From the NCBI GenBank assembly GCA_018268755.1, contig JAFDVW010000018.1, forward strand, positions 121,096 through 185,095: a stretch of DNA of 64,000 nt. The letters are read 5' to 3'. Each line of letters starts with the position of its first letter. Positions within the stretch are counted from its first letter, which is position 1. Below the pieces are notes generated by a model. It had not been told where the DNA came from. It made no database searches and saw nothing but the letters and a program-made list of their open reading frames with translations. The DNA comes from Acidobacteriota bacterium. GTDB lineage: Bacteria; Acidobacteriota; Terriglobia; Terriglobales; Acidobacteriaceae. Below, piece after piece: positions 1-64,000 of this stretch. The translations under genes were made by a program, and so were the position numbers.

Positions 1-24
1 TTGGTGGAGGCGGCGGGAGTCGAA
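1..24. repeat. Duplicate of the ssrA 3' end (candidate att-like repeat)
   Basis: Bases 1-24 are identical to bases 94-117, which form the 3' end of the tmRNA gene (T-arm, acceptor stem and encoded CCA). The match may continue beyond the left window edge. Direct repeats of a tmRNA 3' end are the classic footprint of integrases that target ssrA. Here the two copies are only 93 bp apart, so this could be a remnant after excision, a tandem att site, or the edge of an element lying left of the window. Confidence 0.7.
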
Positions 25-94
25 ACTGAGGCGTTTGCGCGGCGTCGGAGCTGCGCGCCGAAATCCCGAGCGCAGCCGAGGGACCTGGAAGATT

Positions 95-480
95 TGGTGG
101 AGGCGGCGGGAGTCGAACCCGCGTCCGAAAATGTTACTGGTCAAGAGACTACATGCTTATTCGCGTTCATGCCCCGGGCGTTTGCCGCCTTGCGGCGGGT
201 CCCCCAGGACGTTCGCGGCCTCCGCTCAGAACGGACAAGAAACGGGTGCCGCTAGCCTGAAGTCTTAGCCTCTCATCCCAGACGTAGACGAGAAGAGCAG
301 CCCTCTGTGTGACGTTCGCTCACCGCCCAAGGGCGAAGCGGTGGAGAACGGTAGCCTAACGAATTAGGCTGCGTATGCCATTTGTTGATTGGCAATTATC
401 ATTTTGCTCACGATTACGGGTGTGTGCTCCCCGGCATGCCTCTTGGCCGCAAGCATCTCCGTCGAAACCGGGACGCCCCC
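95..480 (-). ncRNA. ssrA: Transfer-messenger RNA (tmRNA)
   Basis: tmRNA rescues stalled ribosomes and tags the unfinished protein for proteolysis, together with SmpB. On the minus strand the 5' end at 480 reads GGGGGCG and pairs over seven positions (one G-U) with CGCCUCC just before the ACCA 3' end at 95-98. The conserved block GGTTTCGACGGAGATGC lies right after the 5' end, and a T-arm with GGGTTCGACTCCC lies at the 3' end. The tag reading frame runs from 393 down to 364 and reads A-NQQMAYAA-stop, a short tag ending in the expected Ala-Ala degron. The length is 386 nt. A TAGAAT -10-like box sits at 500-495 on the minus strand, which fits a 5'-processed precursor. Confidence 0.95.
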
Positions 481-720
481 ATTTGGGATGGACCATTCTA
501 AAGAGCTCCTTCCAGAGTAGGGTCGAAACCCTTGGAAGTCAAACAACCGGTTGGATGTTAGAAAACCATCGTCGTTGCAAGAATGAAGCATTGTATGGTA
601 ATGTATGTATGTTAAGTCATATTGATGCAAATGATGCAATCATCAAGAGCGCTTGGAAAATGTCAGAAACGAAGGTCTACCCGAAGATCAGAACAGTTGT
701 AGCGTGAAGGAGGAAACAAG

Positions 721-1173
721 ATGAGCACCACGGATGTACTCTCAGGGTCGGACTTGATTCGTCAGCACGGTGTCGAGACCTATATTTTGCCGGCGCGACG
801 GCGGGGCGAGAAGAGATTCTCAATCAATGCTGGGGCTGTGCATAGGGCTTTAAGGCTAGACAATCTTGTGCCATCGGTTTGCAACGCATTGGCGTCGAAA
901 AAGTTTCTAAGGGAGAACCATCTCCGCTTAATCTCCAGAACTGGTCCGCCGTCCGGCAAGAGCACGAGCGTGACCTATACTTACGAATTCCTGGACGAAG
1001 AACACTCGATGCCGCAGACATCGAATGGCTCGTGTAGTACGCCGCAAACAAGACAGGAGGCATGGGAGCGTCTCCGCGGCGCCTTAAAAGACGTTTTCGC
1101 AACATACGGCGGAGGCGAAGCTTACCTGCGTGCTGAGCGTGCGTCTTTCCGCGATGCGGACAACCGCAAATGA
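721..1173 (+). CDS. Conserved hypothetical protein, likely partner (antitoxin?) of the downstream PIN protein
   Basis: I do not recognise this 150-residue protein. It starts with ATG after a strong GAAGGAGG ribosome site (706-713). Residues 15-95 look like one compact domain: it has a basic stretch (ARRRGEKRF), a motif SINAGAVHRALRLDNLVPSV and the segment SRTGPPSGKSTSVTYTYEF. A linker and a helical charged C-terminus follow (about 105-150). Its last codons overlap the start of the PIN gene by four bases (ATGA), so the two are almost certainly co-translated. That position is where antitoxins of vapBC-type modules sit, but I see no AbrB, RHH or Phd fold signature. The antitoxin role is inferred from position only; a nucleic-acid-binding or modification-related role is equally open. 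Confidence 0.7.
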   Translation: MSTTDVLSGSDLIRQHGVETYILPARRRGEKRFSINAGAVHRALRLDNLVPSVCNALASKKFLRENHLRLISRTGPPSGKSTSVTYTYEFLDEEHSMPQTSNGSCSTPQTRQEAWERLRGALKDVFATYGGGEAYLRAERASFRDADNRK

Positions 1174-1595
1174 GCCGTATTTACTGGGATTCCATGCTGT
1201 TCATCTATTGGCTGGATGACAACCCGCATTTTGCCAAGCGGGTTGCTTCCATCCACACACGCATGCGCGAACGCAACGACGAACTCATCACCAGTGCCGT
1301 CACGCTGGGTGAGGTTCTCGCTGGCGTATATCGCAAGGGGCCAATTTCACGGGTAGATGAGATACGAGGTGCCTTGACCAGCCTGCTCTCAGAAGTCATT
1401 CCCTTCACTGCAGAAACGGCCGACTACTATGCGAGGATTCGCGGCAGCATGAATATAGCTTCTCCCGATGCGATTCATCTCGCGTGCGCCGCCTCCGCGA
1501 ATACCGATTTGTTCCTGACGAACGATAAAAACCTGGTGGGCAAAGCGATCCCGGGAATTCAGTTCATCGCAGGACTGGAAACCAACATCATTTGA
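1170..1595 (+). CDS. PIN-domain ribonuclease, VapC-like toxin
   Basis: This 141-residue protein is a complete PIN domain, the fold of VapC toxins, which cleave RNA (often tRNA or rRNA) in a Mg2+-dependent way. The four acidic residues are all present: Asp7 in IYWDSMLFIYWL, Glu48 in TLGEV, Asp100 in SPDAIHLA and Asp119 in LTNDKNL. The size is typical for VapC. The start overlaps the preceding hypothetical gene by ATGA, giving a two-gene cassette beside ssrA, a frequent integration hotspot. In a toxin-antitoxin module the upstream product would neutralise it and repress the promoter. A free-standing RNase role cannot be excluded. Confidence 0.85.
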   Translation: MSRIYWDSMLFIYWLDDNPHFAKRVASIHTRMRERNDELITSAVTLGEVLAGVYRKGPISRVDEIRGALTSLLSEVIPFTAETADYYARIRGSMNIASPDAIHLACAASANTDLFLTNDKNLVGKAIPGIQFIAGLETNII

Positions 1596-1660
1596 AGACT
1601 CGGTGCTGATTTTTGCTGAGCCAAATATAGGTGCATCTTAAGAACTGCGGTGAGACTCGC

Positions 1661-2119
1661 ATGAAAATCCTAGGGATGATTTACTTTTGCCTGGCAATAC
1701 TGTTGGTCACAAACAGTGCGGTTGCTCAATCCGCGCGCCAAGCCGAACGGCAGATTTTTGACTCGACCAACCGGGAACGCCGTTCGCGCGGGCTGCCCGC
1801 ATTGGTGTGGAATGACGACCTGGCCCTCGCCGCGCGCCAGCACGCTGAAGCCATGGCGCAGAGCCATACGCTGTCGCACCAGTTGCCGGGCGAGGCATCT
1901 CTGCCCACGCGGGCCCGCAAAGCGGGCGTGAAATTCACTTCGCTGTCGGAAAACGTGGCGGTGGGAACTACCGCCGAAGACATTGCTGGGCAGTGGATAA
2001 AATCATCCGCCCACCGTGAGAACCTGCTCGATCCTGAGATGACCGCCACCGGGGTGGGAGTGGCCGAACGCGATGGCAAACTCTTCGCCGCGGAAGATTT
2101 TGCCAAAGTACGACCCTAA
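1661..2119 (+). CDS. Secreted CAP-domain (SCP/PR1-like) protein
   Basis: This is a 152-residue protein exported by a Sec signal peptide (about residues 1-23: hydrophobic core ILGMIYFCLAILLV, ending near AVAQS). The ATG at 1661 is preferred over an in-frame GTG at 1631 because it puts the signal peptide at the N-terminus. The mature part is a CAP domain: FDSTNRERRSRGLPAL, then DDLALAARQHAEAMA with the conserved His, LSENVAVG, QWIKSSAHRENLLDP with the second His, and a final GVGVAERDGKLFAAEDFA strand. Bacterial CAP proteins are extracytoplasmic with poorly defined function. It stands alone between the PIN cassette and a convergent acetyltransferase gene. Confidence 0.85.
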   Translation: MKILGMIYFCLAILLVTNSAVAQSARQAERQIFDSTNRERRSRGLPALVWNDDLALAARQHAEAMAQSHTLSHQLPGEASLPTRARKAGVKFTSLSENVAVGTTAEDIAGQWIKSSAHRENLLDPEMTATGVGVAERDGKLFAAEDFAKVRP

Positions 2120-2183
2120 AGTCCGACAACTCCGGCACCCTGACAAATGGGATGCGCGTGGGCGCGGCATCTCCCAAGCCGGT

Positions 2184-2792
2184 CTAGGAGAGCAATTTCC
2201 CGCTCAGACGCGCCTTCACCGCAGGCCATTCCTCGTCGATCAAACTGAAATACACGGAGTGCCGGATACGCCCGCTGACCGTGATCATGTGCTTGCGGAA
2301 GGTGCCCTCTTCGGTCGCTCCCAGCCGCAGGATCGCCTTGCGGGATTTCTCATTGAGCGAATCGGTTTTGAGCTCCACCCGCAGGCATCCCCACTGTTCG
2401 AAGGCATGACCCAGCATGAGAAGTTTGGCCTCAGTGTTGACGGCGGTGCGCTGCCATGCCGGCACAATCCAGGTGGAACCAATCTCCACGTGACGGTTGG
2501 CGCGGTCGATATTCATGAAACGCGTGCTGCCCACCACTCCCCCGGAAGCCCGGTCGACGGTAACAAACACCACCGATTGCCCGGCTTGCTGTTCGGCCAA
2601 GGCCTTGTGTACGAAGCCATCAAAGTCCTCGCGCGTGCGCATGGCGTAGGGGAACCAGCGGAAGATATCCTCCGCGTCATTCTTGGCGGCATTCCACAGC
2701 AGCGGGGCATGCTCGGTGCGAATGGGCTCCAGGCGTACAAAACGGCCTTCCAGCGCCACCTGCGAGCCATCGATCACTTTTGTATCAGACAA
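2184..2792 (-). CDS. GNAT family N-acetyltransferase, RimJ/RimL type
   Basis: This 202-residue protein matches the Acetyltransf_3 branch of GNAT enzymes, which transfer acetyl from acetyl-CoA to amines such as protein N-termini or small molecules. The N-terminal strand GRFVRLEPIRTEHAPLLWNA is typical of the RimJ/L subgroup. The core strand VVGSTRFMNI is followed by HVEIGSTWIVPAWQRTAVN, which aligns with the acetyl-CoA loop region. The segment LRVELKTDSLNEKSRKAI is the conserved V-x-N-S-R-A motif near the C-terminal half. It is convergent with the CAP gene and monocistronic. The substrate cannot be read from sequence. Confidence 0.85.
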   Translation of the reverse strand: MSDTKVIDGSQVALEGRFVRLEPIRTEHAPLLWNAAKNDAEDIFRWFPYAMRTREDFDGFVHKALAEQQAGQSVVFVTVDRASGGVVGSTRFMNIDRANRHVEIGSTWIVPAWQRTAVNTEAKLLMLGHAFEQWGCLRVELKTDSLNEKSRKAILRLGATEEGTFRKHMITVSGRIRHSVYFSLIDEEWPAVKARLSGKLLS

Positions 2793-3093
2793 GGCAATCT
2801 CCAGAAAACATAGGGCCCGTGGCGGATTTATGAGGACAACAAGAATCGGCCACGGCTTTCACGGATTTACATACCTTACACGATGAATTTTAACGCAGAC
2901 GAGCTCTTCCCACCGAGGAGCGTCGGCCGGGCTGTATTCTGCGCGCGGAAGGGCGGCCCGACGCCCCTTCCTCCGGCCTCTTCTTTGCATCTTCAACCCG
3001 CTCCCGGCATCTGATAGGAAGCTGTAGCCTGTAGAATAATCAGGTTGACCAAAGCATGATGGATTTCGTCCAACCCTGTCAGGAGAGGTGCCG
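2793..3093. other. Intergenic region without a recognised gene
   Basis: About 300 bases separate the acetyltransferase start (minus) from bshC (plus), so both promoters must lie here. I see a TAGAAT hexamer at 3032-3037 that could serve bshC. The stretch CGTCGGCCGG...GGCCCGACG around 2929-2970 may form an imperfect hairpin. No tRNA, small ORF with a ribosome site, or known motif was found. Confidence 0.5.
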
Positions 3094-4695
3094 GTGAAGG
3101 CCCAATGTCTGCCGTTCCGTCAGATTCCGCACACGACAAGGCTTTTCACCGACTACCTTTCGGCCTCACCCAAGGTGCAGCCGTTTTATCCGCGTTCGCC
3201 GCAATTCGCCCAATGGGTGAACGACGAAACCACGCGTGTGAGTTATGATGCGGGGCGCCGGGAACGAGTGGCGGCCATTCTGGAGCGGCAGAACCAGACT
3301 TGGGGTTCCTCGGCCAAGACACTGGCCAACATCGCCTGCCTGCGGCGAGGAGCTTATGCCGTAGTCACCGGACAACAGGTTGGGCTGTTCGGAGGGCCGG
3401 CATTTTCTCTTTACAAGGCGTTGCATGTCCTGAAGCTGGCGGCCGAAGCCACCGCCGCCGGCGTGGATTGTGTGCCCATTTTCTGGCTGGCCACGCAAGA
3501 CCACGACGTCGCTGAGATTCGCTCCACTTCCCTGCCCGGCCCGGAAGGTGGCCAGAAATTCGTGGCCCCCACCGAAGGCGCTCCCGACGCCCCGGTGGGA
3601 AACATCCAGTTTGGAGCGGAGATCGAGCCGGTGGTGGACCAGGCTGCGGCGCTTCTGGGCGAGACCGCGGTTGCCGCCTTCCTGCGTGAATCTTACCGTC
3701 CTGGCGAATCCTACGGCACCGCTTTCGCTCGCCTGTTTGCCCGCTTATTCGCCGATTGGGGTCTGATCCTGATGGACGCCTCGGACGGCGAAATGACGGA
3801 TGTAGCCGCCCCGATTTTTCAGGCTGCCCTCGATCAGTCCAAGGAGCTGACCGCCACCTTACTGGCCCGCAACGCAGAACTGGAAGCCGCCGGGTATCAC
3901 GCGCAGGTCAAAGTTACTCCGTCTTCCACTCTGCTTTTCACCCTGCGCAAGGGGGCCCGGGTCCCTCTCCACCAGGACGGCGAAAGCTTTCTCGCTGGGG
4001 CGGAAAAGGTCTCCGCATCCGATCTGCGCCAACAAATCGAAGCCGGGTCGCGGAATTTCAGCGCGAATGTGTTGTTGCGGCCCATCGTGCAGGACTACCT
4101 TTTGCCCACCCTGGCCTATATTGGCGGGGCCGCCGAGGTGGCGTACTTCGCCCAGGTCGCCGTGGTGTATCAGCAATTGCTGGGGCGAATTACCCCCATC
4201 TTGCCGCGTTTCTCCGCCACCATGGTGGAGCCCAAACCGCAGACCCTGCTGGAGCGCTACGAGCTGAGCTTGCCGGATTTGTTCCATGGTCCCGATCCGC
4301 TGAGGGAGAGGCTGGCCGCCCAGGTATTGCCGGCGGAACTGCAATCGGCCTTCGATCGTGCCGAAAAAAGTTTGGCGGAATCATTGGCTGGAGTGAAGAG
4401 CGCGCTAGATCGTCTGGATAAGACGTTGGTCGAAGCCGCCGGCAATGCCGAAGGCAAGATGCGCCACCAGCTGGAACAGATTCGCGCCAAGGCGGCGCGC
4501 GCGGAACTACAGAAAAGCGAAGTGGCCGGACGCCACGCGGACTTGCTGAGCCATGCGCTCTTCCCCAACAAAACCCTGCAGGAACGCGAGGTGGCGGGTA
4601 TTTACTTTCCCTCCAGGTATGGTCTGGAGTTCCTGAAAGACCTGTACGAAAACATCCGCACGGAATGCGTGGACCATCAAGTGATCAGCCTCTAG
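3094..4695 (+). CDS. bshC: Bacillithiol biosynthesis cysteine-adding enzyme BshC
   Basis: BshC adds L-cysteine to glucosaminyl-malate, the last step of bacillithiol synthesis in the cytoplasm. The product is 533 residues, close to the family length of about 540. The Rossmann-like core shows the family block VVTGQQVGLFGGPAFSLYKA (about residues 90-110) followed by PIFWLATQDHD. A long predicted coiled coil (FDRAEKSLAESLAGVKSALD onward, about residues 405-480) is the dimerisation helix of the family, and the end LFPNKTLQERE is also typical. GTG at 3094 is chosen because AGGAG at 3081-3085 is correctly spaced from it; a GTG at 3088 lies too close. bshA and bshB are not in this window. Confidence 0.93.
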   Translation: MKAQCLPFRQIPHTTRLFTDYLSASPKVQPFYPRSPQFAQWVNDETTRVSYDAGRRERVAAILERQNQTWGSSAKTLANIACLRRGAYAVVTGQQVGLFGGPAFSLYKALHVLKLAAEATAAGVDCVPIFWLATQDHDVAEIRSTSLPGPEGGQKFVAPTEGAPDAPVGNIQFGAEIEPVVDQAAALLGETAVAAFLRESYRPGESYGTAFARLFARLFADWGLILMDASDGEMTDVAAPIFQAALDQSKELTATLLARNAELEAAGYHAQVKVTPSSTLLFTLRKGARVPLHQDGESFLAGAEKVSASDLRQQIEAGSRNFSANVLLRPIVQDYLLPTLAYIGGAAEVAYFAQVAVVYQQLLGRITPILPRFSATMVEPKPQTLLERYELSLPDLFHGPDPLRERLAAQVLPAELQSAFDRAEKSLAESLAGVKSALDRLDKTLVEAAGNAEGKMRHQLEQIRAKAARAELQKSEVAGRHADLLSHALFPNKTLQEREVAGIYFPSRYGLEFLKDLYENIRTECVDHQVISL

Positions 4696-4853
4696 CCCGC
4701 GCCCTTCCCAAGCCCGCACATTCAACCTATTGAACACATCCTGCGCCGAGTTCTCGCTCCGCCATTGACGCTGATTGGACAGGATGTAATAAACAATGCG
4801 GATTTATCCTCGCAGTAACAGGTCCATCGATCCAATTCCCGGGGAGAGTGCGC

Positions 4854-7800
4854 ATGCATCGCAGGCGATTTCTGGAGTTTGTCACTCAGGTTGGCGCCAG
4901 CGTTGGCGTGGGTACTTCTTTGCTCGATCCGCCGGCGGTGCAGGCCCTCGGCCCCGCGGCACTGGCAGAACCAACCCAGTCGGCCACAAGCAGGATCAGC
5001 CCTCCCATCTCGCTGGACGGTGAATGGCTTCTGGCCACCGACCCCTCCCATGCCGGAATGCAGGAGCAGTGGTGGCGTGCCCCTCGCAAGGAGGCCAAGC
5101 CGGCCCAGGTTCCCTGGGGCATTCAGGGAACGTACCCCGGCTATCACGGCGTGGTGTGGTACTGGCGCGAGGTTTCTTTCCCGTCCCATCCATACCCGGG
5201 CGGCCGCTATCTGCTGAAGTTTTGGGACGTCGATTACCTGGCCGAAGTGTGGGTCAACGGCATTTCTGTGGGGCGGCATGAAGGGTCGCAAGCCGTATTT
5301 GTTTTCGACGTGACCCAAGCTGCCAAGCCCGGGGCCGGCAATCAAATCTGCGTTCGCGTTCTCGACCCAACCAAGGAACCCATCGAAGGTGTGGTGGACG
5401 GCGAAGCTCCCCATGGATGTTGGACGGGATCGTCTCTGCGCTCCGGTGGGATCCTCGACTCCGTGGAACTGCTGCTCACTCCGCAAGTTCGCATCGCGGA
5501 TATTGCGGCGTTCCCCCAGGCCGCGAATGGCCAGATACAACTCAAGATCACGGTGCATAACGCCGGCCCGAAGGCGGCGCCCGCGCAACTTCTTCTTACC
5601 TGTGCTCCCGCCGCCAGCGGCGAGATTCTGGCCGCGCAAACGATCGTGCGCGATATGCCCCCCGGCGAGACTGTGGTGGAAGCCTCGCTGCAAATCGAAC
5701 AACACCGCCGCTGGGAACTGCATGACCCCTTTCTTTACCGGGTCTCGGCGCAGATTTCCAGTGGAAATCAGGAGTCGATCGACGAGGCCTCCACGCGTTG
5801 CGGATTTCGCGATTTTCGTTTTGAGAACGGCTATTTCCGCCTGAATGGACGCCGCATTTTCCTGCGCTGCTCCCATTCCGGCAGCGACAGCCCGGTGGGC
5901 GTGCGTGTCCCGGAAAACCCCGATCTGCTGCGCCGTGACCTGGTGAACTCCAAGGCCATGGGCTTTAACATGATCCGCTTTATTGCCGGGTTGCCCAGGC
6001 GTTTCCAGCTGGACCTGTGTGACGAACTGGGGCTCATGGTCTATGAGGAAAGCTACGCCAGCTGGATGATGCGAAACTCTCCCCACATGGCAGAGCGTTT
6101 CAATCGATCGCTCGAAGCCATGATCCGCCGGGACAGGAACCATCCCAGCATCGTTATCTGGGGGCTGCTGAATGAGACGGGCAACGGCCCCATCTTCCAG
6201 CATGCCATTACGACGTTGCCCCGGGTCCGCGCTCTCGACCCCTCCCGTCTGGTCCTGCTGGGCAGCGGCCGCTTCGACTGTCTGGGCAATTTCCTCAATG
6301 GCCTGCAGATATGGAAATCAAACCTGGGCCCGGAACCAAACATCACGCACAATCCTAAGCCCTACAGCATCTGCTATGTGGTGCTGTGGACGACCGGGCA
6401 AGTGGCCTTGCATCCCGGCGCCCACGGGGAGTACAGCGTAGTCCGCTGGAAAGCGCCGGCCGATGGCGAGTATGCCGTCAACGCCCGCTTTGAAGGAACG
6501 GCCCCACACACCACCACCGATCTTCATGTCCTGCACAACGCTTCCCCGCTTTATGAAAGTTTCCTCAACTTGCAAGGCTGCGGCAATGAGGCGGCGTGCT
6601 CCCGCACGGTGCAAGTGCGCGCCGGCGACACCCTGGATTTCATCGTGGGCTGGGGCGGCAGCATGGACTATGACAACTGGATGGGCAGCCGTTGGGTCGA
6701 CAATACGGCGCTGGACTTGACCATCCGTGCGGCAACGGGAAAAACCTACGATCTGGCGGCGGATTTTTCCCTGGCGCGCAATCCCAATGGGGTATGGAGC
6801 TATGGCTACCTTCCCGCGGGGCGCAAACCGGATGTTTCCTCTTTTACCACCTACGCCCAGCCCAATACGGAAGATCACACTTGCGTGGGTGGCGTGTGTA
6901 ATCCCGGCTCAGAACAATGGGAAGACGTGCTCAGCGATCAGCACTACTATCCCAAGCTTCCCCACACCAAGCTAGTGATCTCCCGGTTGCGCAGCATTGG
7001 GGGCAACGACCACAAGTTGTTCCTGTCGGAATATGGCGTGGGCAGCGCCGTCGATTTGATCACCGTCACCCGGCACTTCGAACAAATCGGCCAGACCACC
7101 TGCGAAAATGCGCAGTCCTTTCGCAAACGCCTGGATTCCTTCATGGCGGATTGGGACCGTTGGAAGCTGGCGGACACCTTTGTCAGCCCGGAAAACTATT
7201 TCCGCCAGGCGGTGAGCAAAATGGCCGGGCAGCGCCGCCTGGGCATCAACGCGCTGCGCTCCAATCCTTTGATTGTGGGATATAACCTGACCGGCACCAG
7301 CGATCCGGCGGGCCTGGGCGAGGGCCTGACCACGGCATTTCGCGACTTCAAACCCGGCGCCGTGGATGCCATGTACGAGGTATTTCAGCCCTTGCGCTGG
7401 TGTCTTTTTGTAGAGCCGGTCCACGTGTACCGCAAGACCTCGGTGCGCTTTGAAGCCGTCCTTACCAACGAAGATGCTCTCCCTCCGGGCAAATATCCGG
7501 TGCGCTTTCGCATCATCGATCCCAAACGGCGCGTACTGTTTGAGCAGACCCGGGAAGTCACCATTCAGAGCAATACAGAAGCCCCCTTCGTGCTTCCGGT
7601 ATTCTCCGAAGAGATCATGGTGGATTGCCCCGCCGGAAAATGCCAGTTCACGGCAACCTTTCTGCAAGGCGGCGCGGCCACCGGCGGCGAGGTTGAATTC
7701 TACGTCGGCGACGCCGCCGATTTGCCTCCGCTGAAAAATGAAGTCGTTGTGTGGGGAAAGAATGAAGTCTTGTCGCGGTGGCTGCACGAGCATGCCGTTC

Positions 7801-8369
7801 GCGTGCGCGATTTCTCCTCCGCACCCCGCATACAAAATCAGGTCATCCTGGTGGATGGATTCGCCGAGGATCCGGCGGCAGGCTGGCCCGAGCTTATTCG
7901 CCGGGTGGAAAGCGGCGCGACCGCCATCTTCCTTTCTCCGGATGTTTTCCGCAAAGGAGACGAGCCTCTGGGCTGGCTGCCGCTGAGCGAGAAAGGCCGT
8001 CTGTCCATGACCAGCGAATACACTTTTCCCTGGGTCTACCCGACTGATGAATGGCTCAAGGAGCACCCCATCACGGAGGGGTTGCCGGCCGGCGGATTGA
8101 TGGATTACCTATATTGGCGCGACATGATTCCCGACGTCCGCTATGTACCACAACAAACGCCGGACGAAGCCATTGCGGGATCCATTCGGACCTCGTTGGG
8201 ATATGAATCCGAGCTGATGCTGGCAATTTACCGGCTGGGGAAAGGACGTTTTGTTCTCAACACGCTGAACGTGACAGCAAATCTGGGCAAGATCCCAGCC
8301 GCGGACCGGTTGCTGTGCAATATGCTGCGCTTTGCGGCGGGCCCAGACGCAGACAAGCAGTCTGCTTGA
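4854..8369 (+). CDS. Exported glycoside hydrolase family 2 protein with an inserted beta-sandwich
   Basis: This is a 1171-residue enzyme of the beta-galactosidase/mannosidase/glucuronidase clan. The N-terminus MHRRRFLEFVTQVGAS is a Tat-type signal, so it is exported folded. ATG 4854 is preferred over GTG 4848 because GGGGAG (4841-4846) fits it. The order is: sugar-binding jelly roll (about 60-215; YPGYHGVVWYWRE, VWVNGISVGRHEG), Ig-like domain (about 220-320), TIM barrel from GCGFRDFRFENGYFRLNGRR-like sequence on, acid/base Glu441 in WGLLNETG and nucleophile Glu726 in FLSEYGVG. Between the two catalytic residues an extra domain of roughly 150-200 residues is inserted (HGEYSVVRWKAPADGEY onward), resembling a carbohydrate-binding beta-sandwich. 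A further region of about 350 residues follows the barrel. The substrate is unknown. Confidence 0.85.
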   Translation: MHRRRFLEFVTQVGASVGVGTSLLDPPAVQALGPAALAEPTQSATSRISPPISLDGEWLLATDPSHAGMQEQWWRAPRKEAKPAQVPWGIQGTYPGYHGVVWYWREVSFPSHPYPGGRYLLKFWDVDYLAEVWVNGISVGRHEGSQAVFVFDVTQAAKPGAGNQICVRVLDPTKEPIEGVVDGEAPHGCWTGSSLRSGGILDSVELLLTPQVRIADIAAFPQAANGQIQLKITVHNAGPKAAPAQLLLTCAPAASGEILAAQTIVRDMPPGETVVEASLQIEQHRRWELHDPFLYRVSAQISSGNQESIDEASTRCGFRDFRFENGYFRLNGRRIFLRCSHSGSDSPVGVRVPENPDLLRRDLVNSKAMGFNMIRFIAGLPRRFQLDLCDELGLMVYEESYASWMMRNSPHMAERFNRSLEAMIRRDRNHPSIVIWGLLNETGNGPIFQHAITTLPRVRALDPSRLVLLGSGRFDCLGNFLNGLQIWKSNLGPEPNITHNPKPYSICYVVLWTTGQVALHPGAHGEYSVVRWKAPADGEYAVNARFEGTAPHTTTDLHVLHNASPLYESFLNLQGCGNEAACSRTVQVRAGDTLDFIVGWGGSMDYDNWMGSRWVDNTALDLTIRAATGKTYDLAADFSLARNPNGVWSYGYLPAGRKPDVSSFTTYAQPNTEDHTCVGGVCNPGSEQWEDVLSDQHYYPKLPHTKLVISRLRSIGGNDHKLFLSEYGVGSAVDLITVTRHFEQIGQTTCENAQSFRKRLDSFMADWDRWKLADTFVSPENYFRQAVSKMAGQRRLGINALRSNPLIVGYNLTGTSDPAGLGEGLTTAFRDFKPGAVDAMYEVFQPLRWCLFVEPVHVYRKTSVRFEAVLTNEDALPPGKYPVRFRIIDPKRRVLFEQTREVTIQSNTEAPFVLPVFSEEIMVDCPAGKCQFTATFLQGGAATGGEVEFYVGDAADLPPLKNEVVVWGKNEVLSRWLHEHAVRVRDFSSAPRIQNQVILVDGFAEDPAAGWPELIRRVESGATAIFLSPDVFRKGDEPLGWLPLSEKGRLSMTSEYTFPWVYPTDEWLKEHPITEGLPAGGLMDYLYWRDMIPDVRYVPQQTPDEAIAGSIRTSLGYESELMLAIYRLGKGRFVLNTLNVTANLGKIPAADRLLCNMLRFAAGPDADKQSA

Positions 8370-8390
8370 GCGAGCCGTGCGCCGGGAACG

Positions 8391-9548
8391 CTAAATCGCC
8401 GCCAGAGCCTGGTCCAGATCGGCCAGGATGTCTTCGACATTCTCGATCCCGACGGAAATGCGCACCAGGCCATCCGTAATGCCGATGGCCTTTCTTCCCT
8501 TTTCGCCCAGCGCGGCATGGGTCATGGTGGCGGGATGAGAAATCAGCGTCTCCACACCGCCCAGCGACTCGGCCAAGCAGCAGACGCGGACCTTCTTCAA
8601 TAGCTTTTTGGCATGGTTCAGAGAACCAGTCTCGAAGGTGATCATGGAACCGTAGCCCGTCATCTGACGCTGCGCCAGCTCATGCTGGGGATGCGCCGCC
8701 AGTCCGGGATAAAAGACTTTCTTCACCTTCTTGTGCCGCGCCAGATAATCTGCCACAGCGCGGCCATTGTGGTCGTGCTGCTCCATGCGGACGGCCAGGG
8801 TTTTTACCCCGCGCAGAATCAGCCAGCACTCAAAGGGTGAAAGAATCGCGCCCGCGGCCTTCTGGATAAACGCCAGCTTCTCCGCCTGCTCAGGCTTGGT
8901 GCACACCACCACCCCGCCCAGCCCATCGCTGTGTCCATTGAGAAATTTCGTGGTGGAGTGCACCACCATGTCGGCGCCCAGCGCAATGGGCTGCTGGAAG
9001 TAGGGCGACATGAAGGTGTTGTCCACCACCAGTTCGACTTTTTTGCGGCGGCAAATCTGGCTGATGGCGGGAATATCGCTGATCGACATCAGCGGATTGG
9101 TCGGCGTCTCGATGTACACCATCCGCGTGTTCTTACGAATGGCCCGCTCTACGTTGACCGCCACCGTGGTATCGACGTAGGTGAACTCCATGCCGTAGCC
9201 GGTCAGCACCTGGTTGAACAGACGGGGCACGCCGCCATAGAGGTCGTGCCCGCATACCACGTGGTCTCCCGCCTTCAACATGGTGCAAAGCGCGTTGACC
9301 GCGGCCATACCGCTGCCGAACACGCGGGCCGCAATTCCGCCCTCCAGCGAGGCCAGATTCTCTTCCAGGCGGGTGCGGGTTGGGTTCGAGACACGGGCAT
9401 ACTCGTAACCCTTGTTCTTGCCAAGCTCCTCCTGCGCGTAGGTCGAGGTCGGATAAATCGCCGGCGAGACGGCGCCGGTTTCCGCATCGGGATACTGGCC
9501 GTCGTGAATGGCGCGGGTGGCAAAACCTAAATTCGTTTTCTTGTTCAT
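8391..9548 (-). CDS. mccB: Cystathionine gamma-lyase / gamma-synthase family PLP enzyme
   Basis: This 385-residue enzyme belongs to the Cys/Met-metabolism PLP family. The Schiff-base lysine is Lys201 in HSTTKFLNGHSD. The cofactor-phosphate motif FGSGMAAV, the ring-stacking segment DLYGG and the C-terminal SLGGVETLISHPATMTHA are intact. In-frame starts at 9581 and 9548 exist; MNKKTNLGFATRAIHDG from 9548 fits the family best. It lies 68 bp downstream of a cysteine/cystathionine beta-synthase-like gene. That pairing is the mccA-mccB arrangement for reverse transsulfuration (homocysteine to cysteine via cystathionine). The choice between gamma-lyase and gamma-synthase rests on context, so the symbol is tentative. 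Confidence 0.85.
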   Translation of the reverse strand: MNKKTNLGFATRAIHDGQYPDAETGAVSPAIYPTSTYAQEELGKNKGYEYARVSNPTRTRLEENLASLEGGIAARVFGSGMAAVNALCTMLKAGDHVVCGHDLYGGVPRLFNQVLTGYGMEFTYVDTTVAVNVERAIRKNTRMVYIETPTNPLMSISDIPAISQICRRKKVELVVDNTFMSPYFQQPIALGADMVVHSTTKFLNGHSDGLGGVVVCTKPEQAEKLAFIQKAAGAILSPFECWLILRGVKTLAVRMEQHDHNGRAVADYLARHKKVKKVFYPGLAAHPQHELAQRQMTGYGSMITFETGSLNHAKKLLKKVRVCCLAESLGGVETLISHPATMTHAALGEKGRKAIGITDGLVRISVGIENVEDILADLDQALAAI

Positions 9549-9616
9549 GGATGGGTTCTCAGAATCAGCCTCACGCTGCACGGCAAATGAGGACTCCCGC
9601 CGGGGACGGGGAAATT

Positions 9617-10612
9617 CTAAACGCCGCCCTCAAAAATCTTCTTGGATAAATATCGTTCCGCGGAATCCGGAATAATGGTCGCGACTCGCTTGCCGGCCCC
9701 CAGTTTTGCCGCCACATGCAAGGCGGCGAACACATTGGCTCCGCCGCTTGAACCGGCCAGCACGCCTTCCTGCGCGGCCAGCTTCTTCACCGTGGCAAAG
9801 GCGTTTTCGTCGTTCACCATCAGGACTTCATCGCACACCGAGGCATCAAAATTCCTGGGAATGAAGCTGGCTCCGATGCCCTCGACCTTATGCGTGCCGG
9901 GCTGGCCCCCTCCAAACACCGATCCCTGCGTTTCCACCAAATAGGCCCGTGCCTGCGGCAGCTTTTCCTTCACCAAACGCGCAATGCCGGTAAAGGTACC
10001 GGCGGTGCCGGCGCCGATCACGACGGCATCGATTTCGCCATCCATCTGGGCGAACAACTCCTGCGCCGTGGTCGCATAGTGATAGTCGGGGTTGGCCGGG
10101 TTCTCAAACTGACCGGCCATAAACGCGCCCGGGAGTTTGGCGGCCAGCTCCTGCGCGCGCCGGATGGCGCCGCCCATGCCCTCGGCGTCAGGGGTGCGCG
10201 TGACCTCCGCGCCCAGGGCCCGCATGATGATGACTTTCTCCTCGGAAAAGCGCTCAGGAACAAACAGCGCCACCTTGTAGCCGCGATTGACGCCGATCAA
10301 TGCCAAACCAATGCCGGTATTGCCCGCCGTGGCTTCAATGATGGTGCCGCCAGGTTTGAGCTTGCCTTCTTCTTCGGCGCGGCGAATGATGCCGATGGCG
10401 GCGCGGTCTTTGACGCTGCCGCCGGGATTGAGATATTCCAGCTTGGCAAAGACCGCGGCCGACCCGGCGGGAACCATGCGCTTGAGCTGAAGCAACGGAG
10501 TGCCGCCCACCAGCTGGGTGATGTCGTCGCTGACGCGGCCGATATTTTTTTCGTCTCGCACCCTACAGGGTACGAGCCGGGCCCGGGCAGCGTCAATTGC
10601 TGGGCGAAGCAC
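9617..10612 (-). CDS. Cysteine synthase / cystathionine beta-synthase-like PLP enzyme
   Basis: This is a fold-type II PLP enzyme related to CysK, CysM and MccA. It condenses an activated serine with sulfide or homocysteine. The PLP lysine is in NPGGSVKDRAA, the substrate loop is EATAGNTGIGLA, the phosphate-binding glycine loop is GAGTAGTFTG and a late GSSGGANV is present. No CBS regulatory domains follow. The 331-residue form starts at ATG 10612; an in-frame GTG at 10561 gives MRDEKNIGRVSDDITQLVGG, nearer the usual N-terminus. The gene lies 19 bp after the VWA gene and 68 bp before the gamma-lyase gene, so all are probably one operon. Pairing with the lyase favours an MccA-like role. Confidence 0.87.
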   Translation of the reverse strand: MLRPAIDAARARLVPCRVRDEKNIGRVSDDITQLVGGTPLLQLKRMVPAGSAAVFAKLEYLNPGGSVKDRAAIGIIRRAEEEGKLKPGGTIIEATAGNTGIGLALIGVNRGYKVALFVPERFSEEKVIIMRALGAEVTRTPDAEGMGGAIRRAQELAAKLPGAFMAGQFENPANPDYHYATTAQELFAQMDGEIDAVVIGAGTAGTFTGIARLVKEKLPQARAYLVETQGSVFGGGQPGTHKVEGIGASFIPRNFDASVCDEVLMVNDENAFATVKKLAAQEGVLAGSSGGANVFAALHVAAKLGAGKRVATIIPDSAERYLSKKIFEGGV

Positions 10613-10631
10613 CCGCGGGAAATTCGGTTTC

Positions 10632-11657
10632 TTATTTTCCGCCCTTGGACGGTTCCGCGTTGGCGTAGTAGCCGCTGCGGGTGCGCACGGTAAGCTTTTT
10701 ATAACCTTTGGCCTTGGCTTCCACTTTCACCATGCGATAGCCGCCGCTGTTTTTGGGATTAGTGGGCTTGTAGCCCAGAGTGTATTGATTGCGGATGTCG
10801 TGGGCGACGGTGCTGCTGATCTCATCGACTTCATCCAGCGTCTTGGGCAGAAAGGCCATGCCCCCGGTGCGTTCGGCGATGGTCTGCAGGGCGCGGCGGG
10901 CGCGCCGCTGCCGCTCTTCCCCTAACAACCCGATGGCATACACGGTAGGACCATTTTCCTGTTGCAGACGCTCTACCGCCTGCTCCAGGCTCTCCCGGCT
11001 GGCATTGTCGTCTCCATCGGTAACGATGAAGATCACCTTCTTCTGCAGCTTGGCATACTTCACCAGATGGTCGACCGAAGCCACCAGCGCGTCATACAGC
11101 GCCGTGCCCCCGCGGGTATCGACTTTCTCCAGCGCGTCCTGCAGCTTGCGGATGTTGCCGGTAAAGTCCTGATCGAGGTAGTACTCATCGTTGAAGTTCA
11201 CGATGAAGACCTGGTCCTGAGGATTGCTGCTGCGCACCAGGTTGAGCGCCGCCTTGTTGACCTTGTCGCGCTTTTCCCGCATGGACCCGGAGTTATCAAT
11301 CACGATGCCCATGGCCACGGGAATGTCTTCGTGGCGAAACGAGGTCATAGTCTGGGCCTGGCCGTCCTCGTAGACGGTGAAGGCATTGCGCGGCAAGTTC
11401 GTGACCAGGTGGTTCTTATCGTCCACCACGGTGGCGTGCAGGACCACCTCCTCGACTTCCTTTTTGAAGACGAAGACGCTGCTGTCCCCACTTTGGGAAT
11501 CCGCTTCCGGAGTGGCGCTCTGGGCCGGCGGAGTCGCGGGCGGAGCCGCGGGCGCAGCCGGAGGCTGGGAGGCCGGCGGAGTTTCCTGTCCGCCCACTCC
11601 GCTTACACAGAAAAAGATGACCAGAAAAAGTACGACCAGATTATTCCGTAGGCGCAT
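10632..11657 (-). CDS. Secreted VWFA-related (Acidobacterial-type) protein, second of a pair
   Basis: This 341-residue protein has a Sec signal (MRLRNNLVVLFLVIFFCVSG), a Pro/Ala-rich linker (about 25-55) and a von Willebrand A domain. The MIDAS motif DNSGSM is complete, and the later metal-site Thr/Asp region includes RGGTALYDAL and IVTDGDDNAS. The C-terminal extension DIRNQYTLGYKPTNPKNSGG is the hallmark of the VWFA-related domain described from Acidobacteria. Its start overlaps the stop of the upstream paralogue by 17 bases, so translation is likely coupled. Function is unknown; binding or assembly of extracytoplasmic partners is the family expectation. Confidence 0.85.
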   Translation of the reverse strand: MRLRNNLVVLFLVIFFCVSGVGGQETPPASQPPAAPAAPPATPPAQSATPEADSQSGDSSVFVFKKEVEEVVLHATVVDDKNHLVTNLPRNAFTVYEDGQAQTMTSFRHEDIPVAMGIVIDNSGSMREKRDKVNKAALNLVRSSNPQDQVFIVNFNDEYYLDQDFTGNIRKLQDALEKVDTRGGTALYDALVASVDHLVKYAKLQKKVIFIVTDGDDNASRESLEQAVERLQQENGPTVYAIGLLGEERQRRARRALQTIAERTGGMAFLPKTLDEVDEISSTVAHDIRNQYTLGYKPTNPKNSGGYRMVKVEAKAKGYKKLTVRTRSGYYANAEPSKGGK

Positions 11658-12753
11658 AGTAGCCCGTCTTGGCATAAACCTTGAGCGGCGGCAGTCCTTT
11701 TGGAGGCGTAAGCTTCACTTTTATCTTATGCCATTTGCCATCACGCGCTGGGTTCTTTGGACGGTACCCAAGGACATATTGGTTGCGTAGTTCGATACCT
11801 ATTTTTGTGGCCACGTCGGCCAGGTCGTTGGGGTTGTCGATGGTAAATGCCCGGCCCCCCGTCACTTCCGTGATGTCGGTGAGCAGGGTGGGGCCTAAAC
11901 GCTCTTCCTCGGTGGGGAAATAATGGTCGTAAATACCGATGGCATAGATCAGTACGTCGGCTTCCCTCACCAAAGACTTGATCTCGCCTTCGGTATAGCG
12001 GCTGTGGTTGTCGCCACCGTCAGAGATGATCAGCAACGCCTTCTTGGAATATTTGGCCTGCCGCATCTTGCTCAGCCCGAGGTAAATAGCGTCGAGCAAG
12101 GCGGTCCGGCCCTTGGGAACGGTAAAGATGAGTTTGCTCTGGATGTCTTCCACCGACTGGGTAAAGTCAGAGATCTGCTCCGGCTGGTCGGCGAAGGTAA
12201 TCATGAAGAACTCGTCCTGCGGATTGGCGGTCTTGAAGAACTCGCCAACGGCTTCGCGGGCCCGTTCAATCTTGCTGCCCATACTGCCGCTCATGTCGAA
12301 AATCACGCCCAGGGACACCGGGGCATCTTCGCTGGAAAAGTGACGGATTTCCTGCTCTTCCTTGCCCTCGAACAGGGAAAAGTTCTCTTTGTCCAGGCCC
12401 GTGACCAGGCGGTTCAGGGGGTCGGTAATGGTGACCGGCACCAGCACGAGGTCGACGCTGACCTTCATGGGCTTGGTATGGGTACGCAGGGCCGGATCGA
12501 CCAACGGCTCCTCTTTGGGCTTAAGCGGCTCAACTCGTGGATTTACATGGACATCGTCGGTATTGCCTTGCGCCCGGGCGAGCGGAACCAGGCTGAGGGC
12601 ACAAGCCAGAAAGAAAAGTAAGAAGGCCAGGAGGGGAGACAGGGATGAATTCGAGCGCGCAGCAAGTCCGCTCAGGGTCCGGGAGGGGGCCGAGTAGCCG
12701 TTCCTTGCAAGCCGCCCAGGGCAAGCTGACTCGCGCCCAACTTGGCGCGCCAT
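11641..12753 (-). CDS. Secreted VWFA-related (Acidobacterial-type) protein, first of a pair
   Basis: This 370-residue paralogue of the following gene has an N-terminal basic region and a hydrophobic export segment (LSPLLAFLLFFLACALSLVP) ending near ARAQG. The VWA domain carries the MIDAS sequence FDMSGSMGSK, then KGRTALLDAIYLGLS and IISDGGDNHSRY. The end shows IELRNQYVLGYRPKNPARDG as in the Acidobacterial VWFA family. The reading frame stays open far upstream over the divergent DUF1015 gene, but ATG 12753 follows GAGG at a proper distance, and residues beyond it have no signal-peptide logic. It is the first gene of the minus-strand operon with the second VWA protein and the two sulfur-amino-acid enzymes. 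Confidence 0.83.
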   Translation of the reverse strand: MARQVGRESACPGRLARNGYSAPSRTLSGLAARSNSSLSPLLAFLLFFLACALSLVPLARAQGNTDDVHVNPRVEPLKPKEEPLVDPALRTHTKPMKVSVDLVLVPVTITDPLNRLVTGLDKENFSLFEGKEEQEIRHFSSEDAPVSLGVIFDMSGSMGSKIERAREAVGEFFKTANPQDEFFMITFADQPEQISDFTQSVEDIQSKLIFTVPKGRTALLDAIYLGLSKMRQAKYSKKALLIISDGGDNHSRYTEGEIKSLVREADVLIYAIGIYDHYFPTEEERLGPTLLTDITEVTGGRAFTIDNPNDLADVATKIGIELRNQYVLGYRPKNPARDGKWHKIKVKLTPPKGLPPLKVYAKTGYYAPTE

Positions 12754-12889
12754 AAAAACCTCGGTGCCAGTGATCGTAACATAGCCGGCGGAACCCGGGA
12801 GCAGCCATTTTGTGAACAAATTGGCCTTGCTCTGCAAAGCTTTGCCTAACCGGCAGGCCGGCCATTCGCCGGAATTTCCCTTCATCTTG

Positions 12890-12895
12890 TACAAT
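12890..12895 (+). promoter_or_regulatory. TACAAT -10 box close to the DUF1015 start
   Basis: TACAAT lies 14 bases before the ATG at 12910 with no Shine-Dalgarno between them, so the transcript probably starts at or within a few bases of the start codon. No convincing -35 is visible. The box sits in the 156-bp spacer shared with the divergent VWA operon. Confidence 0.4.
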
Positions 12896-12909
12896 CTCTG
12901 GTTCCCATC

Positions 12910-14208
12910 ATGGCCCATATCGAACCTTTTCGCGCGTTTCGTTATGATCCGGCACGGGTTTCCCCCGCGGACGTGATCACTCAACCCTATGACAAAATCA
13001 CCCCTGAGATGCAGGAGAAGTACTATGCGGCTAGTCCGTATAACCTGGTCCGCGTGATCTTGGGGAAACAGCACGCCACCGACCATTCCGGGGACAATAC
13101 CTATACCCGGGCTGCCCATTCGTTCCAAAGCTGGCGCAAGGAAGGCGTCCTCAAACAGGATGGCGAGCCCTCCCTCTATGCCTACTGGCAGAAGTTCACA
13201 GTCCCGGGCAGCTCGACCGAGCTGGAACGGAAAGGTTTCATCGCGCTGGGGAAAATTGAGGAGTACGCCGCCGGCGTGGTCTACCGCCACGAGCAGACCC
13301 TCTCCAAGCCCAAAGCCGACCGCCTGGACCTGTTGCGGGCGACCCGCGCCCATTTCGGGCAAATCTTCATGCTGTATAGCGACCCGTCGGCAGAGATCGA
13401 AAATGCCCTGGCCTCTCCGGGCCAGCCCGCGCTGGAAATGCACGATGAATACGGCGTGCTGCACCGGGTGTGGAAGGTCTCGGACCCGCGCCTGATCGCG
13501 CTGGTGCAGGACAAGATGCGGAACAAAAAGCTCATCATCGCCGACGGCCACCATCGTTATGAGACGGCGCTAAACTACCGCAATGAGCGGCGGGCCGCCG
13601 CCCCGGACAAAGGGCCGGCCCCCTATGATCTGCTGATGATGACCTTCGTGAACATGGACAGCCCTGGCCTGCTGATCCTGCCCACCCACCGTGTAGTGCA
13701 TGGCCTCAGCGGATTTTCGCCCGACGCCCTGCGCGCCGAAGCCGGTAAATACTTCAGCGTGGAAGAAGCCGACCCAACCCTGGATGCCGTGCGGGCGCAG
13801 GGCATCCTACGCGAGTCCGGCCGGGTTGGATCCTCGCTACTGGCGGTGATGAAGGACCGCGTTTTCCTGCTCAGCAAGCCCAAAGCCGCGGGACAGGAAA
13901 TTTTCGGCGATTATTCCCTGCAGCAACAATCGCTGGATGTGGTGCAGTTGCACAAGTGCCTACTGGAAAAGGCCCTGGGACTTTCCGAGGAATCCATCCG
14001 CAATCAGGAGAACCTGCGCTACATTCGCAGTGCCGCCGAATCCATCGAACTGGTCCGCAGCGGAAAGGCCAACGTGGCGTTTTTGATGAATGCCGCACGC
14101 ATGGAACAGATCCGCGACATCGCCTTCGCCAATCAGGTGATGCCGCAAAAGTCCACGGACTTTTACCCTAAACTGCTCACCGGCGTTACGGTCTATGCCC
14201 TGGAGTAA
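12910..14208 (+). CDS. DUF1015 family protein
   Basis: This 432-residue cytoplasmic protein matches DUF1015 along its length. It opens with MAHIEPFRAFRYDPARV followed by VITQPYDKITPEMQEKY, the conserved family start. The central signature IADGHHRYETALNYRNER is present, and the C-terminal part keeps LMNAARMEQIRDIAFA and MPQKSTDFYPKLLTG. The family is widespread and linked in some lineages to serine/phosphoserine metabolism, but its biochemical role is not secure, and I assign none. The last 14 bases overlap the start of an envelope amidase gene, so it heads an operon with that gene and the GerMN gene. Confidence 0.9.
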   Translation: MAHIEPFRAFRYDPARVSPADVITQPYDKITPEMQEKYYAASPYNLVRVILGKQHATDHSGDNTYTRAAHSFQSWRKEGVLKQDGEPSLYAYWQKFTVPGSSTELERKGFIALGKIEEYAAGVVYRHEQTLSKPKADRLDLLRATRAHFGQIFMLYSDPSAEIENALASPGQPALEMHDEYGVLHRVWKVSDPRLIALVQDKMRNKKLIIADGHHRYETALNYRNERRAAAPDKGPAPYDLLMMTFVNMDSPGLLILPTHRVVHGLSGFSPDALRAEAGKYFSVEEADPTLDAVRAQGILRESGRVGSSLLAVMKDRVFLLSKPKAAGQEIFGDYSLQQQSLDVVQLHKCLLEKALGLSEESIRNQENLRYIRSAAESIELVRSGKANVAFLMNAARMEQIRDIAFANQVMPQKSTDFYPKLLTGVTVYALE

Positions 14209-15628
14209 GCACCCGCCGCGCGAGGCCCGGTTGGGCCTCGCCTTGTTTTGCCTGGCCGGGATCTCCGCGCTTTCCGCTTTTCTGCTTTCCGCCGCACCTC
14301 TGGACGAAAAACGCATCTCCATCTTTTCCACCGTCGCCAACTACACCTTGCCGGTGGTGGAGCGCAATGGCGTGGATTACACCGGACTTCTGGAGCTGCT
14401 CGAGCCTCTGGGCGGGGTCAGCGCCCGGCTGGACAACCAGCGCTGGAAGATGCGTTACAACAATGTCGACGGCGAGTTTCTCCCCGGACAGAACTATGCC
14501 CGGGTAGCGGGACAGTCCATCCCACTCAAAGCCCCCTTCCTGCTGGAAAATAATCGCGGCCTGGTGCCGCTTACTTCTATTCCGACAATTCTGCCCCGGT
14601 TTCTGGGTGGCCCGGTCAGCTTCCGCGAAGCCTCGCGACGGCTGTTCATCGGGAACGTAGGCGTTCACTTCACCGCCCAGGCCAACCGCAATGCCGGGCC
14701 GCGTCTGGTGCTGGATTTCACTTCTCCGGTCAATCCTATGGTGGCGACCGAACCCGGCAAGCTGCGCATGGTGTTCTCGCACGAGCCGCTGCTGGGGCCC
14801 GGAACGCATACCCTCACCTTTGGACTCCCCGCCATTCCCTCCGCCACCTACAGCGAGAATAACGGCGTGGCGGAGATCGCGGTGACCGGCAGCGTGCCCT
14901 TGTTCGCCAGCTTCAGCAATGATGGACGCACCATCACCATCACGCCCGCGCCGCAGGCGCCGGCCACGCCCCTGCTGCCCGCTGCCGCGCCCACTCCGGC
15001 CCCTGCGCCGGCTGTGGCCAATCTGCCGCCGCCCGCCGTTCCGCAGTACTTTGCCGTAGTGGACGCGGCCCACGGGGGCGCAGAAACCGGCGCCTTTCTT
15101 TCCCCGCAGCTCGCGGAAAAGGACGTCACCCTAAGCTTCGCGCGCGCCCTGCGCCAGCAGCTGCAAAGTCGTGGATTGCCCGCCCTGGTGCTGCGCGATG
15201 GCGATGCCACCCTCAGCCTGGACCAGCGCGCCAGCTTGACCAACCAGACCAAGCCATCGGTCTACTTGTGCATCCATGCCGTCTCCCAAGGCAACGGCGT
15301 TCAGGTCTATACCGCACTGCTGCCCATCGGGGGAGACAATCACGGGCCCTTTGTGGATTGGCAGACCGCGCAATCTTCCCTGCGGGCCGTAAGCCAAAAA
15401 ATCGCTGTGCAGATGGCTGGCGCTCTGCAGAAGAACCAGATCACGGCCCGCATCCAGCAAGCCCCGCTACGGCCGCTGAACAATCTGACGGTGCCGGCGC
15501 TGGCCATCGAAATTGCGCCCCCGGCCGGCGGCGTGCCGGAGCTGGCTTCTTCCGCTTATCAACAGTCGGTGGCCATTGCCGTGACCAACGCCCTGGTCAC
15601 CGCCCGCATGCAGGGGGACCTGCCATGA
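14195..15628 (+). CDS. N-acetylmuramoyl-L-alanine amidase (Amidase_3) with N-terminal copper-amine-oxidase-like domain
   Basis: This 477-residue envelope enzyme would cut the amide between N-acetylmuramic acid and L-alanine in peptidoglycan. An N-terminal hydrophobic segment (LGLALFCLAGISALSAFLL) directs export. Residues 45-150 resemble the Cu-amine-oxidase N-terminal-like module (LPVVERNGVDYTGLLELLEP). Residues 150-250 resemble an AMIN-like beta region, and a Pro/Ala linker follows at about 250-280. In the C-terminal Amidase_3 domain the zinc ligands are seen as VVDAAHGGAETGA, QLAEKDVTLSF and YLCIHA, with the catalytic Glu in ALAIEIAPP. The start overlaps DUF1015 by 14 bases and the stop overlaps the next gene by ATGA. 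Confidence 0.88.
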   Translation: MPWSKHPPREARLGLALFCLAGISALSAFLLSAAPLDEKRISIFSTVANYTLPVVERNGVDYTGLLELLEPLGGVSARLDNQRWKMRYNNVDGEFLPGQNYARVAGQSIPLKAPFLLENNRGLVPLTSIPTILPRFLGGPVSFREASRRLFIGNVGVHFTAQANRNAGPRLVLDFTSPVNPMVATEPGKLRMVFSHEPLLGPGTHTLTFGLPAIPSATYSENNGVAEIAVTGSVPLFASFSNDGRTITITPAPQAPATPLLPAAAPTPAPAPAVANLPPPAVPQYFAVVDAAHGGAETGAFLSPQLAEKDVTLSFARALRQQLQSRGLPALVLRDGDATLSLDQRASLTNQTKPSVYLCIHAVSQGNGVQVYTALLPIGGDNHGPFVDWQTAQSSLRAVSQKIAVQMAGALQKNQITARIQQAPLRPLNNLTVPALAIEIAPPAGGVPELASSAYQQSVAIAVTNALVTARMQGDLP

Positions 15629-16230
15629 TTCCCCGTCATCTGCTGATCGGCACCGGATTTCTTTTGCTGCTGACTGTGGGGATTGGTTTCTTTGCCTGGC
15701 GTACCCGTGGGCGGGTACGTCAGGAGGGCGCCGTCCCCCTCGCCGCCGATGAACGTCCGGTTGCCCCCCCGGCTTCAGGACCGACGGAGCAAGCCACACT
15801 CTTGGTTGCCGATGACACGTCCGGCGCGCTGCGCGCGCAAAGCGCCCGCATTCCTCTGCCCTCCGGACGCCAGCAACGCGCGCAGGAGTTGCTGCGCGCA
15901 TTGCTGGATGTCTATCTCGGCCCCAATTCACCGCATCCCCTGGGCGTGGGCTCAGAGATTCGCGACGTCTATCTGGTCGATCCCGGGCTGGTGGTCATCG
16001 ACGTCAACGCCGCCTTTGCCGACAGCCACCGTTCCGGCATTCAAGTGGAAGAGTTGACGGTGGTCTCCCTGATCCAGACTCTCTCGGCGAACATTCCGGG
16101 GATTCTGCGGGCAAAGATTCTGGTGGACGGCAAAGAACGCGAAACCCTGGCCGGTCACGCCGACCTTACCAACTTCTACGATGTGGCCAGTGTCAACCAG
16201 CTGGCAAGCCAGATGGGCGCCGGACAGTAG
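15625..16230 (+). CDS. GerMN-domain membrane-anchored protein
   Basis: This 201-residue protein starts at ATG 15625, overlapping the amidase stop (ATGA). An N-terminal transmembrane anchor (LLIGTGFLLLLTVGIGFFAW) is followed by a short linker and a GerMN domain (about 65-185): RAQELLRALLDVYLGPN, IRDVYLVDPGLVVIDVNAAF and EELTVVSLIQTLSANIPGI. GerMN domains occur in spore-germination protein GerM and in envelope proteins of non-sporulating bacteria beside Amidase_3 genes. The coupling to a peptidoglycan amidase here supports a shared cell-wall role. A longer in-frame reading from 15268 is antisense-free but overlaps the amidase and lacks a ribosome site. Confidence 0.85.
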   Translation: MIPRHLLIGTGFLLLLTVGIGFFAWRTRGRVRQEGAVPLAADERPVAPPASGPTEQATLLVADDTSGALRAQSARIPLPSGRQQRAQELLRALLDVYLGPNSPHPLGVGSEIRDVYLVDPGLVVIDVNAAFADSHRSGIQVEELTVVSLIQTLSANIPGILRAKILVDGKERETLAGHADLTNFYDVASVNQLASQMGAGQ

Positions 16231-16259
16231 AAACCTCTGGGACGCTTGAATAGCTCCCC

Positions 16260-16350
16260 TTGTCATTTCGAGGAACATCCTGTGCTGTGAGCAATCTGCT
16301 GTGGCGCAGCAAATCAGCTCCTCTCCCCGGCAGGAGAGCCGGAATGACAA
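16260..16350. repeat. REP-like palindromic intergenic element
   Basis: The ends TTGTCATT (16260-16267) and AATGACAA (16343-16350) are perfect inverted repeats, and the interior holds further small hairpins (CTCCT..AGGAG near 16318-16336). The layout resembles dispersed palindromic intergenic repeats of soil bacteria. It sits between the GerMN gene and rph. Confidence 0.55.
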
Positions 16351-16400
16351 CACATCACAAAGGTGACCGAGGACTACGCTTTCCTCAGGCAAGCTTCATT

Positions 16401-16406
16401 TACAAT
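16401..16406 (+). promoter_or_regulatory. TACAAT -10 box, probable leaderless start of rph
   Basis: TACAAT ends eight bases before the rph ATG at 16415, and there is no room for a Shine-Dalgarno. Transcription initiating seven or eight bases after the box would begin at the start codon. Confidence 0.5.
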
Positions 16407-16414
16407 CGCGGCGT

Positions 16415-17143
16415 ATGATCTATCGCTCTGACAATCGCACGCCGGAACAGATGCGGCCGGTGAAAATCACTCCTGATTTCATTCAAACCGCGGAAGGTTC
16501 CGCGCTGATCGAAGTGGGTCACACCCGCGTCATTTGTACCGCCTCCGTGGAAGAAACGGTGCCGCCGTTTCTGCGCAACAGCGGCAAAGGCTGGATCACC
16601 AGCGAATACGGCATGCTGCCCCGCGCCACTTTGACCCGCTCCTCGCGCGAGGCCAGCAAGGGCCGCCAAGGTGGCCGCACCCATGAAATTCAGCGCCTGA
16701 TCGGCCGTTCCCTGCGGTCCGTGGCCGACACGACCAAGCTGGGCGAACGTACCATCTTCATCGACTGCGATGTCATCCAGGCTGACGGTGGCACGCGTAC
16801 CGCTTCGATTACCGGGGCCTTTGTGGCCCTGGGGCTGGCATTGCGCAAGCTGGTCGAAGCCGGCACCCTGCCCGCCGTCCCCCTGAAGGGCTATGTAGCC
16901 GCCACCAGCATCGGCATTGTGGACGGAGAAATTTTGCTCGATCTTTGCTATGAGGAGGACTCCCGCGCCGACGTGGACATGAACTTCGTCATGACCGATG
17001 CGCAGAAGTTCGTCGAAGTGCAGGCCACGGCGGAACATCAGGTCTTCGATGAGGCGCAACTGGGCAAGATGATCGCTCTGGCCCGCAAGGGATGCGGCGA
17101 CCTGATCGCCCAGCAGCAGGCGATCCTGGGGAAGACTTTCTGA
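16415..17143 (+). CDS. rph: Ribonuclease PH
   Basis: RNase PH is a phosphorolytic 3'-5' exoribonuclease that trims the 3' ends of tRNA precursors and forms a hexameric ring. The 242-residue product has the family length and hallmarks: the start [18 protein letters not shown], the block [34 protein letters not shown] with the RNA/phosphate-binding basic residues, and [20 protein letters not shown] near the phosphate site. The closing metal-site Asp residues occur in [17 protein letters not shown]. The start codon follows a TACAAT box so closely that the mRNA is probably leaderless. A hairpin follows the stop. Confidence 0.96.
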
Positions 17144-17146
17144 AAT

Positions 17147-17197
17147 GCCGCTCCCGCCGCGGAGAAACGGCCGGCGCGAGCGGCTTTCCTTCCCTTT
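17147..17197 (+). terminator. Probable intrinsic terminator after rph
   Basis: GCCGCTC (17147-17153) pairs with GAGCGGC (17178-17184), with additional GC pairing inside the loop, followed by the pyrimidine tract TTTCCTTCCCTTT. The loop is long, so strength is uncertain. Confidence 0.55.
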
Positions 17198-17306
17198 CGA
17201 TTTCCTGCGATTCCATTTACAATAAAGGGCTGTCCTTCACTCATTTTGCTAACTGAGGGGCGGAACGGGCCCCACATTACAACTCACCACACAGTTGGAG
17301 GAAACT

Positions 17307-18293
17307 ATGAAGCTCACGCCTGGAAAACTGGCCGGACTCAAAAAGGTATCCAACGACCGCGGCGTCATTGCCGCCGCTGCCATGGACCAGCGCGGTTCGC
17401 TCCAGAAGTCGCTGGCCAAGGAAAAGGGCTCAGCCGTCAGCGATGCCGAGATGGAAGAATTCAAATCGCTGGTCACCGAAGTCCTTACGCCTCACGCCAG
17501 CGCCATTCTGCTGGACCCCGAATGGGGTCTGCCCGCCTCCAAGAGGCGCGCGAAAAACGCCGGTCTGCTGCTGGCGTACGAAAAAACCGGATACGACAAG
17601 ACGGGCCCCGGCCGTCTTCCAGACCTGCTCAACCACTGGTCAGCCAAGCGACTGAAAGAAGCAGGCGCGGACTGCGTAAAAATCCTGCTCTATTACACCC
17701 CTTATGATCCCAAGGAAGTCAACGACCAGAAGCATGCCTGGGTGGAGCGCATCGGCGACGAGTGCCGCGCCAACGACATTCCGTACTTCCTGGAGTTTGT
17801 CGGATATGAAGAAGGCGCGGACGAAAAGGGCCTGGAGTACGCCAAGAAGAAGCCGCATATCGTCACGGAAAGCATGCGCGAATTCAGCAAAGACCGCTAT
17901 GGCGTCGACGTGCTGAAGGTGGAAGTGCCGGTCAACATGAAGTTCGTGGAAGGCACCAAGTCCCATGCGGGACAGACCGCGTACACCAAGAAGGAAGCGA
18001 TCGATCTCTTCCACAAGGCCGCCGCGGCCGCTACCAAGCCGTTCATCTATCTTTCGGCGGGCGTAAGCAACGCGGAGTTCAGCGAGACCCTGGAACTGGC
18101 CGGGGAAACCGGCGTGAAGTTCAACGGGGTACTGTGCGGACGCGCCACCTGGAAAGAAGGCATTCCGATTTATGCCAAGCAGGGCGCGGCTGCGTTCCGC
18201 AAATGGCTGGAGACGGAAGGTGTGGCCAACATCAACAATGTGAATGAAAAGCTGAAGACCGCCACTTCGTGGCACCCGATTTACGGGGTCTAG
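17307..18293 (+). CDS. lacD: Tagatose 1,6-diphosphate aldolase family (LacD-like class I aldolase)
   Basis: This 328-residue protein is a class I (Schiff-base) aldolase of the LacD family, which splits tagatose/fructose 1,6-bisphosphate into triose phosphates. It begins MKLTPGKLAGLKKVSNDRGV with the family motif AAAMDQRGSLQKSL. Substrate-barrel strands include ILLDPEWGLPAS, ADCVKILLYYTP, YFLEFVGYEEG and DVLKVEVPVNMKFVEG; the last contains the expected active-site lysine. ATG 17307 follows GGAGGA at 17297-17302. The gene stands alone, with no lac/tagatose genes, and is closed by a strong terminator. It may act as a general fructose-bisphosphate-type aldolase; that is inference. Confidence 0.88.
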   Translation: MKLTPGKLAGLKKVSNDRGVIAAAAMDQRGSLQKSLAKEKGSAVSDAEMEEFKSLVTEVLTPHASAILLDPEWGLPASKRRAKNAGLLLAYEKTGYDKTGPGRLPDLLNHWSAKRLKEAGADCVKILLYYTPYDPKEVNDQKHAWVERIGDECRANDIPYFLEFVGYEEGADEKGLEYAKKKPHIVTESMREFSKDRYGVDVLKVEVPVNMKFVEGTKSHAGQTAYTKKEAIDLFHKAAAAATKPFIYLSAGVSNAEFSETLELAGETGVKFNGVLCGRATWKEGIPIYAKQGAAAFRKWLETEGVANINNVNEKLKTATSWHPIYGV

Positions 18294-18310
18294 GCGCGCG
18301 CAGTCTCTTC

Positions 18311-18346
18311 ACCGGCACGGACCAGGGTCCGTGCCGGTTTTCTTTT
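18311..18346 (+). terminator. Intrinsic terminator after lacD
   Basis: A perfect 12-bp stem ACCGGCACGGAC / GTCCGTGCCGGT with a four-base loop (18311-18338) is followed by TTTCTTTT. It is among the clearest terminators in the window. Confidence 0.92.
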
Positions 18347-18393
18347 GTGCTCTTCGCGGTTAAGATTTTCCCATTCTGCTGGAAGGACCTGCC

Positions 18394-19185
18394 ATGAGCT
18401 CTCCTACCGCCCTCATCACCGGCGCTTCCGCCGGCATCGGTCATGAACTGGCCAAGTTCTTTGCCCAGGACCACTACAATCTGGTACTGGTGGCGCGCAG
18501 CGGTCCCAAGCTGACGCAGTTTGCCGGCGAGTTGCAGCGCCAGTTTGGCGTCAGCGTGAAACCAATCGCGCTCGACCTCGCCACCACTCCCGCGTCGCAG
18601 TTTCTCTTCGATCAGCTGCAACGCGAGAACATTGCCGTCGATGTGCTGGTCAACAATGCCGGCTACGGCAAGTTCGGCGCCTTTGCCGATATCCCGCTGG
18701 AAGAATCGCTAGGCCAGGTCCAGCTCAACATCACCGCCCTTACCCAGCTCACGCGGCTCTTTCTGACGCCGATGCTGGCCCGGCGATCGGGCAGGATCAT
18801 GAACGTGGCTTCGACGGCCGCCTTCCAGCCCGGGCCCATGATGGCGGTTTATTACGCGACCAAAGCTTATGTGCTTTCGTTTTCCGAGGCCCTGGCCAAC
18901 GAGGTCGCGGGCAGCGGTGTGTCCATCACCTGCTTTTGTCCTGGCCCTACCGACACCAGCTTTCAGGGGCGTGCCGGAACCGAAAACACCGTACTGCTGC
19001 GCAAGCTCAGGCCCATGGATGCCAAGACGGTGGCGCGTGATGCTTATCGCGCCGTGCAGGCGGGAAAAACGATATCTATCTCCGGATTTCGCAACTGGCT
19101 GCTGGCCGAATCGGTGCGCTTCGGGCCCCGCAAGCTGGTCACCGCAATCTCGCGCAAAGTGCTGGATCCCGTCTCGCGGGAATGA
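18394..19185 (+). CDS. Short-chain dehydrogenase/reductase (SDR) family protein
   Basis: This 263-residue classical SDR is an NAD(P)-dependent oxidoreductase. The Rossmann dinucleotide motif is ITGASAGIGHELAKFF at the N-terminus, the structural NNAG appears in DVLVNNAGYGKFG, and the catalytic triad is Ser in NVASTAAF plus Tyr and Lys in YYATKAYVLSF. The C-terminal half (CFCPGPTDTSFQGRAG, then ISGFRNWLLAE) resembles SDRs often annotated as acyl-chain or sterol-type reductases. ATG 18394 follows GGAAGGA. It is preceded by the lacD terminator and is monocistronic. The substrate cannot be told from sequence. Confidence 0.88.
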   Translation: MSSPTALITGASAGIGHELAKFFAQDHYNLVLVARSGPKLTQFAGELQRQFGVSVKPIALDLATTPASQFLFDQLQRENIAVDVLVNNAGYGKFGAFADIPLEESLGQVQLNITALTQLTRLFLTPMLARRSGRIMNVASTAAFQPGPMMAVYYATKAYVLSFSEALANEVAGSGVSITCFCPGPTDTSFQGRAGTENTVLLRKLRPMDAKTVARDAYRAVQAGKTISISGFRNWLLAESVRFGPRKLVTAISRKVLDPVSRE

Positions 19186-19197
19186 GGAAAACGCCCG

Positions 19198-20187
19198 CTA
19201 CTGCTGCGGCTGGTCGGGCGGAGGCTGCTGTGGGGGCGGCTGCCCCGGTTGTCCTGGTTGGTCACTGGGCTGCTCCCCGGCCTGTGGAGGCACGGGAATA
19301 TTGATTTGCTCGGCGGGCTCAGCCGGAATATCCGGGGGCGCAGCCGGGGCCTCGGGCACATACTCTTCCACAGCAGGAGACGGTTCCTCCGGCGCGGACC
19401 GCGCCGGGAAAGAAGGTTTTCCGGCGCCGCGCGGGCTCAACAACACGCTGCGCAATTGGGTGGGATCTTGTTCGGAGCCCACCAGCACGAAGTTGAATCT
19501 GGATCCGTTGAGCAGTGCGGCCAGCACGTCGCGGGCCGGGGCCATGCGAAAGTCGGCGGCCACCTGCTCCTGTTCGGCCCCGTTCGGAATCGGCACCTCC
19601 GCCCCGGTCTTGCGATGGATCTCGGTCAAAACTTCCGCCAGCGTGGCTTTGTCAGCCCAGATGCTCATATCCCCGCGCTGAAACTCGACCCGCACTCGCG
19701 CCGGAGGCGCAGCCGGTGGGGCGGAAATTACCGGATGCGTGGCCACAGCTTCCGTCACCGGAGTGGCTGGAGTCGCAACCCGCTCCGTCCCCGACTTCAG
19801 CTTCACGATGATCGTCTTGCCGGAAGGAAATAACTGATATTGCAAGGGCGCGCTCAGATCCAGTACGACGCGCGTCACCGGCGGATTGCTGGCGAACAAC
19901 CCCACCCGCACCCCCTTCAATTCACCGCGGCCGATCTGTACATTGCGCAATCCCGGACCCGGCGTAGCGTTGGGGAAATCCAGAATGAGCCGGTCGGGCG
20001 AGGGGATGGTCTGTGCCTGGGGAACCACCGCCTGGCTGGCCGTGATCTCCAGCTCCAGGTGGCCTCCGCTTCCCAGCACGGCGACTTGGCGAATGGTCGT
20101 GGCGGCTGGGACCTGGGCCTGGGCCGAACCCAGAAGCATTCCGCCCAGCAGTCCCGCACAGCACACTCGCAAAGCCCAATTCCGCAT
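19198..20187 (-). CDS. Secreted AMIN + STN domain protein (PilQ-like N-terminal half without secretin pore)
   Basis: This 329-residue protein has a signal peptide (MRNWALRVCCAGLLGGMLLG, cleavage near AQAQ). An AMIN domain at about 30-130 shows LELEITASQAVVPQAQTI, DRLILDFPNATP and TRVVLDLSAPLQYQL. A short secretin/TonB N-terminal (STN) module at about 170-240 (MSIWADKATLAEVLTEIHRK, VLAALLNGSRFNFVLVG) follows. The tail of about 90 residues is Pro/Gln-rich. AMIN and STN domains occur together in PilQ secretins, but no secretin beta-barrel follows here. A periplasmic peptidoglycan-binding or accessory role is plausible, not shown. It lies in a minus-strand run after PEP-CTERM and TPR genes. Confidence 0.8.
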   Translation of the reverse strand: MRNWALRVCCAGLLGGMLLGSAQAQVPAATTIRQVAVLGSGGHLELEITASQAVVPQAQTIPSPDRLILDFPNATPGPGLRNVQIGRGELKGVRVGLFASNPPVTRVVLDLSAPLQYQLFPSGKTIIVKLKSGTERVATPATPVTEAVATHPVISAPPAAPPARVRVEFQRGDMSIWADKATLAEVLTEIHRKTGAEVPIPNGAEQEQVAADFRMAPARDVLAALLNGSRFNFVLVGSEQDPTQLRSVLLSPRGAGKPSFPARSAPEEPSPAVEEYVPEAPAAPPDIPAEPAEQINIPVPPQAGEQPSDQPGQPGQPPPQQPPPDQPQQ

Positions 20188-20298
20188 AGAAGTTCTCGTT
20201 ATTGAGAATTCTAGCAGCGGAGTTCCAGCGCCGGCGCAACTTCCTGCATGACCGTAGTACTCAGAAGTACAAGGCCCAGGACCGCGGGTTTCCGGTGG

Positions 20299-21204
20299 CT
20301 ACTTTTTCAACCCCTTGCGATAGCGCCAGTAAATCCCCGCAATGCCAGAAGTTACCAACACGAGGGTGCCCGGCTCAGGAACCGGCGGCGGGGGCGGAGG
20401 CGGACAGGGATGATTGGGAGTGCAACTACGAGGTGGAATGCGCGGGGGCGCGATCGGCGGGAATCCCTGGCTGCCGCCAGGGCCACCAAAAAATCCCGTG
20501 CCCGTGCTTCCCGGGGGCAGGCCGGCAACCAGCCCGTCCGCGGGCGGACGCAGCAGCGCCGATTCGAAATTTCCTGGAAACGGGACAGGCGTCGCCGAGC
20601 CGTCGCCCACCGGCTGCTCCAGGCTTTCCAGATTGGGTTCAGCGGGCAAGGTCTCGCCTTTGGGCGACTCGGAAATCTGGTTGGCGCAGCGCGTGCGCGC
20701 CACGGTCTTGCCGTCGGTCAGAACTTTTTCACCCTTGCGCAGAGCAATCCGCTTACGCGACCAATACACCTTGTTCCCCACGCGATAAGAGAGATACACC
20801 AGCCGCGGCTGGGTGACCACGGAAACGTGGGCGTTCTGGAAATTGAAATCCGCATAATGGCGGGCCACCACCGGATCGCGCCGCGTGGCTGCCTGCAGCT
20901 CATTCACGCTGTGGGCGCCGCCGGGAACGATGGAGTACGGATAGACCGGATGTTTTTCTGCCGGGGCTGGAACGGAAGCGACGGCGGTGGATGAGGCCAG
21001 CGCCGCCAGTTGGTCACTGGTGTTTCCCCGCGTCCAGGTGGAGTTCACTGGATTGCTGAGCGTGCTGGACGAATGCGATCGGAAGCGGTGCAACGCGGCG
21101 CCTGCCAGCAGCAGACTCGCCAGCGTAATGCCCACCATGGCCACACGCCGGACCCGTCTGCGTTGGCGCGATCCCCTGCGCACACGCCTGACCTGGTAAT
21201 TCAC
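20299..21204 (-). CDS. PEP-CTERM sorting-domain protein
   Basis: This 301-residue envelope protein has a very basic N-terminus (RRVRRGSRQRRRVRR) followed by a transmembrane segment (VAMVGITLASLLLAGAA). A soluble region at about 45-200 contains RDPVVARHYADFNFQNAHV and LVYLSYRVGNKVYWSRKRIA. A Gly/Pro-rich linker then leads to a C-terminal PEP-CTERM signal: VPEPGTLVLVTSGIAGIYW followed by a basic end. Such tails are processed by exosortase, usually in biofilm/exopolysaccharide-producing Gram-negatives; the exosortase is not in this window. The body matches no domain I know. Residues DRV-like YRVGNKVYWSRKRIALRKGE suggest a small beta-rich domain. Confidence 0.78.
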   Translation of the reverse strand: MNYQVRRVRRGSRQRRRVRRVAMVGITLASLLLAGAALHRFRSHSSSTLSNPVNSTWTRGNTSDQLAALASSTAVASVPAPAEKHPVYPYSIVPGGAHSVNELQAATRRDPVVARHYADFNFQNAHVSVVTQPRLVYLSYRVGNKVYWSRKRIALRKGEKVLTDGKTVARTRCANQISESPKGETLPAEPNLESLEQPVGDGSATPVPFPGNFESALLRPPADGLVAGLPPGSTGTGFFGGPGGSQGFPPIAPPRIPPRSCTPNHPCPPPPPPPVPEPGTLVLVTSGIAGIYWRYRKGLKK

Positions 21205-21485
21205 AAAACTTCTCCTACACAGTTTCTGGGAATGGCAGGTGCCGGGGGAGCACCACTTGCATGTGCAGTTCTGCTACCAGACTGCCACTGGCAAAAGTCA
21301 GCAAACAGTGGCAATTACCACGCTTTATCGATCTTTACCTGGGAAAACGATGAATAGCTTTGCACAAAAAGGGCTGTGGATTTCTTCAATTTTCCCAGCT
21401 CTTTCCCATCTCGGCACCGCCCGGAGCTGCATTTCTACAGGCTATCCCGTAGCCGGCTCGCCCGCCTGACGGCCTAGCCTCATGG

Positions 21486-22628
21486 CTACTTCGGCTGAGG
21501 ATTGCCCGCCGGCGGCGGCAGATGGGCGCTGAACTGGTCAATCTCCTGCAATCGCTTTTGCGCCTCGGCAATTTCGTTGGGGTCGGAGGTAAGTTTGAGG
21601 AAGGCGCGCATGTGCTCGGCGGCGCCGGGAAAATTCCGCTTCTGCATCAGCACCAGGCCCAACACATAGTCCAGCTTGGCGATGTGGTGCTCACCGTCTA
21701 ATTTGAGGCCCTCGCGCAGGCTCTTTTCGGCCGCATCGAAATTGTGCGCCTGATATTGTCCGGCGCCGTTGTAGTACCAGGCTTCCAGATGACTGACCGG
21801 ATCGAGCGCCAGCAACTTATTGGTGGAATCCACCACGCCAGGCCAGTTCTGCGCCTGCAACGCACAATTCATCAGCCCCAGATACGGGTTGACGTACTTG
21901 GCATCGGCGGCCACCGACTGCTCAAAAGATTTTTGGGCGGAAGCAAAATCATTTTTCTGGAGTTGTACCCGTCCCAGTTCAAACCAGGCCGCGGCGTATC
22001 GGGGATAAATCTGCACCGCTTTTTCCAGGGACTTCCGGGCATCGTCCCATTGCTCTTTTTCAGCCTGCTTCTTGCCCTTTTCCAAAGCCTTTCTGGCCGG
22101 CTCCGGGGCCATCAGGCTAGTAGCACTGATGGTATGGCCCTCAACCGGGGCCAGAGGACGAATCACCACCTGCCCGATGTCCGAATTGGAGGACTCCCGC
22201 GCCCGCAGTCCAAGATGGACCAGCTCGGAGAAAAATCCCGGCAGGACGGCCTGTAGATCGCACTCTTGCAGACTGCGGTTTTCGCCCGTACGGGGGGCCT
22301 GCCCCCCCATGGTGTCGGCATCGGCAAAATCGACATAGGCCGTCGAATCCCGGACGCCGAAGGTAAAGCTGAATCGTCCCCGGCTGTCGCTGTAAGTCTC
22401 GGTGCGCTTCCGGCCGCGGCAGATGGTCTGGATCGCCACCGGCTCGCCCACTTCGCTGCCGTCAGGCAAGACCACTTTGCCGGAGATCAATATGGACTGT
22501 TGGAAGGTCAAGTCCCCGGAACTGGGACTGGGCACGCGCGACACGTTTCCACTGCCGCTATTTCTTACTTGAGACGGCAGCAGCACGGCGGAAAAACATA
22601 GAAGAACGACAATTCCCAGGGCCCTCAT
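21486..22628 (-). CDS. Secreted TPR protein with N-terminal carboxypeptidase-regulatory-like domain
   Basis: This 380-residue exported protein has a signal peptide (MRALGIVVLLCFSAVLLPS). A beta-sandwich at about 45-130 resembles carboxypeptidase regulatory-like domains (ILISGKVVLPDGSEVGEPV, TETYSDSRGRFSFTFG). At least four TPR repeats follow from about residue 180 (KSLEKAVQIYPRYAAAWFEL, QKSFEQSVAADAKYVNPYLG, AWYYNGAGQYQAHNFDAAEK, KLDYVLGLVLMQKRNFPGAA). The protein ends in a short Pro-rich tail. This domain pairing is common in Acidobacteria and points to a periplasmic scaffold. It is the first gene of the minus-strand run towards the PEP-CTERM protein, 281 bp away; that spacer holds no visible gene. 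Confidence 0.82.
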   Translation of the reverse strand: MRALGIVVLLCFSAVLLPSQVRNSGSGNVSRVPSPSSGDLTFQQSILISGKVVLPDGSEVGEPVAIQTICRGRKRTETYSDSRGRFSFTFGVRDSTAYVDFADADTMGGQAPRTGENRSLQECDLQAVLPGFFSELVHLGLRARESSNSDIGQVVIRPLAPVEGHTISATSLMAPEPARKALEKGKKQAEKEQWDDARKSLEKAVQIYPRYAAAWFELGRVQLQKNDFASAQKSFEQSVAADAKYVNPYLGLMNCALQAQNWPGVVDSTNKLLALDPVSHLEAWYYNGAGQYQAHNFDAAEKSLREGLKLDGEHHIAKLDYVLGLVLMQKRNFPGAAEHMRAFLKLTSDPNEIAEAQKRLQEIDQFSAHLPPPAGNPQPK

Positions 22629-22749
22629 ACCGCGTCCCCCAAGACGTGCCCATCATTATAGTCCTCAAAATGCCGGAGAGGGTCGGCGGCAGAGACAAGT
22701 TTCCGGCCCTCTGCCCATCCCGGGACTTCCCTCCCCGCGGCGGCTTATG

Positions 22750-22755
22750 TATACT
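22750..22755 (+). promoter_or_regulatory. TATACT -10 box of the aroF leader transcript
   Basis: TATACT, preceded directly by TG, ends ten bases before the leader-peptide ATG at 22766, so transcription should begin within a few bases of that codon. The -35 region is weak. No Shine-Dalgarno precedes the leader ORF, consistent with leaderless translation. Confidence 0.5.
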
Positions 22756-22765
22756 GGCTTTCCAG

Positions 22766-22861
22766 ATGAGAGCGAACCGCCACTACTTTAGCTTTACCTA
22801 CCGCTACTGGTTTCCGGTAGCGGCTCTGGCGGCGACCTTCGCTTGGCATCGACAGTTCTGA
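22766..22861 (+). CDS. Leader peptide rich in Phe, Tyr and Trp (attenuator of DAHP synthase)
   Basis: This short ORF encodes 31 residues, ten of them Phe/Tyr/Trp. Seven are packed into residues 7-16: HYFSFTYRYWF. The later part is Ala-rich and ends AWHRQF. The ORF starts just after a -10 box and stops 25 bases before a strong terminator in front of a DAHP synthase gene, the first enzyme of aromatic amino acid synthesis. That is the arrangement of ribosome-mediated attenuation, in which shortage of charged aromatic tRNAs stalls the ribosome and prevents termination. The Tyr12-Tyr14 codons coincide with the 5' arm of an RNA stem (22801-22807). The peptide itself is not expected to have a function. 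Confidence 0.8.
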   Translation: MRANRHYFSFTYRYWFPVAALAATFAWHRQF

Positions 22862-22910
22862 TGTAACCAGCGATCAACGTCACAGAAGCCGCGACTTACG
22901 AGTCGCGGCT
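22801..22910 (+). promoter_or_regulatory. Three-stem transcription attenuator upstream of DAHP synthase
   Basis: Four segments give mutually exclusive stems. Segment 1 CCGCTAC (22801-22807) pairs perfectly with segment 2 GTAGCGG (22817-22823). Segment 2, extended to GTAGCGGCT (22817-22825), pairs at eight of nine positions with segment 3 AGCCGCGAC (22887-22895), forming an antiterminator. Segment 3 AGCCGCGACT pairs over ten positions with segment 4 AGTCGCGGCT (22901-22910), forming the terminator. A ribosome stalled around Phe10-Tyr12 covers segment 1 and frees segment 2 for antitermination; one that reaches the stop codon lets the terminator form. Confidence 0.8.
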
Positions 22911-22920
22911 TTTACTTTTT
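22887..22920 (+). terminator. Intrinsic terminator (attenuator stem 3:4)
   Basis: A perfect 10-bp stem AGCCGCGACT / AGTCGCGGCT with a TACG loop is followed by TTTACTTTTT. It lies only 11 bases before the DAHP synthase start codon, so readthrough is required for expression. Confidence 0.92.
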
Positions 22921-22930
22921 GGGAGCATAT

Positions 22931-23848
22931 ATGAACGGCGCCTCGGAACACGCAGGACGAAGTAACGGACAGCTCGCACAGGAAGCAGTTCTCCTTCCCT
23001 CCACCCCGGTCAACGGAAAAACCAAACTTCCCTACCCGCTGGCCCATCGCCAGAACAAAAGCGAACGCACTCTGGTGCAAGTCGGCCCGGTGCAGATTGG
23101 CGCGGGTTTTCCCGTAGTCATCGCCGGACCCTGCTCCGTGGAATCCTACGAGCAGACCTCCGCCACCGCCCACGCAGTCAAAGCCGCCGGCGCGCACATG
23201 CTGCGCGGGGGCGCCTACAAGCCGCGCACTTCTCCTTATGATTTCCAGGGACTCGGGCAAGAGGCGCTGCAGATTCTGGCCACCGTGCGCACGGAAACCG
23301 GACTGCCCATCGTCTCCGAAGTATTAAGCACCGACGACGTCGACCTGGTCTCGGAATACGTGGACATGCTGCAGATTGGGGCGCGCAACATGCAGAACTT
23401 CGCCCTGCTGCGCCGCATCTCCGCCACCCGCAAACCGGTGCTGCTGAAACGCGGGCCCTCGGCCACGGTGAAGGAGTGGCTGCTGGCGGCGGAGTATCTG
23501 CTGGCCGGCGGCAACGAGCAGGTCGTACTTTGTGAGCGCGGCATTCGCTCCTTTGACAGCGATCTGCGCAACACCTTCGACGTGGCCGCGCTGGCCCTGG
23601 CCCGCGAACTCAGCCATCTGCCGGTCCTGGCCGACCCCTCCCACGCCACCGGCCGCCGCGATCTGATCATTCCAGTCTCCAAAGCAGGACTGGCGGCGGG
23701 CGCCAACGGCCTCATCATCGAAGTCCACCCCGATCCCAGCCAGGCGCTTTCCGATGGGCCGCAGTCGCTCGATTTCGCCGGCTTCGCCGCCGTCATGGAC
23801 TCCCTGCGCCACATGTTCCGCATGCATCCGGTGGCGGAGCAGGCGTGA
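22931..23848 (+). CDS. aroF: 3-deoxy-7-phosphoheptulonate (DAHP) synthase, type I-beta
   Basis: The enzyme condenses phosphoenolpyruvate and erythrose 4-phosphate, committing carbon to the shikimate pathway. The 305-residue product carries the type I-beta signatures: [35 protein letters not shown] (PEP/metal site), [47 protein letters not shown] and [14 protein letters not shown]. The N-terminal about 45 residues are unconserved and lack the ACT-like or chorismate-mutase domain that makes some homologues feedback-sensitive, which fits control by attenuation. Ribosome site GGGAG (22921-22925) precedes ATG. A terminator-bearing spacer leads to chorismate mutase. Confidence 0.95.
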
Positions 23849-23965
23849 CCATGAGATCACCGCACCCCGTCCACCACACGGTCTCCTGGCGGCGCGGAGG
23901 TGTGCCCGGACCGGCGGCGGAGCAGCCGCGATGGTCCTGGCCTGACAATTCCACCTTATCCAATT

Positions 23966-24000
23966 CGCCGCGCTTCCCTTTTCGGGGGCGCGGCGTTTTT
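23966..24000 (+). terminator. Terminator between aroF and chorismate mutase
   Basis: The stem CGCCGCGC (23966-23973) / GCGCGGCG (23988-23995) has extra CCC/GGG pairing in the loop and is followed by TTTTT. It lies inside a 52-codon open frame (23851-24007) with three Trp codons that ends directly before the next gene's ribosome site, so it may act conditionally. Confidence 0.85.
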
Positions 24001-24022
24001 CTGTCCTGAGGAAGGGCCCGGC

Positions 24023-24307
24023 ATGGCAAAGAACGTCGCTTTAGGAATGGAAAGACATCGAGAACACATTGACCGCATCGATGCCCGCCTGCTCAAACTG
24101 CTGAACGAGCGCGCCCGGCGCGCGCTGGAGATTGGCCGCATCAAGCGTCACCACAAGGTTCGCCTGGTGGACGCCCGGCGCGAATTGGCCATTTTGCAAC
24201 GTCTGCGGGCCGGCAACCCGGGCCCGCTGGACAATCATGGCGTAGAGGCTATTTTTCGCGCCATTCTGCGGCAATCCCGCCGTTTGCAGCGGAGTGTAGA
24301 GACGTAG
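24023..24307 (+). CDS. Chorismate mutase, AroQ type
   Basis: Chorismate mutase rearranges chorismate to prephenate, the branch point to Phe and Tyr. The 94-residue product is the all-alpha AroQ fold. Its first helix is MERHREHIDRIDARLLKLLN with the conserved I-D-x-I-D-x-x-L-L-x-L-L-N-x-R pattern, then ERARRALEIGRIKRHHKV with the active-site Arg/Lys, and VDARRELAILQRL. The C-terminal helix ends in GVEAIFRAILRQSRRLQ. ATG 24023 is chosen because GAGGAAGGG (24008-24016) is properly spaced; open frame further upstream contains no domain. It follows aroF, so the two make a short aromatic-pathway unit. Confidence 0.9.
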   Translation: MAKNVALGMERHREHIDRIDARLLKLLNERARRALEIGRIKRHHKVRLVDARRELAILQRLRAGNPGPLDNHGVEAIFRAILRQSRRLQRSVET

Positions 24308-24320
24308 CTGGGCTACGTCT

Positions 24321-24324
<4 letters not shown>
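24296..24324. repeat. 13-bp inverted repeat holding both convergent stop codons
   Basis: GTAGAGACGTAGC (24296-24308) and GCTACGTCTCTAC (24312-24324) form a perfect stem with a three-base loop. The stop codon of chorismate mutase (24305-24307) lies in one arm and that of tdh (complement of 24321-24323) in the other. There is no T-tract, so it is either a bidirectional RNA 3'-end hairpin or a dispersed palindrome. Confidence 0.75.
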
Positions 24325-25355
<1,031 letters not shown>

Positions 25356-25621
25356 GCAGTTCCTTCTCACGGATTGCCAGAAGTGCAGCAAGCCATGACC
25401 ACGATATCGCGCACGCGCCTCCGGTGCAATCGCGCGCGGTGGAGTTTCTTCTCTGTGAAACTTCCTGGGCCAGTGCAGCTCCGGAAGGCCACGCCTGGCG
25501 GCCATTCTCCGTCGCTCGCGGCCGGCGCTAGCCTCTTTCCCAGGATCTTCTACAAAGTTCAGCGTATTGAAGTTTTTTATACGCCCCGCATTTACCGCAT
25601 AGAATGCGGCTTTTGCTGATC

Positions 25622-25647
25622 TATAATTCTCGAAACGGAATCGTTTC
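25622..25647 (+). promoter_or_regulatory. tolQ promoter -10 box with adjacent inverted repeat
   Basis: TATAAT at 25622-25627 is followed by GAAACG-GAAT-CGTTTC (25632-25647), a perfect 6-bp inverted repeat covering the expected transcription start, eight bases before the tolQ ATG. No clear Shine-Dalgarno is present. The repeat could be an operator or an RNA hairpin that limits initiation. Confidence 0.5.
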
Positions 25648-25655
25648 CAAAAAAC

Positions 25656-26378
25656 ATGCCTTTCTTTCTAGTGCCAGCACTTTTCGTAGGCGGCGAGATC
25701 GTCGATTTGGTCGGCGAGACCGGGTTTGTCGCCAAAGCGGTCCTGCTTTCTCTAGCCGCGTTCAGCGTTATCTCCTGGGCCATTATTCTTTCCAAATGGG
25801 GTCTGTTGCGGCGGGCGCGGGTGCAAAGTGGACGCTTTGTGCGCGCTTTCCGCAAAGCGCAGCGCCTGCAGGACGTAGCGGCGGTGGCGGAACAATTCCG
25901 TCCCAGCCCGCTGGTGGGCATCTTTGAAGGCGGGTTTGAGGAATACCGCCGCCAGGTGAGCAGCAGCGGCGGCGTGCGCAATCTGGTTTCCATCCAGCGC
26001 GCGATGCAGATTGCCGCCTCGGAAGAGCTGACTCGCTTCGAGCGCAACATGCCGTGGCTGGCCATCACCGGCGCAGTCACCCCGTTCGTGGGACTTTTCG
26101 GAACGGTGTGGGGCATCATCGACGCCTTTCATGGTCTGGGCACGGCGGGAGGCGCCACCCTGCGCGCCGTGGCGCCGGGCATTTCGGAAGCGCTTATTAC
26201 CACCGCGGCCGGGCTGGTCGCCGCCATCCCTGCCGTCATTGCCTATAACCTGATTGGCGGCTCGGTGCGCGAATTCGCCGCCCGCGGCGATGACTTCGCA
26301 CTGGAAATGCTCAATGCCGTGGAGCGGCAGGGGCAGCCGGCGGCCCGCCCGGCGGAAGTTCCCGAGGTGCGACGGTAA
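25656..26378 (+). CDS. tolQ: TolQ / ExbB-type proton channel subunit
   Basis: This 240-residue inner-membrane protein of the MotA/TolQ/ExbB family forms the proton channel that energises the Tol-Pal system. The first membrane helix is [23 protein letters not shown], and a cytoplasmic loop of about 100 residues follows. Two helices come after [24 protein letters not shown] and [23 protein letters not shown], the characteristic pair with conserved Gly, Thr and Pro. It is followed by tolR with a one-base overlap, then tolA, tolB, pal and cpoB, so assignment to TolQ rather than ExbB rests on context. Confidence 0.93.
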
Positions 26379-26803
26379 TGGCTTTCACCGCACCCAACGG
26401 ACGCACCCAATCTTCGCTCTCCGATATCAACATCACGCCCCTGGTGGACGTGGTGCTGGTGCTGCTCATCATCTTTATGGTCACCGCCCCGGTGCTGGAA
26501 TCCGGCATCGAGGTCAACGTTCCCAAGACCCGCACCGTGAAAGAGATCACCGAAGAGCGCATGGTGGTCACCATCAACAAGCAGCAGCGGGTGTTTCTGG
26601 GCAATGACGCGGTAAACATCAATGAAATCGCCGACAAGCTGCGGCAGAAGATCCGCGACCCTCAGCATCAAGCCATCTTTGTGCGCGCCGATGAGGATGT
26701 TCCCTTCGGCGCTTTTGCCACGGTGATGGATGCCGTGAAGCAGTCCGGCATCAGCAACGTCAGCATCGTCACCCAACCTATCCAATCTCATGGCAACCGC
26801 TGA
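26378..26803 (+). CDS. tolR: TolR / ExbD-type subunit
   Basis: This 141-residue bitopic membrane protein partners TolQ. It has a short cytoplasmic N-terminus, one transmembrane helix (ITPLVDVVLVLLIIFMVTAP) with the essential protonatable Asp in PLVDVVLVLL, and a periplasmic domain rich in charged strands (VVTINKQQRVFLGNDAVNIN, HQAIFVRADEDVPFGAFATV). The family end VSIVTQP is present. Its ATG uses the last base of the tolQ stop codon, and its own end overlaps the tolA-like gene by 14 bases, giving tight translational coupling. Confidence 0.92.
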   Translation: MAFTAPNGRTQSSLSDINITPLVDVVLVLLIIFMVTAPVLESGIEVNVPKTRTVKEITEERMVVTINKQQRVFLGNDAVNINEIADKLRQKIRDPQHQAIFVRADEDVPFGAFATVMDAVKQSGISNVSIVTQPIQSHGNR

Positions 26804-27569
26804 TATCTATCTGGAGCACGATCGCTGGGGCCGCAACCTGGCCTGGTCGGCGGCCCTGCATTTTGCGGTGGCCGGCGGCATCGTGCTCTTTGGCGTCATC
26901 GCTTCGGGCAGGACCGGCGATGGCTGGGGCGCGGGAGGCGGAGGCGACGCCATCGGCGTCACCATCACCAACTCCATTCCCTTGCCGGCGAAACCAGCCC
27001 CGGAAGAGAATGTGCTGGCCAACGAATCGAAGGGCATCACCCAATCCTTGCCCAAGCCGGTGGAAAAAGAGCCGGACGCCATCCCGATTCCAGACAAAGA
27101 AACGAAAAAGCAGCCCAAGACCCAGACCAGCGCCACCCAGCGCAAACCCGAGCCCAAAGCGGAGCCCAGCAACGATGTACCTTTTGGCCAAGGTGGGCCG
27201 GTCAGCGGGCCGTATGGCTCGTTCAGCGCAGGTGGGGCCAAGGGCGGATTCGGATTTACCGGCGGGGGCGGTGATTTCGGCAGCCGTTTTGCCTGGTACG
27301 TGCGCGTGGTGCAGCAGAAGGTCTCGGAAAACTGGCTGAAATACGAAATCGATCCGCGCATCGCGGAGGCCCGCCGCGTCTACCTTTCGTTCGACATCAG
27401 CCGCGACGGCCATCCCGGCAGCGTGCAGGTGGAACAATCCAGCGGCGTGCCTTCACTGGACCAGTCGGCGGTGCGCGCCATTCAGCGTATTGACACATTT
27501 GGTCCCCTGCCCCCGGATTACGCGGGAAATAAGGTATCCGTCGAGTTCTGGTTCGACTACAAGAAATAG
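26790..27569 (+). CDS. tolA: TolA/TonB-family energy-transducing protein
   Basis: This 259-residue protein links the TolQR motor to the outer membrane. An N-terminal membrane anchor (NLAWSAALHFAVAGGIVLFGVIA) is followed by a long Pro/Lys/Glu-rich periplasmic spacer (about 60-150; KPVEKEPDAIPIPDKETKKQ) and a Gly-rich stretch. The TonB-C-like domain occupies about 165-258: FAWYVRVVQQKVSENWLKYE, RRVYLSFDISRDGHPGSVQ and SGVPSLDQSAVRAIQRI. The C-terminal domain is TonB-like in sequence, but position between tolR and tolB makes TolA the functional match. It is shorter than enterobacterial TolA (about 420 residues), mainly in the spacer. Confidence 0.87.
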   Translation: MATADIYLEHDRWGRNLAWSAALHFAVAGGIVLFGVIASGRTGDGWGAGGGGDAIGVTITNSIPLPAKPAPEENVLANESKGITQSLPKPVEKEPDAIPIPDKETKKQPKTQTSATQRKPEPKAEPSNDVPFGQGGPVSGPYGSFSAGGAKGGFGFTGGGGDFGSRFAWYVRVVQQKVSENWLKYEIDPRIAEARRVYLSFDISRDGHPGSVQVEQSSGVPSLDQSAVRAIQRIDTFGPLPPDYAGNKVSVEFWFDYKK

Positions 27570-27602
27570 TAATGAGAAGTGGATTACTAAAGGATGTTGC
27601 TC

Positions 27603-29078
27603 ATGGCCCCTGTATTTATGCAGAAAAGATGTGGAATTCGTAACGGTGAAAGCAACTTGCCCTCACGGGTCGACCGTCATACGATAGAAGTAGAGTGTGC
27701 CGGGACCGCGGAAACACGGACCGGCGAGCGCCACTCGACATTTCAACTTTTGCTGAAGCGGCATGTTCTGGCCCTGTGCGCACTGCTCGCGCTGGCCGCT
27801 TCCTGCTTTGGGCAGGATTGGATCCGTACCGGCACCGGCTTGGGTGTAGAAAAAGTCCGGCTGGCGGTCGCGGATTTCAAGGCTTCCAATCAGGACCCGA
27901 AAAATGCCGAGTTGTTGAAGACATTCAACGACACGCTGTGGAACGACCTGGACAATGCCGGCATCTTCGACATGGTGTCGAAGAGCTTTTATCCGCTGAC
28001 GGTGGTGGGCGGCCCCACGGACATTAAGTTTGAGTCCTGGAATGTGCCTCCTCCGAATGCGGCCATGCTGGCTTTTGGCAACCTTGGGGTCAGCGGCGCG
28101 AATGTGGTGGTGCAGGGCTGGCTCTATGACGTGAAAAACATCGCCTCCCCGCAGGTGCTGGGCAAGCAATATTCGGACGCTGCCACCCCGGAGGCCGCGC
28201 GCACCATCGCGCACAAGTTTGCCAACGAGATTATCTTCCGCTTAGGCGGCGGCATCGCCGGCATCGCGGAAAGTAAGATTTATTTTGTCAGCAATCGCAC
28301 CGGGCACAAGGAAATCTGGGCCATGGATTACGACGGAGCCAACCAGCACGCGCTCACCAACCTGGGGACGATCTCGCTCTCGCCTCGCATCTCTCCCGAT
28401 GGCTCGCGCCTGGCCTTCAGTTCCCTGACCAAAGCAGGGTGGGAAATCCTGATGTACTCCATCGACCTGGGGCGGCTGGTGAGTTTCCCGCGCTATGGCG
28501 GCGTCAATCTCTCCCCGGCGTGGACCTCCGACGGCACCCGCCTGGCCTTCTCTTCTTCCCGCAGCGGCGATCCCGAAATTTACGTAGTCGACGCCTCCGG
28601 CAGCAATCTCAAGCGCATTACATCCTTTAAAGGGCCGGATGTCTCTCCGGTCTGGAACCGCAAGACCAGCGCCCAGATCGCCTGGGTGAGCGGACGCACC
28701 GGCCTGCCGCAGATCTACATCATGGACGCCGACGGCACCAACGTGCAGCGCATGACCGATCAGGGCTACGCGGTTTCGCCTTCCTGGTCGCCCAATGGGC
28801 AGTTCCTGGCCTTTTCCTGGATCCGCCACTATGGCCCGGGAGCGCCCGGTTCCCAGGATATCTACATCATGGACATTGCCAGCCAGCAATGGGTACAGCT
28901 GACCCATGACGGCGGCAAAAATGATTTTCCGTCCTGGTCGCCGGATGGCCGCCACATCATTTTCCAGTCCAACCGCACCGGCAGTTTGCAGATCTGGACC
29001 ATGCTGGCCGATGGGACTGGGCAAAAGCAATTAACGACTTCGGGAAGCAACACGCAACCGAACTGGAGTTGGCAGTAG
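27603..29078 (+). CDS. tolB: Tol-Pal system beta-propeller protein TolB
   Basis: TolB is the periplasmic partner of Pal and TolA. After a signal sequence (LLKRHVLALCALLALAASCF) comes the N-terminal domain (KVRLAVADFKASNQ, TFNDTLWNDLDNAGIFDMVS). A six-bladed propeller follows with WD40-like PD40 repeats: LSPRISPDGSRLAFSS, LSPAWTSDGTRLAFSS, SPSWSPNGQFLAFSW and FPSWSPDGRHIIFQSNR. The start is uncertain. ATG 27603 has AAGGA at 27589-27593 but leaves about 49 residues before the signal; TTG 27750 places the signal at the N-terminus and gives 442 residues, the usual size. The gene follows tolA by 33 bp. Confidence 0.92.
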   Translation: MAPVFMQKRCGIRNGESNLPSRVDRHTIEVECAGTAETRTGERHSTFQLLLKRHVLALCALLALAASCFGQDWIRTGTGLGVEKVRLAVADFKASNQDPKNAELLKTFNDTLWNDLDNAGIFDMVSKSFYPLTVVGGPTDIKFESWNVPPPNAAMLAFGNLGVSGANVVVQGWLYDVKNIASPQVLGKQYSDAATPEAARTIAHKFANEIIFRLGGGIAGIAESKIYFVSNRTGHKEIWAMDYDGANQHALTNLGTISLSPRISPDGSRLAFSSLTKAGWEILMYSIDLGRLVSFPRYGGVNLSPAWTSDGTRLAFSSSRSGDPEIYVVDASGSNLKRITSFKGPDVSPVWNRKTSAQIAWVSGRTGLPQIYIMDADGTNVQRMTDQGYAVSPSWSPNGQFLAFSWIRHYGPGAPGSQDIYIMDIASQQWVQLTHDGGKNDFPSWSPDGRHIIFQSNRTGSLQIWTMLADGTGQKQLTTSGSNTQPNWSWQ

Positions 29079-29208
29079 GTTTCTTATACTGGAAGGGCTT
29101 TATTTTTATACATAACGGGTCCGGGTGGAGTGGATCATCACCCGCTTATCAGCCGGCCTCGAGTTCACGTGCTACAGAGGTACGGCACGACATCCGCAGG
29201 GAGGGAGA

Positions 29209-29940
29209 ATGAAGCAGCGCAGATTGAAATGGATGACTCTGGTATTGGCCTTGGGCGCCATCATGGTTTTGGGTGCCTGTAAAAAGAAAGTGGCGCCGCC
29301 GCCACCACCACCGCCGCCACCACCGGCAGCTCCTACCGCATCACTGACGGCCAGCCCCAATACCGTAGAAAAGGGCCAGGCGGTCACTTTGACCTGGGAA
29401 ACGACCAATGCCACCGACGTCAGCATTGACGGCATCGGTTCGGTCCAGGCCAGCGGCTCGCAACAGGTAACACCCAGCGAGTCGACCACGTATCACCTCA
29501 CCGCCAAAGGAGCGGGAGGCAGCCAGGAAGCCACGGCCCGAGTCACGGTCAACGCGCCTCCACCGCCACCCCCCGCACCCTCGCCCACGGAAGAAGAGCT
29601 GTTCTCACGCAACGTGCAGGACATCTACTTCGACTATGACAAGGCGGATGTCCGCGCCGACCAGCAATCGGCCCTGCAGGGAGACATTGCCTTCCTGAAG
29701 GAGCACGCCGGCATCAGCTTCACCGTGGAAGGTCATTGCGATGAGCGTGGCTCCACGGAGTACAACCTGGCGCTGGGCGACAACCGCGCCAACGCGGTGA
29801 AGAGCGCTCTGGTCCAGGGCGGCATTTCCGCGGACCGCGTCAAAACGATCAGCTACGGCAAAGAAAAGCCATTCTGCAGCGAGTCCAGCGAAAGCTGCTG
29901 GCAGCAGAACCGCCGTGGCCATTTCGTGTACCAGAAGTAA
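29209..29940 (+). CDS. pal: Peptidoglycan-associated lipoprotein Pal with inserted Ig-like domain
   Basis: This 243-residue outer-membrane lipoprotein binds peptidoglycan. The signal peptide ends in lipobox VLGAC (Cys24). A polyproline run follows, then an unusual Ig-like domain of about 70 residues (ASLTASPNTVEKGQAVTLTW, STTYHLTAKGAGGSQEATAR). After a second Pro-rich linker comes the OmpA-C domain: QDIYFDYDKADVRADQQSAL, FTVEGHCDERGSTEYNLALG and NRANAVKSALV, with the DAP-contacting Asp/Arg residues. Pal of model species is about 170 residues and lacks the Ig-like insert. ATG 29209 follows GGGAGGGAG. A strong terminator closes the gene. Confidence 0.93.
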   Translation: MKQRRLKWMTLVLALGAIMVLGACKKKVAPPPPPPPPPPAAPTASLTASPNTVEKGQAVTLTWETTNATDVSIDGIGSVQASGSQQVTPSESTTYHLTAKGAGGSQEATARVTVNAPPPPPPAPSPTEEELFSRNVQDIYFDYDKADVRADQQSALQGDIAFLKEHAGISFTVEGHCDERGSTEYNLALGDNRANAVKSALVQGGISADRVKTISYGKEKPFCSESSESCWQQNRRGHFVYQK

Positions 29941-29947
29941 GTTGGAA

Positions 29948-29982
29948 CAGGGCGGGGCCGGGTGGCCCTGCCCTGGTTTTTC
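29948..29982 (+). terminator. Intrinsic terminator after pal
   Basis: CAGGGCGGGGCC (29948-29959) pairs over 12 positions (one G-U) with GGCCCTGCCCTG (29964-29975), followed by GTTTTTC. It would separate most cpoB transcription from the tol-pal operon. Confidence 0.9.
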
Positions 29983-30141
29983 GCTCGGTCCCTGGCTGTG
30001 GCGGCGAATCGGGGCGCGCGGAACCCCGCAAGATAACTGTGTCCTGACGCGCCATCCTGCACAATAGAATCTTTCGCGGAGAAGGGTTTTTCCGCCCATC
30101 TCCTGGTTTTGCTTTTCGCATCTTACGGTGAAGGAACCTTT

Positions 30142-30981
30142 ATGAACATGCGGCAACCTATCGGCGTGGCGGCGCTGGCTCTGGCGCTGACTCTGGGTAC
30201 GGCCCCGGCTTGGGGCGTGAGCAAAGAGATGGTGCAGTTGCAAACTTCGGTGGACAACCTGCAGAAGCAGGTGGCTCTGATGCAGCAGTCGCTCGACCAG
30301 AACATCGGCATCATCAAGAACCTGACCAATCAGAACACCGACACCATCAACCGCATGAGCACGGCGCTGGGCAATATGCAGACCGCCCTGCAAAAGCAGG
30401 AAGGCGACAGCAATGCCCGGGTCGACCAGGTCTCCGGACAGATCCAGGCCCTCAATGACAGCGTGGATGAACTCAAGGCCCGTCTGGCCAAGGTGACCAA
30501 ACAGCTGGAAGACATGCAGGCCGCGCAACAGACCTTATCCACGGCCCAGGCCCAGCAGCAGGCGCAACAACAGGCCCCACCGCCCGATGTGCTCTACAAC
30601 AATGCCCTGCGCGATTACAACGCGGCCAAATATGACCTAGCCACCCAGGAATTCTCCGACTACATCAAGTTCTATCCCAACACCGATCTGGCGGGAAATT
30701 CGCACTTTTACCTGGCCGACATCGAATTCCGGCAGGGCAACTACGAAGCTGCGGTGAAGGACTACGACCAGGTATTGCAGGACTTCCCCACCGGCAACAA
30801 AGCTCCGGCGGCGCAGTTAAAGAAGGCTTTCGCGTTGATTGAGCTGGGACAGAAAGATGACGGTATTGCGGAACTGCGGCACCTCATCCAGCGCTATCCC
30901 AAATCCAATGAAGCTTTGCAGGCCAAGGAGCGGTTGCGCAAACTGGGCGTCTCCGCCACCGCTGCGCGAAAAGGCCAATAA
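30142..30981 (+). CDS. cpoB: Tol-Pal cell-division coordinator CpoB (YbgF)
   Basis: CpoB couples Tol-Pal to peptidoglycan synthesis during division. The 279-residue product has a signal peptide (GVAALALALTLGTAPAWG) and a long trimeric coiled coil (about 25-135; MVQLQTSVDNLQKQVALMQQ, VDELKARLAKVTKQLEDMQA). A Gln/Ala linker and three TPR-like repeats typical of YbgF follow (VLYNNALRDYNAAKYDLATQ, AGNSHFYLADIEFRQGNYEA, PAAQLKKAFALIELGQKDDG). ATG 30142 follows GAAGGA. It has its own TAGAAT -10-like box near 30064 and follows the pal terminator, so it can be transcribed separately. It ends four bases from a convergent gene. Confidence 0.92.
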   Translation: MNMRQPIGVAALALALTLGTAPAWGVSKEMVQLQTSVDNLQKQVALMQQSLDQNIGIIKNLTNQNTDTINRMSTALGNMQTALQKQEGDSNARVDQVSGQIQALNDSVDELKARLAKVTKQLEDMQAAQQTLSTAQAQQQAQQQAPPPDVLYNNALRDYNAAKYDLATQEFSDYIKFYPNTDLAGNSHFYLADIEFRQGNYEAAVKDYDQVLQDFPTGNKAPAAQLKKAFALIELGQKDDGIAELRHLIQRYPKSNEALQAKERLRKLGVSATAARKGQ

Positions 30982-30985
30982 CCCC

Positions 30986-31321
30986 TCACTCTTCGCGGGG
31001 CTGGCCGGAGACCGGCAACGCCAGCCCCCGCAAGCAATAACGGATTTCCCGGCTGATCTCGGTAATTCGCATTCCTTCCGCCGCCATGAGCTTGCAGGAG
31101 AGTGCGGCGCGCGCAGCAGAACCCTCTCCCTGATCGAACACCACCCGGCAATACTGGCAATCCTCATTCCAGCAAAAACGTCCTAAGGCCACGGGTTCCG
31201 GTTGCAAATATTGGAAGCACCGCAGGAGTGTGTTGTTTTCCGGAACGGGATATTCCCGCCCCAGTATCTGAATTTTGACCAGACGGGTAAAGGGGCGAAA
31301 GAGTGGTCCCGGAGAAGCCAT
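30986..31321 (-). CDS. Small 2Fe-2S ferredoxin-like protein
   Basis: This 111-residue protein has the plant-type ferredoxin cysteine pattern C-x4-C-x2-C in FCWNEDCQYCRVVF, followed about 20 residues later by the fourth Cys in ALSCKLMAAEGMRI. The N-terminal strand VKIQILGREYPVPENNTLLR matches the beginning of the ubiquitin-like ferredoxin fold. It is therefore likely a small cytoplasmic electron carrier or a cluster-binding subunit. A TAGAAT box (complement of 31331-31336) lies nine bases from the ATG, so the mRNA may be leaderless. It is convergent with cpoB and next to the 2-oxoacid:ferredoxin oxidoreductase genes, which need a ferredoxin; that link is inference. Confidence 0.72.
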   Translation of the reverse strand: MASPGPLFRPFTRLVKIQILGREYPVPENNTLLRCFQYLQPEPVALGRFCWNEDCQYCRVVFDQGEGSAARAALSCKLMAAEGMRITEISREIRYCLRGLALPVSGQPREE

Positions 31322-31479
31322 GCTGAGTGAATTCTAAGATCAGGCCGGGAAAACTCGAGCAAACGAAGGTCGCTGTACGCTGGAACCAGCCATTCTGGAA
31401 AAGATTTCTGCCGGCTACAGGATAATTCCGCTTTGCCAGCGCAGGGTTTCGGCGTACTCTGTGCCCTGGAGGGTGCCTC

Positions 31480-31686
31480 ATGAACAATCAGTTCGATCAG
31501 GATCGAGCCAAGGGTGCCGTGGAACCCGATGACCGTTCCCAGGATGGCAACAACTCCCTGCGTGGACAATTGGGACATCGCGACCAGGATCCTCGCATCA
31601 AGGCCTACGACACCGATTTCCCTGAGCCGGGTGAAAACCCAGAGCACAGCGGCAGCCAGACCGATCGGCACACGGATGTAGCCTGA
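31480..31686 (+). CDS. Small hydrophilic protein of unknown function
   Basis: This 68-residue ORF has a good ribosome site (GGAGGG at 31468-31473) and ATG at suitable distance. The product is strongly charged and polar, with no hydrophobic stretch: it contains MNNQFDQDRAKGAVEPDDRS, RGQLGHRDQDPRIKAYDTDF and a Ser/Asp/His-rich tail. Such composition suggests an intrinsically disordered or stress-related small protein, but I recognise no family. A strong terminator lies 35 bp downstream. The longer opposite-strand frame here has no start logic. Confidence 0.5.
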   Translation: MNNQFDQDRAKGAVEPDDRSQDGNNSLRGQLGHRDQDPRIKAYDTDFPEPGENPEHSGSQTDRHTDVA

Positions 31687-31720
31687 GGACAATCCTTCCG
31701 CGCGCCAACGCAGACATAAA

Positions 31721-31752
31721 AAAGGCCCCTTTCCAAGGGGCCTTTCGTTTTT
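31721..31752. terminator. Bidirectional terminator between the small ORF and korB
   Basis: A perfect 11-bp stem AAAGGCCCCTT / AAGGGGCCTTT (31721-31731 and 31735-31745) is flanked by an A-tract on the left and CGTTTTT on the right. It can therefore stop transcription from both strands. Confidence 0.92.
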
Positions 31753-31764
31753 CCTGCCGCCAAT

Positions 31765-32811
31765 CTAACGTAGTTCTTCCATCACCTGCTCCAGCACTTC
31801 CCGGCTGGGACGAGTGACCGATTCCGGCAGCGTGGCCAGCGGCTTGTCGGTCATATTGAGCAGATCGACGAAGCTCGGGGTCTGGGTGTTGATGTAGAAG
31901 ACCCCGGTGAGCACTTCCCCTTTGGCGTGGGCTTCGCTCAGCCGTTGCACCGCTTTGATCCGGTCGGTGGGGTCAAAGCTGTCTTCCAGCTTGCGCAGGC
32001 GCAGGCTGGAGCCGTCGTGCATGGTGACTTCCACCGTGGTTCCCGGGTCGTATTCCACGGTGATGTCCTCGAAAGACGGCACGAAGCTGATGTCCTGGAT
32101 GGGCTCCTCGTGGTCTTTCATGTACTTGTAGGACTTGGTGGAGCCGTCGTGGTCATTGAAGGTCACGCAGGGAGAAATCACGTCCAGCATGACCGTGCCG
32201 CGGTGGGCGATGGCGGCCTTCAGCATGGAATGCAGCTGCTTCTTGTCGCCGGAGAAAGAACGTCCCACGAAAGTCGCGCCCAGCGAAATGGCCAGCGCAC
32301 AGGTATCGACCGGAGGCAGATCGTTGATGACGCCGGTCTTGAGCTTGGAGCCCAGGTCGGCGGTGGCGGAGAACTGCCCTTTGGTGAGTCCGTACACCCC
32401 GTTGTCTTCGATGATGTAGATCATCGGCAGATTGCGGCGCATCAGGTGCACAAATTGTCCCATGCCGATGGAGGCGGTATCCCCGTCGCCGCTGACGCCG
32501 ATGGCGTGCAAATCGCGATTGGCCAGTATGGCGCCGGTGGCCACCGAAGGCATGCGGCCGTGCACCGAGTTGAAGCTGTGCGACCGGCTCATGAAGTAGG
32601 CCGGGGTCTTGGAAGAGCAGCCGATGCCGCTCAGCTTGGCTACCCGCTCGGGCTTGACGCCCATTTCAAACATGGCGTCGATGATGCGCTCGGAGATCGC
32701 GTTGTGGCCGCAACCGGCGCACAACGTGGTCTTGCCGCCACGATAGTCAATGACGTTGAGGCCGATGCGGTTCACTTTCGGGGCCGGTGTGGGCGTGGTG
32801 GTCGTCGACAT
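31765..32811 (-). CDS. korB: 2-oxoacid:ferredoxin oxidoreductase, beta subunit
   Basis: This is the thiamine-diphosphate subunit of an enzyme that oxidatively decarboxylates a 2-oxoacid (typically 2-oxoglutarate) to acyl-CoA and reduces ferredoxin. The 348-residue product shows the cluster cysteines LCAGCGHNAIS, SGIGCSSKTP and VISPCVTFN, and the ThDP-Mg motif ending in GVSGDGDTASIGMGQFVHLM with later NN-type residues (IIEDNGVYGLTKGQ). A 100-residue C-terminal extension is typical for actinobacterial/acidobacterial KorB. The gene starts two bases after the korA stop. 2-Oxoglutarate is the likeliest substrate by family, not proven. Confidence 0.9.
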   Translation of the reverse strand: MSTTTTPTPAPKVNRIGLNVIDYRGGKTTLCAGCGHNAISERIIDAMFEMGVKPERVAKLSGIGCSSKTPAYFMSRSHSFNSVHGRMPSVATGAILANRDLHAIGVSGDGDTASIGMGQFVHLMRRNLPMIYIIEDNGVYGLTKGQFSATADLGSKLKTGVINDLPPVDTCALAISLGATFVGRSFSGDKKQLHSMLKAAIAHRGTVMLDVISPCVTFNDHDGSTKSYKYMKDHEEPIQDISFVPSFEDITVEYDPGTTVEVTMHDGSSLRLRKLEDSFDPTDRIKAVQRLSEAHAKGEVLTGVFYINTQTPSFVDLLNMTDKPLATLPESVTRPSREVLEQVMEELR

Positions 32812-32812
32812 C

Positions 32813-34648
32813 TTATTTGCCCTCCATGGTCATGAGTTCGTCGGTCACGGAGCGCGCGTCCAGCGGCAGCCCGTGAATGTGGGCGATGCTGCGCAGGCGC
32901 GGCACCAGCGTGGACTCCACGTCCAGCTTCAACAGGCTGAGCATCTGGGCATCGCGGTTCTGCTCCACCACATACACCCGCTCATGCTGCTTGATGAAAT
33001 CATGCACTTCGCGGGTAAAGGGATAGGCCCTGAGACGAAGATAGTCGGTCTCAATCTTGTATTCGTCGCGCAACTGGTCGCGGCTCTCGGTGATCGCCCA
33101 ATGCGAAGTGCCGTAGGCGATAATGCCGATTTTCGCTCCGCTGCCGCTGACTTCGGGGCGCGGCACAAAAGAGCGTGCCGTCTCGAACTTGCGGTTTAGC
33201 CGCTCCATGTTGCGCTCAAAGTCATCGGCGCGCTCGCTGTACTGCGCCTTCTCGTTGTGTCCGCTGCCGCGGGTAAAGTAGGCGGCGGCGGGATGGTCGG
33301 TGCCCGGCAGGGTGCGATAGCCGATGCCGTCTCCGTCCACGTCCTTGTAGCGGGCGAAGCCGCCCAGGCGGTCGAGGTCTTCCTTGCCCAGGACCTTGCC
33401 GCGCTTAATCGGCTTATCGGGATAGGCAAAGGGCTCGGACATCCAGTTGTTCATGCCCAGATCCAGGTCTGACATGATGAAGACCAGGGTCTGGAACTGC
33501 TCGGCCAGTTCAAATGCGTCCTGGGCCATGCTGAAGCACTCGCCCGGCGAGGACGGAATCAGCAGAATGTGCTTGGTGTCGCCATGCGACAGAAAGGCGG
33601 TCGAAAGGATGTCGCACTGCGCCGTACGGGTAGGCAATCCAGTGGAAGGCCCCACGCGCTGGATGTTCCAGATCACGCCCGGGACTTCCGCGTAGTAGGC
33701 CAACCCGGAGAACTCGGACATCAGCGAGATGCCGGGTCCGGCAGTCGCGGTCATGGAGCGCGCTCCCGCCCAGCCGGCGCCGATCACCATGCCCACGGCA
33801 GCCAGCTCGTCTTCCGCCTGCACAATGGCGAAGGTGGCTTTGCCATCCGCGCCCACGCGGAAGCGCTTCATGTATTCAATCGTGGCTTCGGGCAAAGAGG
33901 AGGACGGAGTAATGGGGTACCAGCTCACAAAGGTGACCCCCGCGAACATACTGCCCAACGCGCCCGCCGAGTTGCCGTCAATGATGATCTTGCCCTGGGT
34001 TTTGTCCATGCGCTGTACGTAGTAAGGATCGCGCTTGGGCAGATTGGCGACGGCATAGTCGTAGCCGGCCTGCACTGCGGCCAGGTTGAGATTGGCGGCC
34101 TTCACCTTCTTGGCGAATTGCTTGCGGATCGCCTTCTCCACTTCCGCCATGTCGATTTCCAGCAGGCGGGCCACCACGCCGACATAAATCATGTTCTTGA
34201 CCAGCTTGCGCAGCTTGGCTTCGGGACAGACCGGCGCCACCAGCTTGTCAAAGGGCACGGAATAGAAGGTCAGGTCGCTGCGCAGGCTGCTGAGGTTCAG
34301 CGGCTCGTCATAGAGCGCGGCGGCCCCGGCCGTCAGCGACAGAACGTCTTCCTGCGCCGTCTCCGGGTTCATGGCCACCAGAAAATCAATTTCCTTCTTG
34401 CGCGCGATATAGCCGTGTTTGTTGGCGCGAATGGTGTACCAGGTGGGCAGTCCCGCGATGTTCGAGGGAAACAGGTTTTTCCCGGAAACCGGGATCCCCA
34501 TTTGGAAAATGCTGCGCAGGAGTACTGTGTTGGAACTTTGCGAACCGGAGCCGTTGACCGTGGCCACTTGCAGGCTCATGTTATTGACAATGCGATTGGG
34601 CTCCGCTTCATTGGACGCATGGCGGGGCACAACATCCGTACTGGCCAT
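32813..34648 (-). CDS. korA: 2-oxoacid:ferredoxin oxidoreductase, alpha subunit (gamma-alpha fusion)
   Basis: This 611-residue partner of KorB carries the gamma domain fused to the N-terminus (about 30-200; LLRSIFQMGIPVSGKNLFPS). The alpha pyrimidine-binding domain starts near 220 (IIDGNSAGALGSMFAGVTFV, SWYPITPSSSLPEATIEYM, AEDELAAVGMVIGAGWAGAR) and is followed by the transketolase-C-like domain (KIGIIAYGTSHWAITESRDQ, REVHDFIKQHERVYVVEQN). ATG 34648 is preferred because GGAAGG precedes it by seven bases; ATG 34654 is too close to that site. The korA-korB pair has no linked ferredoxin gene except the small 2Fe-2S protein at 30986. It suggests a CO2-linked or low-potential branch of the TCA cycle. 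Confidence 0.9.
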   Translation of the reverse strand: MASTDVVPRHASNEAEPNRIVNNMSLQVATVNGSGSQSSNTVLLRSIFQMGIPVSGKNLFPSNIAGLPTWYTIRANKHGYIARKKEIDFLVAMNPETAQEDVLSLTAGAAALYDEPLNLSSLRSDLTFYSVPFDKLVAPVCPEAKLRKLVKNMIYVGVVARLLEIDMAEVEKAIRKQFAKKVKAANLNLAAVQAGYDYAVANLPKRDPYYVQRMDKTQGKIIIDGNSAGALGSMFAGVTFVSWYPITPSSSLPEATIEYMKRFRVGADGKATFAIVQAEDELAAVGMVIGAGWAGARSMTATAGPGISLMSEFSGLAYYAEVPGVIWNIQRVGPSTGLPTRTAQCDILSTAFLSHGDTKHILLIPSSPGECFSMAQDAFELAEQFQTLVFIMSDLDLGMNNWMSEPFAYPDKPIKRGKVLGKEDLDRLGGFARYKDVDGDGIGYRTLPGTDHPAAAYFTRGSGHNEKAQYSERADDFERNMERLNRKFETARSFVPRPEVSGSGAKIGIIAYGTSHWAITESRDQLRDEYKIETDYLRLRAYPFTREVHDFIKQHERVYVVEQNRDAQMLSLLKLDVESTLVPRLRSIAHIHGLPLDARSVTDELMTMEGK

Positions 34649-34898
34649 CCTCATCCTTCCTTTAACTGGCGCGGGACTTTCATCCACACGAAAGTGCCGT
34701 GGAGTCGTTGGTGAGACCTTCTATTATACGGCAAGGGGGAAGCCGAGAACAGGCTCCAGGCCCGGATAGAGGGTAAGAACCACATTAAGAAACTGATGTT
34801 TTTCGAAGCGTGAAAACGGAAGGAATAACCGGATCAAGGCACTGCTCAAAAACCTCGTTTCGCCAAGCGCATAGTCCCGTGCGCCAACCACCCATCTC

Positions 34899-35849
34899 CT
34901 ATTCGGCGCGGAAGAACTGGGCAATCTGGCGGAACTTGTTATAGCGGGAGGCCAGCAGCTCGGCGATGGGCACGGCCTTCAGCTTGGCCAGATTTTCCTG
35001 CAGGCTGGCGCTGAGTAAAGCCGCGGCGGCCTCGTGGTCGGTATGCGCCCCACCTTCGGGCTCCGGAACAATGCCATCGATGCATTGCATTTCATCGAGA
35101 TCTTTGGCGGTGATGTGCAGGGCCTCGGCGGCCAGTTCTTTTTTGGTTGCATCGCGCCACATGATGGAAGCACACCCCTCGGGCGAGATCACGGAATACA
35201 CCGAGTTTTCCATCATCAGGACGCGGTCGCCGACGGCGATGGCCAGCGCCCCGCCGCTACCGCCTTCGCCGGTAATGGTGGTGATGATGGGCACGCGCAG
35301 GCGGGCCATTTCCCGCAGGTTGCGAGCGATCGCCTCGGCTTGCCCCCGCTCTTCCGCGCCCAGCCCGGGATAGGCCCCGGGAGTATCCACAAAAGTGAGG
35401 ATGGGGCGGCCGAACTTCTCGGCGATTTTCATGGCGCGCAGCGCCTTGCGATAGCCCTCAGGATTGGGCATGCCGAAGTTGCGGTAGACCTTTTGCTTGG
35501 TATCGCGGGCCTTCTGATGGCCGATGACCATCACTTCCTCGCCCTGCAAACGGGCCATGCCACAGACGATGGCGGGATCGTCGGCAAACCCGCGGTCGCC
35601 GTGGATTTCGCTCCAGTCGCTGAACACCCGTTCCACGTAATCGAGGGTGTAGGGGCGTTGGGGATGGCGCGCCAGTTCGGTCCGTTGCCAGGCTGTGAGT
35701 TTTCCTGTCACTTGGCTCCGCAGCGCATCCAGGCGCTGATTCAACTGTTCAATCTGGCGGGCGGTCTCTTCGCTCTGGCCGGCCAGGGACTGCAGCTTGG
35801 CGACTTGTTGTTCGATTTTCTCTAGTTCCAACTGCGCTTTGGATTCCAT
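34899..35849 (-). CDS. accA: Acetyl-CoA carboxylase carboxyltransferase subunit alpha
   Basis: AccA, with AccD, transfers the carboxyl from biotin-BCCP to acetyl-CoA, giving malonyl-CoA for fatty-acid synthesis. The 316-residue length matches E. coli AccA (319). The N-terminal helix is [20 protein letters not shown]. Crotonase-type signatures include [60 protein letters not shown] and the oxyanion-hole region [20 protein letters not shown], then [17 protein letters not shown] lies just before ATG 35849. It is downstream of dnaE (158 bp), a conserved dnaE-accA neighbourhood in many bacteria. Confidence 0.96.
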
Positions 35850-36007
35850 CCGACTCCCATTTCTTTTCGCCCACCGCGTCTCCACCATGGAAAGGAGAAA
35901 ATCGGCCCCCGTCACCACGAGCGTGGCGTCGGCCATCGCGGGTACCGCCGCTGGGATCCCGGAACTCCGATGCAGTGGAGGGTTCATCCGCCGCAGGCTC
36001 GTCGCAA

Positions 36008-39000
36008 TTATTCGATGACGCGTACCGCGCCCCGCCCGCACAGTTCCTCAACGCGGGCGATGAAATTGCGATCCGGTAGAACATTATAGCCTTCCGCCTC
36101 CATCACCACCATGAAATCGCCTTCACGTTCCACGTCAAACAATACCCGGGCCTTCCCCGGACTTTGGCTAAAAAGCGAGTGCAGGGCGTCCACCGTGCCC
36201 AACTCGGAGGTTTCCACGGGAATGCGGATGCGCAGCGACTTGGGCAAAGGCACCTTGGCGTCTTCGAGTGGCGTGATGTCGTTGACCGTGAGCTTAGGGT
36301 TGGCCCCTTCTTCAATACGCACCCCACCGCGAATCAGGACGGGGACCTCCAGCTTGACCTTGTCCTGCAGGCGCTTGTAGGCCTCGGGAAAAACCAGCAT
36401 ATCGACCTTGCCGGCCATGTCTTCGAGCGCCGCCTGGGCATAGAAATCGCCGCGCTTCGATTTCACCACGCGCAAGCCGGTGATGATGCCGGCGGTAGTG
36501 ATGCTCTCGTCCTTGCCGGTGGATTTGGTCAAAGCGCCCAGATCGGAAGTGCTCAGGGCGCGCAGGGTCTGCAGTTTGTCACTGTATTTTTCCAGGGGAT
36601 GGCCGGAGATGAAGAAACCGAGGATTTCCTTCTCCGCCGCCAGGCGCACTTGCTCATCCCAGTCGGGAACGTTGGGCAAGGGCTGGGCGGTATCGTTGGC
36701 TTCTTCCTGCTGGAAAACGCCGAACAGCCCGTGCTGTCCGGATTCGGCATCGCGCTGGCTCTTCTGTGCCTGTTCGATGGCGCGGTCGAGCACGGTCATG
36801 AGCTGGGCCCGCCGGCCCATACAGTCCATGGCCCCGCTCTTGATAAGCGATTCCAGCACCCGTTTGTTGAGCAGGCGCAAATCGACTTTTTCGCAGAACT
36901 CGAAGACGGACGTGAATTTCTTCAGTTCTTTGCGGGCCGCCACAATCGATTCAATGGCGTTGCCGCCCACGTTCTTCACCGCGGCCAGGCCAAAGCGGAT
37001 GGCCTGCCCGTGCGGAGTGAAATTGGCGTCGGAGACATTAATGTCGGGCGCTTCCACCGCAATCCCCATCTCGCGGCACTCATTGATGTACTTCACTACG
37101 TCATCGGTGCTGCCGGTCACGGAGGTGAGCAGGGCGGCCATGAACTCCACCGGGAAATGGGTCTTCAGATACGCCGTGTGATAGGCCAGCAATGCGTAGG
37201 CGGCGGAATGCGACTTGTTGAAGCCATAGCCGGCAAACTGCGCCATGAGATCGAAAATCTTCTCGATCTTCTTGGGCGGAAAGCTCTTTTTGGCGGCGCC
37301 GCTCACGAAACGCTCACGCTGCTGCGCCATCTCCTCGGCCTTCTTCTTGCCCATGGCGCGGCGCAGCAGATCGGCTTCGCCCAGGGAGTAGCCGGCCAGC
37401 CGGTTGGCAATCTGCATGACCTGTTCCTGGTAGACGATGACGCCCAGGGTCTCCTGCAGAATTTCCTTTAGCTCCGGCAGCTCGTATTCGATCTTCTTGC
37501 GCCCGTGTTTACGGTCGATGAAGTCATCGATCATGCCGCCCTGGATGGGCCCCGGCCGGTAGAGCGCGTTGAGAGCGGTGAGATCTTCGATGGAATTGGG
37601 CTTGTAGCGGCGCAGCACGTCGCGCATGCCGTGCGATTCAAACTGGAACACCCCGGAGGTCAGGCCGGTGTGGAAGACCTTCTCGTAGGTCACAGTGTCG
37701 GTGAGCGGGATCTTGTCCAGCGTAATCTGCTTCTGCTGGGTTTGGGCGATCAGCTTGAGGGCATCTTCCAGAATGGTGAGCGTGGTCAGGCCGAGGAAGT
37801 CCATCTTCAACAGGCCCATCTTTTCGATGGCGCCCATGTCGAAGGCGGTCACAATTTCCTCGTTTTTGGTGCGGTGCAGCGGGACCAGTTCGGTGAGCGG
37901 GCGCGGTGCAATCACGACTCCGGCGGCATGCACGCCGGCATTGCGCACCAGCCCTTCCAGCTTCTTCGCTGTATCGAGCAAGGTGCGGATCTGGGCGTCA
38001 CTCTCATAAGCCTGCTGCAAAGCGGGCGAATCGGTGAGCGCCTGGTCCAGCGTGATATTGAGTTGCGCGGGGACCATCTTGGCGATGCGGTCCACGTCGG
38101 CATAGGGCATGTCCATGGCCCGGCCCACATCTTTAATGGCCGCCTTGGCCTGCATGGTGCCGAAGGTGATGATCTGGGCGACGTTTTCCCGGCCATACTT
38201 GCGGGTCACGTAATCAATCACTTCGCCGCGCCGGTTCATGCAGAAGTCGATATCGATATCGGGCATCGAGATGCGTTCCGGGTTCAGGAAGCGCTCGAAG
38301 AGCAGCTCGTGCTGCAAAGGATCAATGTCCGTGATGCCCATGCAGTAGGAGACGAGCGATCCGGCGGCGGAACCACGGCCCGGACCAACCGGGATATCGT
38401 GCTCCCGGGCGTAACGGATGAAGTCCCATACGATCAGGAAGTACCCCGGGAACTGCATCTGTTGAATGATGCCGATCTCGCGGGCCAGGCGTTGCTCGTA
38501 ATCGGAAATGCGGTGCTTGAGTTTGCCCTGCTCTTCCAGGGGGCGGATCGCTTCCAGGCGGCGGGCAAAGCCCTCGCGCGTCACATGCTCGAAGTAACTG
38601 TCCAGGGTATAGCCCTCGGGCACGTCGAACTGGGGAAAGGGATTGCTGACCTTCTCCAGGCGCATGTTGCAGCGCTCGGCGATGTCGAGGGTGCGGGTCA
38701 GCACCGGGATGGAATCCTTGAAGACCCTGGCCATCTCGGCATAACTCTTCACGAAAAAGTCGGTGCCGTGAAACTTCATGCGGTTAGGGTCTTGAATGCT
38801 CTTCCCCATCTGGATGCAGAGCATTACGTCCTGGGCGTGGGCATCGTCTTCGCAGAGGTAGTGGCTGTCGTTGGTCGCCACCATGGGAATGCCCAGGTCC
38901 TTTTCCAGCCGGAAAAGCCCGGGATGAATACGGTGTTCCAGTTCCAGTCCCTGGTCCTGGATTTCCAGGAAAAAGTTGTCTTTCCCGAAGATGTCCCGGT

Positions 39001-39490
39001 AAGTGGCGGCGGCGTTGCGGGCGGCATCGTATTTGTCGTCGGTCAAAAACTCGGCGACCTCGCCCTTCAGGCACCCGGACAGTGCAATCAGCCCTTTGGA
39101 GTGCTCGGCCAGGAATTTCTTGCTGACCCGCGGCTTATAGTAAAAACCGTTCAGCGAAGCCTCGGAGGTGATCTTCATCAGGTTGCGATAGCCATCTTCG
39201 TTCTCCGCGAGTACGAGGAGATGGTTGTAGGTGTCGCCTTCCGGGGGCGTGCGCTTGGTGTTGTGGTCGTCCTTTTTGCAGACGTACAGCTCGCAGCCGA
39301 CGATCGGCTTGACGCCGGCTTTGTGCGCGGCGTTCACGAAGTGGACGGTGCCGAAAATATTGCCGTGGTCGGTCATGGCCACCGCCGGCTGGCCCATTTC
39401 CTTGACGCGATTCACCAGCTTTTCGACGTCGCAGGCGCCGTCGAGCATCGAATAATCGGTGTGCAGATGCAGATGGACGAATTGAGACAT
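36008..39490 (-). CDS. dnaE: DNA polymerase III subunit alpha
   Basis: This is the replicative polymerase catalytic subunit, 1160 residues, standard for DnaE1. The N-terminal PHP domain begins [20 protein letters not shown]. The palm contains the catalytic aspartates in [20 protein letters not shown] and [19 protein letters not shown]. The finger/(HhH)2 part follows with [17 protein letters not shown], and an OB fold near residue 1000 ([18 protein letters not shown]). ATG 39490 gives the canonical N-terminus; ATG 39511 is seven codons upstream, and neither has a strong ribosome site. The huge opposite-strand open frame is a composition shadow. Confidence 0.97.
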
Positions 39491-39635
39491 AGGCTTAAGG
39501 GAACCGTTCATTTTAGCTGCTTCGTCCAGTCCGGGGCGGCGGAGTTATCCACAGCGCGGGTTGGCCCTCGGCAGAACGAAATTCATAGGATATTCATCTC
39601 GCGCCCCAGCCGGGTTTGTTAGCTTCCTACATTAG

Positions 39636-41426
39636 ATGCCGCCAGTGTTTTCGAGGATTGGCCGCGCCCTCTGGCGCGGATGCCCGCTTCCCTGCCTGCT
39701 TTTCAGCTTGTGCCTGCTGACCGCTTCTGGAGCGCGGGCCCAATCCGCGTTCGAGGCCTGTCCCCGCCCCCAGGCCGGAAGTGTGGCCCAACCCCCGCCG
39801 GAGCTGCGCAGCCAGAATGGCGTCCTGGAGGTCCACTTCTCGTTTCGTACTTTCACCGATGCCGCCGGGGTATCGCGCTATTGCTATCTGACCAGCGATG
39901 GCAGCCAGGCCCCCACCCTGCGCCTGCGACCGGGCGACTTGCTGGTGCTGCACTTCAAGAACGATCTGCCCGCCGTAGGCGCGGCCCTGCCTATGCATTC
40001 TCATGACGCACGGCCGGGCGCCTGCACCGGCGCTTCTACGATGACCGCCTCCAGCACCAACCTGCATTTTCACGGGCTAGTGATTCCCCCCAAGTGCCAT
40101 CAGGATGAGACAGTCACCACGCTCTTGCAGCCATCCTCGCCGGAGTTTGAATATCGCTTTCGCGTCCCCAAGGACCATCCCCCGGGGCTGTACTGGTACC
40201 ATCCTCATCCCCACGGCTTCAGCGAGGCGCAGGTGCTGGGAGGGGCCTCGGGCGCCATGATCATTGAGGGCATTGAACGGGCCAACCCGCTGGTCTCGGG
40301 GTTGCCGGAGCGGCTGCTGATCGTGCGCGACCAGCGCGTGGAGAGTCCGGCCACCAAACCAGACCCAAATCAGCCGGGCAAGGATCTTTCCCTGAACTTC
40401 GTGCCGGTCTCGTATCCCGGTTACACGCCGGCGGTCCTGACCATAAAGCCTGGCCAGCGCGAGTTCTGGCGGGTGCTGAACGCCTCCGCCGACACCTATC
40501 TGGACCTGCAAGTTCTTTTCGGTGGCAAGCCGCAATACCTCGGCGTCGTCGGGCTCGACGGCGTGCCTATTCGCTACGGCACGCCCAACGCGGAAAAACA
40601 CATCCTGTGGGAAAGCCATGTGCTTCTGCCCCCAGCCGGACGGGCCGAATTCGTGGTGAACGGCCCCGCGACCGGGGTTGACGCGCAACTGATCACCCAG
40701 GCGGTCGAGACCGGACCGCCGGGCGACGCCGATACTGCTTCCCCGGCAAGTACGCCAGCGGCGGATGACGACAACACGCCAAGCCGGCCGCTGGCCAGAA
40801 TTCTGGTAAAAGACAGCGACGGCAACGACGGCGGCGCGGACCAGAGTGTCCGCGCCACATCAGCATTGCCGGTGTATCAGGGGCAGCCGGAGAATGCTTC
40901 GTCCTTCCCGCCACTGGCCGAAGCCACCCCGGTGCGGCAACGCAGGATTTATTTCTCCGAAAAACCACGCGATCCTAAGAACCCCAACGCGACCATGCAG
41001 TTTTTCATCACGGAAGAAGGCCACACGCCGAAGGTATTCGACTCCTCTTCCCGTGTTCCCGACATTGTGGTGCACCAGGGCGACGTGGAAGACTGGCTCA
41101 TCGAAAACCGGTCCAGCGAGACGCATGCTTTTCACATCCACCAAACGCACTTCCTGGTCCTGGAACGCCACGGCGTGCCGGTGCGCGAACCCTATCTGCG
41201 CGACACCATCAATGTTCCCTACTGGGACGGATTTACTCCGGACTATCCCAGCATCAAGCTGCGCCTGGATTTTCGTGATCCCGCCATTGTGGGCACCTTC
41301 CCCTATCACTGCCACATCCTGCAACATGAAGACGGCGGCATGATGGGGCTGATCCGGGTGGAACCCGCGGAGAAAAGCACCGGGCCTGCGAAATCCAATT
41401 CTGCTAAAACGCCCGCCGGGCGCTGA
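39636..41426 (+). CDS. Secreted multicopper oxidase
   Basis: This 596-residue exported oxidase has a signal peptide (LPCLLFSLCLLTASGARAQ). It oxidises substrates by one-electron steps while reducing oxygen to water. All four copper-binding motifs are present: NLHFHG, YWYHPHPHG, HAFHIHQTHF and YHCHILQHEDGGM, the last with the type 1 Cys, His and Met. Three cupredoxin domains span about 45-215, 225-360 and 440-580. A low-complexity insert (about 370-410; Asp/Ala/Pro-rich) separates domains two and three. The substrate (metal, phenol or other) is not evident. The gene is divergent from dnaE and 198 bp before the phospholipase-like gene. Confidence 0.9.
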   Translation: MPPVFSRIGRALWRGCPLPCLLFSLCLLTASGARAQSAFEACPRPQAGSVAQPPPELRSQNGVLEVHFSFRTFTDAAGVSRYCYLTSDGSQAPTLRLRPGDLLVLHFKNDLPAVGAALPMHSHDARPGACTGASTMTASSTNLHFHGLVIPPKCHQDETVTTLLQPSSPEFEYRFRVPKDHPPGLYWYHPHPHGFSEAQVLGGASGAMIIEGIERANPLVSGLPERLLIVRDQRVESPATKPDPNQPGKDLSLNFVPVSYPGYTPAVLTIKPGQREFWRVLNASADTYLDLQVLFGGKPQYLGVVGLDGVPIRYGTPNAEKHILWESHVLLPPAGRAEFVVNGPATGVDAQLITQAVETGPPGDADTASPASTPAADDDNTPSRPLARILVKDSDGNDGGADQSVRATSALPVYQGQPENASSFPPLAEATPVRQRRIYFSEKPRDPKNPNATMQFFITEEGHTPKVFDSSSRVPDIVVHQGDVEDWLIENRSSETHAFHIHQTHFLVLERHGVPVREPYLRDTINVPYWDGFTPDYPSIKLRLDFRDPAIVGTFPYHCHILQHEDGGMMGLIRVEPAEKSTGPAKSNSAKTPAGR

Positions 41427-41624
41427 GTTCGGTCAAGAGTTTTCCACATCGGAAAAAGCTGCCGCAACACGCATTTCATCTGGCGTTCACACGTCCGTAA
41501 CAATGCCTGCGTAGTCTGCAGCACAACTGTGCCATCGGGGTAACACTCACCGCGCTCGGGCGGTACCGCTACATAGGGGCGAAAACGTTGAAGACTCATT
41601 TTTCCTGCAAACTAAGGAGATTCG

Positions 41625-43196
41625 ATGATTCGCCAGCAATGCCGCAACCTGGTCACTGTGGTGACCATCTTTTGCCTGGTTATCGCGACCGGGAGTAATG
41701 CCTGGGCCAACAACAACCGGTGTGACGCTGATTCTTACTCGACCAGCACTCCCATCAAACATGTGGTCGTGATCTTTCAGGAAAATGTTTCCTTTGATCA
41801 CTATTTCGCCACCTATCCTTACGCCACCAATCCCAAGGGCGAGCCGGCCTTTCATGCCCAGCCCAACACTCCCCGGGTCAACAACCTGCTGAGCAGCGGA
41901 CTGCTCGACGAAAATCCCAACTCTACGCAGCCCTTCCGCCTCGATCCTACGCAGGCGGTCACCTGCGACCAGGACCATGACTACGGCGATGAACAGAAGG
42001 CCTTCCACAACGGCCTGATGGACCGCTTTCCGGAAGAAGTGGGCACGGGCGGCCCGGGCTGCGCCGACTACGGCCATGGCACCGGCATTGTGATGGGCTA
42101 CTACGATGGCAACACCGTGACCGCTCTGTGGAACTATGCGCAGCACTTCGCCATGAGCGACAACTCCTACGGCACAACCTTCGGCCCCTCCACTCCGGGA
42201 GCCTTGAACCTGGTTGCCGGCAACACCGCGGGAGGCACACTGGTCAGCGGTAACCCCGCCGGGAACCTCGCCAATGGAGCTTCCAGCGGGGCCGTCATCG
42301 GCGATCCTCGTCCCGCGGGAGATGACTGCAATCCTGCCAACAAGACCTACGTCACGGTCAGCGGCCCCAACGTGGGCGACCTGCTCAACGCCAAGGGTGT
42401 GACCTGGGGATGGTTCCAGGGCGGCTTTGCCCGCACTGCGGTCAGCAGCGGCGGGGTGGCCACTTGCGCCGCCGCCAGCACCAGTCTGGCCGGCACGACC
42501 GGCGACTACATCGCCCACCACGAGCCCTTCCAGTACTTCGCCCAGACTGCCAACCTGCACCACGTTCCGGCCAGCAGCAACAAAATGATCGGCAAGACCG
42601 ACCAGGCCAACCATCAGTATGACCTGAGCGATTTCTTCACCGCGCTGGACCAGGGCAACCTGCCCGCGGTCAGCTACGTGAAGGCGAAGGGCGCGTTCGA
42701 TGGCCATGCCGGCTACTCCGATCCCCTGGACGAGCAGACCTTTATCGTCCAGACCATCAACCGCCTGGAAAAGAGCCCGGAGTGGGACAGCACCGCGGTG
42801 ATCATCGCTTATGACGACTCCGACGGCTGGTACGACCATGCCATGGATCCGGTCATCAACCAGTCGGACGTGGCCGATGACAGCCTGAGTGGTCCAGGAG
42901 CCTGCGGCACCACGCCGTCCGGCGCCACCCCGGGACGCTGCGGCTATGGCCCACGTCTGCCCTTGCTGGTGATTTCGCCCTATGCCCGCGCCAACTACGT
43001 GGACCATGCCATCACCGACCAGTCTTCCATCCTGCGCTTTATCGAGGACAACTGGAAGCTGGGCCGGTTGGGCAATGGCTCCACCGACGAAAAAGCTGGA
43101 ACGCTCGATGGGTTCTTCGATTTCCACTCCAAGAACTCTCGCCTGTTCCTCGATCCAGCCAGCGGGTTGGAAGTTTCGCAGCACTCGCACTGGTAG
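41625..43196 (+). CDS. Secreted phosphoesterase (phospholipase C / acid phosphatase AcpA family)
   Basis: This 523-residue exported protein has signal peptide VVTIFCLVIATGSNAWA. It belongs to the phosphoesterase superfamily containing phospholipase C and acid phosphatase AcpA. The metal/nucleophile start is IKHVVVIFQENVSFDHYFAT (Glu-Asn pair). Further conserved parts are NSYGTTFGPSTPGALNLVAG, AVSYVKAKGAFDGHAGYSDP, TAVIIAYDDSDGWYDHAMDP and RLPLLVISPYARANYVDHAI with the C-terminal LRFIEDNW. The ribosome site AAGGAG precedes ATG 41625. Substrate (phospholipid or phosphomonoester) is open. A strong terminator follows, shared with the convergent TPR gene. Confidence 0.88.
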   Translation: MIRQQCRNLVTVVTIFCLVIATGSNAWANNNRCDADSYSTSTPIKHVVVIFQENVSFDHYFATYPYATNPKGEPAFHAQPNTPRVNNLLSSGLLDENPNSTQPFRLDPTQAVTCDQDHDYGDEQKAFHNGLMDRFPEEVGTGGPGCADYGHGTGIVMGYYDGNTVTALWNYAQHFAMSDNSYGTTFGPSTPGALNLVAGNTAGGTLVSGNPAGNLANGASSGAVIGDPRPAGDDCNPANKTYVTVSGPNVGDLLNAKGVTWGWFQGGFARTAVSSGGVATCAAASTSLAGTTGDYIAHHEPFQYFAQTANLHHVPASSNKMIGKTDQANHQYDLSDFFTALDQGNLPAVSYVKAKGAFDGHAGYSDPLDEQTFIVQTINRLEKSPEWDSTAVIIAYDDSDGWYDHAMDPVINQSDVADDSLSGPGACGTTPSGATPGRCGYGPRLPLLVISPYARANYVDHAITDQSSILRFIEDNWKLGRLGNGSTDEKAGTLDGFFDFHSKNSRLFLDPASGLEVSQHSHW

Positions 43197-43216
43197 AACT
43201 CGACCGCACGCAGGAA

Positions 43217-43250
43217 AGGCCGGACGGTTGCGCCGTCCGGCCTTCTTTCT
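43217..43250. terminator. Terminator between the phosphoesterase and TPR genes
   Basis: An 11-bp stem AGGCCGGACGG / CCGTCCGGCCT (43217-43227 and 43233-43243) with a five-base loop is followed by TCTTTCT. It lies between convergent genes. Confidence 0.85.
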
Positions 43251-43262
43251 GCAACCCAAATC

Positions 43263-43748
43263 CTAGTTGAACATGGCCTGCAGACGCCGCCAGGCGGTGA
43301 GGGCCGCGACATAGCGGGTATCCAGGGCGTAGGCCTTGCCATAGCACGCTTTGGCCTTCTCCCATTCGCGGCTGTGCTCGTAGACCCGTCCCAGGTTAAA
43401 GTGAGGATAGGCGCGCGCCTCATAGCGTTTGGCGGCGATGGCCTTTTCGAACCAGGGCACGGCCTCCTCCCATTTCTCTTGTTCAATCAGATAAGCCCCG
43501 ATATCGTTGTAAGGATTGCCGAAATCCGGATCCACGCGGATGGCTTCCAGGCAATCCGCAATAGCGCGGTCGTACTCGCCGGAAAAAGAATAGGTCCAGC
43601 CGCGAAAGGTATAAGCCTCCGCCGTGGGAAAGGCCTCGATTGAGCTGGTATAGAGATCGATGGCGCGCTGGAACTCTCCGGCCATCTGCTGTTCGTAAGC
43701 CTGGCGGAAAAGATCGGCGGCGCTTTGGCGGAGATCGTCTTCAGACAT
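43263..43748 (-). CDS. TPR-repeat protein
   Basis: This 161-residue soluble protein consists almost entirely of tetratricopeptide repeats: RQAYEQQMAGEFQRAIDLYT, TFRGWTYSFSGEYDRAIADC, YNDIGAYLIEQEKWEEAVPW and FNLGRVYEHSREWEKAKACY. It has no signal peptide, so it should act in the cytoplasm as a protein-binding adaptor; the partner is unknown. Its ATG lies only 14 bases from the ATG of the divergent metallopeptidase gene, so the promoters of both must lie inside each other's coding sequence. Confidence 0.87.
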   Translation of the reverse strand: MSEDDLRQSAADLFRQAYEQQMAGEFQRAIDLYTSSIEAFPTAEAYTFRGWTYSFSGEYDRAIADCLEAIRVDPDFGNPYNDIGAYLIEQEKWEEAVPWFEKAIAAKRYEARAYPHFNLGRVYEHSREWEKAKACYGKAYALDTRYVAALTAWRRLQAMFN

Positions 43749-43762
43749 ACGAATGGGAGTGC

Positions 43763-45229
43763 ATGACGAACTTATTCAGGAACCTCAGGGAATTCTATCG
43801 GAAGTTTTCCTCCCGCATCTTTCCGCTTGGGCTTTTTCTCCTGCTTGCTTTTTCGGTGTGGGCGCAAACCGCGCCACCGCAGACCGCCCCGGCCCCGCAG
43901 CCGCAAGCCGAGCCCTCCGCGAAAGAGCAGAAAATCTCCCCAGCGGAGGCGGAGGAGCTCTTTCATTCGGTCGACGAGATCATGCGCTTCGCCAGCAAAG
44001 ACACCGGTCTGCCCATTAAGCAGGAAGTGAAGCGCCGCCTGGCCAGCCGGGATGAGGTGACCGCTTACGTCGAGAAGAACATGGCCAAGGACGAGGACGC
44101 TCAGCGCCTGCGCCGCTCCGAGCTGGTGCTGAAAAAGTTTGGCCTGGTTCCGCGCGATTTCGACCTGCAGACTTTCCTGCTCGGGCTGTGGCGCGAGCAG
44201 GTGGCGGGCTACTACGATCCGGAGACCAAGACGGTCAGCCTGCTCGACTGGGTGGGCGCGGAACAGCAGAAGCCGGTCATGGCCCACGAACTTACCCATG
44301 CCTTGCAGGACCAGTCCTTCGGCCTGAAGAAGTGGCTGAAGGGGAACGACCTGAACGACAAGAAAACTCCCACCCCCGCCGACATTGAAAATGACGAAAT
44401 CACCGCCGCCCGCCAGGCGGTGGTGGAAGGGCAAGCCATGCTTACTCTGATTGATTATGAGCTGGCCCCCACCCATCAGACCCTGGCCGGTTCACCGCAA
44501 CTGCTGGGGCCGCTGAAGCAGGAGATGGTCAACGGCACCGCCGACTCTACGCTGTTCCGCCAAGCCCCCATTTTCCTGCGCGAATCATTGATTTTCCCTT
44601 ATCGCTATGGCATGGAGTTTGCCCTGGCTTTGCAACAGGCGGGCGGCCCGGAGAACCCGTTTGCCCGACCCTTTCGCCAGCCTCCGGTAAGCACCCGCAA
44701 CATCATGCAGCCGGAAACGTATTTGTCCGGCGAGAAAATCCCCCCCATGCCGGTGCCGGACTTCAACAAAATCTTCCCGGACTACGAGCGCTTCGATATC
44801 GGCGCCATCGGGCAATTTGACGTGGATGTGCTGGTCCACCAATATGCCGGCGAAGCCGCGGCGCGGGAGATTTCTCCCCACTGGCGGGGTGGCTACTACT
44901 ATGCGGCCCGTCCTAAGAAAGACACCGCCGCGCCCCTGGGAATTCTCTACCTCTCGCGCTGGTCGAATGCCGAGCGGGCCACGCAATTTGCCGCGCTCTA
45001 CGCGCGATCTCTGCCACAGCGTTACAAGCAGGTGCAGGAAGAGCTGACGCCCGGAGATGTTCCCCTCCGCTTGCCTGCCCTGCTCTCCCTCAACGGCAAA
45101 CACATCTGGACGACCGAGGAGGGCCCGGTGGTTGTCACGGTCAAAAACGATATGGTCCTGGTGACGGAGAGTCTGGACGGGGCCATCAGCAACGCGTTGG
45201 AGAAGGCGCTGTTGTCGCCCCAACCCTGA
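43763..45229 (+). CDS. Exported zinc metallopeptidase-like protein (HELTH motif)
   Basis: This 488-residue protein has an N-terminal export segment (IFPLGLFLLLAFSVWAQ). The zinc-peptidase motif is VMAHELTHALQDQSFGLKKW, and a downstream Glu in RQAVVEGQAMLTLIDYEL is a likely third ligand, as in gluzincins. VAGYYDPETKTVSLLDW just before the motif is typical of this uncharacterised family. The C-terminal part includes YYAARPKKDTAAPLGILYLS and no other domain I recognise. ATG 43763 follows GGGAG at 43754-43758. It is divergent from the TPR gene. Peptidase activity is likely but the target is unknown. Confidence 0.8.
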   Translation: MTNLFRNLREFYRKFSSRIFPLGLFLLLAFSVWAQTAPPQTAPAPQPQAEPSAKEQKISPAEAEELFHSVDEIMRFASKDTGLPIKQEVKRRLASRDEVTAYVEKNMAKDEDAQRLRRSELVLKKFGLVPRDFDLQTFLLGLWREQVAGYYDPETKTVSLLDWVGAEQQKPVMAHELTHALQDQSFGLKKWLKGNDLNDKKTPTPADIENDEITAARQAVVEGQAMLTLIDYELAPTHQTLAGSPQLLGPLKQEMVNGTADSTLFRQAPIFLRESLIFPYRYGMEFALALQQAGGPENPFARPFRQPPVSTRNIMQPETYLSGEKIPPMPVPDFNKIFPDYERFDIGAIGQFDVDVLVHQYAGEAAAREISPHWRGGYYYAARPKKDTAAPLGILYLSRWSNAERATQFAALYARSLPQRYKQVQEELTPGDVPLRLPALLSLNGKHIWTTEEGPVVVTVKNDMVLVTESLDGAISNALEKALLSPQP

Positions 45230-45270
45230 CGGGCTACGTCTCTCCGGACGGAGCGGTCTCTGCTGACTTT

Positions 45271-45278
45271 TGTATAAT
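45271..45278 (+). promoter_or_regulatory. TGTATAAT -10 element upstream of mtnP
   Basis: A perfect TATAAT preceded by TG lies 64 bases before the mtnP start. No good -35 is visible. It would drive the mtnP-pfkB pair. Confidence 0.5.
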
Positions 45279-45342
45279 CACAGGTTCCGCAGCAGTTTAA
45301 GAAACCATCCGGCAGTTCCCGGTTTGCAGATGAGGAGGCGCT

Positions 45343-46218
45343 TTGCCGCAGGCAGAAATCGGCATTATCGGTGGTAGCGGGCTTTATTCCATGCCCGGAC
45401 TCACCAAGGTCAAAGAAGTCAAAGTGAAAACCCCCTTCGGCGCGCCTTCCGATGCTTTCGTCCTGGGCACGCTGGAAGGCCGCAAAGTCGCCTTTCTGGC
45501 GCGGCATGGACGCGGCCACCGCATCCTGCCCAGCGAGCTGAACTTTCGCGCCAACATTTATGGCATGAAGCAACTGGGCGTCGAGCGCATCGTCTCCGTC
45601 TCGGCTGTCGGCTCCTTGAAAGAAGAGCACAAGCCGCTCGACTTTGTGATCCCCGACCAGTTTTTCGATCGCACCCGGCACCGCGTAGATACCTTCTTCG
45701 GCAACGGCATTGTCGCGCACATCGCCTTTGCCGATCCCATCTGCGGCGAACTGGCCGGGGTGGTGGAAGGCGCATGCAGCAAAGTGGGAGTCACCGGCAA
45801 GCGGGGCGGCACCTATCTCTGCATGGAAGGACCGCAATTCTCCACCAAGGCCGAGTCCAACGTCTATCGCAGCTTCGGCATGGACGTCATCGGCATGACC
45901 AATCTGCAGGAAGCCAAACTGGCGCGCGAGGCGGAGATCTGCTACGTCACCGTGGCCATGGTGACCGACTACGACTGCTGGCATCCCCACCATGATTCGG
46001 TCACCGTCGACCAGATTGTCGCGGTGCTGATGAAGAACGCGGAGAACGCCGCCAAAGTGGTGCGTGAGACGGTCGCGGCCATGCCCAAAGATCGCACATG
46101 CAAGTGTGGATCGGCACTGGCCCATGCGATTCTCACCGACCCCAAAAAGATTCCCGCGGCCACGCGCAACAAACTGAAACTCATCCTCGACAAATACCTG
46201 AAAGCTAAAAAAGCATGA
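45343..46218 (+). CDS. mtnP: S-methyl-5'-thioadenosine phosphorylase
   Basis: This 291-residue enzyme phosphorolyses 5'-methylthioadenosine to adenine and methylthioribose 1-phosphate in methionine salvage. It starts with TTG, supported by a strong GAGGAGG site at 45332-45338. Family motifs are [75 protein letters not shown] and [20 protein letters not shown], with ATDYD-like VTDYDCWH at the purine site. The length equals the MTAP class. The stop overlaps the pfkB start (ATGA), so both enzymes are made together; the kinase could act on the released sugar or nucleoside. Confidence 0.93.
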
Positions 46219-47138
46219 GCATTCTTGCCGTTGGTTCCATCGCCTTCGATACCATCGCAACCCCCGCCGGCCGCGTGGAAAACATGCTGGGCGGTTCCGC
46301 CACCTACTTCTCGCTTTCCGCCAGCTACTTTACCGACGTCCGCGTGGTGGCGGTAGTGGGGGAAGACTTCAGCGCGGAGCACGAGAATGTCTTGAAGAAG
46401 CGCGGCGTGGACACGCGCGGCATCGAGCGCGCCCCGGGCAAGACCTTCCGCTGGGGTGGGCAGTACCTGGAGAACCTGAACGAGGCCAAGACCGACTTCA
46501 CCGAGCTGAACGTCTTCGAAAAATTTCAGCCGCGCATTCCTTCGGCCTATAAGGATTCGCAGTTTCTGTTTCTGGGAAACATCCATCCCAGCCTGCAGGC
46601 CACGGTACGGCATGAGATGGACCACGCCCTGCTGACCGGCGGCGACACCATGAATTTCTGGATCCAGGGCTCCCGGCCGGAACTGGTGGAGACCCTGAAG
46701 CTGGTCAACGTGCTGCTGGTCAACGACGGTGAGGCCAAGATGCTGGCGGGGGAAAAGAGCCTGCCGCGCGCCGCCTTGAAGGTCCTGGCCATGGGCCCGC
46801 AGGCCCTGGTCATCAAGCACGGCGAGTACGGCGCCACCATCTTCTTCCGCGAAGGGGCATTCGGCATCGGCAAGCATCCCTTCCGCGCCCCTACGCTGCC
46901 CATTGATGAGGTGAAAGACCCGACCGGCGCAGGCGATTCCTTTGCCGGCGGATTCATGGGCTACATCGCCTCGCAGCCGCAGTTGAACCGCGAGGTCCTG
47001 AAGCGGGCCCTGTTTTATGGCGGCGTGATGGGATCGTTCGCGGTCGAGCGCTTCGGCACCGAGCGCCTGCAATCCCTGACTCGGGAAGAAATCGACGCCC
47101 GCTTCCAGGTGTTCCGCGAGTTGACCCACCTGGAGTAG
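46215..47138 (+). CDS. PfkB-family carbohydrate/nucleoside kinase
   Basis: This 307-residue ribokinase-like enzyme phosphorylates a sugar or nucleoside with ATP. The N-terminal strand is [17 protein letters not shown], the glycine pair lies in [17 protein letters not shown], and the C-terminal PfkB signature with catalytic Asp is [17 protein letters not shown]. The lid segment includes [20 protein letters not shown]. The four-base overlap with mtnP suggests a job in salvage of methylthioadenosine products or adenosine, but the substrate is not evident. The stop is followed after 22 bases by the next gene. Confidence 0.88.
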
Positions 47139-47148
47139 CTTCCGAGCG

Positions 47149-47154
47149 TAGAAT
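47149..47154 (+). promoter_or_regulatory. TAGAAT -10 box adjoining the glycosyltransferase start
   Basis: TAGAAT ends six bases before ATG 47161, leaving no room for a ribosome site. Transcription would start at the initiation codon. TTGACC at 47121-47126 is a -35-like hexamer, but 22 bp away. Confidence 0.4.
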
Positions 47155-47160
47155 CCGCAG

Positions 47161-48858
47161 ATGAGTTCCCGCCCAAAAAGTTCCGGGAAACCGAGCCCGC
47201 GGCCCACGCGCCGGCCTCCCACCGAAATGGCCATTATCGGCCGTCTGGCCGCCGGCCTGGCGCTGGGCGCCTTCTTCTACTGCCGGCAGCACGATTTCCT
47301 GCTGCTCTACGGAGATGCGGTGGCGCACATCAACATCGCGCGCCGCATCTTTGACTCCCAGACCCCGGGCCTGTTGCAGTTCGGCACGGTGTGGCTTCCT
47401 CTGCCGCACCTGCTGATGCTGCCCTTTCTGCTCTCCAAGGCAACCTGGCAAACCGGAATCGGCGGCTCGGTCCCCTCGATGATCGGCTATGTCTTCGCCA
47501 CCCTGGGCGTCTTTCGCCTGGTGCGGGGTTCGCTCGCCTCCAACACGGGTTCGCAAACCGCCGCGCGCCTGGCCGCGTGGGGCGCCGCCCTGATCTTCGC
47601 CGCCAATCCCAATCTTCTGTATCTGCAAAGCACCGCGATGACGGAGACGGTGTATCTGGCATTCTTCCTGTGGGCGGTGGTTTTCAGCTCTGAATTTGTG
47701 CGGGCGGTGCGCGCCCAAAATCCGGGGGCGGACGATCCTCGAGCAAGTGTTCTTCTGCGCAATGCCGGCCTTTGCCTGCTGGGCGCCACCCTCACCCGCT
47801 ATGACGGATGGTTCCTGGCGGGAGCGGTGGGGGTAGTGGTTTTGTTCACGGTGGCACGCCATAACACGCCCGGGCTACGCCGAAGCTTCATCCGCTTTGT
47901 GCTCATCGCTGCGGCGGGGCCCTTCTTGTGGGTCGGCTACAACGCTATCGTCTATCGCAATCCGCTGGAGTTTGCGAACGGCCCTTACTCGGCCAAGGCC
48001 ATTGAAGAGCGCACCGCCGCGCCAGGACAAGCGTGGCATCCCGGCTCCCATGATTTGCCCACCGCCGCCAGCTACTTCCTGAAATCCGCCGAGATGAACC
48101 TGGTGGAAAGCCCCTGGCACCGGGTCTGGCTGGGCATCGCCCTGCTGGGGACCTTGCTGATCCTGCTCTTGGAGCAGCGCTATGGGACGCTGCTCTTGCT
48201 CTGGGCGCCGCTTCCCTTCTACATGCTCTCCATCGCTTATAGCGGGGTACCGATTTTTCTGCCGGCGTGGTGGCCTTACACGCTGTACAACTCCCGCTAT
48301 GGCTTGCAGCTGCTGCCCGCCTTTGCGGTACTGACCGCAGTGGCCATTTATTTCCTCTCCCGAATTTTTCCCGGCACGCGCTACAAGGTCGCGGTGGCGG
48401 TCCTGCTTCTGGCCTTCACCGTGGGAAGCTACACCTCGGTATGGCGGCGACAGCCAATTGTCTTCCGCGAAGCCTGGATCAATTCGCGCACCCGGCTGGC
48501 GTTGGAACAACAGTTGGCCCGCACCTTGCAACGCATACCACCCAATGCAACGTATCTGATGTATCTGGGAGACCATGTCGGCGCTCTGCAGCAGGCCGGC
48601 ATCCCCCTGCGGCACACCATTAATGAAGGCAACCATCGTCCCTGGGTTCGACCGGCCGATCCGCAAGGGCTGTGGGAGCGCGCCTTGGCACAGCCGGCAC
48701 AGTATGCCGACTTTGTCATAGCTTTCGAAGGCGACGCGGTCGACCGTGAAGTGAACAAGCAGGACCTGGAGCCGCTGTTCGTCATTCACGTCACCGGCCA
48801 GCCCCGCGCCACCATCTACACCTCCCTGGGGCGGGTCCTGAAAGGCCCCGACCGGTAA
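47161..48858 (+). CDS. Multi-spanning membrane glycosyltransferase-like protein (GT39/ArnT-type)
   Basis: This 565-residue polytopic protein has a basic N-terminus and roughly ten to twelve hydrophobic segments. Close to the first periplasmic loop is LLYGDAVAHINIARRIFD, which resembles the acidic catalytic loop of polyprenyl-phosphate-dependent (GT-C) glycosyltransferases. Further segments are IFAANPNLLYLQSTAMTETV and TLTRYDGWFLAGAVGVVVL. The C-terminal about 120 residues are soluble (ATYLMYLGDHVGALQQAGIP). It would transfer sugar from a lipid carrier on the periplasmic face; donor and acceptor are unknown. It follows pfkB by 22 bp but seems to have its own -10 box. Confidence 0.8.
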   Translation: MSSRPKSSGKPSPRPTRRPPTEMAIIGRLAAGLALGAFFYCRQHDFLLLYGDAVAHINIARRIFDSQTPGLLQFGTVWLPLPHLLMLPFLLSKATWQTGIGGSVPSMIGYVFATLGVFRLVRGSLASNTGSQTAARLAAWGAALIFAANPNLLYLQSTAMTETVYLAFFLWAVVFSSEFVRAVRAQNPGADDPRASVLLRNAGLCLLGATLTRYDGWFLAGAVGVVVLFTVARHNTPGLRRSFIRFVLIAAAGPFLWVGYNAIVYRNPLEFANGPYSAKAIEERTAAPGQAWHPGSHDLPTAASYFLKSAEMNLVESPWHRVWLGIALLGTLLILLLEQRYGTLLLLWAPLPFYMLSIAYSGVPIFLPAWWPYTLYNSRYGLQLLPAFAVLTAVAIYFLSRIFPGTRYKVAVAVLLLAFTVGSYTSVWRRQPIVFREAWINSRTRLALEQQLARTLQRIPPNATYLMYLGDHVGALQQAGIPLRHTINEGNHRPWVRPADPQGLWERALAQPAQYADFVIAFEGDAVDREVNKQDLEPLFVIHVTGQPRATIYTSLGRVLKGPDR

Positions 48859-48910
48859 TTACACAGGTTCATTCTCCCGCCGCGGGGCGCGTCTGGCGGG
48901 AGCCGGAGAG

Positions 48911-48919
48911 TGGTAAAAT
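48911..48919 (+). promoter_or_regulatory. Extended -10 (TGG-TAAAAT) before mgtC
   Basis: TGGTAAAAT is an extended -10 element ending 11 bases before ATG 48931, which argues for that start and for a nearly leaderless transcript. A GTG at 48910 would lie inside the promoter. Confidence 0.5.
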
Positions 48920-48930
48920 CCGCCCAAGTC

Positions 48931-49638
48931 ATGCCTCTCATCGGCCACATTCTGCAAAGCCTGCACCACGAGATCACGGCCGTGGCCCTGGTCTCGATAG
49001 TGCGCCTGGTGTTGGCGGCGATCCTGGGCGGGCTGATCGGCTTGGAGCGGGAGATGAAGCACCGCCCGGCGGGCCTGCGCACGAATCTTTTTATCTGCGT
49101 GGGGGCGGCCATGTTCACTCTGCTCTCCGACCAGCTGGCGGTGATGTTCCTGGGCGACCACACCCGCATTGCGGCGCAGATTATTCCTGGCATCGGCTTC
49201 ATCGGCGCGGGATCGATTGTGCATGCTCGCACCGATCTGGTCACCGGCATCACTTCGGCCGCCACCCTGTTCGTGGTGGCATCCATCGGCATGGCGGTCG
49301 GCGGAGGGCTTTATCTCACCTCCATCTTTGCCACGATTTTGATCTTGCTCTGCCTGTACCTGCTGGGCCGGGCGGAAGAAGCGCTGAATCTGAAGCTGGC
49401 AGTGCACAGTTACGAGATCACCGGCAATAGCGCCGAAGAAATTACCCACGAGGTCAATCGAATTTTGGAGCCCCTTCACGCCATGATGCAAAACGTGCAG
49501 GTCGCGGCCACCCGCGATCATGTGCGCCTGCAGTTTGAACTGGAAGGAACCCGCAAAGGCCAGGCCAGGGTCCTGGATCTCCTGCGGCAGTCCTCCATCC
49601 TGCGCACTGTTTCCCCTCTGGGCTTGGTCAAGGCATGA
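48931..49638 (+). CDS. MgtC/SapB family membrane protein
   Basis: This 235-residue protein has four to five transmembrane helices in the N-terminal half: VSIVRLVLAAILGGLIGLER with the conserved Arg-Glu after the helix, LRTNLFICVGAAMFTLLSDQ, IIPGIGFIGAGSIVHA, GITSAATLFVVASIGMAVGG and LTSIFATILILLCLYLLG. An ACT-like C-terminal domain follows. MgtC-family proteins modulate growth at low Mg2+ and bind ATP-synthase or transporters in some pathogens; in free-living bacteria the role is vague. The stop overlaps the dapF-like gene by ATGA, making this the first gene of the run to plsC. Confidence 0.87.
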   Translation: MPLIGHILQSLHHEITAVALVSIVRLVLAAILGGLIGLEREMKHRPAGLRTNLFICVGAAMFTLLSDQLAVMFLGDHTRIAAQIIPGIGFIGAGSIVHARTDLVTGITSAATLFVVASIGMAVGGGLYLTSIFATILILLCLYLLGRAEEALNLKLAVHSYEITGNSAEEITHEVNRILEPLHAMMQNVQVAATRDHVRLQFELEGTRKGQARVLDLLRQSSILRTVSPLGLVKA

Positions 49639-50423
49639 CTTCGTTCTCCATTCCCTTCACCAAAGCCAGCGCCTGCGGCAATGATTTTCTGATCATCGAT
49701 GGGGCCGATGCCCCCGCCGACATCGCCGCCTTCACCCGCCGTATCTGTGAACGCCATGAGGGCGTGGGGGCCGATGGCGTCGAGTGGCTTTTTCCCGCCA
49801 ATGATGCCGACATCCATGCTCGCCTGATCAACGCCGATGGCTCGGAAGCGGAGATTTCCGGCAACGGCACGCGTTGTGTGGCGGCCTATCTTTGCTCGCA
49901 GCAGGCGCGGGAGAAGATCGTCATTCGCACCGGGGCCGGCCTGAAGATCTGCACCCTGACCTCTCGCAGCGAGCAACAGTATGAATTCGAAATCGCCATG
50001 GGCAAACCCGAGGTCGGAGAAGCCTTCTCTCTACCGCTGTCTTCCGGAGAAGTGCGCGGCGTGCCGGTTTCCATGGGCAACCCGCATTACGTGATCTTTG
50101 TGCCGGACTTTGCCCCCAACTGGCGCGACGTAGCGGCCGAAATCCAGCGCAACTCCTACTTCAAGCAAGGCATTAATGTTGAGCTGGTAAAGATTCAGGA
50201 TAAAAGCAATATCGACGTACGCTTTTTTGAACGCGGCGTCGGAGAAACCCAGTCCTCCGGGACTGGCTCCTCGGCCGCCGCCGTGGCCACCATTGCTACC
50301 GGGCAGGGCCAATCGCCTTTGCGGGTGCATACCCCGGGCGGCCTGCAAGGCGTGCGCTGGGAAGATCAGCTCTTCCTGCGCGGGTCGGCGCGAATCCTCT
50401 GCCGGGGAGAATTCTTTCTTTAA
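49635..50423 (+). CDS. dapF: Diaminopimelate epimerase-like protein with second catalytic Cys replaced by Ser
   Basis: DapF converts LL- to meso-diaminopimelate using two cysteines as acid and base. This 262-residue protein keeps FTKASACGNDFLIIDG, GVGADGVEWL, NADGSEAEISGNGTRC (Cys81, first catalytic residue), MGNPHYVIFV and FFERGVGETQ. The second site reads QSSGTGSSAA where the family has ACG, so the second cysteine is Ser208. Canonical racemisation needs both thiols, so activity may be weak or altered. The gene overlaps mgtC by ATGA and lies five bases before an LD-carboxypeptidase gene and mpl, all dealing with meso-DAP peptides. The symbol reflects family only. Confidence 0.82.
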   Translation: MTSFSIPFTKASACGNDFLIIDGADAPADIAAFTRRICERHEGVGADGVEWLFPANDADIHARLINADGSEAEISGNGTRCVAAYLCSQQAREKIVIRTGAGLKICTLTSRSEQQYEFEIAMGKPEVGEAFSLPLSSGEVRGVPVSMGNPHYVIFVPDFAPNWRDVAAEIQRNSYFKQGINVELVKIQDKSNIDVRFFERGVGETQSSGTGSSAAAVATIATGQGQSPLRVHTPGGLQGVRWEDQLFLRGSARILCRGEFFL

Positions 50424-50428
50424 GCCCT

Positions 50429-51379
50429 ATGAGCCGAACCCCATCGAGCCCTCGCGTGAAGCCTCCCGCCCTGCGTAAGGGAGACACCGTCGCCATCGTT
50501 GCCCCGGCCAGCAACACCAAACGCGAGCACACCGAGGCCGGGGCTGAGCGCCTACGCGAACTGGGCTATCAGACACTCTTTCTGGATTCCATCTTCGACA
50601 AAGATCTGTATTTTGCCGGGACCCTGGAGCGGCGGGTGCGCGAACTGGAAGAGATGTTTGTGCGCGACGATGTCCGGGCCATCGTGTGCGCGCGCGGCGG
50701 CTACGGCACGAACTACCTGCTGGAACGGCTGGACCTGTACAAGATTCGCCGTCATCCCAAGATCTTTGCCGGCTACAGCGACGTGACTTCCCTGCTCACC
50801 CACTTTGCCGACGCCGCCGGCCTGGTGGTCTTCCATGCTCCCATGATCAACAAAGATTTCCGCGATCCCGTGGGAGTAGACCTTGCTTCCTGGGAGGCTG
50901 CGGTGGGTGGAACGTCTTCCTGGACTATTGCGCAAGGTTCCGGAGCCAAGCCTCTGGTGCCGGGAGCGGCCGAGGGCATCCTTTATGGGGGCTGCCTCTC
51001 CATTCTGGTGGCCTCGCTGGGCACACCGTATGAAATCCACACCGCGGGCACGTTGCTCTTTCTTGAGGACATCGCCACCAAGCCCTATCAGGTGGACCGC
51101 ATGCTGATGCAGTTGAAGCTGGCGGGCAAACTGCGGGAGGTGCGCGGCATCCTCTTCGGCGAGATGCTGGATTGCGTGCAGGTGGCGAACCAGGGCTACA
51201 CGCTGGAAGAAGTGGTGTTGCGGGTGGTGGGCGATCTGGGCATCCCCGTGGCCTACGGCCTGCGCTCCGGCCATGTCTCCCACCGCAATATAACGTTGCC
51301 CTTTGGGGTGCGCGCCGGGCTCCGGGCGGAAGCGGAAAATGTTAGCCTGCACATACTGGAGCCGGCGACTGAGGCATGA
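50429..51379 (+). CDS. ldcA: LD-carboxypeptidase (S66 family, LdcA-like)
   Basis: LD-carboxypeptidase removes the terminal D-Ala from muropeptide tetrapeptides in the cytoplasm, giving the tripeptide that Mpl reuses. The 316-residue product has the family start LRKGDTVAIVAPAS, the block RAIVCARGGYGTNYLLERL, the nucleophile Ser in IFAGYSDVTSLLTHFA, FHAPMINKDF, the Glu region LFLEDIATKPYQVDRMLMQL and the catalytic His in LRSGHVSHRNITLPFGV. It follows the dapF-like gene by five bases and overlaps mpl by ATGA. The order ldcA-mpl gives two consecutive steps of peptidoglycan recycling. Confidence 0.92.
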   Translation: MSRTPSSPRVKPPALRKGDTVAIVAPASNTKREHTEAGAERLRELGYQTLFLDSIFDKDLYFAGTLERRVRELEEMFVRDDVRAIVCARGGYGTNYLLERLDLYKIRRHPKIFAGYSDVTSLLTHFADAAGLVVFHAPMINKDFRDPVGVDLASWEAAVGGTSSWTIAQGSGAKPLVPGAAEGILYGGCLSILVASLGTPYEIHTAGTLLFLEDIATKPYQVDRMLMQLKLAGKLREVRGILFGEMLDCVQVANQGYTLEEVVLRVVGDLGIPVAYGLRSGHVSHRNITLPFGVRAGLRAEAENVSLHILEPATEA

Positions 51380-52809
51380 GCAAACACATCCATCTCATTG
51401 GCATTTGCGGCACGGCGATGGCCTCGCTGGCCGGCATGCTGCAGCAACGGGGCTTGCGTGTAACCGGCTCCGATGCGGCGGCCTATCCTCCCATGTCCGG
51501 CTTCCTGGCCTCGCTGGGCATCCCGGTCGCGCAACCGTTCGCGGAGAAAAATCTCTCGCCCCGGCCGGACCTGGTGGTAGTGGGGAATGCCATCTCGCGC
51601 GGCAACGTGGAGCTGGAGTTCGTGCTCGACCAGCGCATTCCCTTCTGCTCCCTGCCGCAGATTCTGCAGGAAGAATTCCTGCGCGGGAAAGACGTGATCG
51701 CCGTCGCCGGCACCCATGGCAAGACCACGACCACCTCCATGCTGGCATGGATCTTCCACTCGGCGGGATTGCAGCCATCATTTCTGATCGGCGGCATTGC
51801 GGAAAACTTTGGCAGCAGCTTCCAGCTTGGCCAGGGCCAGAACTTCATTATCGAGGCCGACGAGTATGACACCGCGTTCTTCGACAAGGGGCCGAAGTTC
51901 CTGCATTATTTCCCCGACTCGGTGGTCCTGACCTCGGTCGAGTTCGACCACGCGGATATCTACAAAGACCTCGAAGCGGTCGAGACCGCCTTCAAGCGCC
52001 TGGTGAACCTGGTCCCACGCCGAGGAAAGATCGTGGCCTTCGACACCGGGGCCAGCCTCGAACGCTGTCTGGCCAAGGCTTTCTGCCCGGTGGAGCGCTA
52101 TGGATCGGGGGCTGGGGCGCAGTGGCAGGTCAGCCATCTCAAACTTGAGCCCACGCGTACCGCCTGGTCGGTGCTGCACAACGGCCAGCACTGGGCGGAC
52201 CTGGAGTTTTCTCTGGGCGGGGAATACAACGCCTGGAACGCGACCGCCGCCGCGGGTATCGCTGCCAGCTACGGGATCTCCAAAGAGGCCATCGCTGCCG
52301 CGCTTCGGACCTTCAAGAGCGTGAAACGGCGCCTGGAAGTGCGCGCCGAAATCCACGGCATCACCATTATTGAAGACTTTGCCCACCATCCCACGGCGAT
52401 TGCCGGTACGCTGACGGCATTGCGCTCCCGCTATCCCGGCGCGCGCCTGTGGGCGGTTCTGGAACCGCGCTCCAACACCCTGCGCCGCCGCGTGCTGCAG
52501 GAGGATTTGGCCAGAAGTCTGGCTCTGGCCGACGAAGTGGTGCTGGCCAACGTCTTCAAGTCAGAGGCCATTCCGGAAACCGAGCGTCTGAACGTGGAAG
52601 AACTTACCGCGCTGATTGCAAGACAGGGCCGCCGGGCACGTGTCATTCCCGACGCCGACGCCATTATCAAAACCACCGCCCCCGAGATGCGATCCGGAGA
52701 CGTGATTGCCATCCTTTCCAATGGCGGCTTCGGCGGCATCTATGAGAAACTGCCAGCCGAGCTCAAGACTCTGGCCAACCGCCCCACTGAGGTCCCGAGC
52801 AAAGCGTGA
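51376..52809 (+). CDS. mpl: UDP-N-acetylmuramate:L-Ala-gamma-D-Glu-meso-DAP ligase
   Basis: Mpl attaches the recycled tripeptide directly to UDP-MurNAc, bypassing MurC-MurE. The 477-residue product has the Mur-ligase three-domain plan: UDP-binding N-domain (MSKHIHLIGICGTAMASLAG, VVVGNAISRGN), ATP-binding central domain (DVIAVAGTHGKTTTTSMLAW, FIIEADEYDTAFFDKGPKFL, SVEFDHADIY) and C-domain (GITIIEDFAHHPTAIAGTL, LEPRSNTLRRRVLQ). GICGTAM and YDTAFFDKGPKF distinguish Mpl from MurC. It overlaps ldcA (ATGA) and the M61 gene (GTGA). Free tripeptide would come from an importer or periplasmic amidases not in this window. Confidence 0.94.
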   Translation: MSKHIHLIGICGTAMASLAGMLQQRGLRVTGSDAAAYPPMSGFLASLGIPVAQPFAEKNLSPRPDLVVVGNAISRGNVELEFVLDQRIPFCSLPQILQEEFLRGKDVIAVAGTHGKTTTTSMLAWIFHSAGLQPSFLIGGIAENFGSSFQLGQGQNFIIEADEYDTAFFDKGPKFLHYFPDSVVLTSVEFDHADIYKDLEAVETAFKRLVNLVPRRGKIVAFDTGASLERCLAKAFCPVERYGSGAGAQWQVSHLKLEPTRTAWSVLHNGQHWADLEFSLGGEYNAWNATAAAGIAASYGISKEAIAAALRTFKSVKRRLEVRAEIHGITIIEDFAHHPTAIAGTLTALRSRYPGARLWAVLEPRSNTLRRRVLQEDLARSLALADEVVLANVFKSEAIPETERLNVEELTALIARQGRRARVIPDADAIIKTTAPEMRSGDVIAILSNGGFGGIYEKLPAELKTLANRPTEVPSKA

Positions 52810-54623
52810 AGATCAGCACTTCGCCCCGCATGGTATCGCGCCGGCTTCTCGCGCCTACGTTGTGCCTTCTGTTCTGGCTGCCGATTTCTGCCCGCGCGGG
52901 GGAAACTGCAGTGCAGTACACCGTGTCGCTGGCGGGAGCGGCGGACCATCGCGTGCAGGTGAAAATTGACCTGCCTCCCGGAACTGCGCAGCGCAACTTG
53001 CAATTGCCTACCTGGAACGCCCTCTACCAGATCCGCGATTTTTCCCAGTTTGTCTTCTGGGTACGCGCCCGCGATGCCGCAGGGGCGGCCCTTCCCGTAA
53101 GAAAGCTGAACAAAAGTCTGTGGCGCGTGGAAGGCGCGGCGCAGGGCGCCAGCCTGGAATACGAAATCTTCGCCGACAGCCCGCCCCCCTTCGGCGCGCA
53201 GCTGGATGAGCGGCACGGGTTCTTCAACCCGGCACAGATTTTGATGTATCCCGTGGACGCCCGCTCGGCGCCAGTGCGCATCGAATTCCGCGATCTTCCC
53301 GCGGGATGGAAAACGGCCTCGCCGCTGCAACAATCCGGCGATGCCTTTGTGGCGGAGAATTACGACCAGCTGGCGGACTCTCCCTTCGAGCTCAGCAATT
53401 TTCAGGAAGTGGATTTCGACGAAGGCGGCGGACACTATCGCGTGATTGTGGATAGCGAGGCAGAGAACGTCAACCTGACGGCGCTGACCGCCATGCTGCG
53501 GCCCATCGTGGCGTCGGCCACGGCGTGGATGGACGATCGTCCCTATCAGACCTATACCTTCTTTTATCACTTCCCCCAAACGCCCTCGGGCGGCGGCATG
53601 GAGCATGCCTACTCCACCGCGATCAACTTCACCGCCAGCCGTCTGGACGACGCCATGCCTGCTCTGGCCAGCCTCACCGCGCATGAATTCTTTCATCTGT
53701 GGAATGTGAAACGCATTCGTCCCCAGGCGCTGGAGCCGCCGGACTATACCCAGGAAAACTACACCCGCGCCTTGTGGTTCAGTGAAGGCTGCACCAGCAC
53801 GGCAGCCAGCATGATCCTTCTGCGCGCCGGCCTGACCGAGGAAGCGGCCTTCCTGCGCGAGCTGGCTGGACAGATTTCGCAGCTGGAACTGAGCCCGGCG
53901 CGCCTGACGCAATCGGTCGAGCAATCAAGTCTCGACGCCTGGCTGGAGAAATACGATTTTTACCGCTCGCCGGAGCGCAGCATCTCCTACTACAACAAGG
54001 GATTCCTGGTCGGCATATTGCTCGATCTGCAACTGCGGGAGAGCAGCCAGGGGAAAGTTGGCCTGCGTGATTTATTTCAGGCCATGAACCGCGAGGCCCA
54101 GCGGGGAAAGTTCTTTGCCGAGTCCGCCGGCATCGAGAAAACTGCGGAGGCCGTCGCGCATACCGATCTCAGCGCTTTCCTTAAGAAGTATGTCGCCGGC
54201 ACTGAGGAGGTCCCCTGGGATGATTTCTTCCGTCCCGTGGGCCTGCGGCTGGTACGCGAGACCAAGACAGTGGCGGACCTTGGCTTTTGGGCGCCGCGCA
54301 ATTTTGATAAACCCCTGACCGTGGTCAATGTCTCTCCTGGCAGCAATGCCGAGCGGGCCGGCCTGCGCCGCAATGATTTTCTCCTGAAATTCAATGGACA
54401 CAATCTTGCGGCCGACTTTCCGCAAAGACTGGCGGCCCTGCAACCCGGCGAATCCATCCGCCTGCGAGTGCGGAATGCCACCGGCGAACACGATGTGGAA
54501 TGGACGGTAGGGGGGCGCGAGACGGTTGAATTTACCTTGCGGGACGTGGAGAATATCGATGCCCAGCAGAAGGCCCGCCGCGCGGCCTGGCTGCAGAGCA
54601 GAGCCGCGGAGGTGACACCCTGA
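52806..54623 (+). CDS. M61 family glycyl-aminopeptidase-like peptidase with PDZ domain
   Basis: This 605-residue exported zinc peptidase has signal peptide LLAPTLCLLFWLPISARAG after a GTG start that overlaps the mpl stop. The N-terminal beta domain carries VQYTVSLAGAADHRVQVKID. The M61 catalytic motif is LTAHEFFHLWNVKRIRP with third ligand Glu in ALWFSEGCTSTAAS, and GGMEHAYSTAINF just before corresponds to the family G-x-M-E-N/H motif. A C-terminal PDZ domain (about 495-575) includes VVNVSPGSNAERAGLRRNDF. The HEFFH motif is complete. Location inside the muropeptide-recycling run suggests an envelope-peptide role; that is inference. Confidence 0.9.
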   Translation: MKISTSPRMVSRRLLAPTLCLLFWLPISARAGETAVQYTVSLAGAADHRVQVKIDLPPGTAQRNLQLPTWNALYQIRDFSQFVFWVRARDAAGAALPVRKLNKSLWRVEGAAQGASLEYEIFADSPPPFGAQLDERHGFFNPAQILMYPVDARSAPVRIEFRDLPAGWKTASPLQQSGDAFVAENYDQLADSPFELSNFQEVDFDEGGGHYRVIVDSEAENVNLTALTAMLRPIVASATAWMDDRPYQTYTFFYHFPQTPSGGGMEHAYSTAINFTASRLDDAMPALASLTAHEFFHLWNVKRIRPQALEPPDYTQENYTRALWFSEGCTSTAASMILLRAGLTEEAAFLRELAGQISQLELSPARLTQSVEQSSLDAWLEKYDFYRSPERSISYYNKGFLVGILLDLQLRESSQGKVGLRDLFQAMNREAQRGKFFAESAGIEKTAEAVAHTDLSAFLKKYVAGTEEVPWDDFFRPVGLRLVRETKTVADLGFWAPRNFDKPLTVVNVSPGSNAERAGLRRNDFLLKFNGHNLAADFPQRLAALQPGESIRLRVRNATGEHDVEWTVGGRETVEFTLRDVENIDAQQKARRAAWLQSRAAEVTP

Positions 54624-54637
54624 TTCGCACCATCGTC

Positions 54638-55357
54638 ATGCTGACGTTCTGGGGGCTGGCGCTTCCCTTCGCCGCCATTTTCTGTGTTCCCTGGACACTG
54701 CTCACCGGCAATATCAGCCTGCTCTACCGCGTGGGCATGTGGAGTTCCATCACCGGCGTGCGCCTGGCCGGAGTGCGCATTCGCACTCGGGGCCTGGAGA
54801 AGCTCGACCCGGCGCGGACCTACATCTACATGTCGAACCACGTTTCGAACCTGGACCCGCCCATCATGCTGCCCCTGGTGCCGCGCCGCACTTCGGTCAT
54901 GGCCAAAAAAGAGCTGTTCAGTTATCCGCTGTTGGGACGCATCATGCTCATGGGCTCTCTGGTGCCAGTGGACCGCGACAATCGCAAAGCCGGCATCGCC
55001 GCCGTACGCGCCGCCTCTGACGTCATCCATAAGGGCATCAACATGTTCATCTATATCGAGGGCGGCCGTTCCTTCGATGGCAAGCTGCTGCCCTTCAAAA
55101 AGGGACCCTTCTATCTGGCGGAGGAGTGCCAGGTCCCGGTCGTGCCGGTCACCATCACCGGCACACACTACGTCATGCCGAAGGCCCGTTTTTCCATCAA
55201 GCCGGGCCAGGTGGAGGTCATCTTCCACGATCCCATCGAGCCCAAAGATTTCGGCACTCGCGAAGAGTTGATCGCGAAAGTCCGCGCCGCGATCCTTAGT
55301 GGACTTCCCGCCGAGCATCAGGAGCCAGCCAGCCTGCCAGCGCCGGTCGAAACCTAG
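54638..55357 (+). CDS. plsC: 1-acyl-sn-glycerol-3-phosphate acyltransferase
   Basis: PlsC acylates lysophosphatidic acid at position 2 in phospholipid synthesis on the inner membrane. The 239-residue product has an N-terminal hydrophobic anchor (MLTFWGLALPFAAIFCVPWT), the catalytic block MSNHVSNLDPPIMLPLVPRR (NHxSxxD-type, His and Asp present), the glycerol-phosphate motif IYIEGGRSFDG (a variant of EGTRS) and VPVVPVTITGTHYVMPKA. It follows the M61 gene by 14 bases with no separate ribosome site. An earlier non-ATG start in frame (ATT/CTG region near 54623) cannot be excluded. It ends the long plus-strand operon before the repeat region. Confidence 0.9.
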   Translation: MLTFWGLALPFAAIFCVPWTLLTGNISLLYRVGMWSSITGVRLAGVRIRTRGLEKLDPARTYIYMSNHVSNLDPPIMLPLVPRRTSVMAKKELFSYPLLGRIMLMGSLVPVDRDNRKAGIAAVRAASDVIHKGINMFIYIEGGRSFDGKLLPFKKGPFYLAEECQVPVVPVTITGTHYVMPKARFSIKPGQVEVIFHDPIEPKDFGTREELIAKVRAAILSGLPAEHQEPASLPAPVET

Positions 55358-55452
55358 GCCCGTACAAGTCTCCCGATCATCTTTCCCTCAGCCCCTCCTG
55401 GATTCCAATTCCCCGTTGCATCCCATCTAAATACATTTATATCAACGACTTA

Positions 55453-55990
55453 AATCTCTGCGTACTCCGCGCTTTAAGATTTTGGGGGTAGCAAGCAAAA
55501 CCTTACAACCCAGAAATCGCAGAGAAAACGCGGAGGAAAATCAGTTTAAGGAGGAACAACCTCGGCTATCAGCTCGTGCGCGCAGCCCCATAAGTCTGTG
55601 GCCCGGAACTGGCTGGTAAGTTCCAACTACGGAAGACACGAAGGGCCACTGCCCGCTTGCTGAGCTCAGCTTTGCTCCACAGTCTCTGCGCACTCTGCAA
55701 TCTCTGCGATTTAAGATTTTGGGGTTAGCAAGTGAAGCCTTAAAGCGTAGAGATCGCAGAGAAAACGCGGAGGAAGATCAGTTCAAGGAGGAACAATCTC
55801 GGCTATCAGCTCGTGCGCGCAGCCCCATAAGTCTGTGGCAAAGAAGACACGAAGCGCCACTGCCCGCTTCCTGAGCTCAGCTTTGCTCCACAATCTCTGC
55901 GCACTCTGCAATCTCTGCGTACTCTGCGATTTAAGATTTTGGGGGTAGCAAGCAAAACCTTAAAACCAGAGATCGCGGAGAGAACGCGGT
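55453..55990. repeat. Array of about two and a half imperfect units of 220-237 bp
   Basis: The 641-bp spacer between plsC and lpxD has no gene. It holds repeated blocks sharing TTTAAGATTTTGGGG (first bases of the TTAAGAT core at 55474, 55711 and 55931) followed by GCAAGC/GTGAAGCCTTA, ATCGCAGAGAAAACGCGGAGG, GGAGGAACAA and CTCGGCTATCAGCTCGTGCG. CTCTGCG repeats precede each unit. The spacing is 237 and 220 bp; the third copy is cut short at the lpxD end. Confidence 0.8.
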
Positions 55991-55998
55991 ACCCGACT

Positions 55999-57006
55999 TT
56001 ATTCGTCTTTCTGTTTCTTTCCCCGCACCGCCTTCGCGATCTCGGGCAGCTTGCTGAGCAGCGCGGAATACTTCAGCCAGAGCCGGTGCTCGACTGCCGG
56101 AGCGCCGCTGACGATGGCGCCGGCATCAATGTCGCCGGCCACTCCGCTTTGCGGCGTGACGATGGCGCCGTCTCCGACTTTGCAGTGTCCCACCACGCCC
56201 ACCTGTCCGGTGAGGATCACTTTGTTGCCAATCTCCGTAGAACCGGCAAGTCCGACCTGCGAGGCCAGCAGCGCATCTTCCCCGATGCGAGCGCCGTGCC
56301 CCACCTGCACCAGGTTGTCGATCTTCGTGCCTCGGCCAATATAGGTGCCGCCCACGCTGGCGCGATCAATGCAGGTGTTGGATTGAATTTCCACGTCATC
56401 GCCGATGACCACCGGCTCGGGTTGCGGAATCTTGTTCCAGCGCCCCTGATCATCTTTGGCGAAGCCGAAGCCGTCTCCGCCAATGACCACGCCGTTCTGC
56501 AGCAATACGCGGTTGCCCAGGCGGCAGTTCTCCCGCACTACGGAGTGGGCATGCGCAAAAAAGTGGTCGCCGATCTTCACTCCCCGATAGATCACGACAT
56601 GCGCCAGCAACACGGCGTTGGCCCCAATCTCCACGCCCGGACCGATCACCACATACGGCCCCAGGTGGGCATTCGCGCCCATCTTGGCCGTCGCATCCAC
56701 CACCGCCGTGGGATGCAAGCCGGGCGCGTATCGCACCGCTTCCTGGAACAGTCCAATGGCGCGGGAAAAGGTCAGGTAAGGGTTCTTCGTGCGCAGCACC
56801 GCCGTGGGGATGGCGGGGAAAGACTCGTCCACAATCACCACTCCCGCCCGGGTGGTGCGGGCCGCACCGGCATACTTCGGGTTGGCCACAAACGTCAGGT
56901 GTCCCGGTCCAGCTTCCTCAATCCCGGCCACGCCGGTAATTTCCGTCTCGGGAGAACCGCCTTCCAGCTTGGCATTCAGGGCGGCGGCAAGCTCAGCAAG
57001 TTTCAT
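55999..57006 (-). CDS. lpxD: UDP-3-O-(3-hydroxyacyl)glucosamine N-acyltransferase
   Basis: LpxD adds the N-linked hydroxyacyl chain to UDP-3-O-acyl-glucosamine in lipid A synthesis, so the organism makes lipid A. The 335-residue product has the uridine-binding N-domain (MKLAELAAALNAKLEGGSPE, LTFVANPKYAGAARTTRAGV, AVLRTKNPYLTFSRAIGLF) and a left-handed beta-helix of hexapeptide repeats (IGPGVEIGANAVLLAHVVIY, VLLQNGVVIGGDGFGFAKDD, NLVQVGHGARIGEDALLASQ). GGDGFGFA and VQVGHGARIG cover the active-site His region. AGGACA precedes ATG 57006. It is flanked on both sides by the CTCTGCG/TTAAGATTTT repeats. No lpxA or fabZ is adjacent, which is unusual. Confidence 0.94.
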   Translation of the reverse strand: MKLAELAAALNAKLEGGSPETEITGVAGIEEAGPGHLTFVANPKYAGAARTTRAGVVIVDESFPAIPTAVLRTKNPYLTFSRAIGLFQEAVRYAPGLHPTAVVDATAKMGANAHLGPYVVIGPGVEIGANAVLLAHVVIYRGVKIGDHFFAHAHSVVRENCRLGNRVLLQNGVVIGGDGFGFAKDDQGRWNKIPQPEPVVIGDDVEIQSNTCIDRASVGGTYIGRGTKIDNLVQVGHGARIGEDALLASQVGLAGSTEIGNKVILTGQVGVVGHCKVGDGAIVTPQSGVAGDIDAGAIVSGAPAVEHRLWLKYSALLSKLPEIAKAVRGKKQKDE

Positions 57007-57088
57007 AGAGTGTCCTGCGATCTTAGCGATTGTAATGGAGAAGGGTGTGGCTTTGCCCTACCACCTCTGCGATTTGAGGTGCTGTACG

Positions 57089-57331
57089 AAAATCTTAAAT
57101 CGCGGAGTGCGCAGAGCAGCCGAGTTTGCGAAGTGATGAAATCGAGGTGGCCGGATAGGGACCGTCGGCTGTCCCCTACGCTGTCCATTGCTGTTTCCAC
57201 TCTTCAGTCTCTGCGATCTCTGCGGAACCTCTGCGGTCTCTGCGGTTAGGTCTTAAGCTTTTAGCAAAAAATCTTAAATCGCGGAGTGCGCAGAGCAGCC
57301 GAGGTCGCGAAGCGACAAATTCGAGCGGGGC
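57089..57331. repeat. Second cluster of the CTCTGCG / TTAAGATTTT repeat family
   Basis: The 356-bp spacer between lpxD and the next gene holds two copies of AAAATCTTAAATCGCGGAGT followed by GCGCAGAGCAGCCGAG (57089-57124 and 57269-57303). These are inverted relative to the cluster at 55453. Between them are CTCTGCGATCTCTGCGG runs. No gene is seen. Confidence 0.75.
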
Positions 57332-57362
57332 TGCGGTTTAAGATTTTGTTAGAAAACGTCGC

Positions 57363-57842
57363 TTACTCGCCGAACAGCTGCACCTGGCGCTGGTCTCCGG
57401 GCATGCCGCGACGGCGGCGGCGAGTGGCCCCGATGACGGCCAGAACGGTAAGCGAATCGAGCGCGCTGCGCGGCACAAAAATGCGTTGGGTATTGGCCCG
57501 CAAATCGGGCGGCGTGACCAGGAAGCCCTCGGGCAGGCTCTGCGCCAGATCGTTCGCCATGATGCCTTCCAGAATCTCATTGTCCTTGAACTTAAGCCGC
57601 ACCCACAGACCCTCGGTGCGGGGACGGGTGGTAAAGGTCTTGCGCCCCACCGGCTCCGGCTCCCCAAACTCGCGCACAAAATAAACGCTCTTGATGTCCT
57701 CGAGGTCGATACCCACCACGTTGCCGGCGGTGTTCAGCAGCTCCAGCTTGCCGTCGTGCACGTAGTGTGCGGGCGCAACATAGCCATTGACCGAATCCCG
57801 GTCCATCTTGCGGACGATAACTTTCTTGTGGGTAGAAGGCAT
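57363..57842 (-). CDS. Conserved hypothetical protein
   Basis: I do not recognise this 159-residue protein with certainty. It begins MPSTHKKVIVRKMDRDSVNG and continues with short beta-strand-like blocks (GKLELLNTAGNVVGIDLEDI, KSVYFVREFGEPEP, GLWVRLKFKDNEILEGIMAN, SLPEGFLVTPPDLRANTQRI). It ends in an RRRRR basic tail with QVQLFGE. There is no signal peptide or membrane segment. The pattern of a small beta-barrel with a repeated 'increase then restrict' layout recalls small regulatory or nucleotide-binding folds, but I infer no function. The clean length and codon pattern, with a promoter-like spacer, support a real gene. Confidence 0.72.
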   Translation of the reverse strand: MPSTHKKVIVRKMDRDSVNGYVAPAHYVHDGKLELLNTAGNVVGIDLEDIKSVYFVREFGEPEPVGRKTFTTRPRTEGLWVRLKFKDNEILEGIMANDLAQSLPEGFLVTPPDLRANTQRIFVPRSALDSLTVLAVIGATRRRRRGMPGDQRQVQLFGE

Positions 57843-57975
57843 AAAGCGACGGTCCGACCGGCAATTTGCGGCCGGCCGGGTCCTGACAGGGCAATTTTCC
57901 CATCTTTTTGAGAAAAAAACGCTTACGCCATCTTCCTAGTAGCCAAATCGTTAACGGTGTGTTATTTTTTCTTGC

Positions 57976-58004
57976 TTGTCCCATCCCGTTTCGAGATGTA
58001 TAAG
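57976..58004 (+). promoter_or_regulatory. Promoter upstream of the CCA/poly(A) polymerase-family gene
   Basis: TTGTCC (57976-57981) and TATAAG (57999-58004) are spaced 17 bases apart in an unusually AT-rich part of the 284-bp spacer. The resulting 5' UTR would be about 115 nt. Confidence 0.55.
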
Positions 58005-58126
58005 TCTATTTATTAGAGCTACTTACGTAATAGCATTCACAAGTTTTCTGGTTTGCCGGAAAAAAGGCTGTGGAAAACTCCGGACGACCTGGGATCGGGG
58101 CACGGAAGCGGGTCTCCTGGTAAGGC

Positions 58127-59668
58127 ATGGCTGATTACATCTACACCTTGGAAATCCGGCTGACGCCGGACCAGCAGCGCGGTGTAACCCTGGTGCAAGA
58201 AATTGCACGCAACGCTGCGATGAATGTCTACCTGACCGGGGGCGCCGTCCGTGACATCATCAGCGGGTTCACCATCCGCGACCTGGATTTCACCGTTCAG
58301 GGCAATCCCTTAAAACTGCAAAAAGATCTGGAGAAGGCCGGGGCCACCATCGCCTACGTCGATGATGACCTCAAGGTCCTCCTCCTCAACCTGCCGGGGA
58401 ATGTGCGGGCGGAAATCAGCATGGCCCGCACCGAGCGTTATGAGAAGACGGGCAAGCCTCCGGTCATCGCTCCCGCCACCATTCTGGACGACCTGCGCCG
58501 CCGCGACTTCACGGTCAACGCCATGGCGCTGTCGTTGAATCCGGGCTCGCGCGGCCTGCTGATGGACCCCTTCAACGGCGTGGCCGACATTGAGGCCAAG
58601 CTTGTGCGGGTGCTGCACAACTACGCCTTTATCGAGGACCCTTCCCGGCTCGTTCGCGCCAGCCGCTTCGCGGCGCGCTTTCATTGGCCGCTGGAAGAAC
58701 GCACCCAGGCGCGTTTCGAGTCGGCCAAGGAAAATAACTACATCGAATACGTGACCGACAAAGCCATCGGATACGAAATCGAGCAACTGGCCTACGAAGA
58801 AGACCCGCTGCACATCCTGAAGGTGCTGGAAAAAGAAGGCTGGCTGAAGGTGCTGAGTTCACACTGGACCAGCGCCAAGGTCGATACCGCCGGGCTTTCC
58901 CAGCTGATGAAAACCCGCCAGCAGATGAACGATCTGGGCTATGCCCCCGATCCAGCCCCGGCGGTACTGTACTTCCTCACCTCGCGCCTCAGCGACAAAG
59001 AGATCGCGGACATGTGCAAGCTGATTCCGCGCAAGACGCTGGTCGAGGCCTGGAAAGACCTGGAAGACAATGCCAAGGAACTGGCCAAGCGGTTAACGGG
59101 CAAAGAAGCCGCCACGCCCTCGCGGACGTGGAAGCTGCTCTCCGAAGCCCGTCCCGAGATGACCTTGTTCCTGGCTGTGACCGCGCGCCAGCAGGCGGTG
59201 GTGCAGAAGATCAAGAACTTCTTCACCAAATGGCGGCAAGTCCAGCAAAAGCTTCCCTTACCGGAGATGGTGGAGCTGCGCATCACGCCCCAGCTGCCGG
59301 AGTATCCCAAGATCGCGCATGACGTTTTCATGCTGCTGCTGGATGGCAAGCTGCGCTCGCGCACCGAGCTGGCAAAGTTCCTGAAGCCGCTGGCCCCACC
59401 GCCACCGCCGCCTCCTCCGCCGCCGCCCAAGCGTGGACGTGCCGCAAAAGCAGCCGAAGCGCCCCCGGCGCCGAGCGCGAGTTCAGCTGCGCCTGCCACC
59501 GGCAAAAAAGGAAAAGGCAAGGCCGCGGCTCCCCCACCAGCGCCCGCGCCGCCGCCTGTGCCGGCTAAAGCGGAGCCTCACCCGGCGAAGAAGGCTGAGT
59601 CCAAGAAACCTGCTAAGCCTGCGGCCAAACCTCCCGCCAAAAAGGTCCCGCCCAAGAAGAAAAAGTAG
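58127..59668 (+). CDS. CCA-adding enzyme / poly(A) polymerase family nucleotidyltransferase with basic C-terminal tail
   Basis: This is a class II nucleotidyltransferase that adds CCA to tRNA or A residues to RNA. The catalytic head is NVYLTGGAVRDIISGFTIRD then LDFTVQGNP (DxD-type carboxylates) and LDDLRRRDFTVNAMALSL. The neck region follows with EDPSRLVRASRFAARFHWP. The 513-residue length is longer than usual because of an extreme C-terminal low-complexity tail (about 430-513): a run of Pro, then Lys/Ala/Pro repeats such as KKAESKKPAKPAAKPP ending in KKKK. The tail resembles histone H1-like or ribosome-binding extensions. No HD domain is seen. CCA-adding versus poly(A) activity cannot be settled. 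Confidence 0.85.
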   Translation: MADYIYTLEIRLTPDQQRGVTLVQEIARNAAMNVYLTGGAVRDIISGFTIRDLDFTVQGNPLKLQKDLEKAGATIAYVDDDLKVLLLNLPGNVRAEISMARTERYEKTGKPPVIAPATILDDLRRRDFTVNAMALSLNPGSRGLLMDPFNGVADIEAKLVRVLHNYAFIEDPSRLVRASRFAARFHWPLEERTQARFESAKENNYIEYVTDKAIGYEIEQLAYEEDPLHILKVLEKEGWLKVLSSHWTSAKVDTAGLSQLMKTRQQMNDLGYAPDPAPAVLYFLTSRLSDKEIADMCKLIPRKTLVEAWKDLEDNAKELAKRLTGKEAATPSRTWKLLSEARPEMTLFLAVTARQQAVVQKIKNFFTKWRQVQQKLPLPEMVELRITPQLPEYPKIAHDVFMLLLDGKLRSRTELAKFLKPLAPPPPPPPPPPPKRGRAAKAAEAPPAPSASSAAPATGKKGKGKAAAPPPAPAPPPVPAKAEPHPAKKAESKKPAKPAAKPPAKKVPPKKKK

Positions 59669-59759
59669 GGGCGCACCTGGGGAGGCTCTCCCCTTTGGTT
59701 TGGATAGGTCGGTATGGCGATCCGGGTTGCCAGACCATTCTTTGCTTCCGGCAAACATC

Positions 59760-60764
59760 ATGAAAATGCTCGGGAAAATTCTGCTGTTGGTTGTACTGGC
59801 CATTGTGCTTCTGCTCAGCGCGGCCATTACCCTTACGGTGGGCTGGCGGCCGATTCTGGGGCCGCGTCACCGCGCCACCAATGACCGCGTATTCGAACCG
59901 ACCCCGGCACGCCTGGCGCACGGCCGCGATGTGGTCAACCTGGCAGGTTGCGGTATCTGCCACACGCCGCGTAACTGGAAAGAGCGCGGCGCTCCCGAGC
60001 TTCCGGGGTCAACCATGATGGGCCAGGATTTTCCCTTGCCAGGATTGCCGGGCCGGGTAGTGGCCCCCAACCTGACGCCCGACCCGGAAACCGGGGCGGG
60101 ACGCTGGACCGATGACCAGATGGCGCGCTCCATTCGCGAAGGCATTGGACATGACGGGCGCACCATCTTTCCCATCATGCCGTATAGCGCTTATCACTCG
60201 ATGTCCGATGAGGATGTGGCGTCGGTGATCGTCTACCTGCGCTCGCTGCCTGCGGTGCGTCATGCCCTACCGGCCACCAAAATTAACTTCCCGGTCAACC
60301 TGCTGGTGCGGACGGTCCCTGAGCCGGTGACTCAACCCGTACCCGACGTAGACCGCAAGGACATCATCCAGCGCGGACGCTATCTGGCCACAATCGGCTG
60401 CGGATGCCACAATCCCACCGAGCACGGCCAACCTCTTCCCGGCACGGAATGGGCCGGGGGCGAGGTCCTGGAAGGCCCCTGGGGCAATGTGACCAGCGCC
60501 AACCTGACACCGGACGCCTCTGGCATCAGCTACTACGATGAGGCAACGTTTCTGAAAGCGCTCCGCACCGGCTATGTGGGCGCGCGCCCCTTGAACTCCA
60601 TCATGCCCTTCGGCGAACTGCAGTATGTTCCGGAAGAAGATCTGAAGGCGATTTATGCTTACTTGCGGACCATTCCGCCGGTCAAGCACCGCGTCGACAA
60701 CAGCCTGCCGCCAACGTATTGCAAATTCTGCCGCCGCAACCACGGCGCTGGTGATCAGAATTAG
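59760..60764 (+). CDS. Membrane-anchored diheme-type cytochrome c protein
   Basis: This 334-residue exported protein has an N-terminal transmembrane segment (ILLLVVLAIVLLLSAAITLT). It has two cytochrome c-like domains. The first has CGICHTPRNW (canonical CxxCH, about residue 64) and axial Met in FPIMPYSAYHSMSDED. The second reads IGCGCHNP, with one residue between the cysteines, so only CxCH is present; the rest (SIMPFGELQYVPEEDLKAIY) is intact. The repeat of xIVYLRSLP / IYAYLRTIPP shows domain duplication. It resembles gluconate/alcohol dehydrogenase cytochrome subunits. ATG 59760 lies 91 bp after the upstream gene. A tandem repeat begins at the stop codon. Confidence 0.85.
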   Translation: MKMLGKILLLVVLAIVLLLSAAITLTVGWRPILGPRHRATNDRVFEPTPARLAHGRDVVNLAGCGICHTPRNWKERGAPELPGSTMMGQDFPLPGLPGRVVAPNLTPDPETGAGRWTDDQMARSIREGIGHDGRTIFPIMPYSAYHSMSDEDVASVIVYLRSLPAVRHALPATKINFPVNLLVRTVPEPVTQPVPDVDRKDIIQRGRYLATIGCGCHNPTEHGQPLPGTEWAGGEVLEGPWGNVTSANLTPDASGISYYDEATFLKALRTGYVGARPLNSIMPFGELQYVPEEDLKAIYAYLRTIPPVKHRVDNSLPPTYCKFCRRNHGAGDQN

Positions 60765-61241
60765 GGGCTTCCCTGTGCGTTCTCGGTTCGAGCTTGCGTG
60801 GCAGATCACACGCTAGCGCCAGATTCGTATCAGGATATGGCTTTAGCCATATCACACGGCGATTCACAAGAACACGCGGCGTAGCCGCTACTGCGCCGTT
60901 CCGGCGCGTGCGTTGGGCTCGTGCATCCTACGGCATCGCTAAAGCGATGCCCTGATACGAACCTCAGGGCACAAGTTCTAAAGACATGTCTTCCAGCCTC
61001 TTAGGGGCTTCCCTGTGCGTTCTCGGTTCGAGCTTGCGTGGCAGATCACACGCTAGCGCCAGATTTGTATCAGGATATGGCTTTAGCCATATCGCACAGG
61101 CGGTTCACCAGAACACGCGGCGTAGCCGCAACTGCGCCGTTCCGGCGCGTGCGTTGGGCTCGTGCATTCTACGGCATCGCTAAAGCGATGCCCTGATACG
61201 AACCTCCGGGCACAAGTTCTAAAGACATGTCTTCCAGCCTC
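60761..61241. repeat. Tandem duplication of a 240-bp structured element
   Basis: Bases 60761-61000 and 61001-61241 are near-identical (a few substitutions, one indel). Each unit has an 11-bp outer inverted repeat TTCGTATCAGG (60824-60834) / CCTGATACGAA (60951-60961), an inner stem GATATGGC-TTTA-GCCATATC (60834-60853) and a second GGCATCGC-TAAA-GCGATGCC (60932-60951). The first copy begins just before the stop codon of the cytochrome gene. Confidence 0.9.
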
Positions 61242-61460
61242 TGCGGTTTAGGGTTTTGCTTTAAGAATCTTAAATCGCTGAGCATGCAGAGAAGCTGAGC
61301 TCACAGAACAACGCTTGTCGAGCTGCGCTCGATCGGACAGCCGGGGCCATGCCCTGAGCATGGTCGAAGGGGCGGCTGTCCCTACATGGCCATTACTTGT
61401 GCCTGAAGTTTTTATGGTTTTCGCAGCGGACTCTGCGATCTCTGCGGTTTAGGGTTTTGC
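61242..61460. repeat. Third cluster of CTCTGCG/TTAAAT repeats with a large palindrome
   Basis: TGCGGTTTAGGGTTTTGC occurs at 61242 and again near 61442, with AATCTTAAATCGCTGAGC after the first. In between is a hairpin GGACAGCCG (61335-61343) / CGGCTGTCC (61373-61381) with inner CCATGC/GCATGG. Together with the duplication this fills the 780-bp gap before the ABC exporter; no gene is seen. Confidence 0.7.
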
Positions 61461-61544
61461 GGAGAATTTTCCCCAAAAACCTTTTTCATCCTGGCGGGGG
61501 TATCCCGCGTCTATTACTGAGACTGATACACTGAATCTCTCACG

Positions 61545-63467
61545 ATGGCGCAGGAAGAAGAAGTACTGGGAAAAGCTTATGACAGCCGCCTGATGAAGCG
61601 GCTGCTGGTGTATCTCCGGCCCTACCGCTGGCAGACCGGGATCGCCCTGGCCTCCATCCTTCTGAAGGTGGGAGCGGATGTCCTGGGGCCCTTCCTGTTC
61701 TCCATCGCTATCGATAAATACCTGGACCCCAAGCCCGGGCTGCATACTCCCTTCGATTTCTTTCTCAGCCGGAATGGCTTTGTGGGCATGAACCAGATCG
61801 CCGCGCTCTATATTGGGGCGCTCATTGTCAGCTTTGCCCTGGAGTACATGCAGACGTACTTCATGCAGTGGACGGGGCAAATGGCGATGTTCGACCTGCG
61901 CAGCCAGATCTTTCGCCACCTGCAGCGCCTGCATGTCGGCTTCTTCGATAAGAACCCCGTAGGCCGGCTGGTCACCCGCACCACCAGCGACGTCGACGCT
62001 TTGAACGATATGTTCACCTCGGGCGTGGTCTCGCTGTTTGAAGATGTGTTTGTGCTGGCCGCCATTATTGCGATCATGTATCACATGAATCCGCGGCTGG
62101 CGCTGATCACCTTTGCGGTGCTGCCCTTCATCATCATTGCGACCAAAATCTTCCGCGACAATGTCCGCGAGTCTTACCGGCGGATCCGCACCGCCATCGC
62201 GCGCATCAATTCGTATTTGCAGGAACATGTCAGCGGCATGGTGGTGCTGCAGCTTTTCAACCGGGAAAAGCGCGCCCATGGCGAATTCTCTAAAGTGAAC
62301 AAGCTGCACATGGAGGCGTTCAAGGACGCCATTTTCGCCCACGCCGTCTACTATCCCGTGGTTGAAATCCTTTCCTCCATCGCCATTGCCTGCGTGATCT
62401 GGTTCGGCGGGCACGACGTCATCCGTAACATCACCACCATCGGCGTACTGGCCGCGTTTATTCAGTACTCGCAGCGCTTCTTCCGGCCCATCCAGGATTT
62501 CAGCGAAAAGTACAACATCCTGCAGGCCGCCATGGCTTCGAGCGAGCGCATCTTCAAACTGCTGGATACCCCGGCGGAAGTCACCTCGCCGGCAGTTGCG
62601 CAAAAACCGAACGGCCCGGGCCGCATTGAGTTCGACCACGTATGGTTCGCCTACACAAATCGTGGGGGGGCAGGCGCCTCGCCCGCCGGGAAAACTGAGT
62701 CCGCGCAGCCTGCGACAGCGGCTTCTCATCCCGACACGGAACCGGATTGGGTGCTGCGTGACGTGAGCTTCACCATCGAGCCGGGGGAAACCGTCGCTAT
62801 TGTGGGCCACACCGGCGCGGGCAAGACCACCATCATTTCCCTGCTCATGCGCTTTTACGATGTGCAGCGCGGCGCGATTCGCATTGACGGCGTCGATATC
62901 AAGGACATGGACCTTACCGACCTGCGCCGCCGCTTCGGCGTGGTATTGCAGGACCCATTCCTGTTCACCGGCACGGTGGAAGGCAATATCCGCCTCGGCT
63001 CGGCGTGGATCACCGAAGAAGACATCGCCAAGGCGGTCGAAGACGTCAACCTGTCGGACTTCATCCGCGCGCTGCCCAAGGGATATCAGGAAGAAGTCAA
63101 CGAGCGCGGCTCGACGCTATCCACGGGACAGAAGCAGCTCATCTCCTTTGCCCGTGCCCTGGCCCACAAACCGAAGATCCTGATCCTCGATGAGGCGACT
63201 TCCAGCGTCGATACCGAAACCGAATTCCGCGTGCGCGATGCCCTGAGCCGCATGGTGGAAGGGCGCACCTCGGTGATCATCGCGCATCGGCTTTCCACCA
63301 TTCAGCGCGCCCACAAGATTCTGGTGATGCACAAGAGCCAGCTGCGCGAGATGGGCACCCACCAGCAGTTGCTGGCCCAGCACGGCATTTACTTCAAGCT
63401 GTATCAACTGCAATACAAGGACCAGGAACTGCCCTCGGCGCCGGTCACAGCCAACGCGGATGATTAA
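61545..63467 (+). CDS. ABC exporter, fused membrane and ATPase domains (MsbA-like)
   Basis: This 640-residue half-transporter forms a homo- or heterodimeric exporter, probably for lipid or drug-like substrates. Six transmembrane helices lie in about 20-330 (IALASILLKVGADVLGPFLF, AALYIGALIVSFALEYMQTY, VFVLAAIIAIMYHMNPRLAL). The nucleotide-binding domain has Walker A VGHTGAGKTTIIS, Q-loop VLQDPFLFTG, signature LSTGQKQLISFARAL, Walker B KILILDEATSSVDTET and the H-loop IIAHRLSTIQRAH. An unusual insert of about 30 residues, Ala/Gly/Pro/Thr-rich (NRGGAGASPAGKTESAQPAT), sits just before the ATPase strand WVLRDVSFTIEPG. No partner half-transporter adjoins. Confidence 0.92.
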   Translation: MAQEEEVLGKAYDSRLMKRLLVYLRPYRWQTGIALASILLKVGADVLGPFLFSIAIDKYLDPKPGLHTPFDFFLSRNGFVGMNQIAALYIGALIVSFALEYMQTYFMQWTGQMAMFDLRSQIFRHLQRLHVGFFDKNPVGRLVTRTTSDVDALNDMFTSGVVSLFEDVFVLAAIIAIMYHMNPRLALITFAVLPFIIIATKIFRDNVRESYRRIRTAIARINSYLQEHVSGMVVLQLFNREKRAHGEFSKVNKLHMEAFKDAIFAHAVYYPVVEILSSIAIACVIWFGGHDVIRNITTIGVLAAFIQYSQRFFRPIQDFSEKYNILQAAMASSERIFKLLDTPAEVTSPAVAQKPNGPGRIEFDHVWFAYTNRGGAGASPAGKTESAQPATAASHPDTEPDWVLRDVSFTIEPGETVAIVGHTGAGKTTIISLLMRFYDVQRGAIRIDGVDIKDMDLTDLRRRFGVVLQDPFLFTGTVEGNIRLGSAWITEEDIAKAVEDVNLSDFIRALPKGYQEEVNERGSTLSTGQKQLISFARALAHKPKILILDEATSSVDTETEFRVRDALSRMVEGRTSVIIAHRLSTIQRAHKILVMHKSQLREMGTHQQLLAQHGIYFKLYQLQYKDQELPSAPVTANADD

Positions 63468-63543
63468 ACGGCTTGCGGGGGAACGGCCGCTCCTTCGACA
63501 AAACTCAGGGCGAGCTCGGCTCTGTATTTCTCGCGACGACAAC

Positions 63544-63562
63544 GGCGGGCGAGACGCCCGCC
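63544..63562. repeat. GC-rich palindrome between convergent genes
   Basis: GGCGGGCG-AGA-CGCCCGCC is a perfect 8-bp stem between the ABC exporter and the RES gene. It lacks a T-tract and may be a dispersed palindrome or a weak bidirectional terminator. Confidence 0.55.
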
Positions 63563-63596
63563 TCCACACAAGCATCCGCGCGCCGGAAATCTGTGC

Positions 63597-64000
63597 TCAC
63601 CCTCTGCGAATTTTCGGCGCGCCTTCTTTCGGCGGGAAAGTGAACGTGAACAGATGCCCCCGGCGCACGTTGGTCACCAGTACCGGGCGGAAGCATACCA
63701 GGCAGGTCCCGCCCTTGTGCCGCACGCAGGGATAGACGATCCCCGCCGACCCGGCCTCCAGTAGCTCCGCCGCTAGCGCCTGCGATGCGACGTAGCTCTC
63801 CGGGGCGAGGCAAGTGGTATGAGGCTTCGAGCCTCGGATATCGTGGAACTCAGCGTGGAAGTCCGCCAGGTAGTCAATGTACTCGCAAACCTCTTCCTCG
63901 TCCCAGCCGGTTTCCTCGAGCCATATACGCTTGTGGTAGGCGACCTCGGCCTGTGAGCTTTCCAGCTCATACGCCGCGTACCACGCCCCGCGCTCGGAAG
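63597..64000 (-). CDS. RES-domain protein, C-terminal part (runs off the window)
   Basis: A minus-strand frame open from the right edge to the stop at 63599-63597 encodes at least 133 residues without an internal ATG. It reads GAWYAAYELESSQAEVAYHK, then IDYLADFHAEFHDIRGSKPH, SYVASQALAAELLEAGSAGI, VYPCVRHKGGTCLVCFRP and VRRGHLFTFTFPPKEG. The YAA-x-E-x-x-S/T-A-x-x-E-V-x-x-H block, the central Ser and the IVYPxVRxxGGxC strand match RES domains, the toxin partner of Xre antitoxins, which degrade NAD+. The conserved first Arg lies outside. An Xre-type antitoxin gene would be expected just upstream, beyond the window. Confidence 0.78.
   Translation of the reverse strand, partial: SERGAWYAAYELESSQAEVAYHKRIWLEETGWDEEEVCEYIDYLADFHAEFHDIRGSKPHTTCLAPESYVASQALAAELLEAGSAGIVYPCVRHKGGTCLVCFRPVLVTNVRRGHLFTFTFPPKEGAPKIRRG

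Follow-up and report, generated by a model that had tools for sequence, protein, structure and literature searches.

Predicted ribosome-mediated attenuator with a Phe/Tyr/Trp leader upstream of DAHP synthase and its homologs at aromatic genes of Acidobacteriota

The aroF locus and its leader region

The analyzed stretch of acidobacterial DNA (64,000 nucleotides, hereafter the window) contains on its forward strand the DAHP synthase gene aroF (22931-23848), whose start codon was assumed to be the ATG at 22931 and which is preceded by the Shine-Dalgarno-like sequence GGGAG (22921-22925). The next downstream gene encodes a type II chorismate mutase (CM_2, 24023-24307) and possibly belongs to the same operon. 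The closest named DAHP synthases are those of Acidobacteria.

Upstream of aroF, also on the forward strand, lies a leader peptide ORF of 31 codons (22766-22861) that has counterparts in related genomes. Its product, MRANRHYFSFTYRYWFPVAALAATFAWHRQF*, includes ten Phe, Tyr and Trp residues, seven of them within residues 7-16, as claimed in the original prediction, which was made from the sequence alone. With aromatic residues encoded by 7 of 10 codons, this leader outranks all other short ORFs of the window (967 in total, both strands), the runner-up having 5.

Four segments on the same strand form alternative structures: (i) segment 1 (CCGCTAC, 22801-22807), which ends with the codons Arg13-Tyr14, pairs with segment 2 (GTAGCGGCT, 22817-22825), (ii) segment 2 alternatively pairs with segment 3 (AGCCGCGACT, 22887-22896) through eight of nine pairs, with a single A:G mismatch, and (iii) segment 3 serves as the 5' arm, and segment 4 (AGTCGCGGCT, 22901-22910) as the 3' arm, of a predicted intrinsic terminator (22884-22920). 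The sequence agrees with the earlier claim that these three stems are mutually exclusive. The terminator starts 22 nt after the leader stop codon, and its full stem has 13 pairs (22884-22913). The T-rich tract that had been described behind it extends up to 22920 and is broken up (TTTTACTTTTT). The folding of the whole region has a z-score of -3.96, and 0 of 200 shuffled sequences were equally stable. All anatomical parts claimed for the leader region are confirmed.

A sigma-70-like promoter is predicted on the forward strand directly upstream of the leader (22727-22755), with a weak -35 box TTCCCT (22727-22732), a 17-nt spacer and a -10 box TATACT (22750-22755). Its score in the promoter scan barely exceeds the 95% null level, and it is absent from the output of a stricter scan. 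Promoter-like sites in the relatives are better, of the form TTGACA N17-18 TATAGT, with the -10 box mostly ending 8-12 nt ahead of the leader ATG. Judging from the usual -10 spacing, the transcript would start within a few nucleotides of the leader AUG and the leader ORF would be translated in a near-leaderless manner; the latter is proposed as a prediction because the best sites upstream of the leaders exceed the 95% null level in about 44% of cases and the site in the window is weak. The promoter-like site of the window lies ahead of the leader and not downstream of 22870, where a transcription start would have been at odds with the original prediction.

The window DAHP synthase has the PF00793 domain only and is devoid of the ferredoxin-like FXD domain, in line with the earlier statement that the enzyme lacks a regulatory domain. 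This feature is not general: the DAHP synthase of one relative behind the same attenuator carries the FXD domain, and the N-terminal domain was observed, by motif and by reading, in most of the 59 aroF products encoded behind the attenuator, about seven being without it. The absence of an allosteric domain is thus a local state outside the design of the attenuator. Since most aroF products keep the N-terminal domain, attenuation would add to, rather than replace, the control through this domain in most species.

The spacer separating aroF from the chorismate mutase gene (23852-24001) includes a short ORF, MRSPHPVHHTVSWRRGGVPGPAAEQPRWSWP, with three Trp and no Phe or Tyr codons, followed by a second terminator hairpin with a T tract (23966-23995). 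This ORF and hairpin could be a further attenuator or could have arisen by chance; none of eight relatives checked shares the gene order of the window at this place.

Conservation and covariation upstream of aroF orthologs

The query was matched in all 200 sampled genomes of the family of the window, and about 54 genomes were listed with the ortholog group, at 61-73% identity. Most aroF orthologs (about 50 relatives) are preceded by an aromatic leader ORF and then by a hairpin of the type AGCCGCGA...TCGCGGCTTTT, located mostly 21-35 nt past the stop codon. Homologous upstream regions without conserved leader ORFs, which would have argued against the original prediction, are therefore not what is found. 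Upstream of the two aroF paralogs in the window's own genome, no aromatic leader or hairpin was seen.

Two alignments were analyzed: A1, with 48 sequences ahead of aroF orthologs, was built without structure, and A2, with 100 sequences, was fitted to a covariance model; the aligned sequences share kinship, and the counts below do not represent independent events. Covariation in the three stems had been proposed as a check, and its outcome differs between the stems. In the terminator, 95.8% of the A1 cells are standard pairs, six pairs are changed on both sides, and there are 44 double-change cells, a number reached by 0 of 500 shuffles. In the model-fitted alignment A2, distal pairs of the 1:2 stem show changes of both partners in 6, 15 and 14 of the 100 sequences; in the unfitted alignment this stem is imperfect in about one-fifth of the cells. 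For the 2:3 stem, double changes on A1 showed no excess over shuffles. Covariation is weak here because the antiterminator core GCGGC:GCCGC is nearly invariant, being retained in 42-48 of the 48 sequences. Segments 2 and 3 of the same species nevertheless pair better on average than segments swapped between species (p = 0.0016).

The components characteristic of an attenuator were found in these regions: a short aromatic ORF, whose translation is suggested by codon conservation, a 1:2 protector hairpin over the control codons (imperfect in a minority of species), an antiterminator competing for the 5' arm of the terminator (with a conserved core and little covariation), and an intrinsic terminator between the leader and the first structural gene.

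Two further observations concern the leaders of the relatives. Unusually constant nucleotides near the leader start in A1 and A2 form an octamer, CGATTTAC (Arg-Phe-Thr) or CGATTTAG (Arg-Phe-Ser), that recurs in the majority of the leaders of aroF and chorismate mutase, some of which have two copies, and is absent from the window. In one leader (L112:1084-1238), TGA replaces the TGG (Trp) codon of the relatives, and the peptide stops at the last control codon; this leader appears to be a natural variant of the attenuator switch.

Model of the stalled ribosome

To describe the switch, we modeled a transcript ending just ahead of segment 4 and a ribosome whose footprint extends over 13 nt, beginning with the A-site codon. 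Averaged across 98 leaders, the probability of 2:3 pairing, P(2:3), is 0.95-0.97 with the A site 10-24 nt ahead of segment 2; it falls to 0.47 at 7-9 nt and reaches 0.00 once the A site is at 6 nt or further along. Aromatic codons match these stall-permissive positions: they account for 34-80% of the codons across the plateau and 87% at 7-9 nt, but for no more than 5% starting 3 nt ahead of segment 2. In the window, P(2:3) is 0.999 from Phe10 to Tyr14, 0.72 at Trp15 and 0 at Phe16. A stall at Phe10-Tyr12 had been proposed to mask segment 1; the model agrees and makes the permissive stretch slightly wider, Phe10-Tyr14, with Trp15 marginal. Footprints of 12 or 10 nt leave this picture unaltered. 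When the ribosome is left out of the model, P(2:3) still averages 0.28. Thermodynamic folding cannot decide a kinetic switch. When the window leader was recoded synonymously 400 times, its switch amplitude was matched by 6 recodings and the stability of its 1:2 region by 3.

Both the model and the conservation support the logic of trp and phe attenuators that had been suggested for a mixed Tyr/Phe/Trp leader at the entry enzyme of the pathway. Very probably, the window element controls DAHP synthase as a ribosome-mediated transcription attenuator, with charged tRNA-Phe, tRNA-Tyr and tRNA-Trp as the sensed signals. We infer its start site, ribosome stalling, termination and response to starvation as follows. 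Transcription would begin just ahead of the leader ATG. A shortage of any of the three charged tRNAs would stall the ribosome at codons 10-14 (perhaps 15), where it would hide segment 1 and leave segment 2 free; segments 2 and 3 would then pair before segment 4 is synthesized, no terminator would form, and aroF would be transcribed. When all three are plentiful, the ribosome would proceed and cover segment 2, or segments 1 and 2 would pair after its release; with segment 2 occupied, segments 3 and 4 would pair and transcription would end near 22910-22920.

Homologous elements upstream of other aromatic genes

With a covariance model built from A1 (R1; match threshold E <= 0.01), the element was detected in 165 of the 300 genomes tested within the family of the window and in 35 of the 297 tested across the phylum, including many genomes without the aroF ortholog group. 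In the window's own genome, the search with E values up to 10 found only the aroF copy, the rest being at noise level. One 31-bit match (L288) was discarded as it has no aromatic leader.

Downstream sequence was available for 98 of the 100 members of A2, the other two being at contig ends, and all 98 precede aromatic genes. The downstream genes were identified by motif as aroF (53), trpB (22), chorismate mutase (10), aroK (8) and pheA (3), and by reading as one further aroF and one further chorismate mutase (L025, L264); representative downstream proteins were confirmed with Pfam. Some genomes have multiple copies, for example ahead of both aroK and trpB in G147 and G127. The attenuator reading of the original prediction is borne out, and the element is found to belong to a family placed before five or more kinds of aromatic genes, which had been missed there.

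The codon content of the control region differs between the branches. None of the 70 codons in ten chorismate mutase leaders encodes Trp, whereas the share of Trp codons is 10% for aroF, 11% for aroK and 17% for trpB (Fisher p = 0.0006 for the absence, a test that ignores kinship). The lack of Trp fits the pathway, in which chorismate mutase leads only to Phe and Tyr. Probably, the elements upstream of the five or more kinds of aromatic genes in Acidobacteriota form one homologous family of trivalent (Phe/Tyr/Trp) attenuators, with codons tuned to the branch and mRNA starting at or within a few nucleotides of the AUG, and the family acts as a main regulator of aromatic synthesis in the phylum. 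It offers a natural experiment, in which one attenuator has been re-tuned per branch, with no Trp codons at chorismate mutase and Trp codons kept at aroF, aroK and trpB. The covariance model could become a family entry.

Case by case, aromatic leaders with a similar layout and unrelated stem sequences were observed ahead of DAHP synthase at five loci (L059, L061, L077, L079 and L196) of other acidobacterial lineages and one Gemmatimonadota genome, which suggests a repeated or very old origin. At the Gemmatimonadota locus (L061), the leader is accompanied by a terminator and by competing segments whose sequence is unrelated.

Other aromatic leaders upstream of DAHP synthase were seen as well. 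Two loci of another acidobacterial family (L194 and L195, f14) combine runs like YFYFYYFY with two tandem terminators of different sequences. Outside Acidobacteriota, an aromatic leader ORF occurs in a WOR-3 genome (L054), and long aromatic leader ORFs with a common motif like FYWGFYFFSAGFF, some of them followed by a terminator, occur at five clostridial loci (L071, L074, L075, L076 and L082). The clostridial leaders are a different and seemingly conserved element; the stall model applied to them did not find a clear switch.

Alternative explanations

The attenuator may respond to Phe and Tyr alone, with incidental Trp codons. This variant, compatible with the preferred explanation, draws on the marginal permissiveness of Trp15 in the window and on the Phe-Tyr-Phe codons of the Corynebacterium glutamicum aroF leader. 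However, 37-39 of the 42 Trp codons of aroF leaders occupy permissive positions under the three footprint assumptions, and the distribution of Trp codons among the branches described above (p = 0.0006, kinship ignored) also argues against it; we regard it as possible but rather unlikely.

A second explanation treats the leader ORF as a working small aromatic peptide and the terminator as the mere 3' end of its gene. The ORF is conserved in many species, and trans-acting leader peptides exist, such as peTrpL of Sinorhizobium (PMC7298713). However, the peptide is not conserved past segment 2. The core of this segment is read in different frames in the relatives: of 99 leaders, 65 have its end in reading phase 1, 26 in phase 2 and 8 in phase 0 (approximate counts, as a few leader choices were later revised), so that some peptides contain VAA where others contain SSG. 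Because the reading frame of segment 2 differs between species, with all three frames in use, its conservation is at the RNA level. Between the start codon and segment 2, aromatic codons make up 35% in the leader frame versus 6% and 11% in the other frames, and framed aromatic codons followed by conserved RNA would be what an attenuator requires. Moreover, the element sits exclusively at aromatic genes, and the long ORF upstream of it in the window (21486-22628) is on the opposite strand. A peptide gene of this kind is very improbable.

It is likewise highly unlikely that the leader governs aroF translation through sequestration of the ribosome-binding site rather than transcription. Although the window terminator ends immediately ahead of the Shine-Dalgarno sequence of aroF, this sequence is not a part of the hairpins, the terminator is far upstream of the gene start in many relatives, and a T tract follows the hairpin in nearly all of them.

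T-box and protein-bound (TRAP-like) attenuators control aromatic genes in Firmicutes, but such an element is hardly conceivable here, as the conserved part contains a translated ORF with framed aromatic codons and Rfam searches revealed no relevant family, either in the window at a permissive threshold or in 16 relatives' loci at the gathering threshold, where nothing except tRNA was found and families including T-box, Trp_leader and Phe_leader did not reach the gathering score.

Comparison with known attenuators

The transcription attenuator proposed here uses a mechanism that is itself classical. The enterobacterial trpL, pheL and pheM attenuators, which share the 1:2 / 2:3 / 3:4 logic, each sense one amino acid and head one operon; to our knowledge, they do not represent one homologous element common to several branches, whereas the acidobacterial element is homologous across branches. 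In the multivalent attenuators of ilvGMEDA and ilvB, a single leader senses several end products, as is predicted here, but the products are branched-chain rather than aromatic amino acids. An attenuator of DAHP synthase was proposed long ago in Escherichia coli.

In a survey of 2010, attenuators were predicted in Acidobacteria, but hardly any was linked to a function (PMC2965389); a concrete and testable aromatic regulon is now available for this major soil phylum. The original prediction had named no described case in Acidobacteriota, and our literature search, with most subscription journals outside its scope, likewise found no earlier description of an aromatic attenuator in this phylum.

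In Sinorhizobium meliloti, the Trp operon leader peTrpL/rnTrpL has its ORF at or near the transcript 5' end, as in the acidobacterial element; the 5' end was mapped there and is predicted here (PMC7298713). The uORFC-13-1 motif of Acholeplasma, a proposed DAHP synthase attenuator with 24 examples from one genus and environmental sequences, similarly places a uORF with at least one Phe codon before aroF and next to a terminator; it differs, by its description, in having no described regulon (PMC8632094).

The closest known case, likened by function and codons as given in the papers, appears to be aroR-aroF of C. glutamicum, in which a leader peptide with Phe-Tyr-Phe codons precedes DAHP synthase and mediates ribosome-dependent transcription attenuation (Neshat et al. 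2014, as presented in PMC11802643 and PMC4046766). The acidobacterial element shares this arrangement of aromatic codons before DAHP synthase. Unlike aroR, which in these accounts has Phe-Tyr-Phe only and is reported at aroF in Actinobacteria, it mixes Phe, Tyr and Trp codons, and its homologs are found before chorismate mutase, aroK, trpB and pheA as well. Apparently, the new points are the phylum, the trivalent leader, and the spread of one homologous attenuator over a regulon.
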